Source of the DNA: Mastigias papua
Taxonomy: Eukaryota; Cnidaria; Scyphozoa; Rhizostomeae; Mastigiidae
Reading direction: 5' to 3'
DNA: 64,000 bases
Assembly: GCA_964019165.1 (NCBI GenBank)
Contig: OZ025280.1
Location: 13,510,428 to 13,574,427 of the forward strand
Under the pieces are notes generated by a model, which did no database searches, was not told the DNA's origin, and worked only from the letters and a program-made list of their open reading frames with translations. Of the stretch, positions 1-64,000 are shown one piece after another. A program made the position numbers and the translations under genes. The first letter of the stretch is position 1. Every line of letters begins with the position of its first letter.

Positions 1-480
1 GAAGACCAATGGAAAATAGCGGAAATATTAGAAATCATACGAAAAGAGATTGATGCCCGAGAATGGAGCCAAAAATTACTTGGTGACTCACAACGAAAGA
101 ATGAAAAGGGCCCAAAAAGCTATACAACGCAACCAAATTCGACAACGAAAGCCTTCGTTACGAAAAACGACAGGGAACGAAAACCCGAATGCTTCTTTTG
201 TATGAAAGACCATTATTCCAATCAGTGTACGGAAGTCACTGATGTTAAGCAAAGAAAATCGATTCTCATGGATGCCAAAAGATGTTTCAACTGCCTGCAA
301 AAAGGTTCCAGTGCCTGCAGAAGCGCATCTAAATGCTACAACTGTCAGAGCAGACATAACACTGCACTCTGTCCAAAAAATGCGAATGATGAGTCAATAA
401 CAGAAAGTAGCAATAAGTCTGTAACAACAGCCACGACGAAAATGAAACAAGATGTTATACTCCAGACAGCCCAAGCATAG
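1..480 (+). pseudogene. BEL/Pao gag C-terminal part with zinc knuckles (partial)
   Basis: The reading frame is open from base 1 to a TAG at 478-480 (159 codons seen, N-terminus off-window). The start resembles the C-terminal end of the DUF1759 gag domain, ending in REW. It is followed by the typical BEL cysteine/histidine cluster: CFFCMKDHYSNQC, then CFNC and CYNCQSRHNTALC, which would bind zinc and the genomic RNA. The same frame continues past the TAG into the protease, so the stop is probably a point mutation within one gag-pol frame. Confidence 0.8.
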
Positions 481-2703
481 GTTTATGGGGAAGATCCAAG
501 CAAAAGACAACTAGTTCATGCTTTATTCATTTCTGGAAGTCAGAAGACGTACGTCACTGAAGAGCTCCAGAAGAAATTAGAACTGCAAGCTGAAGGCAAG
601 GAATTTATTAATCTCAATACATTTGGGTCAGAAAAATTTAGTAAGAAATGCTGTGAGTGTGTAAGAGTAAATCTCGAATTAAGTGATGAGGTGCTATCTA
701 TTAAGGCCCTTTGTTTCCCCACCTTATGCTCGCCTATAAAAACGCGCATAGATATAAGTAGCTTCGCACATTTACAAGGAATAGCGCTCGCAGATAACTT
801 TGATGAGAGCGATAAGGCAATTGACATGGTAATCGGCGTAGATTACTACTATAATATAGTTCAGGGCGATGTTCGTAAAGGTAGCGTGGGGCCTGTTGCT
901 GTTAGCAGTAAGCTTGGCTGGTTTATTTCAGAGCCAGTTAGCTACATGAATAATGAAATATCTTTATTTACCAATATTGAAACAAGTCTTGTTCTAGACA
1001 TTTTGCCTTCGGAGTCCAGGGAAGTACATGAAAAGCAGGAAATCGTTGAATCCTTGGACAGGTTTTGGAAACACAAAGAGTCAGGTTTGGCTGAAAACGA
1101 AAAAGACTATGAAGAGAGGCACGAAACCAATGAAGCGAAAACCTACATTAAATTGAAAGATGGTCGCTATTCGGTAAGTCTTCCTTGGAGGGACAATAGT
1201 CCTAAAATGTCATCTTTGGATATTGATATGTGTAGTGTTAGACTTAAATCTTTGTTTACCAAGTTGAATTTAAACCCCGATCTTTTAAGACAATATGACG
1301 ATATTTTATGAGATCAGTTAAATTCGCATATAATAGAGAAGGTTTCAGAAGCAGACATTGTGAAAGAAGGCACACGTTATCTCAGCCATTTCAGTGTTGT
1401 AAGGACAGATAGAGAGATGACTAAACTACGCATCGTTTTTGATGGCTCCGCAAAATCGGGAAAGGAATCCCCTTCTCTTAATGAGTGTTTAGAAGTAGGA
1501 GGTAACTTCATGCCATTGTTGTTTGATACCCTCGTATGTTTCCTTTCACAGCCGATTGCTATTACTGCTGATATAGAGAAGGCGTTCCTGCAAATAGAAA
1601 TTGACGAGAAAGATAGAGATATGTTAAGGTTTTTATGGTATGATGACGTGTTGAAGCCACAGCCATCTGTAGTGCAGTATAGGTATCGGTGTCTGGTATT
1701 TGGTTTGACATGTAGTCCAGCATTGTTAGGAGCAACGATACATCATCATATCGCTAAGTACAAACATGATTACCCCGAAGTCAATAAAATTCTCAAAAGG
1801 CTATATGCTGACGATTTAAGCTGTAGCGTTAGAACACCTCTAGATGCCATGAATATCTACAAGCAGGCTAAGAACATTATGCTACAGGGCGGATTCAATT
1901 TACCTAAATGCACTTCTAATGACAAGGTCTTGCTCCGTGACATTCGTAAATTCGAAAATGAAGGTAATGTACTGACAAATGGGAAAAGTGAGTCGCAAAC
2001 TGTGAGGGAAGATGACCAAACTTATTTGGAGTACGCTACAGGATCTCCTGCAAATGAAAAGTATTCTAAGGTTTTGGTGGTGAATTGGGACAGTACAAAT
2101 GATACACTTGTACAGGACATAACTCATATAATAACGTTTGCAAAGTCATTACCTATAACTAAACGCTCTGTTTTGAAACTCGCTGCCAAGATACTCGATC
2201 CACTTGGATGTATTAATGCCTTTACCATAAATTTGAAAATGCTATTTCAACAGTTATGCGTAGATAAAATAGAATGGGATAAACCATTAACCGGTGAGTA
2301 TCATGAGCAATACACTAAGTTACTTAATGATCTCGAAAAAGTTAATAACGTATACATTCACAGGAGTCTGTTTAAGCAAAACGACATGGCAAAGAAAGTA
2401 GAAATACATGGGTTTTCAGACGCTAGCGAAAGAGTGCATGCTGCTGTAGTTTATCGTAGAATAGAGTATAATGATGGTAAGGTCGAAACTCAATTTCTTG
2501 CATCGAAGTCGAAAGCCAGCCCACTTAGAACACAAAGCATACTGAGATTAGAACTCTTAGGAGCGTGTCTCTTGGCTAGATTAGTACAATCATTGCGTAC
2601 TAGCTTACAAGGCGAAAACAGAACCAGATATTACGTATGCAATTTTAGCTCGAGACAGAATGCCAGGGACAGTCATGAATATTGTAGACATAGAACGTTT
2701 TAA
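481..2703 (+). pseudogene. BEL/Pao pol: A17 protease and reverse transcriptase (decayed)
   Basis: This is the same frame as the upstream gag. The protease region starts near 510 with FISGSQ, where the family has a DSGSQ-like catalytic motif, so the aspartate is replaced by isoleucine. The segment with VIGVDYYYNIV (about 826-860) and LGWFISEP is the conserved second half of the peptidase A17 region. A TGA at 1309-1311 interrupts the frame. The RT follows with FDGSAKSG, ITADIEKAFLQI, FGLTCSPALL and the catalytic YADDLS near 1804-1820, then the connection region (ITKRSVLKLAAKILDPLG) and RNase H-like FSDASERVHAAVVYR. The frame ends at 2701-2703. An active RT would copy element RNA in cytoplasmic particles; this one is inactive. 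Confidence 0.88.
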
Positions 2704-4359
2704 TAGTAAAGGTAAATTGTTAAGAACCTTGGCGTGGGTGTTAAGATTCATTGACAATGCCAAGGCGGCGATCAATAAGAAATCCGTGAATAAAGAGGAA
2801 ATTGTAAGTACCGATGAAGTTAGTGCTGCGGAAATAAAAGTGATACGGGCAATTCAAAGTCAACATTGTGAGAGCGAAATAGAATTTTTAACGTCGAACG
2901 AAACAGTTAGAAAAACTAGAAAGACCCGGTGTATATTAATCAATTTAATCTGTTTTTGGATGATAACGCTGTTCTTCGTTGTAGAACTCATGTTAGGAAT
3001 TCGTCAGTTATTGAATCAGGAAAGATACCTATACTTTTGCCATAGAAACATGTATACTCTGATTTAATAATTAAGGATTACCACAACAAAGCCTTGCATT
3101 GTGGAATAAGAGATACCTTAAATCTACTTCGTCACCGTTATTGGGTGCTTCAGGGGAGGGAAAAGGTTAAATGTGTTATTTGTACGTGCATAGTCTGTAA
3201 GAAACTCGAAGGGATGCCATTTAGAACAAAATATTCTCCGGATTTACCAACATTTTGTGTTGACGAAGGGCCACCATTTAATCACATTGGAATAGATTTT
3301 GCAGGACCTCTACTTGTAAAATGTGGAAGCTTGGAAAAAGAGAATATGAAAGCGTATATTTGTTTATTCACGTGCACCAGCACAAGGGCCATTCATTTAG
3401 AAGTAGTAACCTCGTTGACTGTAGAGTCATTCATTCGTGCTTTTCGATGTTTCTGTGCTCGTAGGGGGTTACCCTCCACATTAATTAGCGACAATGCAAA
3501 AACATTTAAATCGGCAGAAAAGGAAATACGCATGTTATTAAGGTCACCCAGGCTTAATGAATATTTTAGGAATAAAGAAGTGAAGTGGAAGTTCATTGTT
3601 GAGCTTGCACCTTTTCAAGGAGGTTTCTGGGAAAGATTGGTGTGCAGTACCAAACGTTGTTTAGTTAAAATCGTGGGTAGAGCGCTCTTAGGAATAGATG
3701 AACTGAGTACCGTTATTGTAGAAATAGAAAGTATAATCAATTCTCGCCCTCTGACGTATGTGTTTGATGATTCAGGGGGTATATCGTTTCCCTTAACGCC
3801 ATCGCAGTTGATTAATGGCAGAAATTTAGATTGTTCACCCAGTGGTTCATACTTTGAAGTAGTTAATACGTATGAAGGATTGTCAAAACGTGCCAGGTAT
3901 AATCGAAAATTGTTAAAAGAATTTACAAAACGATGGAAAAATGAGTATCTACTCATTCTTCTAGAAGCCTATAAACCAAATAGTAGTCAAACCGACCCAT
4001 CTATTAATGTGAATGATATTTGCCTCTTACGAATTGATCAGGAGAAAAGAACCTTTTGGAAGCTTTGCAAGGTGGTGGATTTGATAGCTGGAGCTGATGG
4101 ATCTATACGATCGGCGAGAATAGAAGTCATGTCAAATCAGAAAGGTAAGAGGATTTTGAATAGATCTTTGAAATGTCTGGTACCTTTAGAAATTCTTAGC
4201 CAATCTACTACCTCAGCAACATCGATCGCAGGTCATTCGCGCACCACAGCGCAGCCAACGGCACAAGCGCAGCCATCGGCGAGTGTGCAGCATAATCCTG
4301 CAGCAAGGCCAAAGCGAAACATGGCAGTTATTGGGGAACTACTCAGAAGAGACAGATAG
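2660..4359 (+). pseudogene. BEL/Pao pol C-terminus: RNase H tail, integrase, DUF5641 (decayed)
   Basis: 2660-3060 is frame-shifted at least twice and seems to have lost part of the RNase H. It still shows LLRTLAWVLRFI and, in another frame, LFLDDNAVLRCRTH. From about 3055 a clean frame runs to a stop at 4357-4359. It has an H2C2 zinc domain (HCGIRDTLNLLRHRYWV, CVICTCIVCKKLEG), the integrase core (GIDFAGPLL with the first D, LISDNAKTFKSAEKEI with the second D, GGFWERLVCSTKRCL with the E) and the SIINSRPLTYV block. The DUF5641-like tail contains NDICLLRID and FWKLCKVVDL. The integrase would insert element cDNA into nuclear DNA. All three acidic residues are present in this part. Confidence 0.88.
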
Positions 4360-4515
4360 TAGAAATAGTGTATTCTTTTCAGATTTTATGGACTTGCTGT
4401 TTTATGCTTAGATGTGTGTTTGTTTAGAGATGTTTTTGTTAAAGTATTGATAAATGGACAATTTGCATGTAAATATTGTTTAATTTTGATTAGATTGTAA
4501 TCAAAATCGGGGGAG

Positions 4516-4742
4516 TGTATTGTAAGGGCGGTACAATGACACGTCAAATCTGAGAGAGACATCAATATCAGTTGTCAATTGCCTATAAATCAGCTGTCTA
4601 GAACAAAGGGCATGGGTTTTTTAAATGAGACGTGATGCAGATAAGTAGTGGTTATTCTTTAGTATGTTTTGCTGTAAATAAAATGAAGTAAAATATATAT
4701 GTGGTATCTCTGACTTTCCAACCTCACAACTCCTTCACAACA
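4516..4742 (+). repeat. 3' LTR of BEL/Pao #1
   Basis: It begins TGTATTG right after a purine tract (ATCGGGGGAG, 4506-4515), which would prime plus-strand synthesis. It ends ...CACAACA, just before Gypsy coding sequence resumes at 4743. It contains a TATA-like CTATAAA near 4582 and an AATAAA near 4676. The partner LTR is off-window, so the ends are inferred from the TG...CA rule, the purine tract and the Gypsy boundary. Confidence 0.65.
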
Positions 4743-6231
4743 TCAGGCATGGCAGCAGCATTACTTCAGGCTGGACAGCCAGTAACACGTTGGTCAAGGG
4801 CCATGACACCTATTGAGACCTGATATGCCCAGATTGACAAGGAACTATTAGCTATTGTGTTTGCAGTGGAGCGTTTTGAGCCATATGTGTATGGTCGTGG
4901 CAGGGTAGCAGTAGAAAGTGACCATAAACCACTTCAGTACATATGTCAGAAGCCACTACATGCTGTCCCAAAACGCCTCCAATGAATGCTTCTAAGGCTG
5001 CAGAAGTACAGTTTGAACGTCCTTTACAAGAAAGGAAAAGAAATGTACTTGGCTGATACACTCAGCAGAGCATATTTGCCAGAGCTCAATGCCTGTTACC
5101 TCATTAATGAGTTAGAGGAGATTGATCACAAACAGTACCTTGCAGTTAGTGAAGATTGATGGCAGCAGATCAGACATGCATCAGCTGATGATCCAGTATT
5201 ACAGCAACTCCAAGTGACAATTTGTCATTTTTGGCCAGAGTCAAAGTCAGACCTACCAGAGGCACTCTACCCTTACTGTGACCACAGGGACACATTGACA
5301 GTTCAGGATAATTTAGTGTTCAAAGGTCAACTGCTTGTCGTTCTGGCCTGTTTGTGGAAAGAAGTAATGGCAGTAGCACACAGTACTCACATTGGCATTG
5401 AGGGGTGTTTACGTCAAGCACGAGAAAGCCTCTACTGGCCACGGATGTCAACCCAGTTATGCGAGTATGTGGCCAAGTGTGATATCTGCCTGTCACACCA
5501 AACTGGCCAGCAAAAGGAGCCATAGATACAGCATGAGGTAGTAGCTTGACCGTGGTCAAAGATTGGAACTGACCTTTGTGTTCTGAACAATAGAACGCTA
5601 CTAGTCATTTGTGACTATTATAGTAATTACATTGAAGCTGCCAGACTGACTTCTGTGACATCACAAAGTATCATCAAGGAGATGAAGGCAGTATTTGCCA
5701 GGTATGGAGTACCCGATATTGTTGTGACAGACAATGGGCCTCAGTTTGCCTCTGTTGAATTCTAGGTTTTTGCTAAGACATGGCAGTTCAGTCACAAGAC
5801 ATCTTTGCCATACCACCCCCAGTCAAATGGTAAAGCTGAGAATGCAGTGAAAACAGTAAAGCGTATTTTTACCAAATGCCAGGAGTCAGGCAGGTCAGAG
5901 TTTCTAGCCTTACTTGACTGGCGCAATACACCAACAGAAGGAGTTGGTACCAGTCCAGCTCAATAACTAATGGGGTGTCGTTGTAAGACTCTCCTACCTG
6001 TAGCTGGTTCGCTTTTAAAACCAAACTTTCCTATGGAGGATGACACACAAGCTATTATTGGAAAGAGACATAGACAACAGATTTATTATGACCGCCATGT
6101 TAAGCCACTGCAGCCCATAGTCGTTGGTGAGACAGTCAGGATTAGAAACCCTAGAGAGAAATTGTGGACAGCCGGTACCTGTATGGGACAAGTCGGCCCT
6201 CGCAGTTACGACGTGAAAGTTGGTGAGTCAG
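4743..6231 (+). pseudogene. Gypsy RNase H (C-terminal part) and integrase, several stops
   Basis: The segment begins inside RNase H (ALLQAGQPVTRWSRAMTP, IDKELLAIVFAVERF, ESDHKPLQ). Integrase follows: HSTHIGIEGCLRQARESLYW and CDICLSHQ form the zinc domain, then IVVTDNGPQFASVEF, SLPYHPQSNGKAENAVKTVK with the catalytic E, and a C-terminal segment with VRIRNPREKLWTAGTCMGQV. Nonsense codons occur at several places (for example 4819-4827, 5523-5525, 5763-5765 and 5964-5966), so it cannot make an active enzyme. It ends at 6231, where the BEL LTR starts. Confidence 0.88.
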
Positions 6232-6791
6232 TGTAGGAATTATCCTTGCTAAGTTTCAGTTCTGGCCTAGGTGGGACATTTTATCTGTATTTCCCCCTAG
6301 GGTTGCAAGGTTAGAAATTACCCCGTGTGACCAGGTTCGAAATATGAGTTCTAATGCAAGACGACTGCATATAATCAAATGAAATCAAATTACAAATAAC
6401 AAAGAATAATTGCTAATTCAGCTCAATATATATATTAGAAAAAACAATCAAAGTTACTGTTCTTGATAGTTCTGATCAGCCTTCTTTCTTTTCCACTATC
6501 TTCTTCTCTGTTCTTTCAAAAGAATGTCCATAAATTTTAGATTGTTCGTAGATCATCTAAGAGTTCTTCTATTAGTACATTTGTATCGACAGACTTTCCT
6601 TTTTGCGTACCTTCATAAAATTAACGTAACTCATGATCGATCGCCAGACCTCTTCTGCTCTCTGAGCTCAATTAGCTACATTATAAACATGAATGATAAT
6701 AATGTGAGGCCCTTAACCCTCAGCCCTATAACCCTATTCCTAGGGGGAGTCTCACAAGGGGAAGCACCTCCACAGTTCAGTACACTCCCCA
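6232..6791 (-). repeat. BEL/Pao #2 LTR, left copy (3' LTR)
   Basis: It runs from TGTAGGAATTATCC to ...GTACACTCCCCA on the + strand, so the element-sense LTR is TGGGGAGTGTAC...TACA. By eye I count about 16 differences from the copy at 15444-16003, that is roughly 97% identity, with the same 560-bp length. Confidence 0.93.
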
Positions 6792-8283
6792 CTTGACCAG
6801 CCTTGCTTCACTGGTCATGGATTGTCGTCTTCTTCATCAAGCTGGTCAATAATATGACTGCTTTCCCTCATGACAACAGCTGCTTTTCTTTTTGGTCTCT
6901 CAGTCAGTTCCTCTTCGTTGGCTAATGGGGTTGATTCCTCTGCACCTGTCGAAAGTTCCAATGGAAAAAGTTTTTGAATCAGTCTTTCAATAAGATTTCC
7001 ATTCGATAGCTGAACTATTGCACCTCGGTGTATGCTGTCCTTTCCAGTGATCACGTCAGTTATATGACCAAGTCTCCATGCAGCACGATTACGAATAGTT
7101 TCGTTCTCAATAGTGACGATATCACCGATATTTATCCTTGGTCAGTTATGTGTTTTGCTTTGAGCCTTATGATGTTCTCGGAGATCTACGAGGTACTCCT
7201 TCTTCCATCGTGTCCAGTAGTGCTCTATTACATATGACAAATATTGTTCTCTTGTTCTTGCAACACTTGAAGTCTTGTTGTAATCGATATCTTTGTACGT
7301 TCTGTAGTCTGGCAAGCTCAATAATCTTCAGCCAATAATAAGGTGTGTAGGTGTCAATGGCTCTTCAAGTTCTGATGAGTATAAGTATGTAAGAGGCCTT
7401 GAGTTTAAGACTGATTCGATCTCTGCAACTATCGTTTGTAACTTGTTGTAAGTAAGTCTCGATCTGGATACATTTTTCTTTAGACATGACTTTATCCCAC
7501 GTATTAACTGCTCGTCAAATCCTCCCCACCACAGGGCCTTGTCAAGGTTGAACTTCCATGTAATTTTACGATGTGCTAAGTACCTAGCAATTTCCTGCGA
7601 TTTGAACAGCGTCATAAGTGTCTTTGATGCAGCCTTGAACGTTTTAGCATTGTCAGTTACAATTATGCTTGGAACTCTCCTTCTACTCACAAACCTTGTA
7701 AGACATAAAAGACAGGTAGATGTATTCAAATCTGGAACAATTTCTAGATGTATGGCCCTGGTTGTGGCGCACGTAAATAATGCAAGGTATACTTCTTTTT
7801 CAAAGACTTATCTTCTGTTCTAATAAGAAGAGGTCCCGCAAAATCAATGCCAACAGCTTGGAATGCATGAACTTCTCGAATGCGAAATTCTGGTAGTTGG
7901 CTCATATCTGGTTCTCCTTAAGATAACCCTTAAATACGGGTGCAAACTTTGCATTGTCCAATAATCCTTTTTACAAGCTGGCATCCCTTGACAATCCAAA
8001 ATTGTAAATGGAGTTCTGCAAAAGTTTCTTTCACACCATTATGCATTACGTTTGAATGGCTTTCCCATATACAGTCGACTCTCATTATTACGGACACCAT
8101 CAGGACCAAAATGTTGCGTCTGCAATTACGAGAGTCCGTAATAGCGGGATGAGACAAAAATCACTAATTTATTGGTTGAAAAATTATTACGTATTTTTAA
8201 TCAATAGCAATCGTGTAATTTTGTTAGCAGAGATTTGTATTGCTGGAGTTTATAAATTTTGTATCATTTTGTAGTTTGTGGTT

Positions 8284-9940
8284 TTATTGTTGTAAAAAGT
8301 ACTCTTCAAGTGTCGTCTGGTGTGATTGCTTTTTCAGTGCATGTGCTGCAACTTTACTACTGAGGCATGCGAATTCACTTGCTATCGTCGCAAGACGATG
8401 CTGGATGAGAAAAACTTCTATGTCTCTCACCAACTTTGCAACATCGTGATAGCTCTTCAAGCTGATAGTCGGAGTGACTTCATGTATAACAGGATCATCA
8501 TTATCTTCATCATCATCATCATCATCATTATCATCTGATATAACCACTTCCACTTGCCCATTCATCACTAAAGAATCTAGCAGTTCCTTTTCATTATCCA
8601 TGCAGTAGCATATAGGCAGCTCGGTATCTGATAGCAGGTATGTATAAGGAGTGATGGTGGTTTCGGGTGAAACTTCTTTACTTAGATTTTGGAGATCTTC
8701 ATTGATGTCATTGAGGTCACTGAAGGGATCTGCCTCCTCGTCTTCTATCAGTGTATTGCTCGAAATTCCCCTAGAAGTGAAACACTTACTGATGGCTGTC
8801 ACCTTAACATTATGCCATGCTTCCCCACCCAGTTCATTGCCTGTAATACGTTGAGTGATTTGCTGATCTCTGAGGCGTTCCTTTCACTTGAGGTCATTGT
8901 GATGATAAAGCGTAGCAAAAGCTTTCTATAGTGAACTCTGAAGTTTTGAATAATGCCGAGATCAAGAGGTTGCAACTCAGATGTGCACTTTACAGGAAAA
9001 AACACGAGCTTGATGTTCGAGTAGCATCCCTTCAAATCATACGGATGGCAACCAGCTGAGTCGAGAAACAACAAAATTGATCGTTTTTTGCTTTACATGC
9101 CCTGTTACATTGACTCAAGATCTTATGCAGAATGTCGGAGGTCATCCATGCATTTTTTTGGCTGTAATATTGACAAGGAAGGTCCTCTCTGTGGACATTT
9201 TTCAAGCACCTTGGATTGGCATACTTTCTGATAACTAGTGGTTTCATCTTTTCTCCAGTTGCAGAGGTCATCAGGGCAACAGTCAGACGTTCTTTGAATT
9301 TCTTACCACCTTTACATTTCTTTGATTTGGCAAAAAGGCTTTTGTCTGGAAGAGCACGATAGATGAGGCCAGTCTCATCTAAGTTCCAAATGTCTTGCAT
9401 GTCATAACCAGAAATGATTGAGCCAAGCCGCTCTTTCCAAGACTTCACTGTATCCACTGCAACATCAGCAGATTCTCCGCAAACTTTGTGATGTGAAAGA
9501 TTGTGTCGTTCTTTGAATCTTGTCAACCAACCACTTGAAGCTTTGAAATCAATGTAACCTTGCTTTTCGGCAACTTGAGATGCAAATTCCTGGATCATTG
9601 GACCATCAACTGGAATTAGTTGATCATTCTTGTTTTTATACCACTCCCAGACAGCATCATGTAAATCTGAAACCTGAGAAGTACGGTTTCGTTTCTTTCC
9701 TTGAGGAAGTCCTTTTTCATATTGTTCTCTTACTGATACCTTGTTTTTGATGATGTTGCTTATCTGCGTCTTTCCACACATGTATTTCTCAGCTAATTTT
9801 CTTATTCTTAAAGAACCATTAGTACTTTCATATTCTTCAACAATGTGGAATTTCTTGTCCAAGGACAATTCATTCCTTGCTCTTTTGGCTGACTTCTGTT
9901 TAGGCATGGCAAGATCGTATGAAAAGTTAGCTCGGTACAA
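8284..9940 (-). pseudogene. Tigger transposase (CENP-B/jerky type), two single-base indels
   Basis: It starts about 9925-9940 with a basic N-terminus and a pogo-type helix-turn-helix (DKKFHIVEEYESTNGSL, LAEKYMCGKTQISNIIKNK). The second CENP-B-type DNA-binding helix set follows (GWLTRFKERHNLSHHKVCG). The DDE core has DIWNLDETGLIYRALPDKSL, then LLFLDSAGCHPYDLKG and TSELQPLDLGIIQNFRVHYR, so all three aspartates are present. The C-terminus has a run of aspartates encoded by a CAT/ATC microsatellite (8505-8535). The frame breaks near 9075 in an A-run and near 8810 in a G-run. Each looks like one lost base, so the copy is young but inactive. Confidence 0.92.
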
Positions 9941-10226
9941 CTGAGCAACAATTTTCTGCGCTTCGTTGTGATGGTTTTAATCGGCCAATAGTGATCAAAG
10001 TTTGAAATCCGGCAATGCCACTGACATGTCAACATTGTCTTGACATGTCCTGACATGTTTACTTCTCTGACACTCCTATTTGTAAACAGTGTGCAAATAC
10101 AATTGTGTCTGAAAACAGACTAGGCTGTTGGTTGTAACTTGAATTTAGCAACCCTGCACCGCAGACATACGAGACACACAGACCTTTGCAAAGCATAAAG
10201 CTAAGCCCAAATTTAATCAAAGATTC

Positions 10227-10625
10227 ATGCTAAGTCAAGAGCAGAACGCACACTTTAGGATGTATTGCTCATGGCTGAGAGGTCACCATGCTTACAAAGA
10301 TGTGTTCAGTCCAGAGATTGGTAAAGTGTTGACGCTTCAACGAGAACCAGAAAATGGTATAGACAGAAATGCTGTGGCAATTATTGAAGAAAATGGGCGA
10401 ATTGTTGGGCACATCCTCTTTGGATTATCTCAAATTGGTTCTTCTTTTTTAAAACGAGAATGCAACAGTGGGGTTACAGTTATTTGTGGCAAGCGAGTAA
10501 ACAGAGGGGCTGGATTGGGACTCGAGATTCCAGTTATGCTTAAACTTTATGGGAAAGCAGATTTCTTAGAGAGACTCGATATGCTGATCAAGAGCAGTGA
10601 GACTGCAAAAAGGCGTTGTGTTTAG
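10227..10625 (+). CDS. HIRAN-like domain protein carried inside the Tigger element
   Basis: This is an intact 132-residue frame on the strand opposite the transposase, between the transposase 5' end and the right terminus. Residues about 11-115 match the HIRAN pattern as I know it: CSWLRGHHAYKDVFSPEIG, then LQREPENGIDRNAVAIIEEN (the REP-N-D-NAV signature), GRIVGHILFGLS, and a closing LGLEIPVMLKLYG. HIRAN domains in HLTF/Rad5 proteins bind DNA ends at stalled forks. Stand-alone HIRAN-like proteins are common in invertebrate genomes. The start is uncertain: the first ATG is at 10227 and a second at 10260. No stop or frameshift is seen, in contrast to the transposase. It may be a passenger gene, or an older insertion caught between the Tigger ends. 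Confidence 0.7.
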   Translation: MLSQEQNAHFRMYCSWLRGHHAYKDVFSPEIGKVLTLQREPENGIDRNAVAIIEENGRIVGHILFGLSQIGSSFLKRECNSGVTVICGKRVNRGAGLGLEIPVMLKLYGKADFLERLDMLIKSSETAKRRCV

Positions 10626-10799
10626 AATCAGAAGGGATATCAAGCAAGGAGTCATTGAAACGACCACCTGGAAAACACAAATCTGTTGCTAAAAATCAAC
10701 ACAGGGCTAAAATTCCGCTGAAATAGATTGTACAATGGATGCTTAAGATGGACACTTAATTAACAATAGTCTTAATTAACACTTAATCTGACGGTTATA

Positions 10800-10990
10800 T
10801 TCAGCATGTGTCCGTTCTATCGAGAGTTAAATATTTTATATGTTCAAATGGGACCACACGTAGTGTCCGCATTTCCGTATTAGTGAGAGTCCGTTATAGC
10901 GAGAATTATGTTCAGTCACTTCTTTGTATTTTCAGTGGGGGATTTTTTTTGTGTCCGTAATAGGGGGTGTCCATTATATCGGGGTGTCTG
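10800..10990. repeat. Tigger right-end subterminal repeats and terminus
   Basis: Several copies of a word close to TGTCCGTTATANCGAGAG occur: near 10807, 10867, 10886, 10952 and 10967, ending GTGTCTG at 10990. The left end (8072-8155) has the complementary words CTCTCATTATTACGGACA and GAGTCCGTAATAGCGGG. Such arrays are probably transposase binding sites. Confidence 0.65.
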
Positions 10991-11551
10991 TAAGGCACAA
11001 GATGACTGTAATAAGATTTGTCAAATGGTTGTTTCTTGGAAGCATATTGGGTGTTTGGTCTGAATGTCCACATTTGAATTGTTTAATCGGCTGCCACATC
11101 TCAGTATTCCATCATTATCTTTAAAAATTCCAAGCTGAGGGGTTATCTTTCTCAAATAGTCTTTGTCAAACATGCACTGAGACGACTGAATGAGAATTTT
11201 TTCAGCTCTGTCTGCTTCATCTATCGACAATTCGTCAGTTCTTCTATTGCTCCTATGTCGACAGTTGTGAAAGAAATGTAGCACGTAAGCTGTTATTTGT
11301 ACTAGTTTCTTGTATGTACTGTACTTTTCTATGGAGATTACTTTGGCAAGAGTAAGCACTATTTCCGTATTCATAGATAGAACTGCTCTTTCAGTTTTAC
11401 TGTTCCCTCTCAAGTCTCCTGTACAGTCCACGGGCATGTCTTCTAATTCAACAGAGTTTTCTGATGCAAGGGGGGATAGCTGAGCATTCATAAGCCAATG
11501 AGGACCATTGCACCACATCGAATTCTTTACTATTTTTGATACATTTGACTT

Positions 11552-14121
11552 TCATGTGGGTATGTCTACAGAATTCTCCTCCCCTTTACAATGTGACCAA
11601 CAACCAGGCTTAACAAGTCCCCTGATCTCCTGCACAAGATTTTCCACAAACAACTTCCACTCTCTGGATGTCCCCTTTATCCAGTACAATGAGGTTATCG
11701 AATCTGTATAACATCTCATAAATTCTATTGCTACCAATGGACTGAGCATTTCCTTCACTGAGATAATCAGCCATGCGAGTATTAGATATGAAAGCAGTTC
11801 AAGTCATGGAATAGTTAATCGAGACAATGGAGCGACACACGATTTTGACATCACAAGAGCGACAGAGGGTTTGTCTTCTATTATAACTCGTGCGTATACA
11901 ACTGCAGCATATGCTTTCTCTGAGCTATTGCAGAAACTGAACAATTGACTCTTCTTTGGGCTGGCCAATCAATGTCGTAAAATAGTATCGTGGCAGAGAT
12001 AGTTCACCAATGTCCTTCAAAGCTGACATCATTAGTTTCCAGTCCTTTTGCCACTGGTCTGAAATGTCACTGTCCCATTCAAGTTTCAGTTCAAACAGTT
12101 GTTGTAAGAATACCTTCCTTGGTGTGACTATGGGTCTAATCAGCTGAAGAGGCTCAAAAATGCTAGCTATTGTTTTGAGAATAGTTCTCTTAGTAATCGG
12201 TGTGGTTTCTGTGATGGTTGATAGTTGTGATAGTTTAAAGCTGAGCATATCGGTTTCGCTATTCCAAGGAATACCCAGCACTTTAGAATCCATTTGGTCT
12301 GTATTTGATAGCTGCCGTGTGGTCGATTTCACGAAGGATTCATCTTTTTCTTCTGAGCTTCACTATTATTCATCTCATTAGCTAGTGATAGAACTTCATC
12401 TTTCTTTATTTCCTTCATGACTTCTGCAGAGTTTGAACGCCATTTTCTCAAGTTAAAGCCGCCCTTCTGCATTATAATTTTGGATTTATTATAGAGATCC
12501 ACAACTTCCTTAATTGTATGACTTCCTGAGTTAATGTCATCGGCATATAGATAGTTCAAAAGATTATTGCAGATTTCAGGTTCTTCTGTAGAGTAACCAT
12601 GGATGTGCCATTTCAAAGTTGCATTCAGAAGGAACGGACTACAGAAAACTCCAAGAATTACACGGCAGAATCTGTACGCTTGAATCTTTCTTTCTTGTCC
12701 GCTAACGCTAGAGAACCACAAAAAGTGCAAGATGTCTTGATCAGCTTCATTAACAGATATCATTAAGAACGCCTTCTCTATATCACAAGTTAGAGCAATT
12801 CTGTTTGGATGGAACCTTGTGAGTATTTCTGCAACAGTTGTTAACAAACAGGGTCCATCATATAGACAGCTATTCAAAGACACTCCCTCAGGTGTGCTTG
12901 CCGACGCATCATAAACGATTCGAATCTTCGTTGTGGTTCTATCCTGCCTTATCACGGGATGATGCAGCAAGTAGTGAGTATGGCCTACTGGGCTTTCTTG
13001 GCTATCAGCAACTTTTTCAATAATGCCCAGTTCTTCCTGTCCCTTAATAATAGCATCATACTCCTTCAAACACGTTTGATTTGCATTCAATTTTCTTGCA
13101 AGTCCTTGCAATCTTTTCTGACATAAACTATAGTTGTCTGGAAGAAGAGGGTGCTCCTGTTTCCATGGCAATCTGACTTCATACCGTCCATCCTTGAATT
13201 CAACTTCCTCCTCTAACTGTTGATATACGGAATTTTCCTTTCGTTGATCAATGCCTATGCTCTCCAATTCCCAAAATCTGGATACTTGCTCTTCAAGTCT
13301 GTGCTCTTCCGCACATAACACGTGTCTGGGCAAGAGTAGTGCAAGTGGAATTTGCTTCTTACAGTTTGGTATTTCGCCAGAAAGTATCCAGCCGAGTCTA
13401 GATTCCAGAGCAATAGGACCCCCTATTTCCCCTCTTATGTTCCCTCCAGTTAAGAATGACCAGTAGAAGTCTAGTCCAATAAGAATGTCAACATCTAAAG
13501 TACTGGAGTTAGTTTGAAAATCAGCCATTTGCAGATTTGAAAGGTGAGGATAAACAGTAATGGCAAAATCTATCTCCTGGTTTCTCAGAGGTGCGCAGAC
13601 AACAGGAACAACATAAGCTCTGACATATGTACTCATGTCGCTATAAGGGCTTCTTATGCAGAATTGAGTTATGTCACAAGAAAGAACCTCTCCTTCATTG
13701 TTTCCGAACGTTTTACTAGTCAAAGTCTCGCGTCCAACAGTTGGTAGGGCCAAAGACGTAGCTTGGCAGAAATGTAAGACCGTTGGCTACCACTGTCAAA
13801 AATGATTCGAACAATGGCTGTTGGCTGAGAAATAGCCGGTGGAGAAATGTAACCCTTGGCCGTTTGCAAGAGAATTGCGTTTTTAGATTCCACAAGCAGT
13901 AGAAGGGCTGTGGAGCCGCGGCCTACCATTCTCATTGGAACTTTGAAAGGTGTAGGTATTTCCACTGGCGCGGGTTCTTTCAGGGAATTGTCCAATGTGC
14001 TCCTCTGACTGTAGGGGATTAAACCCAGCTGATTGGAAACTAGCACTCTGAGGAGCAGATGACTGATACAACTGTAGAGGATTAGCTTTCTCGATGTGTG
14101 GCATTTCACCTCTCCATTCAC
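11552..14121 (-). pseudogene. BEL/Pao #2 protease, reverse transcriptase, RNase H
   Basis: The protease motif IIFDSGSQRSYISAKL lies near 13760-13810 with its aspartate intact. A long frame (13753-12329) then holds VDILIGLDFYWSFLTGG, LGWILSGE, RIVYDASASTPEG, LTCDIEKAFLMISV, the catalytic YADDINSG near 12540 and GGFNLRKWRSN. The connection domain follows in another frame (ITKRTILKTIASIFEPL), then an RNase H piece (YTDSITSLYWIKGTSREWKLF). Three or more frame changes are needed to read it through. It would have supplied polyprotein cleavage and cDNA synthesis. Confidence 0.88.
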
Positions 14122-15360
14122 AAATACTTATATGATGACGTTGCTTGCAGACAAAGCATCAAATGTTGCTCGCACATGCCCTTGATAAGTGCCCCCTCTT
14201 CAAGCAAACAAAGCATCATCCTTGCCTGTTAAAAATTTCCTTTCTTGCCTGTGAGCTTGAAACAATCTGGCATTTGGTGGATTGATCGGTTCCTTTACAA
14301 AATGTACAGGTTATTTTTCCTTCTGATGAAAACAAGGCTGATGTAGTAAAGGCTGCATTGCCTGAGTTGGCTCTAGTACTGTTTGCGTTGCTATCGAATT
14401 TCATAACGCCACACTGCTCTTGTGCTTCGATTTCTGTTCTAAGAGTTTTCAAAAAAGCCCCAGGTTCCCATTTGTCAGCACTTGCCCCCTTTGTGATTGT
14501 CAAAGGAATTTCCTCGGGAAGTTTTGACATAATGATTGGGACTAACAATGTTCCATATTGTTTGAAATCAATACCGAGAGACTTTAAGCTACGGGCGTTA
14601 ATTTCGCCAGAATCATATAGCTTTCTCAACCCTTTTATGTCTTTTTCTGATGATACTCGTGGTAGATTAAGTAATGTTTCAATATGTGCATTTACGACAA
14701 TCTGCCTTTGTGCGAAACGTTGAGTTAAAATGTCAATTGCCTCTTTATAATTTGCCCCAGTTAAGTGTATGCCCGAAATTGCTAATGCTGCAGGGCCTTC
14801 TAAAAGTGACTTCAGATGCCTGAATTTATCAGCAGGGGCTAGAGAAGAGTTTTTATCCACAACTTCACAAGCGTCCCAAAACTCCTGCCATTCTCTAGGA
14901 TCACTGTGATATTTTGGCAATTGTAATTTTGGTAATTTTGTTCCAATTCAAGATGAAGACGTTGCAACGCAAGGAGGGCTTTCAGAGTTAGAGAAAACTT
15001 CCTGTTTATTCAATTTGCATTTTAGATCGTCCCGTTTTGATTCTAGTTCTATAACGATTCCCTGTACTTCAGATCTAAGCTGTTCACAAGCTAAAACCTC
15101 TTCCTCCACTTCATTAGTATCAATGAGAGTCAGAATTTTGTCATCAATACGTTGCAGACTATTAAGTTTATCTTTCAACGAAACAGCTAAATGTTCGAGT
15201 TTTGAATAGTTCCTTTTCCTGATCTCAAAATTTCCTTGGCCTCATTAATAGTTTTAGTGCAATGGGCTCTGTAGCCACCTCTACTCCTTTTCTTTTTGCC
15301 GAGTATGGAAGGCAAGACTGGATCTGGGGGAGCTGAGACAGGATCTTCCTCGTGAGACAT
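13883..15360 (-). pseudogene. BEL/Pao #2 gag: coiled-coil N-terminus, DUF1759, zinc knuckles
   Basis: The likely start is ATG at 15358-15360 (MSHEEDPVSAPPDP). A charged helical segment (LNSLQRIDDKILTLIDTNEV and following) is followed, after a frameshift, by the DUF1759 capsid-like domain: YHSDPREWQEFWDAC, KFRHLKSLLEGPAALAISG, VNAHIETLLNLPRVS. Zinc knuckles CFVCLKRGHLSRAC and CFVCKQRHHISIC lie at about 14110-14205 in a third frame. Gag would form the particle that packages element RNA. At least two frameshifts make the copy defective. Confidence 0.85.
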
Positions 15361-15443
15361 TTCAAACTAAAATTTCCATCCCATAAAACAAACAACAAAA
15401 AACTACTTACAAGTTAAAGCAAACAATCCGGCTCAGTGGACCA

Positions 15444-16003
15444 TGTACGAATTATCCTTGCTAAGTTTCAGTTCTGGCCTAGGTGGGACATTTTATCTGT
15501 ATTTCCCCCTAGGGTTGCAAGGTTAGAAATTACCCCGTGTGACCAGGTTCGAAATATGAGTTCTAATGCAAGAGGACTGCATATAATCAAATGAAATCAA
15601 ATTACAAATAACAAAGAATAATTGCTAATTCAGCTCAATATATATATTAGAAAAAACAATCAAAGTTACTGTTCTTGATAGTTCTGATCAGCCTTCTTTC
15701 TTTTCTACTATCTTCTTCTCTGTTCTTTCGAAAGAATGTCGATAAATTTTAGATTGTTCGTAGATCACCTAAGAGTTCTTCTATTAGTACATTCGTATTG
15801 ACAGAATTTCCTTTTTGCGTACCTTCATAAAATTAACGTAACTCATGATCGATCGCCAGACATCTTCTGCTCTCTGAGCTCAATTAGCTAACTTATAAAC
15901 ATGAATGATAATAATGTGAGGCCCTTAACCCTCAGCCCTATAACCCTATTCCTAGGGGGAGTCTTATGAGGGGAAGCGCCTCCACAGTTCAGTACACTCC
16001 CCA
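15444..16003 (-). repeat. BEL/Pao #2 LTR, right copy (5' LTR)
   Basis: This is the partner of 6232-6791, starting TGTACGAATTATCC and ending at the same CTCCCCA. As the 5' LTR of a - strand element it would hold the promoter. The LTR divergence (about 3%) dates the BEL insertion after the Gypsy host copy and before the Tigger insertion. Confidence 0.93.
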
Positions 16004-16250
16004 CTCAATTGCTGATGTGCCTGTGTCAGATAGTTTAACAAAACCACCACTTGCTGATGGTCCTATGTCAGATAGTCTATCAACTCACCTTGCAGCCCCT
16101 CAACCCGAGGTGCCCATGTTACCACCAAGTCTTTCAACACCGCAAACCCCACTACTGCCATCTCAACCATTGCCAGCACAACCAGTTCTACGCAGGTCAC
16201 AAAGGCAACGGAAAAAACCAGCTGCACTTGAAGACTATGTCCAAAGCTGA
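16004..16250 (+). pseudogene. Gypsy #1 pol C-terminal tail
   Basis: A proline/serine-rich tail (PLADGPMSDSL, LPPSLSTPQTPLLPSQP) ends with the basic motif RRSQRQRKKPAALEDYVQS and a stop at 16248-16250. The Gypsy at 51717 ends in the same way (RRASSKTIKPPARFLDYV), which identifies this as the missing end of the frame broken at 6231. The frames agree if five bases are removed at the junction. However, an RRNR-like segment present in the sister element is absent here, so a few codons may have been lost on BEL insertion. Confidence 0.75.
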
Positions 16251-16734
16251 TTTATGGACTTTTTGTTGTTGTTGTTTTGTTGACTATAAGAGGAAAGATG
16301 TGACGAGATGCTTCATTAAACCTATTGTGCATGTTCGCGAAAAAGAACTGAAACTTGTCTTTATTATTAGAACAATGGACAGTTTTCTTTGTTTTGTTTT
16401 CAGTTAGTTTTAACTTGTTCTGTTTAGTGTTAGGCTGCTCTTATTGAGATTCACATGCCTTCAAACACACACGTTTATCTTACACCTACCTTCAAACTAG
16501 AAGACATAAAGGGTGGATAAACCTTCGTCTTCAAATCTGTGACTTTTAATTCTGTATTGGAAGAGATTGAATTTTCTCTACTTTCAAGCATGAACCTTTA
16601 CTAAGACCAGGTCACACACTATTGCAAAAATAGTGGTACAATGTGATCTAGTTAAAATGAAGGATTTACATCACTTACAGAACCAGCATAATGCGACCAT
16701 AACAAATGGATGTGGGAATATGCCGCTTCTGGAT
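16251..16734 (+). other. Probable Gypsy #1 3' untranslated region and LTR remnant
   Basis: There is no gene here. A TTGTTG-rich stretch and the purine tract at 16288-16298 lead into TGTGACGAG at 16299, which fits a Gypsy LTR start. I cannot place the LTR end because no second copy is in the window. It could also hold unrelated sequence from about 16450. Confidence 0.4.
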
Positions 16735-17861
16735 TAGAGAGTTTACGAAACACTACGTGGCGAGCTACTATGCCTCAGGGGAGACTGAGCACTAGCTGAG
16801 CTGAGGCAAAGCAGCTCAGGAGCAAAATTGTTTTCCAAATCACGAAGATACCTCAGCAAAGCCCACGAAAGTAAACAACAGCAGAAATCGATCAAAAACT
16901 ACTTACTTTTATGCATCATGGTGGTGAAATTGGCTATGAGGACTGTCTAGATCTCTAGTAGGATAGCCGATGTGGGATTTCAGATGCAGTACATACGTTG
17001 AAGAGTTAAGGTAGACTCAAATCGCAGAAAAGATAACTACGCCGAGAGCTTATAACCTGCAATTGTACATCTCTGATATGTGCAGAGGTGTGAATAAATT
17101 TGGGCAGCCGTAACTCTATGAACTATTCATAACTGTGTATGTATGTTCTCCATATCAAGAATAACTGCACTGCACTCAACAATAGTTTTGGATTTACTTT
17201 GGGACCGGTAAAGCCAATTTGAAGTCAACACATATGCAAATGATGCTGTAAAATGGATACAAAAAGTAGCATTCATGGTAATTGTAGTGTGTGATTACAC
17301 CAAATGAACACACTAAACATCTGAGAAATGACATGTAAGGGAGGAAATTTAGCAATGCAATAACAACATTATATACTTGTTTGGAACAGTGATCATTTCC
17401 TCCATTAGGCCACGTATTTGCACTTATGCAGATAATAATGACCCTGCATCTGTTTGATCAGACCTGGTATTAGGTATTACCCCAGAACAAACGATGTCTA
17501 CACAGTTACAGGAATACATTGGTCATCAAGGCACTGTATGTTTCGAATTTTTTGAATACATATAATCCTAAAAGACATGGTTGCTTGTGCTGGCAAGATT
17601 CATGTTGTATGAGAAGACACTTCAAGAAGTTTCACTGGTCATCAAATATATGGAAAACTGTTTACATCCCTTTAGCTCTGTTTTAAAATATCTATTATAT
17701 TTTTATTTTGTTCCTCAATTCTAGTTAACTGCTGTTGTAACATATTTAGCCCTCCTTTCAACATATCCAATCTCTCTGTCACTACATTTAATTCCCTTTC
17801 TTTTACCTCCAAGCTCTTCTCTTGCACAAGTAACTCCCTCTCTCAATGCTACTTCCCTTTG

Positions 17862-18401
17862 TCATAACTGCACATCCATTTCAAGTCTTCTCTCTTCCAC
17901 CTCAAATTTTCTTGTCTCTACATCCATATGACCTTCTTTCATTTTTGTTTCAACTACTTGCTTTTCTTTGAAGTACTGCAAATAGTCACTTGTTTCTAAA
18001 CTTCTCCTCTTCTTTTCCCCCTCCCTGGCTTGTGTCTGTGACAACCTTTACCTGGCCCTTTTTCTCATACTCAGCTGTCTCCTTTTGCTGCTGCACTTCT
18101 TGTCTTGCTTGCTTGCACTCTCCTTCCTTTCAGCAATCTCCTCAAGTGCACTGTCCAACTCTGTGGGTTCGGTTGAAATTCCACTGGCCCTCATTTCCTC
18201 ATTCCTTCTACGCTTGAAGGCCCGTTCAAGTTTTACAACTTGCTCCCTAACAGCCCTCTGATCAACAAAACAAGATGTTCTTGACGAATTAAGGTTTTCT
18301 GCTATTTTGTCCCAGCATTTCCCTCGTTCTCTAGAACCAAACTTAAGTTTGAACAGGTCTTCAACTAATATCTCCTGACACAAAAGCAAGTCGTGCTCCA
18401 T
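17862..18401 (-). pseudogene. Myb/SANT-like DNA-binding protein of a Harbinger element
   Basis: The first frame (18401-18048) begins MEHDLLLCQEILVEDLFKLK and continues KFGSRERGKCWDKIAENLN and DQRAVREQVVKLERAFKRR, a trihelix Myb/SANT-like fold that in PIF/Harbinger transposons is the second protein helping the transposase bind DNA and enter the nucleus. A glutamate/lysine-rich coiled coil follows. A frameshift near 18045 moves the C-terminal coiled coil (LETSDYLQYFKEKQVVETKM) to another frame ending near 17862. It lies between the inverted repeats at 16735 and 19253. I am confident of the family but not of function in this copy. Confidence 0.8.
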
Positions 18402-18489
18402 TGTTCAGTTCATTTTGGGCCTAATTGAAAAAATTACGCGTTTATAAGCTTCCTGTCTATATGCACCCCCACTATTAGCGAGGAGTAAC

Positions 18490-18674
<185 letters not shown>

Positions 18675-19253
18675 TACCTATAGTTTGTAGACATGAAACA
18701 GTGTTCCGTATATCATATATCACATCTCACATAACATTTCTAGGTATATTACACATTCATATGGGATACAAAGTAAACAAATTTCTCTTCACACCAATAT
18801 GCCGGAGCTGAAGTATAACAACAAACACTCTTCATATTCTACAATACAGTACAACTGTAAGGAGGTCATAAGTTTCTCTGTTTACGAGACTTAGATACAA
18901 ACATCAGTGTTCTTTTGTGGGCTTCAACTTGTACTCCTGCAGTGCTGTTTGAGGCCATCGTTCAATACGGCTTGTTGAAGGTTTTCTTTTACAATAAGAC
19001 AGCACATATCAGTATTATTTACAGTTTGTTAATAGCATAAATGATAAACCGAATACTGAAATCAGAATGATAAGAAATAACATATACAATGTACCTTTCA
19101 ATCTTTTAGTTCACTACAACGTGAGTTGGTCCAGTCGGAAGTAGTGGAAATGTGTACTACACCTCAGCAATTGGGGTATCCCCGAAAACGCGCTGTGACC
19201 TAGTCTCCCTTGAGGCGTAGTAGCCCACTGCGTAGTATTTCGTAAACTCTCTA

Positions 19254-20639
19254 TTGTTTGAGACTTAACTACAACATTTAACAATTTGACAGCAAACTTT
19301 CCAAATGCAATACATCCAGTTTCTGGGTACAGAGGGTGTATGGCAGTACCATTAACACTAGCTAATGCCAATAACCAATCAAATTGGCTCCATCCTTTTA
19401 CCTGACAAATTTTCAAGGTCTCCAGCTGCACTAGCTGGCAATGCTTATACCCTGGTGTATTCATCAAATCACTAATCTAAGGGGTATGAGATAGCTGAAA
19501 AAATCTACCAATAAGTTAAAATGTTTGTAGTGTTGTCAGTAAGGATACTAATTGTGGAAGTGATGCATAGAGAGAGGCATTATGATAAAGCTCAGCTGAC
19601 ATAAGTGCTCTGAGTGTCAAAAGGACAGTTTTTCATCCTCAGAGACAGCCACAGATATTGCAGTATACAGGCAATTAGAATCACCACTTATCCTGGATAA
19701 ATATGCTACAATACAAGAAATGCAACAAACAAGCCAAGGCCAAAATCAACTGAGACAAGCAATGGCTCCTAAGCAGTATGCAAGCAAGGAGAGATTATAC
19801 TAAGATGTAGATTTCAGATTTCATTTCTATCAATAACCTACGTACAATCTACATTGAAATATAAACACAGCGTAAAACTAAAACAAATAAACATAACAAG
19901 TGCGAACAAAAGCAGGAAGAAAAACAAATCATTCCAGGTACCACTATTCCACAGCCACACTCAATGCATAAGGCAATAAAATTTCATGATATACTTCATG
20001 AAAACAGTAAGGATTATGTTGCTGCATCTTTGAATAGCTGGAACTTCTGAATAGCCTTCTCATGGAGGATGCTAGAACTTCTGTTAAGCTGGAGAATGAA
20101 GCAATGAACTACCTGGCACAAAAATGTTATCCATAACAGGGAGCAGTATGGCCCAGCTTCTTCACCTCTGCCGTCAAAAGGTCTCTGAGTAGGTCTGATT
20201 CCTTAAAGTCGACGAGCTAGTCAATTCTGCTCAAACGATCCATTGTACACTTTCACAGCTTTGCTTGCTTCCCCAACGTGTTCCTATATCACACTCCAAG
20301 TGAGGCTATAGTGCTTCAGCAAATCCATTTAATTCACTCTGTTTCACTCATGGAAACTGTGTGGCAGTTGTAAGGCAGTTGTAAGGCAGATATCCTTTTC
20401 TTTGGTTAATCCTGATCTGCCGCACAACCCCTCCATAGAACAATAAAACCAGCATGGGTCTCAAAATCTATAATGAAAAGCTGAGTTGTCAGCTAGATAA
20501 TTTATGTGATCTGCCGCACAACACTTGCACTGCATACATTATCAAACTTGCATACGCGTTGAACAAAAACGATTTATGATTATAAATCATTCCCAATGAC
20601 ATCATTGATCAAGTCTCTTACCCTGAATACGAGGCAAAT
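19254..20639. other. No recognisable gene
   Basis: I see no domain or element end here. One 117-codon open frame on the - strand (19467-19114) overlaps the Harbinger inverted repeat and has a non-random look (SQFDWLLALASVNGT), but I do not recognise it. A short tandem AAGGCAGTTGT duplication lies near 20367-20390. Confidence 0.5.
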
Positions 20640-20881
20640 GATGAAGGCAACAGAATACAAAGGAAGATTGATCAATCATTATGAAGGTACACAGGGATTC
20701 AATGTTGGAGGTGGGTATAGAAAGAGCAAATAGATCCACGCTGTTCTGAAAATCCAGAAAACTTATTCCAGTTTGAGAAAAAATCACTGCCTTCCTTAAG
20801 GTACGGAAGGCACATTGGATCCGCCTCTGGCATCCTTTGCTGGAATATATCATGAACCCACATTTTTCTTCTCCGTTTCAC
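20640..20881 (-). pseudogene. Possible Harbinger transposase N-terminal scrap
   Basis: MKRRRKMWVHDIFQQRM at 20881-20830 resembles the RR.WVH.I...R start of HARBI1-like transposases. What follows is frame-broken and lacks the DDE core, so this is a suggestion based on a short motif. Confidence 0.35.
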
Positions 20882-21194
20882 CTTTCATGACTTTACTCTT
20901 TCATGTGCATAGTAGGTCAACAGTAATCCACATTGAATTGCTAACTGAAGTTGCCTGATTAGAGCTGGAGCCATTTCCTTTGTCATGCCTTTGCTTCCCA
21001 CACGAAAAGATTTTAAACAACAACACTAACAACAATTCAATAATGACCATCATGGCTAGTGGCAAAGATATCATTTGTGAACATATCACCTGTGGTAGCC
21101 TGCTGCGGATGTACCTGCGGCAGTTGCCGGCAGTTATGGCTATGAACCATCCTAAAAGGAGTGAGAATATTAGGCCAATTGACAACACATGACA
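20882..21194. other. No recognisable gene
   Basis: Short open frames only, with no motif I can identify. Confidence 0.5.
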
Positions 21195-21533
21195 TTCAAT
21201 CTCAAATAGAGCTAGTGATTTTGAGAGAACAGTGAAGATTTGACAATAAGAGATTTAAAAGTGACAGAGAAAGATTGACTTTACAGAAAATTGACAAAGG
21301 ACTTTTTATCTGTAAGGGAAGGATCGAAGGAGACTATCAGGTGTACTTACCAGAAACGTCACTTCTAACTGACAAGGTAGTTGAACACTGCCATCTGCAA
21401 ACCTTACATGGGGAGTTAACATCACTATGACAGAAGTCAGGCGTAATTATTGGGTACCAAATCATAGACAGTGAGTAAAGAGCATAAGACACCAATGTCA
21501 TGGGTGCAAGAGATTTCACACTAGAGCCTTCAG
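21195..21533 (+). pseudogene. BEL/Pao integrase zinc-domain fragment
   Basis: The frame reads LTLQKIDKGLFICKGRIEGD, then YLPETSLLTDKVVEHCHLQT and LHG. After a one-base loss near 21412 it continues TMTEVRRNYWVPNHRQ and CHGCKRFHTRAF. This is the H2C2 domain before the integrase core of a BEL/Pao subtype different from #1-#3. The core itself is missing. A stop (TGA near 21471) confirms decay. Confidence 0.8.
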
Positions 21534-21632
21534 CCAACTTCCCTTCAAGTCTGTGCTCTTCCACATGTAACACATGTGTCTGGGCAAGATTAGTGTAAGT
21601 AGAAGTTGCTTCTTTACAGTTGGGTATTTAGT
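21534..21632 (-). pseudogene. Short antisense BEL/Pao pol fragment
   Basis: The sequence (CTTCAAGTCTGTGCTCTTCC... through ...CAGTTGGGTATTT) is an imperfect repeat of about 13285-13375 in BEL #2, in the same + strand orientation, so its coding sense is -. It joins directly to the + strand integrase fragment, giving a head-to-head junction of two BEL pieces. Confidence 0.65.
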
Positions 21633-24370
21633 CTGACAGTCCTGGGTAAGACTATAAACTGCATCTGGTGACAGGGGCCCACTTGAGGAACAATGGAGTT
21701 ACCTCTCAACTGTCACTACTCCCAGGTCACCCTTGGGCAAGGTGTAGCACCCGTAAGCCTCCCTAGCTCAGGGCCATGAGCATGGGTAGACAGGACTCAA
21801 CAGCTTTGCAAGGAAAAACCCAGGACCGAGATGTCCTATGGAGGATGATTATCAAATGGTGACAACGGCATTCTCCGTGGAAAGGAACTGGGGACCCTAC
21901 CACATTCTCACTCCAAGACTATCACAACATGTATATACCATTAAGTAGAAACCACAACAGCGTGAACAGAGGTAGCATGATCACACCTACAGCTGCGCTC
22001 GGTGAAGATGCTCTGATTACTCAGGGAGCTCTGGACCATCATCAAGCTACTGAGTTCAACACAAGAAATCAGATAAAAATAAGAACTTGGAATGTTAGGG
22101 CACTATATCAAAAAGGGAAACTCGAGAATATCAAGCTTGAAATGGAACGTTTAAAAGTGCAAATTGTAGGAATTAGTGAAACAAGATGGACTAAAAGTTG
22201 AAGTTTTAAGATGGAAGATTATACTATGTACTACTCGGGAGGAGACGATCATGAACATGGAGTTGGGATTTTACTAAATTAAACAGTAGCAAATTCAGTC
22301 ATTGGATTCTGGCCAGTATCAGATAGAATAGCTTTAGTGAAATTGAAAGCCAAGCCTTTTAGCATAAACATCATACAGGTTTACATGCCAACAAATGCAT
22401 CTACTGAAGAGGAAATGGATGAGTTTTACGAGGAATTAGATAAATGCAAAAAGGACTGCAAAGGTCATGAAGTGAATATAGTAATGGGAGATTTCATTGC
22501 TAAAGTTGGAGGAGGAAGACACACAGACATTGTAGGAAGTGAAGGCGTAGGAGAGATGAATGTAAGAGGAGAAAAGTTAATGGAATGGTGCGAACAAAAT
22601 GACCAAATCATCATGAACACACGTTTCACTAAACACCCAAGAAAACTCTGGACATGGAAAAGCCTGGATGGGATTACTAGGAATCAAATTGATTATATCA
22701 CAGTCAATAGGAGATACAGAAACACTGTTAGAGATATTCGCACACATCCAGAAGCAGATTGCAACAGTGACCACAACATGCATGTTGGACACATAAGAGT
22801 GAAACTTCAATGACTAAAGCAACATACATTCACCTCACCAAAGCTAGACCTAAAATCCCTAGAGAAAGAAGTTAAAAGTAAATTTACAAAGAGGTAGAAG
22901 CGAAAATGGAAACAATAAATGAAAACCAATGCACTGAACAATTAGTAAAGATATTTCAAACAAGTTTAAGAGGCAGCCAAAACGTCAATACCACTTTGTC
23001 CCAAAAAGAAACACACACCATGGATAACACAAGAAATCCTTGAGCTAATGAACAAAAGAAGGAAAGTAAAGAATAACATCAAGGCATACAAGAAATTAGA
23101 CAGGGAGGCTAGAAATGCTTGCCAAAAAGCAAAAGAGACTTTACTCAACAATAAATGCCAGGAAATTGAAGACCTAGATAAGAAAATCCCCCAACTATTG
23201 CATGCCAAAATAAAAGAAGCCACTAGAAAATACAAAAGTTGCTCTTCAGCCAATTGCATTGAAGCAAATGATGGCACTATTATCATGGAAAAAGAAAAGT
23301 TACTGGAAAGATGGAAAGAATATATTTGAGAGCTATTTGAAGATAACAGACCACCAGAGTATCTAGTTACGAGGAGGGAAAAGGAAAACTTGCCTATACT
23401 AAAAGAGGAAATGGTTAAAGCTATCAAAAGTATGCCAAAAGGGAAAGCAGCAGGTCCGGATGAGGTTACTATTGAATTAATTCAAGCCCTTGATGACTTA
23501 GGTGCAGAATGGATGACTAAGATAGCCAACAAAAATTATGATGAAGGACATTTTCCAACAGATATGTCCAGATCTGTCTTTATTACCTTGCCAAAGAAAG
23601 CTGGTGCAACAAAATGTGAGCTCCATCACACAATAAGCTTAATGAGCCACGTGGCAAAGGTGACACTGAAGATTCTATTACAGTGAATGAGAGGCAGGAC
23701 AAAGGGTGAGATATCAGAGGAGCAAGTCGGATTCATCCCAGACAAGGGAACAAGACATGGAACATTCATGCTTCGAATGATAATAGAGAGATGTGTTGAG
23801 ATGCAGAAAGATGTATATATATGTTTTATTGACTAAGCAAACGCTTTTGATAAAGTTCAACATGTAACGTTATTTGAAATACTTCAAGAACTGGATGTTA
23901 ATGGCAAAGATGTAGAACTAATAAGGAATCTCTACTGGCAACAACTAGCAGCTGTACGCATAGGGCAAGATATGAGTGACTGGGTAAACATAGCAAGGGG
24001 TGTAAGACAAGGATGTGTTTTATCACCAGAACTATTCTCACTGTACACAGAGATGATAATGAGGAAAATCAACCACACGGATGGAGTAAGAATAGGAGGG
24101 ATCAATGTAAATAACATCTGATACTCAGATGATACTGCCATTGTTGCAGATTCAGAAGAACAGCTACAAAACCTTATTACTTTAATAGCGGAGGAAAGTA
24201 GAAAATTTGGTCTAGAAATTAACAAACGAAAGACCTTCTGTATGACCGTTTCAAAGAAGAATGTAAGCCCAAAGTGCAAATTAGAAATTGATGGAATAGA
24301 AATCAAACAGGTAGATAAATTCGAATATCTAGGGAGCTTAATAGCATCAGAAATACGAAATCAGATCAAG
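21633..24370 (+). mobile_element. RTE-type LINE #1 (decayed, 3' truncated)
   Basis: An endonuclease plus reverse transcriptase occupies a single frame broken by many stops. A 5' leader (about 21633-21928) contains CCCAGGACCGAGATGTCC and similar GC-rich words. The 3' end is replaced at about 24371 by a pogo-type transposase. It is related to the full-length RTE at 27565-31038 but much older. Confidence 0.85.
21929..24370 (+). pseudogene. RTE endonuclease-reverse transcriptase, multiple nonsense codons
   Basis: The AP-type endonuclease shows IRTWNVRALYQKGKLENIK, VGISETRWTKS, NIIQVYMPTNAS, NIVMGDFIAKVGG, RNQIDYITVNRRYRN and CNSDHNMHV. The RT shows PKGKAAGPDEVTIELI, FITLPKKAGATK, ISLMSHVAKVTLKILL, a broken CFID-ANAFDKV block, ARGVRQGCVLSPELFSLYTE and the active-site YSDD, where relatives have YADD. 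All blocks share one frame. Stops at 22199, 22280, 22811, 23327, 23684, 23834 and about 24118 interrupt it. Several fit C-to-T changes of CGA or CAG codons. The product would nick target DNA and reverse transcribe in place; this copy cannot. Confidence 0.88.
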
Positions 24371-24372
24371 AA

Positions 24373-24707
24373 ATAAAACGTTTGTACCAGCGAATTTAAT
24401 GCATTATTTTCAGCCACTGGATCTTTCGGTCAACGGCCCTGCAAAAAAGTTCCTGAAATCAAAGTTTGAGGAGTTGTATGCTAGGAATATCGAGGCACAG
24501 CTCAATAGTGGAATTGATGTCTATTCTGTGGAGGTTTCAGGAAAGCTTTCCACAATAAAGCCTCTGCATGCACATTGGCTGATTGGGTTGTACGACCATA
24601 TGAGGAACAACCCCAAAATGATCAAGAAAGGCTTTGAATTGGCAGGGATCAATGATGCATTTACCACTGAACTGGAGCCAGAAGACCCTGTTGAAGATCT
24701 AGATTAG
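24373..24707 (+). pseudogene. pogo/jerky-type transposase C-terminal fragment
   Basis: It reads TFVPANLMHYFQPLDLSVNG, with the third catalytic aspartate in QPLDLSVNG, then PAKKFLKSKFEELYA, KLSTIKPLHAHWLIGLY and an acidic end with a stop at 24705-24707. This is the C-terminal part of a DDE_1 transposase different from the Tigger at 8284. It is fused directly to the RTE remnant. Confidence 0.8.
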
Positions 24708-24784
24708 ATTTTGCACTAATTATAAGCTAAACTATCATCTGCACTTTGTTTCATTTACGTCTTTGGTAATCCTGTCAAGGTCCC

Positions 24785-24895
24785 TTTTGTCCGAAAGTTG
24801 TTTTGTCTGAAGTTATCAAAAAACAGTCCAAAAGTTTTTTGTCCGAAATATTTTGTCCAAAAGTTTTAAGTCCGGAAGTTTTCGGTTTTAATGTA
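24785..24895. repeat. Imperfect tandem TTTTGTCCGAAAGTT repeats
   Basis: About five degenerate units (TTTTGTCCGAAAGTTG, TTTTGTCTGAAGTT, TTTTGTCCGAAATA, TTTTGTCCAAAAGTT, TTAAGTCCGGAAGTT) lie between the pogo fragment and a Gypsy fragment. They could be a transposon end. Confidence 0.6.
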
Positions 24896-24904
24896 AGCAA
24901 CTGA

Positions 24905-25713
24905 TAGTTCAATGCATCCCATGTCGAGTGAACAGACCAGATAGCAGACCAGAACCATTAAAAATGTCACTGTTGCCCCCTGAACCATGGCATACAGTAA
25001 ATGTGGATTTCTGTGGACCTTTCCCCATGGGAGAATACCTGCTTGTGATGATCGATGCTTACAGCAGATTTCCTGAAGCCACTGTTGTTCAATCTACATC
25101 TGCAAAAACAACTATTCCACAACTAGAAAAAATATTTTCCACAAATGGAATTCCACACATTGTCAAAAGTGACAATGGCCCTCCATTCTCCAGTGCAGAA
25201 ATATGGGTACTTATTGATGAAAATGGCCCCACACACAAACGTATCACTCCGCTATGGCCACAAGCGAATGCCCCCGCAGAGAACTTTATGAAGCCACTTA
25301 CTACAGCAATCGGAACTGCATTCACATCTCAAAAGTAATGGAAGAAATAACTGAATAAATTATTGTTAGATTAACACGCAACCCCACACAGCACCACTGG
25401 ATTTGCCCCAGCGAAATTGTTGTTTCCTTGCGATATAAACACAAAGTTGCCCCAAGTCACAACTGATAACAAATCACAAACTCATATGGAAGTGTGCAAG
25501 CAAGATGCGCTCGCTAAAGGAAGAATGAAACTACACTCAGATGACAAGAAAAGGGCAAAAGAATCTAACGTAAAGATTGGAGATACAGTACTTGCCCAAC
25601 AGCCCAAGAGGAACAAGTTTACAATGATGTATGATCCAAAGCCATATACAATTGTGAGAAAGAAAGGAACTTTGATCGAAGCTGAAAGAGATGACCACCG
25701 AATAACTAAATAA
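24905..25713 (+). pseudogene. Gypsy integrase fragment (Gypsy #3)
   Basis: WHTVNVDFCGPFPMGEYLL supplies the first aspartate, HIVKSDNGPPFSSAEIW the second, and ANAPAENFMKPL the glutamate. A stop at 25336-25338 and a gap follow; then TTGFAPAKLLF and a chromodomain-free C-terminal segment (VKIGDTVLAQQPKRNKFT, YTIVRKKGTLIEAERD) run to 25713. No RT, gag or LTR was found next to it, so it is an isolated integrase. Confidence 0.85.
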
Positions 25714-25751
25714 ATTCTCCAAATAACTTTCTCTTCAAGACAAGTCTACTT

Positions 25752-25797
25752 ATGATTATGATGATAATTATGATTATGATGATTATGATGATGATTT
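25752..25797. repeat. ATTATGATG-type microsatellite
   Basis: Impure (GAT)n/(TATGAT)n tract just downstream of the Gypsy integrase; it may be low-complexity acidic 3' coding or simple repeat. Confidence 0.8.
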
Positions 25798-26452
25798 AAT
25801 AAACAAAAATTCTGATTTAAACGTGCAAAGATATCATATAAGAAATCGTAGACCAGTATATAGATATGGACAGAACATTTATGATTGCTAGAAAAATATC
25901 GTTCACAACTAAAGTATATAATCGCTAGCTTAGTACATGTCAAATCATTTGTTTTGTTATTTTATATCGTTGATTGCAGTAAATAAGTAGGAAATGGACA
26001 TCTAATTCTAAGTAAAGGGGAGATGCAATGCTTACAGAACATTATTATTGATTAATATAATTAAAGGTAGAGTGATTGATTGACACATGCTAAGTACATA
26101 TGCCCATTTCATATATTCATAGAGTTAGTTATTACTATGAGCCAGTGAATGAACATTGCTGATAAATATTTAGTGTTACGCTTTGTCATAACTGAACATT
26201 ACAATTTGTATTTGAAGTGCCATTTGTGTTTCTGGATATAAAGATTAATTTATATTGTAAGTGCCAGTCATAGTGGAAACTCAATGACCTTGTGTCTTTT
26301 TCCATTATGATTGGCACAGTTGAATTAAATAATTGTAGTTGTTGCTAGTTGTAACTTTTAACATTTTATAGAAAAAAGAAAAGACGGTTTGCAAAACTTT
26401 ACACAACTTGAAGTAATTCAACACTTCAACTCAATAGAAACATATTGCTACA
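25798..26452. other. AT-rich, no gene seen
   Basis: Nothing recognisable. It could include untranslated or LTR sequence of the Gypsy fragment, but there is no second copy to test this. Confidence 0.5.
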
Positions 26453-26790
26453 CCTTTTTTTTATAAGAAAACAGTTTATAAGAAAATGAGGCTCAAATGG
26501 CCAAAATCTTAAGAATATCCTCAGAAAATCACAAGGCTCAAGTTCAAGAAAATGCTAGGAAACTCACAGTTCATCTTCTTTACATGCCAGAAATTGATAT
26601 TGGCACATTTTTGCAAACTCTCGTACAAGATCGAGACTTATGGTGGCCCAACAAATACAGAGTAGCCCGTTTCAGCAATTTTATTCCTGCAAAAGTTAAG
26701 AAAATCCTAAGAAAATCTCAGCCTCAAAGTCGTGAAAAGTTAAGAAAATTGAGCCTCAGGGAAAAAAGGGGTTTTTCTTATAAACAAAGG
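26453..26790. mobile_element. Putative MITE-like inverted-repeat element
   Basis: CCTTTTTTTTTATAAGAAAA at 26453 onward, with ATGAGGCTCAA at about 26486-26496, recurs in reverse complement as TTGAGCCTCAGGG (about 26750) and TTTTTCTTATAAACAAAGG ending at 26790. The spacing and order mirror each other, as in a short foldback or MITE. An open frame across it is probably incidental. Confidence 0.45.
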
Positions 26791-27551
26791 CGTATTTGAA
26801 AGCACTCACTGTGTCTGTGATGCTTGCAGCCAACATTCTCCATAAGGAATCTCTAAAGTTTCTCTATTCAAAACTTTCCTACAGTAAGTAGCATAGCCGT
26901 GAAGAATAAACATGTGTGTTAGGAAATTTCTCTTAACATCATTAGTTCTAGGATTAACATTATTTATATAACATGGTAATTAGCACTGCCTTACGATTGC
27001 TACAGTTGCAAGATCCTGTTGTTAGTTTGGCTCATTGCAAGCCATTTTGGTGTCCTAAATGTCATATTATAGCAGTACTCTTCACATTCCCGGATGCTTT
27101 TGTAGATGTAGGTATATTGCTCATCTGCATAAATTACATATTTTTGCAAATCAGTGGAAGTCCATACTAAAGCACAATCTAAATAGTAAAACTTATGAGC
27201 ATTGTAAGTCCATTTCTATCAAAAACATACAGTTTCAATGTTGCCATTGAGCAATTAGTCTTTGGCCTCTGATCCACTAACTTTTTGAATACTATAAATT
27301 AGTTTGAAAGCTATATATCTTGACTAAACAAATTGATAATGCTACCTAGTTATCATTTCTATGATACAGAGGGTAGGTTGAAAAATACATATTAAATGTA
27401 AAAGTAAGGAAGGGCCCATGGTATCTTGAATTTGCACATGTGTGTACTACCTTTGTGATTCTAAAAAGGACATTCAAAGCATCAATAGCCAACAGAGAAG
27501 CCAGACAACAACACTTGGAAACACTTCAACCACCAGCTTTGAACAAAGATC
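26791..27551. other. No recognisable gene
   Basis: AT-rich sequence with short frames only. It is the left flank of the RTE insertion. Its continuation is at 31052. Confidence 0.5.
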
Positions 27552-27570
27552 CATCAGGCAATCATCATCA

Positions 27571-30500
27571 TCATCTTGTGCCATCTGCTCCCAGCAGGTT
27601 GGCTGTTATGGACCTCCATTCTTGTCTGTTCTCCGCAGCTCTCAGGCATTCGCCATAAGTCTTTCCTGTCCAGTCCTTGATGTTAGTTGCCCATATAATT
27701 CTTGGCCTTCCTTTTCCCCTTTTTCCATTTATTTTCCCTTCTAATAAAAGTCTCTGTAGCCCATTCTGTCTTACCATATGCCCGAAATATTTGGCCTTCC
27801 TTTTTCTGATACTATCAATCAGTAGTCTCTTTATCTTCATCATGCCCAACACCTCTTCATTCGTCTTATGCTCAGTGTATGATATCCTTAACATTCGCCT
27901 ATAGCATCACATTTCAAATGCTTCCAATCGCCTACTCATAGCCCTTGAAATGGTCCATGTTTCAACTCCGTAGGTAAGTGTAGACCAAACATAGCATTTT
28001 AATAGCCTAAATCTCAAACTAATGTTTATGTTTCTGCATGTCAACAATTTCTTCATGTTAGCGAAAGCTCTCTTTGCAATTAGAATACGTCGCGCTATTT
28101 CTGCATCACTTCTGCCATCTTCCCTTATCATATGCCCTAGGTAAACGAACTTAGATACTTGCTCAATTGGCTTTCCGTCAAGTTCTAAATCTATTTATTT
28201 ATGTGCCGTTCTACTAACTACCATACTCTTTGTTTTTACGATGTTCATCTTCATTCCATACGGTTTCCCACATGTAGTTACTTTATCGAGTAGTGTCTGT
28301 AAATCTGCTGCATTTAAGGCTATTAGTGCTGTGTCATCCGCATATCTCAAATTATTAATATTCATACCACCGATATTAACTCCATTTCTATCTATTACTT
28401 CTTTAAAGATTTTCTCTGTATACAAATTAACTAAATTTGGTGACAGGACACATCCCTGGCGAACACCTCTCTTGATGCTAAATTCTGATGAAAACTCTGT
28501 TTTTGTTCTAACCACAGCTGTTTGATCCCAGTATAGCCCTGCAATAAGTCTCAAATCTTTTTCATCAATTCCTATTTCCTTTAGACACTCTATCAGCTTG
28601 GAATGTTTCACTTTATCAAACGCTTTCTTATAGTCAATAAAACAGATAAAAACGTCTTGTCCCAGCTCAATAAGTCGCTCACAAATAATTCTTAGATTGA
28701 ATATACCCTCTCTTGTTCCAATCCTAGGTCGGAAACCACTCTGAAAGATGCTAATTTCTTGATCTATTTTTGCTATAACCCTTTTTTGTATGATCTTCAA
28801 TAAAAGCTTCGTCATATGACTCATCAAACTTATGGTACGAAAATCTGAGCAACTGTGTGCATTTGGCTTTTTTGGTATAGGCACAAAGATTGATTGTCTC
28901 ATGTCTTTTGGAATAAAACCAGTGTGATAGATGTCATTGCATATCTCTGTGATGATATTTAGGTTGTTGCTATCTAATGCTGCCAAAACCTCAGCTGATA
29001 TTTCATCTGGGCCTGTGGCCTTCCCTCTTTTCATTGCACTAATTGCTGCCTCGACTTCTGACTTTAGGATTGCCTTACCAGTAAGAGCATTGTTGTCTGA
29101 CAAGGGCTGTCGTTCATCATCATACAATTCAGCTATATATTCAACCCATCTATCTGCTACATCTTTTTGTTCAAACAGTATCCTTCCATCTTTGCTCTCT
29201 ATGCATCCAGAACTCCGTTTACTTGATTTTAAAGTTGTCAGTTGTTTTACTCTATTATGCATCTCCTTAACTTTGTGTCCCCTATCAAGTTCCTCCACCT
29301 CTTGGCATTGCTGTATCATCCAATCTTCTTTTGCATTTCTACACATGTCAATAACTTCTCGGTTTAACTTGTCATATTGCTTTGGATCATTATTTTTGGC
29401 TATTCTTCTGAGATCCATTTTGTCTAGAATGTCATCTGTCATCCACTTCTGCTTCTTAGTAATACTTTTTCTCGGTAGAACCTCTTGTGCAGTTCTATGT
29501 AAAGCGTTCTTTACATAGTCCCATTTCCTCTGTACTGTATCTGTACTATCTGGTGCTTGTTCCTGTTCCTCTACATTAAGAACATCAAATTTATTTTGAA
29601 TTGCAACATTGAACCTACTTCTGATGTTTTCCTCTTTCAACATATCTAGATTCAGCTGACCTTGCCTTCCCTTTGTTTGTACTTTTTTAAGCTTAATTTT
29701 CAATTTCATGACTACTGGGTTATGATCTGAATTGATATCTGCTCCTGGGTATGTCTTGACTCTTCTAACTCCATTCTTGAACCTGCTGTTTATCATAATG
29801 TAATCTATTTGATTTCGAGTTTCTTTGTCTGGGCTTTGCCATGTGTAGAGCCTTCTTGGATGTTGCTGAAACCATGTGTTTGTGATTACTAGATTGTGCT
29901 GTTGGCAAAACTCTATTAGCCTTTCACCACGTTCATTTGTGTCTCCTAGCCCATATCTTCCAACTGTATTCTCTAACGTGGTTCCTACCTTAGCATTAAA
30001 GTCGCCCATTATGCATGTAACCTCTCCAGATTTAATCCTTTGAATCACATTCTCTACCTTTTCATAGAAAGCCTCAATTTCCTCATCTGCATGATCTTGA
30101 GTGGGAGCATACACTTGTATTATATTAACATTGAAAGGCTTTCCTCTTATCTTCACCATTATTATTCTGTCTGATACCGGCCAGTAACCTATGATTGAAT
30201 TTACTAATCTTTTCCCTAAAATGATACCTACTCCATTTTTATGTTCATCTCCTCCTGAATATATCATGGTATATTTGTCCTTCGCTATTCTTCCATTCTC
30301 TGTCCACCTCACTTCCGATAGTCCCAGTATGTCAATGCTCATTCTATTCATCTCCTGCACAGCATTGTCTAGCTTTCCTGATTGATACAAAGTTCTGACG
30401 TTCCACGTCCCAATATTTAAGATTTCACCTCTAGTTTTCAGTACTGCATTGTCAAACAACCTCCTTCCAGTTGGGTTTGGGTGGCCATCGTCATTCGCAG

Positions 30501-30612
30501 CCCTATTAGCCGGATGGCTACTAACTTCTTCCCTGTCATTTGAATCCGGAAGAGTCGCAGGGGGCTCAACTCGTCCTTCTCTATCTTCTTCAATTCTATT
30601 AACCAGATCCAT
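27571..30612 (-). pseudogene. RTE ORF: endonuclease and reverse transcriptase, two nonsense codons
   Basis: One frame of 1,013 codons begins MDLVNRIEEDREGRVEP. The endonuclease has IGTWNVRTLYQSGKLDNAV, GLSEVRWTENGRI, NIIQVYAPTQDHADEE, CIMGDFNAKVG, RNQIDYIMINSRFKNGV and INSDHNPVV. The RT has KRGKATGPDEISAEVL, SIFVPIPKKPNAHSC, SLMSHMTKLLLKIIQ, QSGFRPRIGTREGIFNL, CFIDYKKAFDKVKHSKL, KRGVRQGCVLSPNLVNLY and the catalytic YADD (about 28332-28344). A C-terminal region (YLGHMIREDGRSDAEIARR, AKYFGHMVRQNGLQRLLLEG) follows TAA at 28195-28197 and a TAG at 27907-27909. The natural stop is at 27571-27573. It would perform target-primed reverse transcription in the nucleus. Without the two stops the frame is complete. 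Confidence 0.93.
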
Positions 30613-31038
30613 AACAAACTATTGGTATTTACATGGTGGGGCCCTAATCCCTTCCACGGAGGCTGGCCACAAGTCTTCATCATCAAGAGTATGCCCTGAG
30701 TGTGCCTCACACTTTGCTGTTGTGCCTTTGGAGCCATTGTCTTCTCTTAAAGATCTTCTGCCTCCTCTGCCACTCCAGACTTCATGCACTTACAGGGGTG
30801 ATGTCCCCTTTTACAGCAACCCAAACGGATTACTGATACCCTCTACTTAGTTTAGCTCACCAGTCGAGGTGATGTACCATGGTGTGGCTGTTGGTGTGCA
30901 CTACCAACTACTTGGAGCCATAAGTGAGAGCTGTGTAGCAGTGGAGGACCAGAGTTCCTATCCACATCCAGAATGACCGGAATGTGCGACTGACAGGTCT
31001 ACAAAGGTGCTACCCCTCACATACTACACCGAACACCA
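30613..31038 (-). other. RTE #2 5' leader
   Basis: This GC-richer leader precedes the ORF and ends at the target duplication. It probably contains an internal promoter, but no element can be pinned down by eye. Confidence 0.6.
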
Positions 31039-31051
31039 CATCAGGCAATCA

Positions 31052-31262
31052 CCTAATTGTTTATATTAAACTAGGCTCAGAAGAAGGCATTTCCCCAGAT
31101 ACAGCTGAATAGTGCATAGCAGCAAAAGTCTTTTGTAACATACACTCATAATGGGGATATTCCATATAGAAACAGAAAAGTCATGGAAAGTCAGTGTCTT
31201 TGGAGCTTACTCACTCAGTGGGAGCATTCATCACTATTGGAGACTAGGGAAAAAAGGACAAG
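31052..31262. other. Interval between RTE #2 and Gypsy #4
   Basis: No gene recognised. It is the pre-insertion locus that received both elements. Confidence 0.5.
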
Positions 31263-31267
31263 GTTAT

Positions 31268-31446
31268 TGATGAGTTAGTTAACTACAGAGATAACTTTAG
31301 GTCTCATTCGTGATTCCTAATCACTAGTAAACAACGTAACAGCACTTAAATACATGGCAAACAAGTTGCATTTATCCACGCGTAGCGTAAAACACGCACC
31401 TATGGGAATGAACGTATCGAGTAAACAACTTTACTATAACACAACA
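31268..31446 (-). repeat. Gypsy #4 LTR, left copy (3' LTR)
   Basis: Begins TGATGAGTTAG and ends ACACAACA. Compared with the right copy it has a six-base insertion and scattered substitutions. Confidence 0.9.
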
Positions 31447-31499
31447 ACGTCCTTTTTTTTGAAAGGAAACAATATTTATGAAATATTATTAAATATTGT

Positions 31500-32920
31500 T
31501 TTCTAGGGTCTCTCTCACTTTTTTTTGTCTTATCCAAAAGAGGTAAAGGAACTTTTCTTGGCACATTCAATGCATAAGGTTCTGCATTGGATTTAATCAG
31601 ACTATTATATTCACCATTTACTTCACCCAGTCCTTCAAAAAGCTTTGGATACTTGTTCAAAATTTGCATTTTAGCATTTTGAGCTACAGAGTCAGACAAT
31701 TTATTCTTTGAACTAATTTCATTAACTTTTTTAATCAAATTCAACAAAGAACTAGCATGTCTACTGAGAAGAGGTCTCTCTAACCTTTCCACTATGTAGA
31801 TATCTTCATACAGATTCTTGTTGTCAATGGATAGCTTTGCTTGAAATTTTCCTTTGCAAGTTATTTTGTAATTGCAAGGACTAAGTAATGTTTTGCTACT
31901 TCTTTCAAGGTTTGGACACGTGTTCCTGTCAAACTTTTCAAGTAAAGAAAACGGTATTACTGACACATCCGCTCCTGAATCTAGGTTAAACTGAACTTGT
32001 TTTCCATTTACACAAACTTCAGCCTTCCATACTGTACTAGCATGATGATCTTCAACAGCATCGAGTTGAATTTCACCAAGAAATTGTTCATCTTCATAAG
32101 ATATAGGACTAGTTTCACCTGATACTTGATGTACTTTCTTGCTTTTGCATGCTCGCGCCCAATGTCCTACTTTTCCACAGCTATGGCATTTTGAGTTGTA
32201 TGCTGGACACACTTGTTTCTGATGAGAAGGACCAGAACATCTTTCACACTTTGTACCAGCCTGTTTGCATTGGTGTTTCACAATCTTGCTGCATTTTGAC
32301 TCTGTGTTGGTGCCTTTGCCTCTGCTTGGGTCTCGTTGCTTTGCACTCTTCACTACATCTACACTTTGTGGTACTGAAAAAGGTTTAAAATTCACAAGAG
32401 TCTGCTGTCTCTTAACTACTTCTTTCTGCCTAACAGTATTAATAGCTTTCAAGAGTGTTAAGTAGGTTTCAAGTTGCAGTCTGTCAGATAAGTTCTTATC
32501 ATGGATCCCAACACCTATTCGGTCACGAATCAATTCATCATGCAATTCTCCACATTCACAAAGTTCAGCTAGAGTATAAAGATCAGTGATGAAGCTATCT
32601 ACAGACTCACCTTGCTACAAATGCATGTTGAATTGGGCTCTGTCAAAAATAACATTTCTCTTTATGACGAAATGTCCCTCAAACTTACTTATCTTTTACA
32701 CTTTTGTACTTCTTCCTGTCAGTTTCACTGAGATTGAACGACTGCAGAATATCATCCGCTTCGTCGTCCATTGAATAAACCAAGGTGTTGACTTGACTCT
32801 CTTCATCTCGCTTATTGAATTCTGAGGCCACTCTGAAACGTTCAAAGTGTCAAATCCATCTACACCATTCTTCTGGCTTGAAGGAAATTTTTCAGGGGGC
32901 GTGACTTGAAACGTCACCAT
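31500..32920 (-). pseudogene. Gypsy #4 gag and protease, pol deleted
   Basis: The gag starts MVTFQVTPPEKF near 32920. After frame changes it continues into ELHDELIRDRIGVGIHDKNL and SDRLQLETYLTLLKAINT. Zinc knuckles are CERCSGPSHQKQVC and CHSCGKVGHWARAC. The retropepsin motif VQFNLDSGADVSVIPFSLL has an intact catalytic aspartate. The frame continues to the start of RT (LFEGLGEVNGEYN, AEPYALNVPRKVPLPLL) and then breaks at about 31505, only about 60 bp before the 3' LTR. The missing piece is the whole RT-RNase H-integrase, so one large deletion is the simplest explanation. Confidence 0.9.
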
Positions 32921-33065
32921 TTTGCATGTGGTTTAGTCACTCTGGTGTGAGCTGTAGCTTTACCAATGTGGCACATTAAGTTGTCGACCCAAAGTCTTAA
33001 GATCTCACTTCCACTTTAGTAACCTGACACTTACACACACACCAGTTCGCTAACTCCAGTCACCA

Positions 33066-33237
33066 TGTTAAGTTAGTTGAGATAACTTCAGTTCTCATTT
33101 GTAATTCCTAATCACTAGTAAACAACTTAACAGCGCTTAAATACATGACAAACAACTTGCATTTTTCCACTCGCAGCGTAAAACACGCACCTATGGGAAT
33201 GAATGTTTCGAGTAAACAACTTTAATATAACGCAACA
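33066..33237 (-). repeat. Gypsy #4 LTR, right copy (5' LTR)
   Basis: Begins TGTTAAGTTAG and ends ACGCAACA. It is directly followed by the GTTAT duplication. Confidence 0.9.
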
Positions 33238-33500
33238 GTTATAATGTAATTCTATCTCATGATTGGCTCTGTTGCTCTGGAGGAGTACGGGAGAGAGCAT
33301 GGTAGTTCATGTAACCAGTTGTGTGGTGCATTTCTGAATACCAGTCACGTTTTTTGTGCAGCATTTGAAAAGAGATATATGATGTATCTTCACTGGTGTT
33401 TGGTTGCTTTTGTCTTCCATCTGGTGCATTTTCACAATAAGTATTACAAACAATTTCTTTTTGTCTGTTTTTTACTCTTCACTTTAGGGTACTTTCTGGA

Positions 33501-33797
33501 ATGGAAGACAATGTCAGAGATATGCTTACTGACCAAGATATTGAACCATTGCAAACAGTTCTGACCTCTGCTCCTGGCAGTGCTAGAGACACAGGTTTAT
33601 CTGGGCCACATTCAGCAATCATTAATGTACTGAAAACGATGCATGAACACATTATTGTTTCAAACCAACTACTGTCAGGACTTGTTGATAAAGGTCAAAG
33701 TCCATATTCTTGGAAAAGAGAAAGGTCATGTTCTGATTCTGATAATGACAATATAGACCCTGTTTACATGGGATCGGATCCAAAACTATCCGGATAG
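33501..33797 (+). CDS. Small hypothetical ORF, possibly retroelement gag N-terminus
   Basis: A 98-residue frame starts MEDNVRDMLTDQDIEPLQT, with an acidic/serine-rich end (RERSCSDSDNDNIDPVYMG). It has no known domain. The composition resembles the N-terminal part of DIRS or other retroelement gags, but I have no motif to prove it. It lies just after the Gypsy #4 target duplication. Confidence 0.25.
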   Translation: MEDNVRDMLTDQDIEPLQTVLTSAPGSARDTGLSGPHSAIINVLKTMHEHIIVSNQLLSGLVDKGQSPYSWKRERSCSDSDNDNIDPVYMGSDPKLSG

Positions 33798-34179
33798 ATA
33801 AAGGTAAGGATAGGCTTGGCATTTACACAGGACCATGTGTATACGCTATCCAAACACCTGTGTACACAGGTGGATTGGATCCAAATGTGTATAGATAGGA
33901 AATGAGGTTGAAATTCTTATGGAATTGAGGCACTTTCAACATGGCATCAGTTTGGCGCCAAGAGTCAAACTTAAAGTATGTAAACATCATGGATGCATTT
34001 TGAAGGTTGAAAGTTCCTGTGGGGGTTATGATGTCACTTTTATTATACTTCTCTGCCTGTATGCAGTTAGCATGCTATGTTTTTACGCAGCATAGACTAA
34101 GACAAGGTCAGTTACTTGCAAGACTCTTTACTAGTCATTCGGTCGAAACCAAGAAGAATAAATTGATTCTCGCTAATCT

Positions 34180-34845
34180 TTGCCATAAAGGAAAACCACG
34201 GCGCAAACACGAAGATTTTTGGTAAAACCTGGTAGAACTAACGTATGGTGGCTGAATTTTGTGAAAGACATCCTCATTGCAAAAGAATGATCGAAAACTT
34301 CAGAATATCTTGATATAGTTTTTATGCATTATGCAACAAACTGAGGCCTTTCTTGATTAGAAATCGTACAAATATGCACGAACCGTTGTCAGTGGAAAAG
34401 CAAGTAGCTGTCACCCTTTACTACCTGTGCGAAGAGGGAAGGTACAGAAAAGTTGCCAACTCTTTCGGAATTTCCCATGCAACAGTGTCAATTGTAGTCA
34501 GAAGAGTGTGCCTTGTCATAAGCTATGAGTTGGGTCCCAAGTATATAAAGCTGCCAGAAACAAAATCTGAAGTTGAAGCTCTGGTTTCAAACATCTTTAA
34601 GTCTTATGGTTTCCCACAGTGCATGGGTGCAGTAGATGCCACACATGTCTACATTAGACAACCATCAGTGACTCCCACAGATTATTTAAACAGGAAACAT
34701 AGGTGTTCAATTAATATTCAGGCTGTGTGCAAGTTTCGGTACTGTTTCATCAATGTGGTGATAAAGTGGTCTGGTTCTGTTCATCATGCAAGAATTTTCG
34801 CCCATTCTAGAATAAACAACCTGCTATGGATGAGGTTAGATTAGA
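34180..34845 (+). pseudogene. PIF/Harbinger transposase (HARBI1-like), truncated
   Basis: An upstream frame has RFLVKPGRTNVWWLNFVKD. The main frame (34353-34844) has LSVEKQVAVTLYYLCEEGRY, a helix-turn-helix (KVANSFGISHATVSIVVRRV), GPKYIKLP, and the DDE_4 core FPQCMGAVDATHVYIRQP (first aspartate) and NRKHRCSINIQAVC. At the next catalytic position the usual HDAR reads HHAR (SVHHARIF), so the second aspartate is histidine (34785-34787). Sequence ends soon after, at a LINE scrap, so the third acidic residue is missing. It is inactive. Confidence 0.85.
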
Positions 34846-34879
34846 GGAGATTAGAGGCAAGCAAAATGTGAATGTATAA

Positions 34880-35060
34880 AAGGGTGATGCCGATTTAAAA
34901 GTCGAGGCTGACAGAAGTTTGATTAATAACATAACAAAAAGACAGCTAGAATTATTTGGTCATATACTAAGGAAAGATGGTATGGAGAACGTATGCATTA
35001 CTGTGTTCATTGGTGGGAAAGAAGCAGGGGCAGCCAAGTCATTGCAAGTAAAAAGCAGTA
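34880..35060 (+). pseudogene. LINE RT C-terminal scrap
   Basis: SLINNITKRQLELFGHILRK followed by DGMENVCIT and GGKEAGAAK matches the conserved tail of RTE/jockey-like LINE reverse transcriptases (RQL.FFGHI.R..G.E). No other LINE sequence is attached. Confidence 0.7.
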
Positions 35061-35301
35061 ACAGCAGTTTTCTTGAGGATCACTTTTCTAATTTGAACAT
35101 ATTATGATAAGACAAGTTATGGGTAGGGTGATGGACAAGGGATATGCAGATTGTCAGACATCCAGCAAGATGCAACTCTGCTTTGCCTTGTCCATTGTCT
35201 TAGGATGAAGTACTTGGTGTACAGGTACTTGGTGCAGCCTCATAAGTGGAATTAACTTGCTCTTGCAAAATGAGATATATACAAGTGCCATGACACACAG
35301 G

Positions 35302-36538
35302 GCTCATGCCGGTCCTTGAACTCCTTGAAAAGTGCTTGAATGTGACATTTCATTTCAAGGGCACTTGAAACTGTTTACATCATTCAGATCAACAGACAAT
35401 ACAGATAGTTTACAGAAGATCCTAGAAGTAAACGTGCTATATGCCGAGAAATGTTCCATTTTCATTATTCTAGGCTTCCTGGGTATTCACCCATGCACTA
35501 TAATATCCTAAGAGAACTATGAGACATCTGCATACAGTCTGCTTAGCTTATGATTACTCAACTAAACAGTGAGAAAACAACAGAAATCATTGGTGACCTC
35601 TTTCTCAAAACATAACTTTTGACTTTTCTACTATTTCAAACATGTGAAAAACGTTTTATCTCAACATATGGCTTCCATTCGAATGCTTTTGTTATGGAAG
35701 TGTACAAATTGTACTTAACCTAGATTCTTGACAATATACTCAAAGTGATCCTACAAAAAAATATGCTGAGTGGAATGTTGCATGATATCTATCAATATAT
35801 ATATGTATGTCATATTGTGTACTTATTGTTCCAGAGTGATATTTTGCCACAAAATTGCAACATGTAGCGTAGTAGACAACAAATTCCTTCTGCAGGAAAC
35901 TCAAAGATGAGTCTAGAATTTCTGTTTTGAGCAATAACAGACCGAGCCTATCAAGGTATATTGCCGTGGCTCTAGGATTGAGTCATTGGTCAAACTTTGG
36001 CAACTTGGACCTAAAGGTTTCCCAGAGAAAGCAAATTACCCCTGGCATAATTTTTCATACTTTAGCAACTATTTTTGTGTGCTATGAAATGGTGTATGTT
36101 ATTACTATACGTATGTTTTCATCTGCTTCACATTTTGATACCTGTGGAAAAATCACGTTGTCTCCATAGGTAAAACATACCAAACAGCCATATAGTAGTG
36201 CACAATAAAATGACGTTGGCAAGTTCAGAATAGAAGAATTTTAGTCTTGTTTCATGTAAAAGGACCAGAGTTTGAAGCACTGTTAACTTTTAAATCGTTC
36301 TCACACTTTCAATAAATCTGAGAGTCCAAATTCAATACAAACATTAAATTATTACTTTTGTGGCTCTATGTGCATACAGTAAACTGTGTATTAAGTCGTA
36401 ATATTTATTTGAACTTAAAAAACAAGAAATGAAACACCCACAAAGGTAAATTGATTTAAAGATCCGTGAATAGTCCTAGTCCGTGAATAGTCCTTGAAAA
36501 CTCCTTGAATGTGCTTACCAAAATCCTGCACAAGCCAT
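35302..36538. mobile_element. Possible non-autonomous hAT-like element
   Basis: The left end CAGGGCTCATGCCGG and the reverse complement of the right end CATGGCTTGTGCAGG agree at 11 of 15 bases. GACACA lies outside both ends, though not as a clean 8-bp duplication. The words CTTGAA(C/A)TCCTTGAA recur near both ends (35316-35345, 36480-36513). There is no coding sequence. Tentative. Confidence 0.35.
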
Positions 36539-37290
36539 GGACACAAGAATGTGTGTATACAGTTTGCTGTCATAATGATATATAGCATGATAACACCTAC
36601 TTGAAATCACTTAGCCTTACATATTACTTGTCCCATTGATGATCACCATCTTCATTGCATACAAGATAGACATCATCCATGTCATCTTCCAACACCACAG
36701 TCCTGTCTAAAACATTGGGAAAATATACCATCTAAACCAAGTATTAGGTAAGAAGTACAGTAATATGCTAAGGCTGCAGTACTTCAGCTCGATTTACCTT
36801 CTTAGTAAAAACTTCAATTCAAAAAGAAAACAATTAAGCTGTTATCATTTCGAGTTTATAATTTTGTTGTTAATGAAGGAAATAATATTACTTAAGTACC
36901 TTGCAAACTAACCCTTCACAATTGTGTCATATTTACCAGTAATGTCTAAGGTTGACTATGCCTTCATACTTTGGAGCTGCTATTCTAAAATCATAACGTA
37001 ATGTGTTTCACTGCTACTTAGACTACTTTTACCCCCCCCCCACCACATGGGACAAAAGTCTAAAAAGAAAAATATATGGTCCATGTTTTTACAAATATGG
37101 TGACTGCGTAGCAAAACTAAAGTCATTGTATACTATTGAACTAAAATAAAAGGACTTGAACAACAAGTCTATTGTTTCAACATGTGGCCAGATGGCTGCT
37201 ATGAGGACAGACTATGTATGTGTGCAAAGTAAAATGTGCGGGAAAGTTTAACAAAGAACCAGTTACCGAACTAGCTTTGTACCGATCAAA
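36539..37290. other. No recognisable gene; short poly-C run
   Basis: AT-rich sequence with a C-homopolymer at about 37030-37041. No element ends or domains are seen. Confidence 0.5.
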
Positions 37291-38700
37291 ATGCCAATAA
37301 GTTGCGTAGTTTTCAGTTATCTAAAAACCAACTACATTGCGATGAAGAGAAGAAGCACAGAGAAAATTACATAGCATTTCGTCGGTACGTTTTTTGCTTC
37401 AGATCCAAACCAGCGCACTCAGAGGACCAAAAGTCGACTAGGCCCATCAGGCACTTAAATTATATTTTCACGGACGTAGGGCTTCTTTCCTGCGGTGATC
37501 TGACATTTAGCATTACAATAAGCAGATTGGTGAAAAAAAGATGATACAGCTTCATATATGAAAATTTTTTTCATTCATTCTCAAAGCATCAGCAATATAG
37601 GGATACATTAGCAAACAAAAATAAAATTTGAGGTCATGCAAAAATGTGACTTAATATAAGCAGTGGCCCTCAAAATTTTATAACAAATAACAGAATATGA
37701 CAAAGGTACATTACATGGTACATAATCAAATGCATTCAATATTGTCAGGTTTCCTCTAAACATCCAACAATGCTTAAAAAGTGGGAACAAGCAATGAGAA
37801 GGATGAACAAAGATGGGTCTGCGTGGAAAGCAGCATCGTATAGTTTTATCTGCAGTGATCATTTCAGAGCTGCTGACTATATCACACCACCATCACATAG
37901 TGTCAGCTGCCTGCTTAAGCCAACTTCCGTTCCAACTGTATTTCCTGGGTGCCCACGTTACTTGCAACCAAAAGAATGCACAACCCATCCAAGGCCAGGA
38001 AACAAGAGATCTCTTCATCAAATACTAATTTGCCCTCTAAAATAATGAGGATTCATAGCTATTGTAAGACATAGGGTTCAAGACGAGATAATAACCAATG
38101 TAGGCAGTGTGTCAACTACCAACACACCTGCTCATAAGCAAGTTCAAAACAATTAGCTGATGGCAAAATGTAACCAGCAGAAACGTAAGATAAAATCACT
38201 ACGTGAAAGGATTAGAAGATGAGACTCAAAAATCCATGATATGAAGGGATTAATAAACAAACTTAAGAGACAGTTACTGGTGAAAACAGAACAAGCAGCC
38301 TTACTCCATAATCACTTTGGTGATCTGCAGCTATCACTGTGTGACAACAGTATGAAGAATGGAAAGTGCACTCTGAAGAAGTGTAGGTACACACAGGACA
38401 TTAAAAAATTTGTCCTGACACTTTACTTCAACTCAACTTGAGCATATAATTATGTCAGAAGCATCCCTCACCTACCTCATCCAACTATGCTTAGGAAATG
38501 GTCCACTTCAGTCAACTGCCAGCCTCTGTTTTTATCTGAAGTTTTCCAATCACTTGCTGCAGAAGTACAAAAATCAGCTGATAAGAAAGAGTGTGCTTTA
38601 ATACTGAATGGAATGGCATTAAGGAAACAAACCATTTATGATCCTAAAGAGGACAGATAGCTATGGCGGATTATGGTGGTGCAATCCAGAGCCATGTGAC
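37291..38700 (+). pseudogene. P-element/THAP9-like transposase A (decayed)
   Basis: 37291 onward reads MPISCVVFSYLKT, a THAP zinc-finger start in which the second cysteine is replaced by tyrosine. The rest of the THAP domain is at about 37748-37960: LKKWEQAMRRMNKDG, FICSDHFRAADY, LKPTSVPTVFPG. A CAG/G junction at 37748 suggests an intron between the two parts. A coiled coil (IHDMKGLINKLKRQLL) and helix-turn-helix block (IPHLPHPTMLRKWSTSVNC) follow. The start of the P-type catalytic domain is AALILNGMALRKQT-like (CALILNGMALRKQTIYD), with asparagine at 38607-38609 where relatives have aspartate. The remainder is lost. Confidence 0.82.
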
Positions 38701-38959
38701 CCACTAGTTTTCTTACTTGTGGGTTTAGGAGGGCACTGGAAATGTCCTATAGCAATGTGGAGGTGACAGCACCTGTTTTTCTGACGCTCACACTTGTTTC
38801 TGTCATTTTTCAAAGGAGTATGATTGAAAAAAACAAGAGTATGGATATAGTTGCAAAGTTGTTCCGGTACATTTTGGATTGAGGTTTTGTTAACAATACC
38901 TATCTGGGAAAGCGTGGAGGCAGTTTACGTTATCAAAGCTGTATAGAAAATGGTGTTGC

Positions 38960-40390
38960 TGTAGGCCATCAGGCTTTGTGACCTCCAAGATCGTCGTTTC
39001 TTCGCAAGAAATGGGGTCTTTTGTCCCTTCTTTTGTCTGGAGATGTTGAGCTAAACCCCAGGCCAACAACTAGCTTGAAATCAAACAAGCAGCCGGGTAA
39101 TAAAGAGGTTAATACTGACTTTGGTGAGATTTTGTTTCATTTAGAGGAAAAGTTTGATTCTGGCCAAGAAAATATTCTCCGGAATCAGACTTTCCTCAAT
39201 GGAAGCTCAAATCGAAAAATTCAAGCAGAAAATTGAATATTTAAGGACCCAGAATAGTAAACTCGAATCAACTTTAAACTCATTGTCGGAAAGTGTCACT
39301 AATAACTACGACCTCGGGAAAGACCTGCAGTTTCTTCTCGATCAACAAGAGCAGTATTCTCGTAAAAACTCCATACGGATTACTGGCATTACGGAGGAAC
39401 CTGAAGAAAACATTAAAAGTAAGACTATATCTATATTAAACAATGAAATTGATGTAGATATTAATTCAGAGGAAATTGAAATTGTACACTGTGTTGGACG
39501 TGCTCACGATGGCAATCCAAGGAGTATCCTTGTGAAGTTTCTTAGTCACAAGACAAAAGAAATTGTAACAAGGAGGGAAAAGAATGCAAGTAATGTAAAG
39601 ATATTTGAAGATTTAGCACCTGGCATTAAAATGATATGTAATGAGGTGAGTAGACATGGTAGACTTTTAAATATGGACAGCGTTTGGAGAATAGATGGCA
39701 AAATTAAATATTGTTTGCAAATAATCCTCGTACATTAGACATTTGTTCCTACTCCAGCTACCATTGTTTGTTTAATGCAAGACAATAGGGTATCGGCCAG
39801 GATGGAATAGCTAAAAGAAGCCAGCTACCACAAAATAAATCGTCTTGTGTAACCTCAACATATACTCCACATTCTTGCCTGCCTATCCTAACTTCTCTGA
39901 AATTTTCTGTGTGGAACTTTAACGGTTTTAGAAGTTCAAAAGCCTTATCTATTAAGCAGACAGGCTGTGCTTTTTTGACAAAGTGCTAGAAGATAATGAT
40001 TTGATTTGTCTTTCTGAAACATGGCGAGAGCCAAGTGATAAATCTCTTCTAGATATAAGTGACTTTTGCTGAATTTCATGAACCAGGTTGTAAAAACCAT
40101 TTGGGGGTAGACCACCTGGGGGTTTGTCACTTTTAGTTAGGAAGTTTATATTTAAACATCTCTCTGCTATCCTGTCTGATAGCTACCGTTTTTGGTGCAA
40201 ACTCAACAAAGTTGGATTTGGTTGGAAATATGATTTATTCATATGTTTCATTTATATTCCCTCAAGCAGTTCGAGTTTGTTGAGAACAGGACAAGCTCTT
40301 TCATTTGAGACCCTTCAATCAGAATGTTCTCACTACCAACAAACAGGTTGGGTTCTATTCATAGAGTTAGGAAAACTAGAGTGCGAACTG
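38960..40390 (+). pseudogene. CR1/L2-type LINE: ORF1 with 2A-like motif and endonuclease start
   Basis: The frame starts in FLRKKWGLLSLLLSGDVELN, then PRP: a 2A-type translational-skipping motif with a changed residue. After a frameshift ORF1 continues (39154-39738) with a coiled coil (MEAQIEKFKQKIEYLRTQN) and an L1-ORF1-like RNA-binding fold (QYSRKNSIRITGITEEPEE, IEIVHCVGRAHDGNPRSILV). Decayed endonuclease sequence follows in several frames: DNDLICLSETW, GLSLLVRKFIFKH and WCKLNKVGFGWKYDLFI. No RT is present. ORF1 would coat LINE RNA. Confidence 0.8.
39039..39065 (+). other. 2A-like motif GDVELNPRP
   Basis: GDVELNPRP fits the 2A consensus D-V/I-E-x-N-P-G-P except for arginine (AGG, 39060-39062) in place of the glycine at the skipping point. 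It is preceded by a leucine-rich stretch, as in active 2A sequences. 2A motifs at the N-terminus of CR1/L2-like LINEs are known from sea urchin and other invertebrates. Confidence 0.75.
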
Positions 40391-41099
40391 TGACGCTTTG
40401 TATTGGGCGTCAGTGAGCCACCTATTTGTTGCCATAATGGTGGCTATAGAGTGGCGAGTAGATTTATATGCTTTGTAGATTTGAACTGGTAAGTGACAGA
40501 AAAACAAAAAAACCAGTGTTGCTTATTTCTTTGCAGCAAGTAGTGCTGGTAGAGAACCATTTTGTAAGAGGAAAGTGAGAAACTTCACAATACTGGAAAT
40601 TTTATCAAAGTTTTTAGCAGTGATAACCCGGAGTGATGATGGATGATGAGACTGATGTGTGGGGGTGATGGCTCTCTTCCAGCTAAGTTGAATATCTAAA
40701 TAACTGGTATGCCTGACTGCCTGACACCATGATAAGTAAAACAGGTTTTGAAATTGTCACTCTAATTGTGAAGTTATGATCAGCATGATAGTCTGATACT
40801 AAGGAAAATCTAACACAACAGGCCTAGCTAGCTTAAAAACGTAAACAAGGCATACTTAGTGATTCAATTCGTATCAATAACAATATGTTGTTGCTTCAAT
40901 TCTTACCAATAACAAGAGCTGTGAGATTCTGCAAATTTCAGTCATGACAAAAAGTACTGTTTTGGTTAACTTCTGTCTCTTTGACACTCGATTGACTTGA
41001 CAATTCTCTTTGTGTGTATTCTGCTGAATCGATTTACAAAAATATCAATGTAGCAACGAGCAATATTTGATTAATATTGTTATGTGGTCATCTTCCATA
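40391..41099. other. No recognisable gene
   Basis: Short frames only. It may contain the end of transposon B (3' side), but I could not identify terminal repeats. Confidence 0.5.
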
Positions 41100-43150
41100 T
41101 TATTGAGGATGTGTCTCTGCTTTGAGTGTTCTTGTAACATCAAAACACTCTATTTTTAGCTCCTCTACGACTCCAAGGGCAATCCTTTCTTTGCTTTGTT
41201 TTGATGTGTCCTGCCAGTTAACCAGCATCTCTCTGACTAGCTTGTTAGTTCTTTGCACTACCCTAAATAATGAGGAAGAGGGGACAAACAAGTTGCCATA
41301 AGCCTTGAAGGATAGGAGGTTTGTCTTGCTCTTCATATCATGTTGATGGTCAAATGATTGATAAAATGCTGCTGCACACTCGGGGCATTTCATGTTACCA
41401 ACCATTTTCTTTGCAATGAAGCCACCAATATAGAACAAGGCATCATATTTCCAATCATTGGATGATTTTAAAAGATGATAAACAGCAGGATCAACTACTG
41501 TGCTATTTTCAACAGACTCTTGAAATACATCATTGGAAGACTGAATGGAATCTTCACCTATATCAGTGCAATTTGCTGTTCCTGGAGCATCTATATTGTT
41601 CTTTTATAAAAGTGCGCTCTAAGTGCATATTTGAACTCTAAGACATTTGGATTATTGTTCCATCCAAAGCGACCCCTTATCTTACTGAAAACCATGTCCA
41701 ATGAATCTTGAGAGAATCTGTATGTCAAAACATATGGGAATGGATTATTCTCTTGGTACAACAGATGTTTACTTATGGCTAGAACAGACTTTGCTGAAAT
41801 GATAAAGCCAACAATTAATGTTTTCCGTCTTCCTCTGAATAACAAATGATCATCTAGGTCTTTTAACTGCATAAGATAGATTTCAATTTCTTGCATGTAC
41901 ATTTCAATCTCATACATGTCAATGTTTTCTTTTGTTACAGGTTGTTTTGTTGCCTTTCCAAACTTATTTGTACTATTAAGGATGTCGAAGATGTCATTCA
42001 TTTTCTGTATAAAGTTTGTTGTGGCAGCACTATTTTCAAAACCTGGAGTTTTATGTATGACAAGAACTGTATTGCTGCTGCAACAGAAGTGCTTAACGTT
42101 TGAGCAGCAACTTCTCACCTTCATTTTGTGATTTTGCCACTTACTGTGGTGTCCTTTCAACTTGTTTCCTAGATGTAAAATATCTTTTGCTTGAACCTGG
42201 TGTAAATTTACAATATAATCCCACTTGATTGTGTCATTGTGTAAATCTTTGATTATTCCAATATCTGCTAGTGCATTTCTTGCCAGTTTAATCATGTGGC
42301 ATGCATCTAAAATTATATAAATATCTCCCTCTTCTCTACAGGGATGTTTAAAAGAGCCATCAAACTTTGAACGTATTTTGCACCCCAGTCTATCTGCGGT
42401 GGTTACGTTTTTTGATGTGCCATCAAAAATCACTGCATGAACATCAAGATAGGACTCTGTTAGAAATTGTATAGATTCCCAAATAATCTGTGCTTGGATA
42501 TCTGCATTGATGCTGTTGGTTAGAAAGTATGCAATAGGGTATTGCCACTGTTCTTTCAAACCAACTACCATTACAGCAAGGACATGGTTAGCTGTGTTTT
42601 CATTTGCTTCACCCTGGATGCTTCCATGGTCAACATTGCCAACAATCCTCCCAGATTTTTTTTCAACCAATGTTTGTGCTTTGAAAGCCATTTCATCTAG
42701 GATAATAATGCAGTCCCGGTGATCAGGTTTAACAAGATCCATGAGTGATCTTATGACTTGCATCAAGAAGCCCAGGCTCTGCTTCAACATTGGCTGCCCA
42801 ATTTCTGATTGTTGATAGGCTTGGTAGACAGAGAGCTTTCCATACAAATCTGTAACCCCTTGGGCTGTAGTAATGAAGGGTTACAGCACATTCTTTCATA
42901 GATTTGTCATATCTACGACCTGTGTTCCTATCATTGTTCCTTGATTGGGTTTTAAATAGATCTGTTGTCATTTCATTACAGTTTTGCACAAAAACTTCTG
43001 CACTGTCATTTGAAAGGTATTTGTAACTATGTAGTTTTTTTATCAGACAGTGTATTGTTGTTGTGTTACGGATTATTTGTGCTTGTAATCGTTTGATCTG
43101 TTTATTTTTCTTTTGAGACCAAATAGTGTGTATCTCTACATGGGCAAAAA
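41100..43150 (-). pseudogene. P-element/THAP9-like transposase B, near-complete catalytic region
   Basis: Reading leftward from 43150: a basic coiled coil, a helix-turn-helix block (KECAVTLHYYSPRGYRFVW, LPSLSTIRNWAANVEAEPG), then after one frameshift a 418-residue frame (42847-41591). It contains CIIILDEMAFKAQTLVEKK (first aspartate), HVLAVMVVGLKEQWQYPIAY, AVIFDGTSKNVTTADRLGC (second aspartate), the GTP-binding-type insertion (IYIILDACHMIKLARNALAD) and the signature YRFSQDSLDMVFSKIRGRFG. A C-terminal zinc-like part lies in another frame (FYIGGFIAKKMVGNMKCPEC, 41438-41100). Relatives are the P element and human THAP9. The THAP domain was not found upstream. Confidence 0.88.
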
Positions 43151-43175
43151 ATGATAAAATTCTGAGATGGGTGGT

Positions 43176-46100
43176 TTAGAGGCCTGGATGATTTGACATG
43201 GAATGTCCCATACTCTTTTCAGAAAGTCCTTTGATAGTAGAGTCTGTTAAATCTATGTGCACCTCTAACGGGTAAAGTTTAACAATCGAACGGGAGGTAC
43301 AACCACACGGGGTGCGCCCGATGGTGGATCTACAGAATTTATCTGCACCCAGAATAAGTTCCCTGACGACACCAAGCTCCCGATGGTGCTGTGGCTTATC
43401 GGTATGGACCACTAAAATGACATCTCCCACCTTGATTGAATTGTTGGAAGACTGATGCTTCTTTGTTTGTAGAGAATGGATCTCTCGTAAAAAGGATAAA
43501 TACTCCTTGTCGAAACGTGCTTTGAATTGATGGTATAATTCTGACCTTTGGTTGTATAAACGATTGACATCGGTATTGTTTCCGAAAGTAGGATCAGACA
43601 GGTGCATGTCATCATGGGGGTGTGTGGTAAGGAGGTTACATTGAATCCAAAGAGTAATTGACTGGGTGTAAGTGGCTGAATGTCTCAAGTATCAGACGTA
43701 ATATAAGTGAGCGGACGGTCATTAAGAATAGCTTGTATTTCCTTTAACAGTGTGTATAGCTCAACAAATGAGACTAGAGAGCGACCAAGAACTTTTTTAA
43801 GGCAGGTTTTAGGCAGTCCAATAAGTCTTTCATAAACTCCTCCCCACTGGGGGCTACATGCGGGAATGTAGCGAAATTCGATACGTTTTAGAGCAAAGGC
43901 ATGTTTAACAGTGTCGCTATCAAAGAGTGATAAAAGGGCTTCGAGGTCTTTTTCAGCACATTTAAATGTCTGAGCATTATCAGAGAGAACGACATGAGGA
44001 GTAGACAAAACGCTGCAATGACAATGGAAAGCTTGAAGACATGACGATGTTGTAAGGTCTTCAACGAGCTCTAGACCCATAGCATGAATTGTAAGGCAAG
44101 TAAAAAGACAAATGTATACTTTGCTGTGATTTCCACTTTGGTCTTTAACTAGAAAAAGTCCAGTGAAATCGATTCCAATGTTGGAAAAAGGAGGGCTGTT
44201 GGTATCTAAGCGAAATTTAGGAAGTTCTGCAGGAGCAGGGAGTAGATATGGTCGGCCAGTCACTTTCTTACAGGCAAAACAGGTGCAGAGTAGACGATGA
44301 GTGAGCGAACAAACAGAGGTATTCCAGAAGCGTTGGCAAAGAGCAACAGTAGTACCACCAACTCTGATGTGATGTAAGCATTGATGATTATCTAAAACGA
44401 GGAGTTGGGTAAAGCGAGAACGAGAAGGCAATAACAATAATGACGAAGCGAGATCAAAATGACCTTTTGTTCGACTGAGTCCTTGTTCATCGAGGAACAA
44501 GTTGAGTTGTCGGATGATAGGTGGGGCTGTACCCCTTGTAGCAGACGTGAGGTAATCTATGACCAGCAGATAATATTGTTCTTGAATAGCATGAATCCAT
44601 TCTGACTCTATTGACTCAAGTTCTGCAGTGGACTTGGGCCCTTGATTCCTTGTGCGATAACAGATTCTGTGAATGTATACAGATGTTGCTAGGAGACGTG
44701 AATAATGATTAACACGGCCTAAGTCGATGACATTAGAAATGCGCGATGGCATAAGTGAAACTTGTTCTGCAACTACAGCTGTGAGAAGTGTAGACTGCGT
44801 AAGTTGTGATGTAGGCCACTGTGGCCACAGCAATGTGTCATAAATCCAAGATGGACCATTAAACCATAACGTTGAATTCTGTAGTGACTGCGCAGAGCAA
44901 CTACAAGAAACGAGGTCTGTGGGATTTTCTTGTAAGGGGGTGTGACCCCAGAACGAAGAATCGAAAAGCTTATTGATACAGTCAACTTTATTCTGGAGAA
45001 ATTCCTTCAATTTATGAGTCGAAGAAAGCCAAAACAAGGCGATTTCAGAATCAGTCCAGAGGCGAACTCATACTTCAGGAAAATCCTTACGAATTATGTC
45101 AAAAGTGCTGGCACACAATTGAGCACCTAAAAGCATAGCACTTACTTCGAGTTGTGGAATCGTTATGCTTTGTTTGTTGCGTGGAGCTAGCTATGATTTT
45201 GAGCCGATGAGAAGTGATTCTGTGCCCTCAGAAAGGTATGCGACGGCTCCGATAACTAATTTGCTTGCATCCGTGAAAACATGAAGATACACCAGTTCGT
45301 CCAGGGTAAAGTTTATCCAACGTAAGAGCTGAAAGCGGGAAGCGGTGCTCAGATTCTGTTCAAGGTTTTTCTTCCCATAGTTCAGCGATAAAAAGGCGAG
45401 CAACGATGGTTACTGGCAAAACTAATCCAAGAGGATCGAATAACTGACTGGCGATACTTAAAACTGTACGTTTGGTGAGAGAATCTGCGGGGAATCAAAG
45501 TGTTTTTCCTGAAATGAAATAGTATCTTTGAACATATCCCATAGTAAACCGAGTAATGAAATTTTATCTGAATTACTACCTGCATTATGTGAGCGTATAA
45601 ACTCTTGTAATGAAGCTGAGTTCGTGCACCATTGACGTAAGACAAAATGACCTTCCTGCATGATTTTGCGCGCTTTTTCAAAGTAGGTTATTGCTGCAAC
45701 CTCGCTTTGAACACCGGATAGGAGGTTGTCTACATACAGTTTCTGTGATAAATCAACCGCAGTAGGATCACTGTACTTTTGTAAATGTTTGACTAAAACT
45801 GCACCTAATGTCATCGGACTGCTTGTATGACCAAAAACACTTGTTGTATACTTATAAACACAGATGTCCATCAAGGGATCATTATCCTTATACCACAGAA
45901 AGCAAATGTATGGGCAGTCTCCCTCTTTAGTGAATAATGGCAACGAAAGCATATTTCGGAAAACGAAAATGAACGAGAAGTTCTACAAGGTTGTTTAGAA
46001 GGCAAGGACCAGTGTAAAGGCTATCGTTTAAGCTAACGTGCCAGAATTGGCAGCAAAAACAATGCAAAGAGGGGTAGTTTCGGGGTCCTTAAGGACAAAA

Positions 46101-47092
46101 AAGTGGGGTAAGTAATGACAACCTTCTTCAGGCCATGGTTGTGGTAAGTCATGTACTTCTTCGATATACCCCTGAGCTAAGTGTTCAGCCATAACATTAC
46201 AATAGGCTTGCATAGGACCGAGCTTATTGAGACGAGACGTAACTTGAGCTAAGCGCTGTTTGCAGAGTGTTAAGTTTGAAGGCAAAGGCGGGTGATCAAT
46301 TTTCCAAGGTAGAGGGGCATAATAAGACCCATTACGAAATTCAATTTGTTGTCGATAAGAGTATAGAAATTCATTCGTTTGCATGGCTGTAGTTGGCTCG
46401 GAACCAAATTGATGTTGAAAAAGGCGTTTGACATGAATAAACAACGAAGAATTACTGAGCAAATTGCCAAAGGAAATGTCGTAATCAAGTGAGCTATTGG
46501 GCGCATTTATGAATGGCAAATCAATCATAGCTGTTGACATTTCGTGAATAGAAATCGATGTGTCTTTGGTTACTTGTGACAGTTTTGATAAAGGACCAGA
46601 TAATACGTGTCCAAATCTAGATTCCTGAATAACAGGTTCTGTTTGCGAATCAGAAAGGTTGCCAAGGAAACGAAAAGCAGCTTCGGCTCCTAAAAGAATA
46701 TCCACAATGAAGGAGTGGTCTGAGTAATCATCAGCTAAGTGTAAATTGTAAAGACGGTGGTCTGACTTTATGTTTGACAAATAATGTTGGTTCATCAGCT
46801 TGACTATTTCATCTGTTACTAATTAAGAAACGTGTTTGATTCCAGTGGGTGTTTTCAACCCGATTTTGGTGACCCCATAGATCTTTTCAGTTACTGAGCC
46901 TCCAAAACTACAAATGGAGAGTGTTTCGTATGACGTAGGATTGACATTCAAGGCAGAGGCAAATGCAGCGCGAATATAACACGTTGCGAGCCTTCATCAA
47001 AACAGATTTGGGCTGTGAGCTTCCTTTCGTCGGAAACTGCGACAGCCTTCGCGGTTTTCAATAATATTATTTCGGCATTACTACAATCGTCA
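43176..47092 (-). pseudogene. BEL/Pao #3 pol: protease, RT, RNase H, integrase, DUF5641
   Basis: The protease site QICFDEGSQR lies near 46990-47020. A frame at 46795-46028 has DILLGAEAAFRFLGNL, FGHVLSGPLS and ITTLPW-like inputs (YAPLPWKIDHPPLP), ending LCIVFAANSG. The RT frame (45952 on) has YKYTTSVFGHTSSPMTLGAV, catalytic LYVDNLLSGV (YVDN, a variant seen in some BEL lineages) and GHFVLRQWCTNSA. The integrase frame (45037-43685) has HIRVGGTTVALCQRFWNTS, CTCFACKKVTGR, GIDFTGLFLVKDQ, VVLSDNAQTFKCAEKDLEAL, PQWGGVYERLIGLPKTCLKK and LNDRPLTYITSD, with D, D and E present. The last frame (43688-43176) has VGDVILVVHTD and LGVVRELILGAD. At least four frame changes separate them. Confidence 0.88.
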
Positions 47093-48508
47093 TTACTGTC
47101 TACAAAAATATCTGCTGAACATGGCACTTGTTGGCTGCGATGACGTTAATGGCATGGGTGTGAAAGTGGCTGGAGGTAATGACTGTTTGGTTGAGGCTAT
47201 GGCAATGTGTGATTTTGACTGTACCGAGGGTACATGAGTGGATGCGTTACAACGTTGTGGCATATGATTTGTACTACGGTGGATTTGAATTCCATGAATG
47301 GCAGTGTGATGTTTGCCCTTACATTTGGCACTGCGACCTCTAGCATTACACTGAGAAACAAGGTGTCCAGGACATAAACAATTAAGGCATAATTCATTTG
47401 TAAGAATGATATTTTGCTTTTCAAAGGCGGATAGAGGACAGCGTTGTGTTGTATGTGACTCATTACAAAGTTGGCAACAGTTGTTAGCAGAAGCGACCAT
47501 AGTACTTAATGTAGATGGGGGTTGATGCATGTCGTAACTAAAGGATGGCTGTGCGTTTTGTATCCATGGGGCATTAGAAGAATGTGCTTGCTCTTGACGT
47601 ACAATGTAGTTTTTAAAATTCTCCGTACAGTTGTCACGTTTGAAATCAACATCTGTCCTGCAATCACCTATGCTACTAAGGATCCTTCCTGGGAGCTTTT
47701 CCTCGATTATAGGAACGATAATGGGCGAGCAAGCAGAAACATCGATATTTAAAGCTGTTAGAGTACGAATATCACCCATTATTGTATTATAAAAATGATG
47801 TAAACTGGAAGCAAAAGATGTAGGTTTCGGTAACTTAAGTATGTTCATTACGTGTGCACTTATAATTCTTCTAGGAAGACAAAAGTTCTCTTTTAGCGTA
47901 GTGATGAGTATATCATAGTTTTGGTCCGAGGGGGTAAGACCTTTAACTGTGGTCAGTGCTTCTCCTTTGAGCTGACCGATCAAATATGTGAAGTTTGCCG
48001 CGTTGGGAAGGTCTGGGGAATTCCCTACTTGCGATTGAAAACGTTCCCAAAAACCAAACCATTCTGTTATGTTGCCATTAAACATGGGAAGATTTAAATC
48101 AGGCAGTTTTGAATGCGAAACCGATGTTGAAGATGACGGTTCTTGACAAGATGAGGACGGCGTAGAGGGGTAAGTATCGTATTTTGATAGAATAAATTCA
48201 AGTTTTGTCAACTTACTGCGTTGTTGTGATGTTACCTCATTGACCTCATCAAAAAAGGTATTGAGCTCACCTTGATTGTCTACTTCTTCTATGATCAACT
48301 CTTTTAGTTGTTTCTCCAAATCTTTACATCCATTGAACTGATTGTTCAGAGCAGTAAACAAGGACTTGAGTTGTGCGAGTTCTTCTTTCGAAAGGGTTTG
48401 CTTGTCAAAGAGCAAGGACGTGTCGTTGTATATCTTCGTAAATGAGCGTCGAAGTTGACGTCGTTCTTGTTTCAATTTTCCTGTAATAGATTTCTGCTTC
48501 GGAGGCAT
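47093..48508 (-). CDS. BEL/Pao #3 gag (open reading frame)
   Basis: It begins at ATG 48506-48508 (MPPKQKSITGKLKQERRQLR), about 40 bp after the primer-binding site, and runs 471 residues without a stop. It has an N-terminal coiled coil (KQLKELIIEEVDNQGELNTF), then the DUF1759 capsid-like domain (LPMFNGNITEWFGFWERFQS, FTYLIGQLKGEALTTVKGL, HVMNILKLPKPTSFASSL). Cysteine/histidine clusters CCQLCNESHTTQRC, CLNCLCPGHLVSQC and CKGKHHTAIH follow. It would assemble particles and bind RNA. The zinc knuckles and the open frame make it the best preserved BEL gag here. The frame ends just before the protease, where a frameshift separates gag from pol. Confidence 0.85.
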   Translation of the reverse strand: MPPKQKSITGKLKQERRQLRRSFTKIYNDTSLLFDKQTLSKEELAQLKSLFTALNNQFNGCKDLEKQLKELIIEEVDNQGELNTFFDEVNEVTSQQRSKLTKLEFILSKYDTYPSTPSSSCQEPSSSTSVSHSKLPDLNLPMFNGNITEWFGFWERFQSQVGNSPDLPNAANFTYLIGQLKGEALTTVKGLTPSDQNYDILITTLKENFCLPRRIISAHVMNILKLPKPTSFASSLHHFYNTIMGDIRTLTALNIDVSACSPIIVPIIEEKLPGRILSSIGDCRTDVDFKRDNCTENFKNYIVRQEQAHSSNAPWIQNAQPSFSYDMHQPPSTLSTMVASANNCCQLCNESHTTQRCPLSAFEKQNIILTNELCLNCLCPGHLVSQCNARGRSAKCKGKHHTAIHGIQIHRSTNHMPQRCNASTHVPSVQSKSHIAIASTKQSLPPATFTPMPLTSSQPTSAMFSRYFCRQ

Positions 48509-48550
48509 GACAGCGATATAGATAAAATGAATTAAATGCGAAACGAATGT

Positions 48551-48568
48551 ATCCTGGTCACGGCACCA
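48551..48568 (-). promoter_or_regulatory. BEL/Pao #3 primer-binding site
   Basis: On the - strand it reads TGGTGCCGTGACCAGGAT, beginning with the TGG that pairs with a tRNA CCA end. Its place just inside the LTR fits a minus-strand primer-binding site. The exact tRNA was not determined. Confidence 0.8.
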
Positions 48569-48571
48569 ATT

Positions 48572-48773
48572 TGTGTAGGTCGTACACAAGAAAATGAGTT
48601 ACTATGCCTCAAATATATACATAACGTAATAACACTATATACAAACTAATGTGCTATCATTATGAATGAAATTGACTGACTAACTACTACAACCAGATAA
48701 GCAGAAAGTATTAACTGACTCAGTACATGGAGTCTGGTGACTAGTTCTAGGTCTATGTAAATAGTCGTTGACA
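48572..48773 (-). repeat. BEL/Pao #3 5' LTR
   Basis: On the + strand it runs TGTGTAGGTCGTACACAAG... to ...CGTTGACA. Element-sense is TGTCAACGAC...CTACACA. Its inner end is fixed by the primer-binding site three bases away; its outer end is inferred from the TG...CA rule and the start of LINE sequence near 48785. Confidence 0.7.
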
Positions 48774-48784
48774 TGTGTTCAGGT

Positions 48785-49950
48785 TGTGATAAAGCGAGTC
48801 AAAGATAAACTTTTCTAGAATTTTACCAAAAATTGGAATGAGAGAAAGAGGACGATAGTTGTTCTTTAGACTTACTGTTCTTCTTATGACTGAGAACTAT
48901 GTTTGCTTGTTTCCAAACTTGGGGGAACATGCCTTGGGTCATACAGGACTCAAATTTTAATCCAAGGGGTAGAAGGAGTGCATCGTAACATATCTTTATC
49001 ATTCGCAATGATATATCATCCCAGCCATGAGCCATGTTTGAATTCAAAGATCGAATACTATTCAAAAGCTTCTCATCAGAAATAGACAAGTCAGTGAGCA
49101 GTGAAGTATTGGGTACTAATATCGGAGGAAGCTCGCTGCCAGTATCGATTGTGGTGCACCGTTGTATGAAATAATCATTAAAAATTTCTACCTTTGCAGT
49201 AAAATCCAACAAACTTATATCATTTTCTATCAGAGGAGGAATAATCGGTATTTTAGCTTTATTCAAGATTTTATTGATCAAGGACCAATAGCGTTTTTAC
49301 CTGTTTCAGGGTTCAAAGGTGTTCTCCTTAGTTTCTCAAAGTGTCTGTCCTTGGCATCCTGAATTACTTTTCATACAGGAGCTATCATATTAGTAAAAGC
49401 CGCTAGCCTATCATCTGGCCACCCATTTCTAGTGAAGGTCTTATAAGCCCTATTCTTTTGTCTGATAAAGTTTGTAACTGACTGTGTTATCTAAGGTGAC
49501 TGGCAAGGCCTAACCATGATTATTTTGTTAGGAATAAAGTTTGAAAAGATATTCAGCAAGATTTCATCCAAACATTTAAGTTGCAGATTTGGACATGCAG
49601 TGTTTGATAAGGTATCTTTCCAAGGAAACATTTCAATACTTTTTTTGATTGAAGTACTGTTTGCATGGTCATAAAACCATATCTTGCATCTATACAGGGG
49701 TGGAGACAAACTCCTTACACTTAATTTACCATAGGCAATCTGATGATGACAGTTCTCATGTACAGAGGGGTGGATACCAGATTCCAGGAATAGATTTGGT
49801 TGATCAGTAAAAAGTACATCAATGTAAGATCTAGAGTTTTCAATAAAGTGAGTTGGTTCATTGATTAATTGATGGAGTCCAAGGTCAGAAGTACCTGGTT
49901 CAAAAAGTCTGCCCTCAACATTTTCGATATAATCTTCCCACTATATAAGA
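48785..49950 (-). pseudogene. CR1/L2-like LINE ORF2: endonuclease end to RT start
   Basis: From right to left: a distal endonuclease block (HFIENSRSYIDVLFTDQPNL, FLESGIHPSVHENCHHQIAY), the linker (CQSPW, VTNFIRQKNRAYKTFTRNGW, INKILNKAKIPIIPPLIEND) and early RT (LTDLSISDEKLLNSIRSLNS, AHGWDDISLRMIKIC, FPQVWKQANIVLSHKK, NNYRPLSLIPIFGKILEKFI). The frame changes at several points. It stops at the BEL #3 LTR, so the rest of RT is missing. Confidence 0.82.
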
Positions 49951-49984
49951 TTATAGTGTTAGATGCACATTGGCAAATGTAGGG

Positions 49985-50312
49985 TCAGTGCTCATAACCT
50001 ATAAGTTGAAACAGGACGATTTAGTAAAAACAAAACCCCTAGAGACCAAAGATTTTGCCTGTGCTGCAAAACCCTGAATATTTTCATAGTCGAAGATGAC
50101 ATCCATTTTCTTTTAGTTTGCTCCCTATTCAATGAGGAACGACAAAAGCTTTTAGAAGAAATCCATAAAAAATTCCCAGCTACAGCCTTACTGAATGACC
50201 TCAATACTAGGCAAGAAGATTACATTACAACAAAACGTATCGGGATGTTCTGTAAAACATCCTTTACTAAGAGATCGAAGTTTTTGAGTAACCCTAACAG
50301 CACATACTAATC
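49985..50312 (+). pseudogene. CR1/L2-like LINE C-terminal fragment
   Basis: VETGRFSKNKTPRDQRFCLC, then VEDDIHFLLVCSLFNEERQK, is the conserved end of CR1/L2/Rex-type reverse transcriptases (ETGR...R.C..C...EDE.HFLL.C). The orientation is opposite to the neighbouring LINE piece at 48785-49950, so they are separate insertions or the result of an inversion. Confidence 0.8.
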
Positions 50313-50499
50313 TTGTAGCTTTATAGGTTTTGTATATTAATTAGTTATCTATGTGTTACAATAATTATACTTATTACTTTTGTATATATTTATAACAATA
50401 CCTTATTACTGTTGTGTAGATAAAATGTATTTGATAAATCGCTCTAGATATGTATTCAGTGAAGGGCCATCCTGGCCTAGATACTTGAATTACAGAACA

Positions 50500-51280
50500 G
50501 AAAAATAGCCTATTTTCTTGTTGACAAGTCAAGTTCTGAAGTACAAGCTCAGTTGGTGTCACTTGCCTTAGCAAAGGCAGCAGATGCTGGTCTGTCTGTC
50601 TGTTGTGTTACATGTGATAGCACTGTAGCAAATCTTGGCGCATTTGAAAAGCTTGGTTGCAGTTGTGGATAAGATTCATCATCATCCAGTGTCCTGCCTA
50701 AGGGAGTTCATCAAAAATGTCTTGCTCTATATAGCAGGCTTTGTTGTGTCCTGACTTGTAAAGAAAATATCTTGTCAATCGTGCAACAACTGTTTAATTG
50801 GGTCCCTTAGTCACACAGATCATCCAAATTATGATGGATACAACAAGAGCCATGGTGCAGCAGCATTCACTGCATTTGTGAACAATGGTGGGTTGAAGAG
50901 TCCATCAGCATCAGTGTATATTCAAGATTGTTGAATGTGCAGAACATGTCTTCCAATGTCATGTCTGTAAAGATACATTTGACAAAATATCAAAAGCATG
51001 TATGATTACGCAAAATATGATTATGGAAGTAATCAACCACTTCTGGGCTGATAGTAGGGGGAGCAAAGGGCTATTTGAGAGTCATGCACAAGACCTCAGT
51101 GAGCCAGTATTTAAGGAAGACCATGAGCGTTGACTGACAAAATGTATTGCAGACAAATTCTTCACCCTGCGACTCTTAACATATGGAAAGAAGTGTATTC
51201 AAACAGTCATTCAGGCAGGGCTAGGAAGTGAGAGGCATAGACTGACCAAACTAGTTTTATTTGAAAACCAATGACTGTGT
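50500..51280 (+). pseudogene. P-element/THAP9-like transposase C, C-terminal half
   Basis: VDKSSSEVQAQLVSLALAKA and DAGLSVCCVTCDSTVANLG hold the region of the second catalytic aspartate; the LGC block follows. After deletions, VLLYIAGFVVS, ISCQSCNNCLIGSLSHTDH and GGLKSPSASVYIQ form the zinc-like C-terminal part. RQ-less ending KCIADKFFTLRLLTYGKKC precedes a stop near 51272. It is closer to transposase A than B in style. A Gypsy inserted about 100 bp further on. Confidence 0.75.
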
Positions 51281-51376
51281 TACTGGTTACATTTGCAAAG
51301 ACAATGTCATAAGTATACTGTTGCATTAAGTGTTTCATTGTTTGATTATCACATACATTTAGTTCAATGGAGGTAC

Positions 51377-51507
51377 TGTTTCACATGTTATTTTTCATGT
51401 TTGTGGGCTTACAGGAATCGCACAAGCAAGCTGACTGTATCTGGTGCATCTAACTCAGATATATATATGATTGACAAGTCACTAAAGCGGAAGTACATAT
51501 TGTAACA
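51377..51507 (-). repeat. Gypsy #2 LTR, left copy (3' LTR)
   Basis: Runs TGTTTCACATG...TATTGTAACA on the + strand, preceded by GGTAC. Confidence 0.95.
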
Positions 51508-51716
51508 TCTCCCTTTTTTTTAACAAACAAAACAAAATAGAACAAACATAACTTGATGTATATTACATGACTAATTGCAACAACAAAACTGGTAAATGTT
51601 CCTAACGGTTTATCCTATAAATTGGAAATTAATTATCATCCCTGACTTTGAAACTGTTCCTCCATATTAATAACAATCATTATGTTCAATCAAATGTCTA
51701 TATTTAATAACGTCCT

Positions 51717-54700
51717 TTAAACATAGTCCAAGAATCTTGCAGGTGGCTTAATAGTTTTTGAGCTAGCTCTTCTAGTCAGAGTCTGTGGTGGCATGGCTGG
51801 AGTTTTCCTATTGTTTGGCGAACTCTCCCTTCCTCTTGGTTCCTCACTAGCTGTTGGAGTGCTGTTTGTTGCATTTGTGTCTGGCATTGGTTTTATATCC
51901 TCTCTGTTCCTGCGTATAACATCACCATCTGACTGTACAAGATATGATCTATCTGATAACTGTTCAAGACACTTTCCTGGTTGCCATGTCTTCCTCTTTT
52001 TGTCACTAACTCTGACCTCTTCTCCTATATATAATTCAGGTAGAGGCTTGGCATTCTTGTCAAAGTAACTCTTTGCTTTTTGTCTCTTGAACTCTAGACT
52101 GTCTGATACTCCATCTATGACTTCAGGAAAGAGTAGATTTGAAGATACTGGCAGTAGTGTTCTAGTCCTTCTGGACATTAGACGTTGACACGGACTGCTT
52201 TTCATCCCTGCAGTGGGTGTATTGTGATAGTCCAGTAAGGCTAACCAAGGATCTTTGTTATCTGCCATTGCTTTCTTTAAAAGGCTTTTTACTATTTTTA
52301 CAGCAGACTCTGCTTTACCATTGGACCTTGAGTGGTAAGGTGATGAAGAGATGTGCTTAAACTCCCACTCTTGAGCAAAGTCTTTGAATTCTTGACTGGC
52401 ATATTGAGGTCCATTATCTGTAATTAGCACATCAGGTATTCCATGTCTGCTGAATTGTTCTTTAAAGAACTGTATGAGTGTAGCAGATGTTATTGACTGC
52501 AAACATTTCATTTCAATGAAATCTGAATAACCATCTACAAGAACTATATAATCTTTGCCATTTAATGCAAATAAATCCGAAAATAGATGGCTCCATGGTC
52601 TATCTGAAATCTGATGTGTCTGCATTGGCAGTTTTTGCTGTTTGGCTTGGTACTCTGCACAGATAGAACATTTTGTGATAGCTTCCTTAATTTCACTGTT
52701 CATTGAGGGCCAGTATACAAGGTCTCTTGCTTTGCGAAGACAAGATTCTATTCCAAGGTGACTTGAATGAATACGTGATATGACTTCTAAGCACAGAGCC
52801 TTGGGAATTATTAATCTTTGGCTCTTAAACAATACGCCATTATATAGAGACAGTTGGTCTCTAAAGTTCCAAAATTCTCTTATGTGTATGGGAACTTCCT
52901 CGCGTTGTTCAGGCCATCCTGTGAGTATTGTTGTTTTTGATGTCTGCATCACAGGGTCCTGTTCCATGGCTTTCTGTAGCTGTGAGAGCCTCTCGCTGCT
53001 AATTTTAATTGTATTCAGTGGGTTAATTTCTTCAAGCTCAAGTGTGAAAATTTGGAATTCAGTTTCTTGAGTGTCTGTATTTGGCACTGTAGCCCTTGAC
53101 AAATGATCAGCAATGTACATGTGCCGACCTGGCTTGTATATTACTTCCAGGTTATATCGTTGCAGTCTTAGCATCATTCTTTGTAACCTGCATGGTGCCT
53201 CTAACAGTGACTTTTTAAATAGTGATTGCAGTGGCTTGTGGTCTGATTCTACTGTGACTTTCTGTCTTCTAGTGATGTACTGTGAAAATTTGTCACAGCC
53301 AAATACAATAGCTAGGCATTCCTTTTCAATTTGAGCATACCTCTGTTCTGTTGGCGACAGTGTTCTTGAGGCAAATGCAACAGGCTGCCCATTTTGCAGT
53401 AAAGTAGCTCCTAGACCCTTTTCACTTGCATCTCATTGGAGTGTAGCCTCTTCATCTAAATCGTAGTATTTCAGAACCGGGTGCCTAGTGACGAGTTGCT
53501 TTACTTCACTGAATGCTTTGTCATGTTGAGGCGAACATAAAAATTGTGCTTTCTTTGTTGTCAGTTCTCTTAGAGGGTGAGAGATGTGTGCTAATTTTGG
53601 CATAAATTTAGCTAGATAATTTATAAAGCCTAGCAAGCTCAATAAATCTTGCTTTGATGTTGGCTTTGGCATGTTCTCAACGTCTTTTATCTTGTCAGGA
53701 TCAGGTTTAAGACCATCTTTTGTAATGAGGTGACCCATAAATTTTACTTCTGTCTTGCGTACGTTCATTTTTTTGCTGTTCAATTTAAGATTGAATTCAC
53801 TTGCTCTGTTCAGCAATTCTTTCAGATTTCTATCATGATTTCTCTCTGCTAACTCCTGTGTATCACCATAGCCTACACCAAGTATATCATCTCTCAAAAC
53901 CTCCACACCTGGTAAATCAGCAAGACAGTCTTGTAGTCTCCTTTCAAACTCCTCAGGTGCTGTACTAATGCCAAAAGGCATTCTGAGAAATCTGTATCGA
54001 CCAAAGGGTGTCCAAAATGTAGTTAACCTACTACTCTGCTCGTCGAGGGATATCTGGTAGAACCCATCTTTGGCATCTAAAGTGGTGAACACTCTGGCAT
54101 TACTTAACTTTGGCAACACTTCCTCTAGTGTTGGCATCTGATATTTTGGCCTTTTAAGTGCTTGATTTAGATTGTTTGGGTCCAAACAAATTCGTATTTT
54201 TTGTGGTTTTGCAACTACAACCATGCTGCTAATCCAGTCTGTAGGTTCCGTTTCTTTCTGTATTATACCTTTGGCTTCCAGTTCAGCTATCTTTGCTTTC
54301 ACTTCCGAGTGCAATGAAACAGGAATACGTCGTGGAGCATGTTGTACTGGTGCACAGTTCTCGTTCAATACAAGCTTTGCTTTCCCAATGTGACCAAGTC
54401 CTTCAAACACATTTTTGTAGTTCTGTAGTAGGGTTTCACGGCTAAGTAAAGATGTCCTTATTTCAGTCATATTGTTGATGTTGAGCTGGATCAGGCCAAG
54501 TTTCTCACATGTATCAGCAGATAGCAATGGTTTGTTGCTACCTTTGACTACCTGGAACTGTATTATTTCAGTCATCCGTTGCTGTTTGTTATTATTCTCC
54601 ACTTCCAGTGAGGTTGTTCCCATGGGTATCATAAGTGAACCATCAAACAGGCGGAGTTTGACCTTTGAGTCTTGAAGTTGTGGATTTCCATCTTGAGCAA

Positions 54701-55760
54701 TCCTAGATAGGTCGTCATAGCTCATAACATTGCAAGTTGCACCGGTATCAAGTTGACATGTTAACTCTGTTCTGGAGTGACCTGAGTTGCTTAGAAAAAT
54801 TACATTAGCAACAACTTGCCTCCCTTGACCTTCTACAGATGTAACTTCCTCTATTTGAAATATTTCTTCATCCGTTTCCTCTTTACATCCGTCTGCCAGT
54901 GCGTGTATACGTCTTGTTGACTTTGAGGATAAACATACCGAAGCGAAATGGTTTTGTTTTCCACAATTATTGCATGTTTGTCCGTAGGCCAGACATTCTT
55001 TCAGCTTATGTCCTTGATCACGTCCACAATGATAACATTTTCGTTTCGTGATGTTCGTCTCTTTTTGTGCTTGTTGTTTGTAGTTTGGTGCTGCTTTGCT
55101 AGCTTTTGTGGGGGGCTTTGAGGTTACCTTTTTGTAAGACCTGGTACGAAATACGTTTACCCCTTCTACCTCACTCGTGGATGCTTTCATGGCCTTCATC
55201 TGTACGTTAGCAACCTCACTTGCGCGGCATATATTCAAAGCTTTATTTAAGGTTACATTTTCCTCCTTGAGAAGGCGTAACTTTGTTGTTTCATCTCGAA
55301 TTCCTAGGATAAGTTTGTCGCGTATAAGCTCATCAGTTAGCGTGCCGAACTCACATGAAGAGGATAGTTTTCTTATATTGGTTAGAAATTCATCTATTGA
55401 TTCGTCAGTGTTTTGAGAACACAAATTGAAAATGTACCTTTCATATACCACGTTCCGCTTTGGTTTGAAATGCGCTTGTAATGCCTCCATGCATGTGTTC
55501 ACGTTTCTGCGTTCGTCATCGGTAAGTTTCAGGTTCATGAAAATTTGCATACACTCTCTGCCCATGACTGAACGTAGTGTTGCTAAACAGATTTTCGGAC
55601 TCCTTTTGTCGAGGCCCGTTGCAATTTCGTAGTCTTCATATTGCTGTCGAAAAAACTCCCAGTTTGCGATTTTATCGCCGGTACATACCATCGGAGATGG
55701 GATCGAAAAATTTGACGGGTAATTCACTGAAGGTGAACCTTCTTGATTCGTCTCAAGCAT
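51717..55760 (-). pseudogene. Gypsy #2 gag-pol, one frame with a single stop
   Basis: The frame starts at ATG 55758-55760 and runs 1,347 codons to 51717. gag: WEFFRQQYEDYEIATGLDKR, LTDELIRDKLILGIRDET, knuckles CYHCGRDQGHKLKEC and CNNCGKQNHFASVC. Protease: CQLDTGATCNVMSY. RT: AKIAELEAKGIIQKETEPTD, RICLDPNNLNQALKRPKYQM, LDAKDGFYQISLDEQSSRLT, RFLRMPFGISTAPEEFERRL, and the active site VLRDDILGVG, where many relatives have Y-x-DD. A TGA at 53433-53435 replaces a conserved Cys just before DASEKGLGA, the RNase H start. Integrase: HSSHLGIESCLRKARDLVYW, DVLITDNGPQYASQEF, SSPYHSRSNGKAESAVKIVK. The tail ends RFLDYV. Without that stop it would be a complete polyprotein. Confidence 0.95.
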
Positions 55761-55800
55761 TATGTATATGTGCTATACGCCACCTTAACACCTGACACCA

Positions 55801-55933
55801 TGTTTCACATGTTATTTTTTATGTTTGTGGGCTTACATGAATCGCACAAGCAAGCTAACTGTATCTGGTGCATCTAACTCAGATATATATATGTGATTGA
55901 CAAGTCACTAAAGCGGAAGTACATATTGTAACA
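55801..55933 (-). repeat. Gypsy #2 LTR, right copy (5' LTR)
   Basis: Same sequence as the left copy apart from three substitutions and an extra TG in the TATATATATG tract. Followed by GGTAC. Confidence 0.95.
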
Positions 55934-55975
55934 GGTACCAATTTCCGTAATGAAATGTATTTTTATGAGTATCTG

Positions 55976-57050
55976 CTAATTTGCAGGATTTGTTAGCAGA
56001 TATGAATTGGGAAGTGCTAATTCACTTTCAACATTAATCACACATTTCCTTGAAAGGCATCTCCTCATAATTAGATTGGCTGTATAATGTCTTTCTTCTT
56101 GAGCAATTGTTTGAGCAAAGTAGAGCTTACCAGAGTCCTCCCCTTTCCATGTGCCATCAATGTCCATCCAAACCATGTTTTCTCGGCTGAGGCTCTTCAA
56201 GCTTAACTGCATTGTAATCACCTGCTCCAAGAACACAATGTATTGGTAACTGTTGCTTTTTACTCACATCAGCAATGTTGAATCCTCTAAGATGAGCATG
56301 CTTCTCAAGAATACCAACAAAATCAGGGTTTTGAACTTCTGTTACAACTGGTTTATCCAATTTAGTGATTTCTGTCGTCATTGAAAAGTCTCCAACTATA
56401 GATTTCAGTTCAGCAGCATAAACTTCCAAGACGGTTTTCTTTGTTCCAAGCATCATTTCGATTTCTCTGGCTTCCTTTCTGAGCATCTTCTTTTCCAACG
56501 CATTAATCAAGCTTGATGATGCATATGATGTACTGGCTGCTGTATCATATACCCAAGATTGCTCTGCATCATATACCATCAACATCAACCAACACCATTG
56601 GATGGATGACTTGTCCGCATACTGTAGCTGCCAAGAGATTCTCTTTTCTCTTCTCACAAATTGATGTGTGATGACTTTCACTATGTACACATGACATGAC
56701 ACTGAACTCTAGCATTTTGCAGCTGTATGATGGTGTCCTGTGCAATTGTAGCAGAGCTTGTTTTTCATCAGGTGTGACTTGCATTGATTTCATTTTCTTG
56801 CAATCTGCTGAGTGATGATCATCTTTGTCACAGTAAACATAAGAAAGATTTAGTCTTCTCTGTCGACGTTTGGAATCCTCTTTCTGTCTTCAATAGGGAC
56901 AGTTTGGGTCTTCTCTCAGTTTCGGTTTGCTGGCTTCCTCACCTGATTTGATTGGATTTCTGAAGGTCCATTCTCTTAAGGACTCTGCCAGTTTTGGAAA
57001 ATCACATGATCTCCAGTCATCCTCTGTCCTTACGAGATCTGATTTAACAC
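55976..57050 (-). pseudogene. BEL/Pao #4 gag C-terminus and protease part
   Basis: 57050-56880 reads VKSDLVRTEDDWRSCDFPKL and AESLREWTFRNPIKSGEEAS, the end of the DUF1759 gag domain. A cysteine/histidine region follows (DKDDHHSADCKKMKSMQV, YSCKML, SESHHTSIC). The next frame (56702-56157) has WVYDTAASTSYASSSL, a protease-like DTA in place of DSG/DTG, then the A17-type continuation ending LGAGDYNAV. RT and the rest are missing. It continues gag from 61735-62639. Confidence 0.78.
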
Positions 57051-57479
57051 CTTAGAGCTCCCTCTTATACGTGAGTCTACGAGTAGAGAATATAAATGAA
57101 GAGCACTCAGACTAAAGACAGTTAAAAGCACTGGGTTGACAGTATCTGGGTTGTATCATATGTATCGTATATCAACCACAAGTAATACATAAACATAATA
57201 GGAATGTAAGAACTGTAGGTGACAAATAAATGCAAATACTATGTGGTGAATAATGACATTTACACCCTGATACGAAGTTCAATGTTTGTTAAGTAAATGT
57301 ATAGTTCATGATTAGGAATGGCGACCTCCCTCCAAGATATGCCCAATCTCCCACCCACACATAGATTTGTGGGCTATTGAAGGGTAAGAGCCAACAGGGG
57401 AAGGGGCACTTGCCCTCTCAAAAACAGGGAGTGTGGAGATTGATGCTAAAATAAGGTCAAATACTATATTTAAGCAATT

Positions 57480-58060
57480 AAGGCTGAAACTTTGTCTATT
57501 TGTCTGGTATTGACCAGAATATACTGTTCAAAGCAGTTGCTGGACCAGCGGCCAAGGGCTTTGAACAGCCAGGTTGGCACGTGTTTATCAGCAGTAGTTG
57601 TAGCTGCAACGATTCGAAAACTATGAGAAGAGTGTTCAGACTTATCACGTGAAGACAGTAGGAGCGAGTTGACTATATCAGAAAAGTTTGTCTTGTCAAA
57701 TATCTGCCATAGGAAAATTGAAATAACGGTCGGTTGCAGTCAGTCATTGCACTGGGATAGGTGACGATGTAAAGAACAAAAAGGACACACCGATTTGCCA
57801 GACTTTGCAAGTCTCACCTCACAGCCTCGTCAGAATTGATCAGTTTTTGAAGCTTTATTTGACAGGACAGCAACATCCAAGGACAATGATACATCCCAAA
57901 CCAGAAGAGTTGTTGTTGCATTGACAGTGGATTGATAGGCCAAGCAGAACTCGGAAGCACGCAGGGAGGTGAAGAAAGCAGTTGTGAAAGTGGCCACAGC
58001 ATTACTTGATCATGTGCAGAAAAAGATGACAGCCAAAGAACGGACTTTAGTGCTTTAAGT
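57480..58060 (-). pseudogene. Tyrosine recombinase of the Ngaro/DIRS-like element
   Basis: Reading leftward: FFTSLRASEFCLAYQS (first catalytic Arg region), VLSNKASKTDQF, CEVRLAKSGKSVCPFCSL, then after frameshifts SHSFRIVAATTTADKHVP (H-x-x-R), LGRWSSNCFEQYI (tryptophan position and the nucleophile tyrosine). Tyrosine recombinases of DIRS-order elements integrate circular cDNA without target duplication. All catalytic positions appear present, but in different frames. Confidence 0.82.
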
Positions 58061-58226
58061 AATGGTAGTGTAATCGGTTTCGCTTTGGATGCGAGTGAGC
58101 GCCTTTATGACGTTTTATCCTCTTAAAAGTAATCGCATAAGAGACATTTCTGGCGTAGGCTGGAAGCCGAGTTTGATATAATGCAAACAAAGAGAAGACA
58201 AGAGGCTATTACAAAATTCAAAAATT

Positions 58227-58743
58227 GGTGTTGGATGGACATTGATAGGTTTTTGCTTGATAAATAAAAATTACTTTACAATAGCAATCCTGTTTTTTCA
58301 TATAAGAAAGAATGTTTGTTACCTGACTTTTAAGGTTTTCTATTGAACAGTACTAAATTTATTGATATTTCATTCTTGGTGTTGGATGGATGTGATAGAA
58401 AAATACAATTTTAGAAGACTTATTTAGATATATATTCTATCAAAATGACTAAAGTTTTCGAAATTATGTTTTAGTTTAGTATTAATTTCCACCTACTGAA
58501 GATATCCAAATTATTTCTTTATATCTTTTTATTTGGTATTGCTTAAAATTCAGAAAATTTCTTCCATTGTCCTGGTGTCGGATGGACATGTCAGATGGAG
58601 ATTACCGAATTTATCGATTTCAATTGTCATGTTTATATTACAAATTTGACTTATTATCATGTTTTTACTTTGAAAATGTTTAATTTTGTCGAACACTATA
58701 ATGTGTTATCCTTGATGGATATATAAGATGTCCATCCGACACT
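58227..58743. repeat. Repeated GGTGTYGGATGGAYRT motif: three direct copies, one inverted
   Basis: GGTGTTGGATGGACAT at 58227-58242, GGTGTTGGATGGATGT at 58379-58394, GGTGTCGGATGGACAT at 58574-58589, and the reverse complement ATGTCCATCCGACACT at 58728-58743. They sit in the AT-rich region just 3' of the transposase at 58860-59771 and look like subterminal binding sites. Confidence 0.75.
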
Positions 58744-58859
58744 ATAAAACTAAGGTAGATTGAGAAACGTTGTTCAAAAGTTGCAGGTATATTTGACAAA
58801 AACATTGAATAAAGAATAGAATAAATCTCATAACAGTCGCTAATAACAATAGGTTTTAT

Positions 58860-59771
58860 TTATTTTTCAAACCAGGTTTCATGGAACCATTGCTCACATA
58901 AACAACATTTGAGCCATACTTCTTTACCCTTGTAAGTTTCTTTACAAAAGGCACACGTTTGGTCGACATCATAGGCTAATGGTAGAGACTTCTGTCCACA
59001 CACCTCCGGGTGTCCATCTTTTCTGTAGACTTGGGTGAAGAAAGGTTTTTCTTCATTCGTCAATCTATAGGATTTACTGAAAGAAATGTCACCTTCATTA
59101 AAACCTCTAGTGAGTTTGTGAATTGTTAGTGTCTCTGCAATCTTTGCAGCTGCATCAATGTCTGCAGGTTCTGTCATGAGCTGATCTTCTGGAAGATATA
59201 TACAATTGATTCCACTCACAACCTGGTTTGCATAATCAGACAATTCTTGGGCATTTCGAATTGACATTTTGTTGGACTTTACATCAAGATACACCAAGTT
59301 CTTCACCGTGCCGCCAACACCATCCTTCGGCCCTTTTCTATGGTGTCGCTTGTTATACTACTATCTCAATTTGATGGAGCAGTCGAGATCGTAGAGCAAA
59401 CGAAAGACAAGTCTAGACTGAAAGTGTGCAGAGCATCCGTCACTCCACACATGTACTGTTATGCATAACTGTAAGTTGTATTTCTCACGCATAAAGTTCA
59501 AAACCTTAGTAAGGCAAGTAAATGCAGCGATGTGGGAATGGTCACTAGCCTCTGAAATAACAACAACAGTTTCGTTGACCAATTTAACATATTCACCTTT
59601 AACATAGCAACACACTCTAAAAATCGAGAAGGTGCTGTGCCCAAAGTATGCGCTCTGTATTTCTCGGTGATGGCAAGCTTGTCCTTCTGACGGTTGGTAA
59701 GTGACTAAGTCTCTGTTCCATGTGTCATTGATGGTAATATGATGGTGTCCATGACCTTCTTTTTCAGGCAC
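58860..59771 (-). pseudogene. Transposase-like protein, H-x-KGPxDGxGGTVK family, PHD-like end
   Basis: One frame with two adjacent TAG codons (59358-59363). EIQSAYFGHSTFSIFRVCCY and VVVISEASDHSHIAAFTCL are followed by VWSDGCSAHFQSRLVFRLLY and, after the stops, HHRKGPKDGVGGTVKNLVYL. I know this SDG...HF..R...KGP.DG.GGTVK arrangement from many uncharacterised, repeated invertebrate proteins; the spaced acidic residues suggest an RNase H-like (DDE) nuclease, but I cannot name the superfamily. The C-terminus has a PHD-like zinc site (CAFCKETYKGKEVWLKCCLC, then EQWFHETWF). The N-terminus is lost at the LINE junction near 59765. Confidence 0.6.
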
Positions 59772-59940
59772 ATTGGCATCCTTTGGTCTCTCAAGAAAGT
59801 ACTGAACTGCCCAAATCTCTTCCAGGCTGATGTTATCCTCTCATTAATTTCTCTGGCCATCTCATTTCCTGGTGTCAGCACTCTTCCTAAATACTGGTAT
59901 TCGTCTACATCTTCCAGCTGTTCTCCGTCTATTTAAATTC
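59760..59940 (-). pseudogene. LINE RT C-terminal scrap
   Basis: IDGEQLEDVDEYQYLGRVLT, then EINERITSAWKRFGQFSTFL and RDQRMPMCLKKKV, is the post-RT region of RTE/jockey-like LINEs. It lies between the Ngaro RT and the unnamed transposase. Confidence 0.75.
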
Positions 59941-59944
59941 CATT

Positions 59945-60300
59945 TTTTACAGCATCATCAAAATGGTTCGAATGAACAGTAGCCTCTGATGTGGGTATAT
60001 AGTCATTGATTGATGACCCATCTGGAGACGATAAGTTTGTAATGGTTTGACATTTGTCAGAATGCTTTTTCGGAATGATACTGATAGGTGAAGTATGGAA
60101 AGTAGGTAAGGGTCGAACTGAGACTGGACCAGCAATGCATATTTTCTTTTAATTCTGAGGCAATATTAGTGCAAAGAGGTGCAGGATATTGTGAAGCTGA
60201 TTTTAAATTCTTGCAGTAGGATGAAAATTGCGGACCCCTATAACCTATGTCAAAGCCAAGCATTAATGGCTGTAATAAACTGTTTTTAAATGCAATGGAT
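59945..60300 (-). pseudogene. Ngaro/DIRS-like RT, N-terminal part only
   Basis: LGFDIGYRGPQFSSYCKNLK, SASQYPAPLCTNIASELKEN, then after a frameshift FHTSPISIIPKKHSDKCQTI, TNLSSPDGSSINDYIPTSEA and FDDAVKNGI. This matches RT motifs 0 to 2 of DIRS/Ngaro elements (SPI..VPKK..K.R.I..LS.P.G.SVND). The active-site part is missing beyond 59945. Confidence 0.78.
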
Positions 60301-60512
60301 AGTTAGGTAGTTCAAGGGATAATCTGTTAATGTTTATCGGGGTAGGTGATAGATCTGGCAAAGGGTTGAACAGATTTAGAAGTGCTGATGCATTGGTAGT
60401 GGGGATGGTTTCCTATGCACGATTCGCATCGGTGAGGGAAACGGTGATCGGGGCTGACACATGTTGCATTTGGGTCATTGAAGTACCAGCATACTTGGGG
60501 GGCCTGATGGTT

Positions 60513-61625
60513 TCAGAGTTGGGATCTGTTAGAGAATGTCGAGACTTGTTTTGGATGAAAAGAACGTTGTGAACAGGCATTAGCGAGATGGTTTTCAGAA
60601 CCACAAATAAAGCAAACAATCTTGTTTTGGAACACAGAAAAGTGGACATATTTGTTGAAGGCCTGTTCATCGATGCTAGGCCATGCAGTAGTTTTATCTG
60701 AACCAGTGCGTAGGCGGAAAGCTGTATCATAGCACAGCCAACAGTGAACAGGGTAGGAATGTTGTAAGGAACAGATAAAATCCTGATAGATTAGTAAATC
60801 AGAGATTATGGCTGGATGACAATGTGCCATAGTATGTAAGTAAGTATTCCATGCTTCCAGCCACATAGTTGCAGTATTAATTATCCTCCTCCTGTGGGGT
60901 TTAGATGGTTGTAAATGTAGAAGTTGCGATCCGATGGGGGACTCGCTACCTTCAAAGAACATGTTGGTGTTAGGAGTAGGTTCGGAGGGTGCACTGGAAA
61001 GGAGTTGGTTGCAATCGATGAATTGATGATTCTTGATATCATTTATATGTTTTGCAGACAACTATGGCAGAAGAGACAGTTTGTTAGAATAATTAATAGT
61101 GTGCAACAAATCTTGGTTTGACTGATGCTGGTCTTGTGGAGCTAGGAGGTGACCACTTGAGACTAACTGAGCTAAAATAACCGAAGTGGGAGATAACTCC
61201 TCTTGTTTTCTTGCTGCTTGGCTAATGGGCAGGTATTTTGCTACCAATTCCTCCTGGATGATGGCCCAAATAGCCTCAAAGGTAATGGCGCCTTGAGATG
61301 AAGAAGACGGTTGACATTGCTTTCTTTTTTCAAATGACAACGGTAAATCATCGTCATCAGATGAGGAGGCATCAGGATGAATTCTTGGCAGGTCTTCTGA
61401 TGACTTACTTCTCAGGTGCACATGGTTTCAACGATGATCAATCAAATCTGCCTTCATCCCGGTAGATGGTAGGCCATAATCTGTGTGACGACAGTGGAGT
61501 GTGTGCTTCGTCTTGGGAAACCAATCAAACTGGGACATTTTCCGATCTTTCTCCATCATAGATTCACGAGAAGACACTGTACTATATGTATACTTAGAAT
61601 AGCTTACTAAACACAAATGTGGCAA
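60513..61625 (-). pseudogene. Ngaro/DIRS-like gag with SAP-like motif and CCHC knuckle
   Basis: One frame with stops at 61428 and 61062. The N-terminus has FDWFPKTKHTLHCRHTDYGL and PSTGMKADLIDH, a SAP-type helix pair. An acidic stretch (DASSSDDDDLP) follows, then TATMWLEAWNTYLHTMAHCH, SDLLIYQDFICSLQHSYP and CYDTAFRLRTG, the conserved core of gag proteins of DIRS-order elements. A knuckle CFICGSENHLANAC comes near the end. It would package the RNA. Confidence 0.8.
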
Positions 61626-61734
61626 GGAGATTGTTTTCTATGACCATTCTGTAACTAGGCTCGTGAGCAATGGGGAGAAAGTAATGCTAGTAAAATCTGA
61701 TAAAAATGCGGTTTAGGGCACATGACGTTAAAGG

Positions 61735-62639
61735 ACATTTACGCAGTAACTCCAATTTATCCAGTGTCATTCTCACCACCCCTTTCACTGTGCTTAGCTT
61801 CTTCAATGTCTTCAGTGATAGGACACTAAGGTTTAACTTCTGATAGAAACAATGGATCTCCACCACATCATCACGCATGACCACTGGCAGACTGAGGATC
61901 TGTCTTACAGGAGCATTGATAATCTCTGAATCAATGCCATATTTCCTTTCCAATGTTTCCTTGCCTTGCTGATAGCCTTCACTGCTGAATGAGAGTCCCA
62001 ATATCTCCTGCTTTAGTTTCTCGTCCAATAACTCCTGAAGATAGGTCAGTATGGCTCCATCTGCAATTGCTGAACCATCAATCTGGGATGTGGACTGCTC
62101 CCAAAATCTCAGCCAATCAAGATACATTCCATTGACTTTCGAAATCATTAACTTCCTTAGTTTCACTTGAGCCTGTTGTTGCTCCATTTTCTTCAACCTT
62201 TTTACCAGCTGCTCATGCTCGTACTCTGCTTGTCTTCTAAATCATTCCATTTCTTCCTTTTCCCACTGGTGATAGTCACGCTCCATTTTCTCTTGTTTGT
62301 ATGCACGTTCCAGAGCAATTTCATCTGGCCATGCTCTCCGTTTGGCTTCAGTGCGAATCGTAGTTAGTTTCTAATTCATCAATTGCACCTTCAAAGATTT
62401 CTGCTAGCTCTTTGATTTCTTTCATAGTTTGTTCTGCGCCTTCATCACCTTCTCTCAAAAGTTCTTTTATTTCATGAATTTTTCAGTTATTTCTGTGAGG
62501 TTTCAATCTGTCTGATGATTCTCCATTCTTCTCCTTTTTTGATAACTGCTTCTGTTGATTTGTTCAGGGATTCTGCAAACTTGAAAACTTTCACTAGTTG
62601 ATTTTCCAAATCTGTCATGTTTTGTTCTTCAGTTGCCAT
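61735..62639 (-). pseudogene. BEL/Pao #4 gag N-terminal part, cut by the Ngaro-like element
   Basis: The start is ATG at 62637-62639 (MATEEQNMTDLENQLVKVFK). A coiled-coil stretch with several stops follows. Then the DUF1759 capsid-like domain (62196 leftward): LMISKVNGMYLDWLRFWEQS, ILTYLQELLDEKLKQEILGL, GYQQGKETLERKYGIDSEII, EIHCFYQKLNLSVLSLKTLK, and TLDKLELLR near 61735. The next expected residues (SDLVR...DDW) are found 4.7 kb away, at 57050. So this gag was split by an insertion. Confidence 0.82.
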
Positions 62640-62655
62640 TCCTCTCTATGATGAT

Positions 62656-63010
62656 TGCCCTGGCAAGGTCACCACTTTCTGGTGTGGTAAATAGATCTTT
62701 GCACGTCTGGCACAAGAATGGAATGAACAACACAGAAACAAAACCACTTTGAAAATTTCTGCTGATCAGGTTGTAAAACTCTGCTCAACTCCAACTCTGA
62801 CTCAATGTATAATTTTTACCCCTTATATACCCTACAATTATATTTTAAGTGATTACATAAAAAGTGATATAAGGCAACAGCTAAAATACCTATGATGCAA
62901 CCTGTGATCCTATGCATATAAACAAAACATTTTATTTGGGAATTAATCCTTGTTACTAGGTGAGAGTGTCTATGATTAATAGGATTATTGCCTACTTCCT
63001 ACACGTAAAC
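62656..63010 (-). repeat. Probable BEL/Pao #4 primer-binding site and 5' LTR
   Basis: - strand TGGTGACCTTGCCAGGGCA at 62674-62656 lies just upstream of the gag ATG and resembles a primer-binding site. A possible LTR starts at 62683. It contains a - strand TATA box (GTATATAAGGGG, about 62817-62829). The outer end is uncertain because no second LTR copy is in the window. Confidence 0.5.
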
Positions 63011-64000
63011 ACAAGGTTCCCCTAATGTGAAACCTAGGCTGGGTTTAGACTGAATATAGTAATTACATAATATAACATATATAACTCAAAATTAAAAATC
63101 AGTTTATTCTCAGCCCCCTAACTGTATACCTAGTTATTGACAAAACCTCAAAAAATTGAACTCACTTATACACAGATATGCATTTCTATAGAAGTCAGAA
63201 AAGACATTTCTTTACCACTTGCTACCTGCAAAATGCCCTTGTCTGATGAGGTTGCAACTCACTTCAATCAGAGGACTAAAGTCAACACTGCTTCATAGAA
63301 ATCTAGGGGCCCCTCTGTGCCTATGGGTAACTTACCACCAGATACAAGGCCCAACTGCAACCTTTCATTCCCACGATTCTCATTACAATGACTGTAAATA
63401 CAATTTCAATAGTATTGGGTTTAGGAAATAAATAGACTTCTAGTTCTGTTGAAAAGAATGTAATGAACCTTTGGATCGGTCTACTCATATAGTATTTCAT
63501 TATAATCTGGAGATGGCAGTGAAAATACCTATGAACTGATGCAAGACGTAGTACAGTGTCTACAAACTAGACCTTGAAGAACTACTTCTCACATAACTTA
63601 TTTATGCCGATAAAAATGAAAAACTCCCAGCCAACAATTTTCTAGCACTAGAAATATCTCAAGAAATGAGAAAGGTGCAGAGTGTAGTAGCTAGAAACCA
63701 TCTATACTTGATTCCCATTTGTCTCATTTACAGAAGCAGCCCGCAAAACCCATGTCTTTAATACCTCTCTCTGTCAAGAGAAAACACTTACTGGGTTCAA
63801 GCATATTTTACCCTTCCATAGGACTTATGTTACTTACACCATGTTACTTGTAAATATGGAAAATGTGTAGTGGGTTTAAAGTCTGTTAGTAATACAGACC
63901 TTCACTGCTGTACAAAAAAGCGCTAACATTCTGTAGCATACTGAAAGGTTTTTGTCTGACACTGATCAGAGTATGAAATGTCAGATAATGACTGAAATGT
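63011..64000. other. No recognisable gene
   Basis: AT-rich sequence with short frames only, and no element ends or domains. It may be the locus outside BEL #4. Confidence 0.5.

Follow-up and report, generated by a model that had tools for sequence, protein, structure and literature searches.

The window analysed here, a stretch of 64,000 nucleotides from Mastigias papua, contains a Tigger-type DNA transposon in which an open reading frame resembling a HIRAN domain lies beside the transposase, and the question raised by this locus is whether the frame is a second gene of the element or something that the element happened to pick up. The whole Tigger/pogo element, which defines our family A, spans positions 8072 to 11008 (2,937 bp), its ends being those common to four aligned full-length copies of 2937, 2936, 2938 and 2906 bp. 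TA target-site duplications flank it at 8070-8071 and 11009-11010; three of the four copies have TA on both sides, and the right side of the fourth (L012) is GA. The left terminal inverted repeat (TIR; CAGTCGACTCTC...GGACACC, plus strand) occupies 8072-8098, and the right one (10983-11008, minus strand) is degraded in the window copy and reads GAGAGTTGACTG in the three others. We place the right terminus, for which the preliminary description offers no coordinate, at 11008 by the four-copy comparison, the arm found by repeat search stopping 24 bases earlier, at 10984. When the flanks are joined through a single TA, a BEL/Pao integrase-like frame is open across the junction, and from our reading of this joined frame we take the host to be a BEL/Pao retroelement, with its 5' side at approximately 11011-14121 (minus strand; RVT_1 in 12332-13753) and its 3' side, with the integrase, at approximately 7328-8069 (minus strand). 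Elsewhere in the window, which is transposon-dense, an ORF on the minus strand (41594-42847) has the TNP-like RNase H and the GTP-binding insertion domain of P-element-type transposases, a LINE-like ORF of 805 aa lies at 28198-30612 (reverse transcriptase/endonuclease), and a retroelement at 51720-55760 has ORFs for integrase and for reverse transcriptase.

The transposase is spread over three minus-strand frames: an N-terminal one at 9032-9940, with its ATG at 9907, that holds CENP-B_N, HTH_Tnp_Tc5 and the first part of DDE_1; a middle one at 8799-9074 with the remainder of DDE_1 and the second and third catalytic D residues; and a C-terminal one at 8284-8802. In family A, where alone this spacing was measured, 32 residues separate the second and third catalytic D, which is typical of Tigger. 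DDE_1, the Tc5/CENP-B DNA-binding domain, the TA duplication and the short TIRs support the Tigger-type carrier proposed in the preliminary description; DDE_1 with HTH_Tnp_Tc5, a TA target site and short TIRs are likewise features of Tigger/pogo elements in the available portions of two accounts (PMC7386202, PMC7325037). The two frameshifts attributed to this transposase are real, and the four-copy alignment shows them to be private to the window copy.

The HIRAN frame, ATG-started and 132 codons long, occupies 10227-10625 on the plus strand, between the 5' end of the transposase and the right terminus. The two genes are divergent, their start codons lying at 10227 (plus) and 9907 (minus) on either side of a 319-bp spacer (9908-10226) that is a putative shared promoter. 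The preliminary description was right about this position and layout, and mistaken in holding that the HIRAN frame had escaped frameshift: against three sibling copies it has a one-base deletion near codon 127. That loss cuts a 166-residue protein to 132 and removes a lysine/arginine-rich tail, whose out-of-frame remnant lies at approximately 10605-10725 (plus strand). Intact 166-residue proteins are encoded by sibling L010 and by P0001, which comes from another data set; the frame has one stop in L011, and a 16-base deletion and stops in L012. The transposon HIRANs are standalone proteins of 130-170 residues, and in nine relatives that were examined 7 to 13 of the final 30 residues are lysine or arginine.

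As to what the frame encodes, Pfam, the HLTF chains and the predicted fold all agree with the original call of HIRAN. Against PF08797 the window protein scores 24.8 bits (E=2e-5), a bare pass over the gathering cut-off of 24.7, the aligned stretch being residues 30-80 (10314-10466, plus strand). HLTF HIRAN chains match it at E 0.0014-0.0018 in a sequence search and at 2e-7 to 4e-7 when a family profile of 30 rows is used. Modelling against HLTF, suggested at the outset, points the same way as the profile search: the predicted fold matches the HLTF HIRAN and has the HIRAN beta-barrel.

The frame also recurs in other copies, as had been proposed for checking. A whole-element DNA search, in which 40 of 261 candidates were scored and which a simple repeat crowded, so that copies may be missed, returned the four full-length copies, 93-100% identical; all four carry the ORF at the same place and align through it with small indels only. 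Neither these copies nor the profile and fold searches bear out the refuting conditions set in the preliminary description. The transposase search likewise gave only four matches at 89-100% among the candidates scored. HIRAN-less deletion derivatives of family A may exist beside these four.

Does the association reach beyond close copies? Scoring 130 of 180 candidates with the family A transposase as query gave at least 95 matches, which merge into 85 loci; HIRAN lies within 4 kb of 19 of these 85, against a chance expectation of 0.14. HIRAN is divergent from the transposase in 18 of the 19 pairs, lying to its 5' side on the other strand; the remaining pair involves an additional fragment next to a copy of family B. 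HIRAN accompanies each of the 12 top transposase matches (E at most 3.4e-40) and, by the family A query, none of the next six, so that the partnership belongs to a clade. At the remaining 66 loci, fragments included, the same query detected no HIRAN; because single-query searches miss distant members (the transposase query misses family C), both the 19 with and the 66 without are rough figures. Four pogo relatives, 31-32% identical to family A, have no HIRAN match nearby by the family A query (G000:C4:8962741, C14:6478419, C5:10857111 and C1:14262763) and are a natural comparison set; the transposase frames at C14:6478419 and C5:10857111 have 562 codons and no stops, and that at C1:14262763 has 546 codons and one stop.

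Searching the 347-Mb genome with HIRAN protein instead gave 68 places, 66 after merging. Neighbourhoods were read for 26 of the 66, and three of the remaining 40 were read over HIRAN alone. In 17 of the 26, HIRAN has a whole or partial pogo-type transposase as its neighbour; the other nine (types F, G and H) show no match to the transposases of families A-E. The head-to-head arrangement is found in no fewer than five TIR families (A-E), whose transposases are 24-51% identical, and the pairing extends accordingly beyond the single element first described. Besides the four family A copies read, all with HIRAN and transposase, there are family B (seven copies read, about nine in all, mostly 2.87-2.88 kb; TIR CAGTCAACTCTCT), family C (three copies of 2.94-2.96 kb; CAGTAAGGCCCCGC), family D (one copy of 3.0 kb; CCGTAAATCCTCGAA) and family E (two copies of 2.69 kb; CCGTATTTCCTCGAA). 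Measured in a single copy of each family, the genes are divergent and their start codons 0.2-0.5 kb apart, the transposase start of E being uncertain and the transposase of D split over two frames. The TIRs are short and start with CAGT or CCGT. Scored by the exact end motif, TA is present at both ends in 5/7 copies of B, 3/3 of C, 1/1 of D, 1/2 of E and 2/2 of type G, and in none of three of F or two of H.

DDE_1 and HTH_Tnp_Tc5 exceed their cut-offs in all five families, CENP-B_N only in A and D; families C, D and E may fall in pogo clades other than the Tigger subfamily proper. In the Pfam HIRAN scan of A-E and G, families B, C and E score 27.4, 32.7 and 26.4 (cut-off 24.7), D falls below with 19.4, and G gives no match. 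The seven HIRAN types are homologous by pairwise BLASTP, in which 20 of 21 pairs reach about 1e-6 or better and D-G reaches 3e-4. Family C, whose HIRAN has zero differences over the codons compared in its three copies, may for that reason be recent; its transposase (L042:5307-7094) has an N-terminal C2H2-finger-like stretch, below the Pfam cut-off, before the Tc5-type HTH. With transposase frames of 596 codons at L042 and L043, the family offers a pair of genes that is intact by nature. For types F, G and H, the absence of a transposase is to be read as no match to A-E, and long ORFs adjoin HIRAN at L037 and L038. Type F comprises five loci, two of them read over 3.3 kb only, with elements of about 1.3 kb whose ends are only partly resolved (L029:4402-5666, L030:4057-5384, approximate, and L037:4477-5175). 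This repeat has an end, CAGTATTCTCTCC, that is TIR-like, and its HIRAN shares 42-46% identity with those of A and B. Type G consists of two TA-flanked loci of 1.08-1.09 kb with clean TIRs (L044:4419-5503, L045:4363-5460) and open HIRAN-like frames of 131 and 159 codons, and these are possible HIRAN-only satellites. Type H is known from two loci.

Within families, both genes are near neutral, with dN/dS near 1 and few changes per pair, as is expected of transposon genes after insertion. The proposed comparison of dN/dS between HIRAN and transposase across one family is consequently uninformative. Between family E and its sister subfamily (copies L049 and L050), HIRAN has pS of 0.84-0.88 and pN of 0.28-0.32, and five codon shuffles per pair all gave pN of 0.51 or more, which leaves these pairs clear; for D and L051, one shuffle gave 0.415, near the observed 0.362. 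Judged by these codon comparisons, HIRAN is constrained at the protein level between subfamilies. We set aside the pN below pS obtained from distant family pairs, because codon alignments at that distance overfit and so lower pN: 20 codon shuffles were enough, in 9 of 11 HIRAN pairs (the exceptions being A-C and D-E), to attain the observed identity at least once. The transposase tree and a 24-row HIRAN tree both split (A,B) from (C,(D,E)), the latter with support of 93/91, below the starred level. A five-row HIRAN tree did not resolve A, B and C; family C sits on a long branch in each of the five-row trees, and long branches meet there. Protein searches returned 43 relatives of the A HIRAN (E up to 1), and 197 of E and 11 of C (E up to 0.01). 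The five named rows among the A relatives are corals, Desmophyllum pertusum once and Porites lobata four times.

What such a protein might do can be approached through HLTF. The equivalents of D94 and H110, to which we presume a role in the HLTF pocket and whose numbers we counted from residues named in the papers, are kept in both the A and the D/E clade when mapped by sequence. Among the residues named for the 3'-end pocket in the accessible text of three papers (R71, Y72, Y93 and N90/N91; PMC11366124, PMC4666394, PMC11237066), the same mapping finds the equivalents of R71 and the base-stacking Y72 conserved in neither clade, that of Y93 partly kept in D/E (16 of 28) and that of N91 in the A clade only. 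With these positions kept only in part, ligand choice may differ. The transposon proteins are 19-25% identical to the HLTF HIRAN (PF08797; PDB 4xzf, 4s0n, 5bnh, 6kcs) in structural alignments, stand alone without its RING or SWI/SNF motor, and have an additional conserved block, centred on GKRxNRGxGxGLEIP in the A clade or GKRKREVGLVVPA in D/E. HIRANs are also found in prokaryotes, for example lp_0118 of Lactobacillus plantarum (PDB 3k2y), whereas those described here are eukaryotic. Prokaryotic mobile DNA, too, can carry HIRAN genes: HIRAN-HipA clusters have been reported near diDNases in bacteria and genomic islands (PMC11706625), and a phage contig encodes a HIRAN (PMC7785012); in the parts of those papers at hand, none belongs to a DDE cut-and-paste element. 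It has been suggested, in the available text of another paper, that eukaryotic HIRAN may derive from bacterial restriction systems and comparable mobile elements (PMC2292703). Scans seeded by two short patterns each found no relatives of the transposon type in viral contigs (both profiles) or in GTDB contigs (D/E profile).

We suggest, with a probability of roughly 0.55 for the explanation as a whole, that the HIRAN ORF is the second gene of a Tigger/pogo DNA transposon clade and acts on 3' ends of the transposon or of replication forks. The first part, a second gene under selection in the element, is very probably correct; DNA-end handling as the task of its product is a serious possibility that falls somewhat short of even odds; fork coupling is improbable. 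Lying inside the TIRs, the gene moves with the element, and its recurrence beside the transposase in families only distantly related to one another suggests a long-standing, functional partnership and not accidental baggage. Tc1/mariner-type excision exposes 3'-OH ends. The HIRAN of HLTF binds the 3' end of single-stranded DNA, according to the accessible sections of one study (PMC11237066), and on these two grounds a standalone HIRAN could cover transposon ends or repel remodellers. The product of the second gene would be a small nuclear protein, with a basic tail in the A clade, that would bind the free 3'-OH single-stranded ends cut by the transposase, or 3' ends at replication forks. It might protect the complex formed after cleavage against resection and remodellers of the HLTF/Rad5 type, steer the transpososome to replication forks, or both, with the outcome that cut elements would be reinserted and not degraded.

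Two other readings deny the frame any function in the element. That an unrelated host HIRAN gene came to lie inside the Tigger by accident has nothing for it beyond a single locus, and its probability is negligible given the ORF in 4/4 full-length copies found, the 19 pairs where 0.14 were expected and an empty site that reads as a retroelement without the ORF; chance and host-gene readings were both rejected on the family A copies and on a coordinate cross-table of transposase against HIRAN loci. A host HIRAN fragment captured and carried unused, an option raised in the preliminary description, would fit the truncation of the window copy, the broken frames of L011 and L012, the within-family dN/dS near 1 and the probable existence of a host HIRAN gene (best Pfam HIRAN match at C5:9712966, 76 bits). 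We nevertheless regard it as very unlikely: the transposase is equally neutral within families, as any transposon gene would be after insertion, and neither the constraint between subfamilies nor the recurrence of one head-to-head layout in at least five families is expected of a passenger. The same layout, families and constraint support the accessory-gene alternative that had been offered beside it.

The remaining two grant the frame a function and differ in its target. TnpA of En/Spm and the second protein of MuDR are precedents for an element-encoded regulator, and HIRAN might similarly bind subterminal repeats or the shared promoter, setting transposase expression or transpososome assembly. 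Divergent genes with a spacer of 319 bp in A and 0.2-0.5 kb in B-E suggest co-regulation, and some short TIR elements that have no transposase match retain a HIRAN frame; against this, the HLTF HIRAN recognises DNA ends and fork structure, not sequence, in the available portions of two studies (PMC4666394, PMC11237066), and we consider the regulator reading improbable. We hold it equally improbable that the protein acts as a dominant-negative against host HLTF/Rad5-type repair or silencing generally, and not on the element's own ends. Isolated HLTF HIRAN is dominant-negative for HLTF in vitro, blocking its removal of Cas9 from the cut, and binds best the complex with an exposed 3' strand, as reported in the accessible part of one paper (PMC11237066); the few copies per family (at least one to about nine) are no less compatible with a factor that acts at the ends.

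It is also conceivable, if unlikely, that a large and old eukaryotic pogo/Tigger clade is a two-component machine, a transposase and a HIRAN end-binder, that places excision and reinsertion at forks and has HIRAN-only satellites. The family A transposase would be linked to PCNA through a PIP-box, HIRAN would guard the 3'-OH ends from fork remodellers, and HIRAN-only TIR elements would lend the end-binder or ride on autonomous copies. A pattern scan found QTTLEEYF, a match to the PCNA-binding PIP-box pattern, at the C-terminus of the family A transposase (8296-8319, minus strand); L010 keeps it, but in L011 and L012, which are decayed, it has changed. The scan found none in the transposases of families B-E (D incomplete), and 0.23 matches were expected in the 3,653 residues covered. 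Drosophila pogo transposase is said to bind PCNA, and our full-text literature search found nothing on pogo transposase and PCNA. The fork-coupling idea, which draws on this motif and on the Drosophila protein, is a weak one.

We would place the second-gene reading against what is recorded of related elements. In the available text, the one or two ORFs ascribed to pogo elements encode transposase (PMC7386202), and an accessory HIRAN gene does not appear in those portions of two accounts (PMC7386202, PMC7325037). For Passer, a pogo relative, one ORF, that of the transposase, is enough for transposition in human cells, as stated in the accessible part of its report (PMC9976928); together with the 66 of 85 loci, fragments included, lacking a HIRAN match by the family A query, this indicates that HIRAN is dispensable for pogo transposition generally. 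TBE/Tec elements of ciliates, in the Tc1/mariner group, likewise have extra ORFs beside a DDE transposase, one of them in Tec oppositely directed like the transposon HIRAN, but the sections at hand give these as a zinc-finger protein, a site-specific recombinase or genes of unknown function, not HIRAN (PMC7325037). No eukaryotic transposon with HIRAN was among the matches listed in our full-text search; Repbase and most subscription journals lie outside it, so that a database may already contain such an entry. It is known that DNA transposons can carry accessory genes; that one of the pogo/Tigger kind carries HIRAN is, within the reach of this search, new.

Coral proteins annotated as "HIRAN domain-containing" or left unnamed, in Desmophyllum and Porites, may be transposon proteins. 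A conserved second gene with a 3'-end-sensing fold would supply a concrete molecule for the way in which cut-and-paste elements handle their own broken ends and the replication and repair of their hosts.
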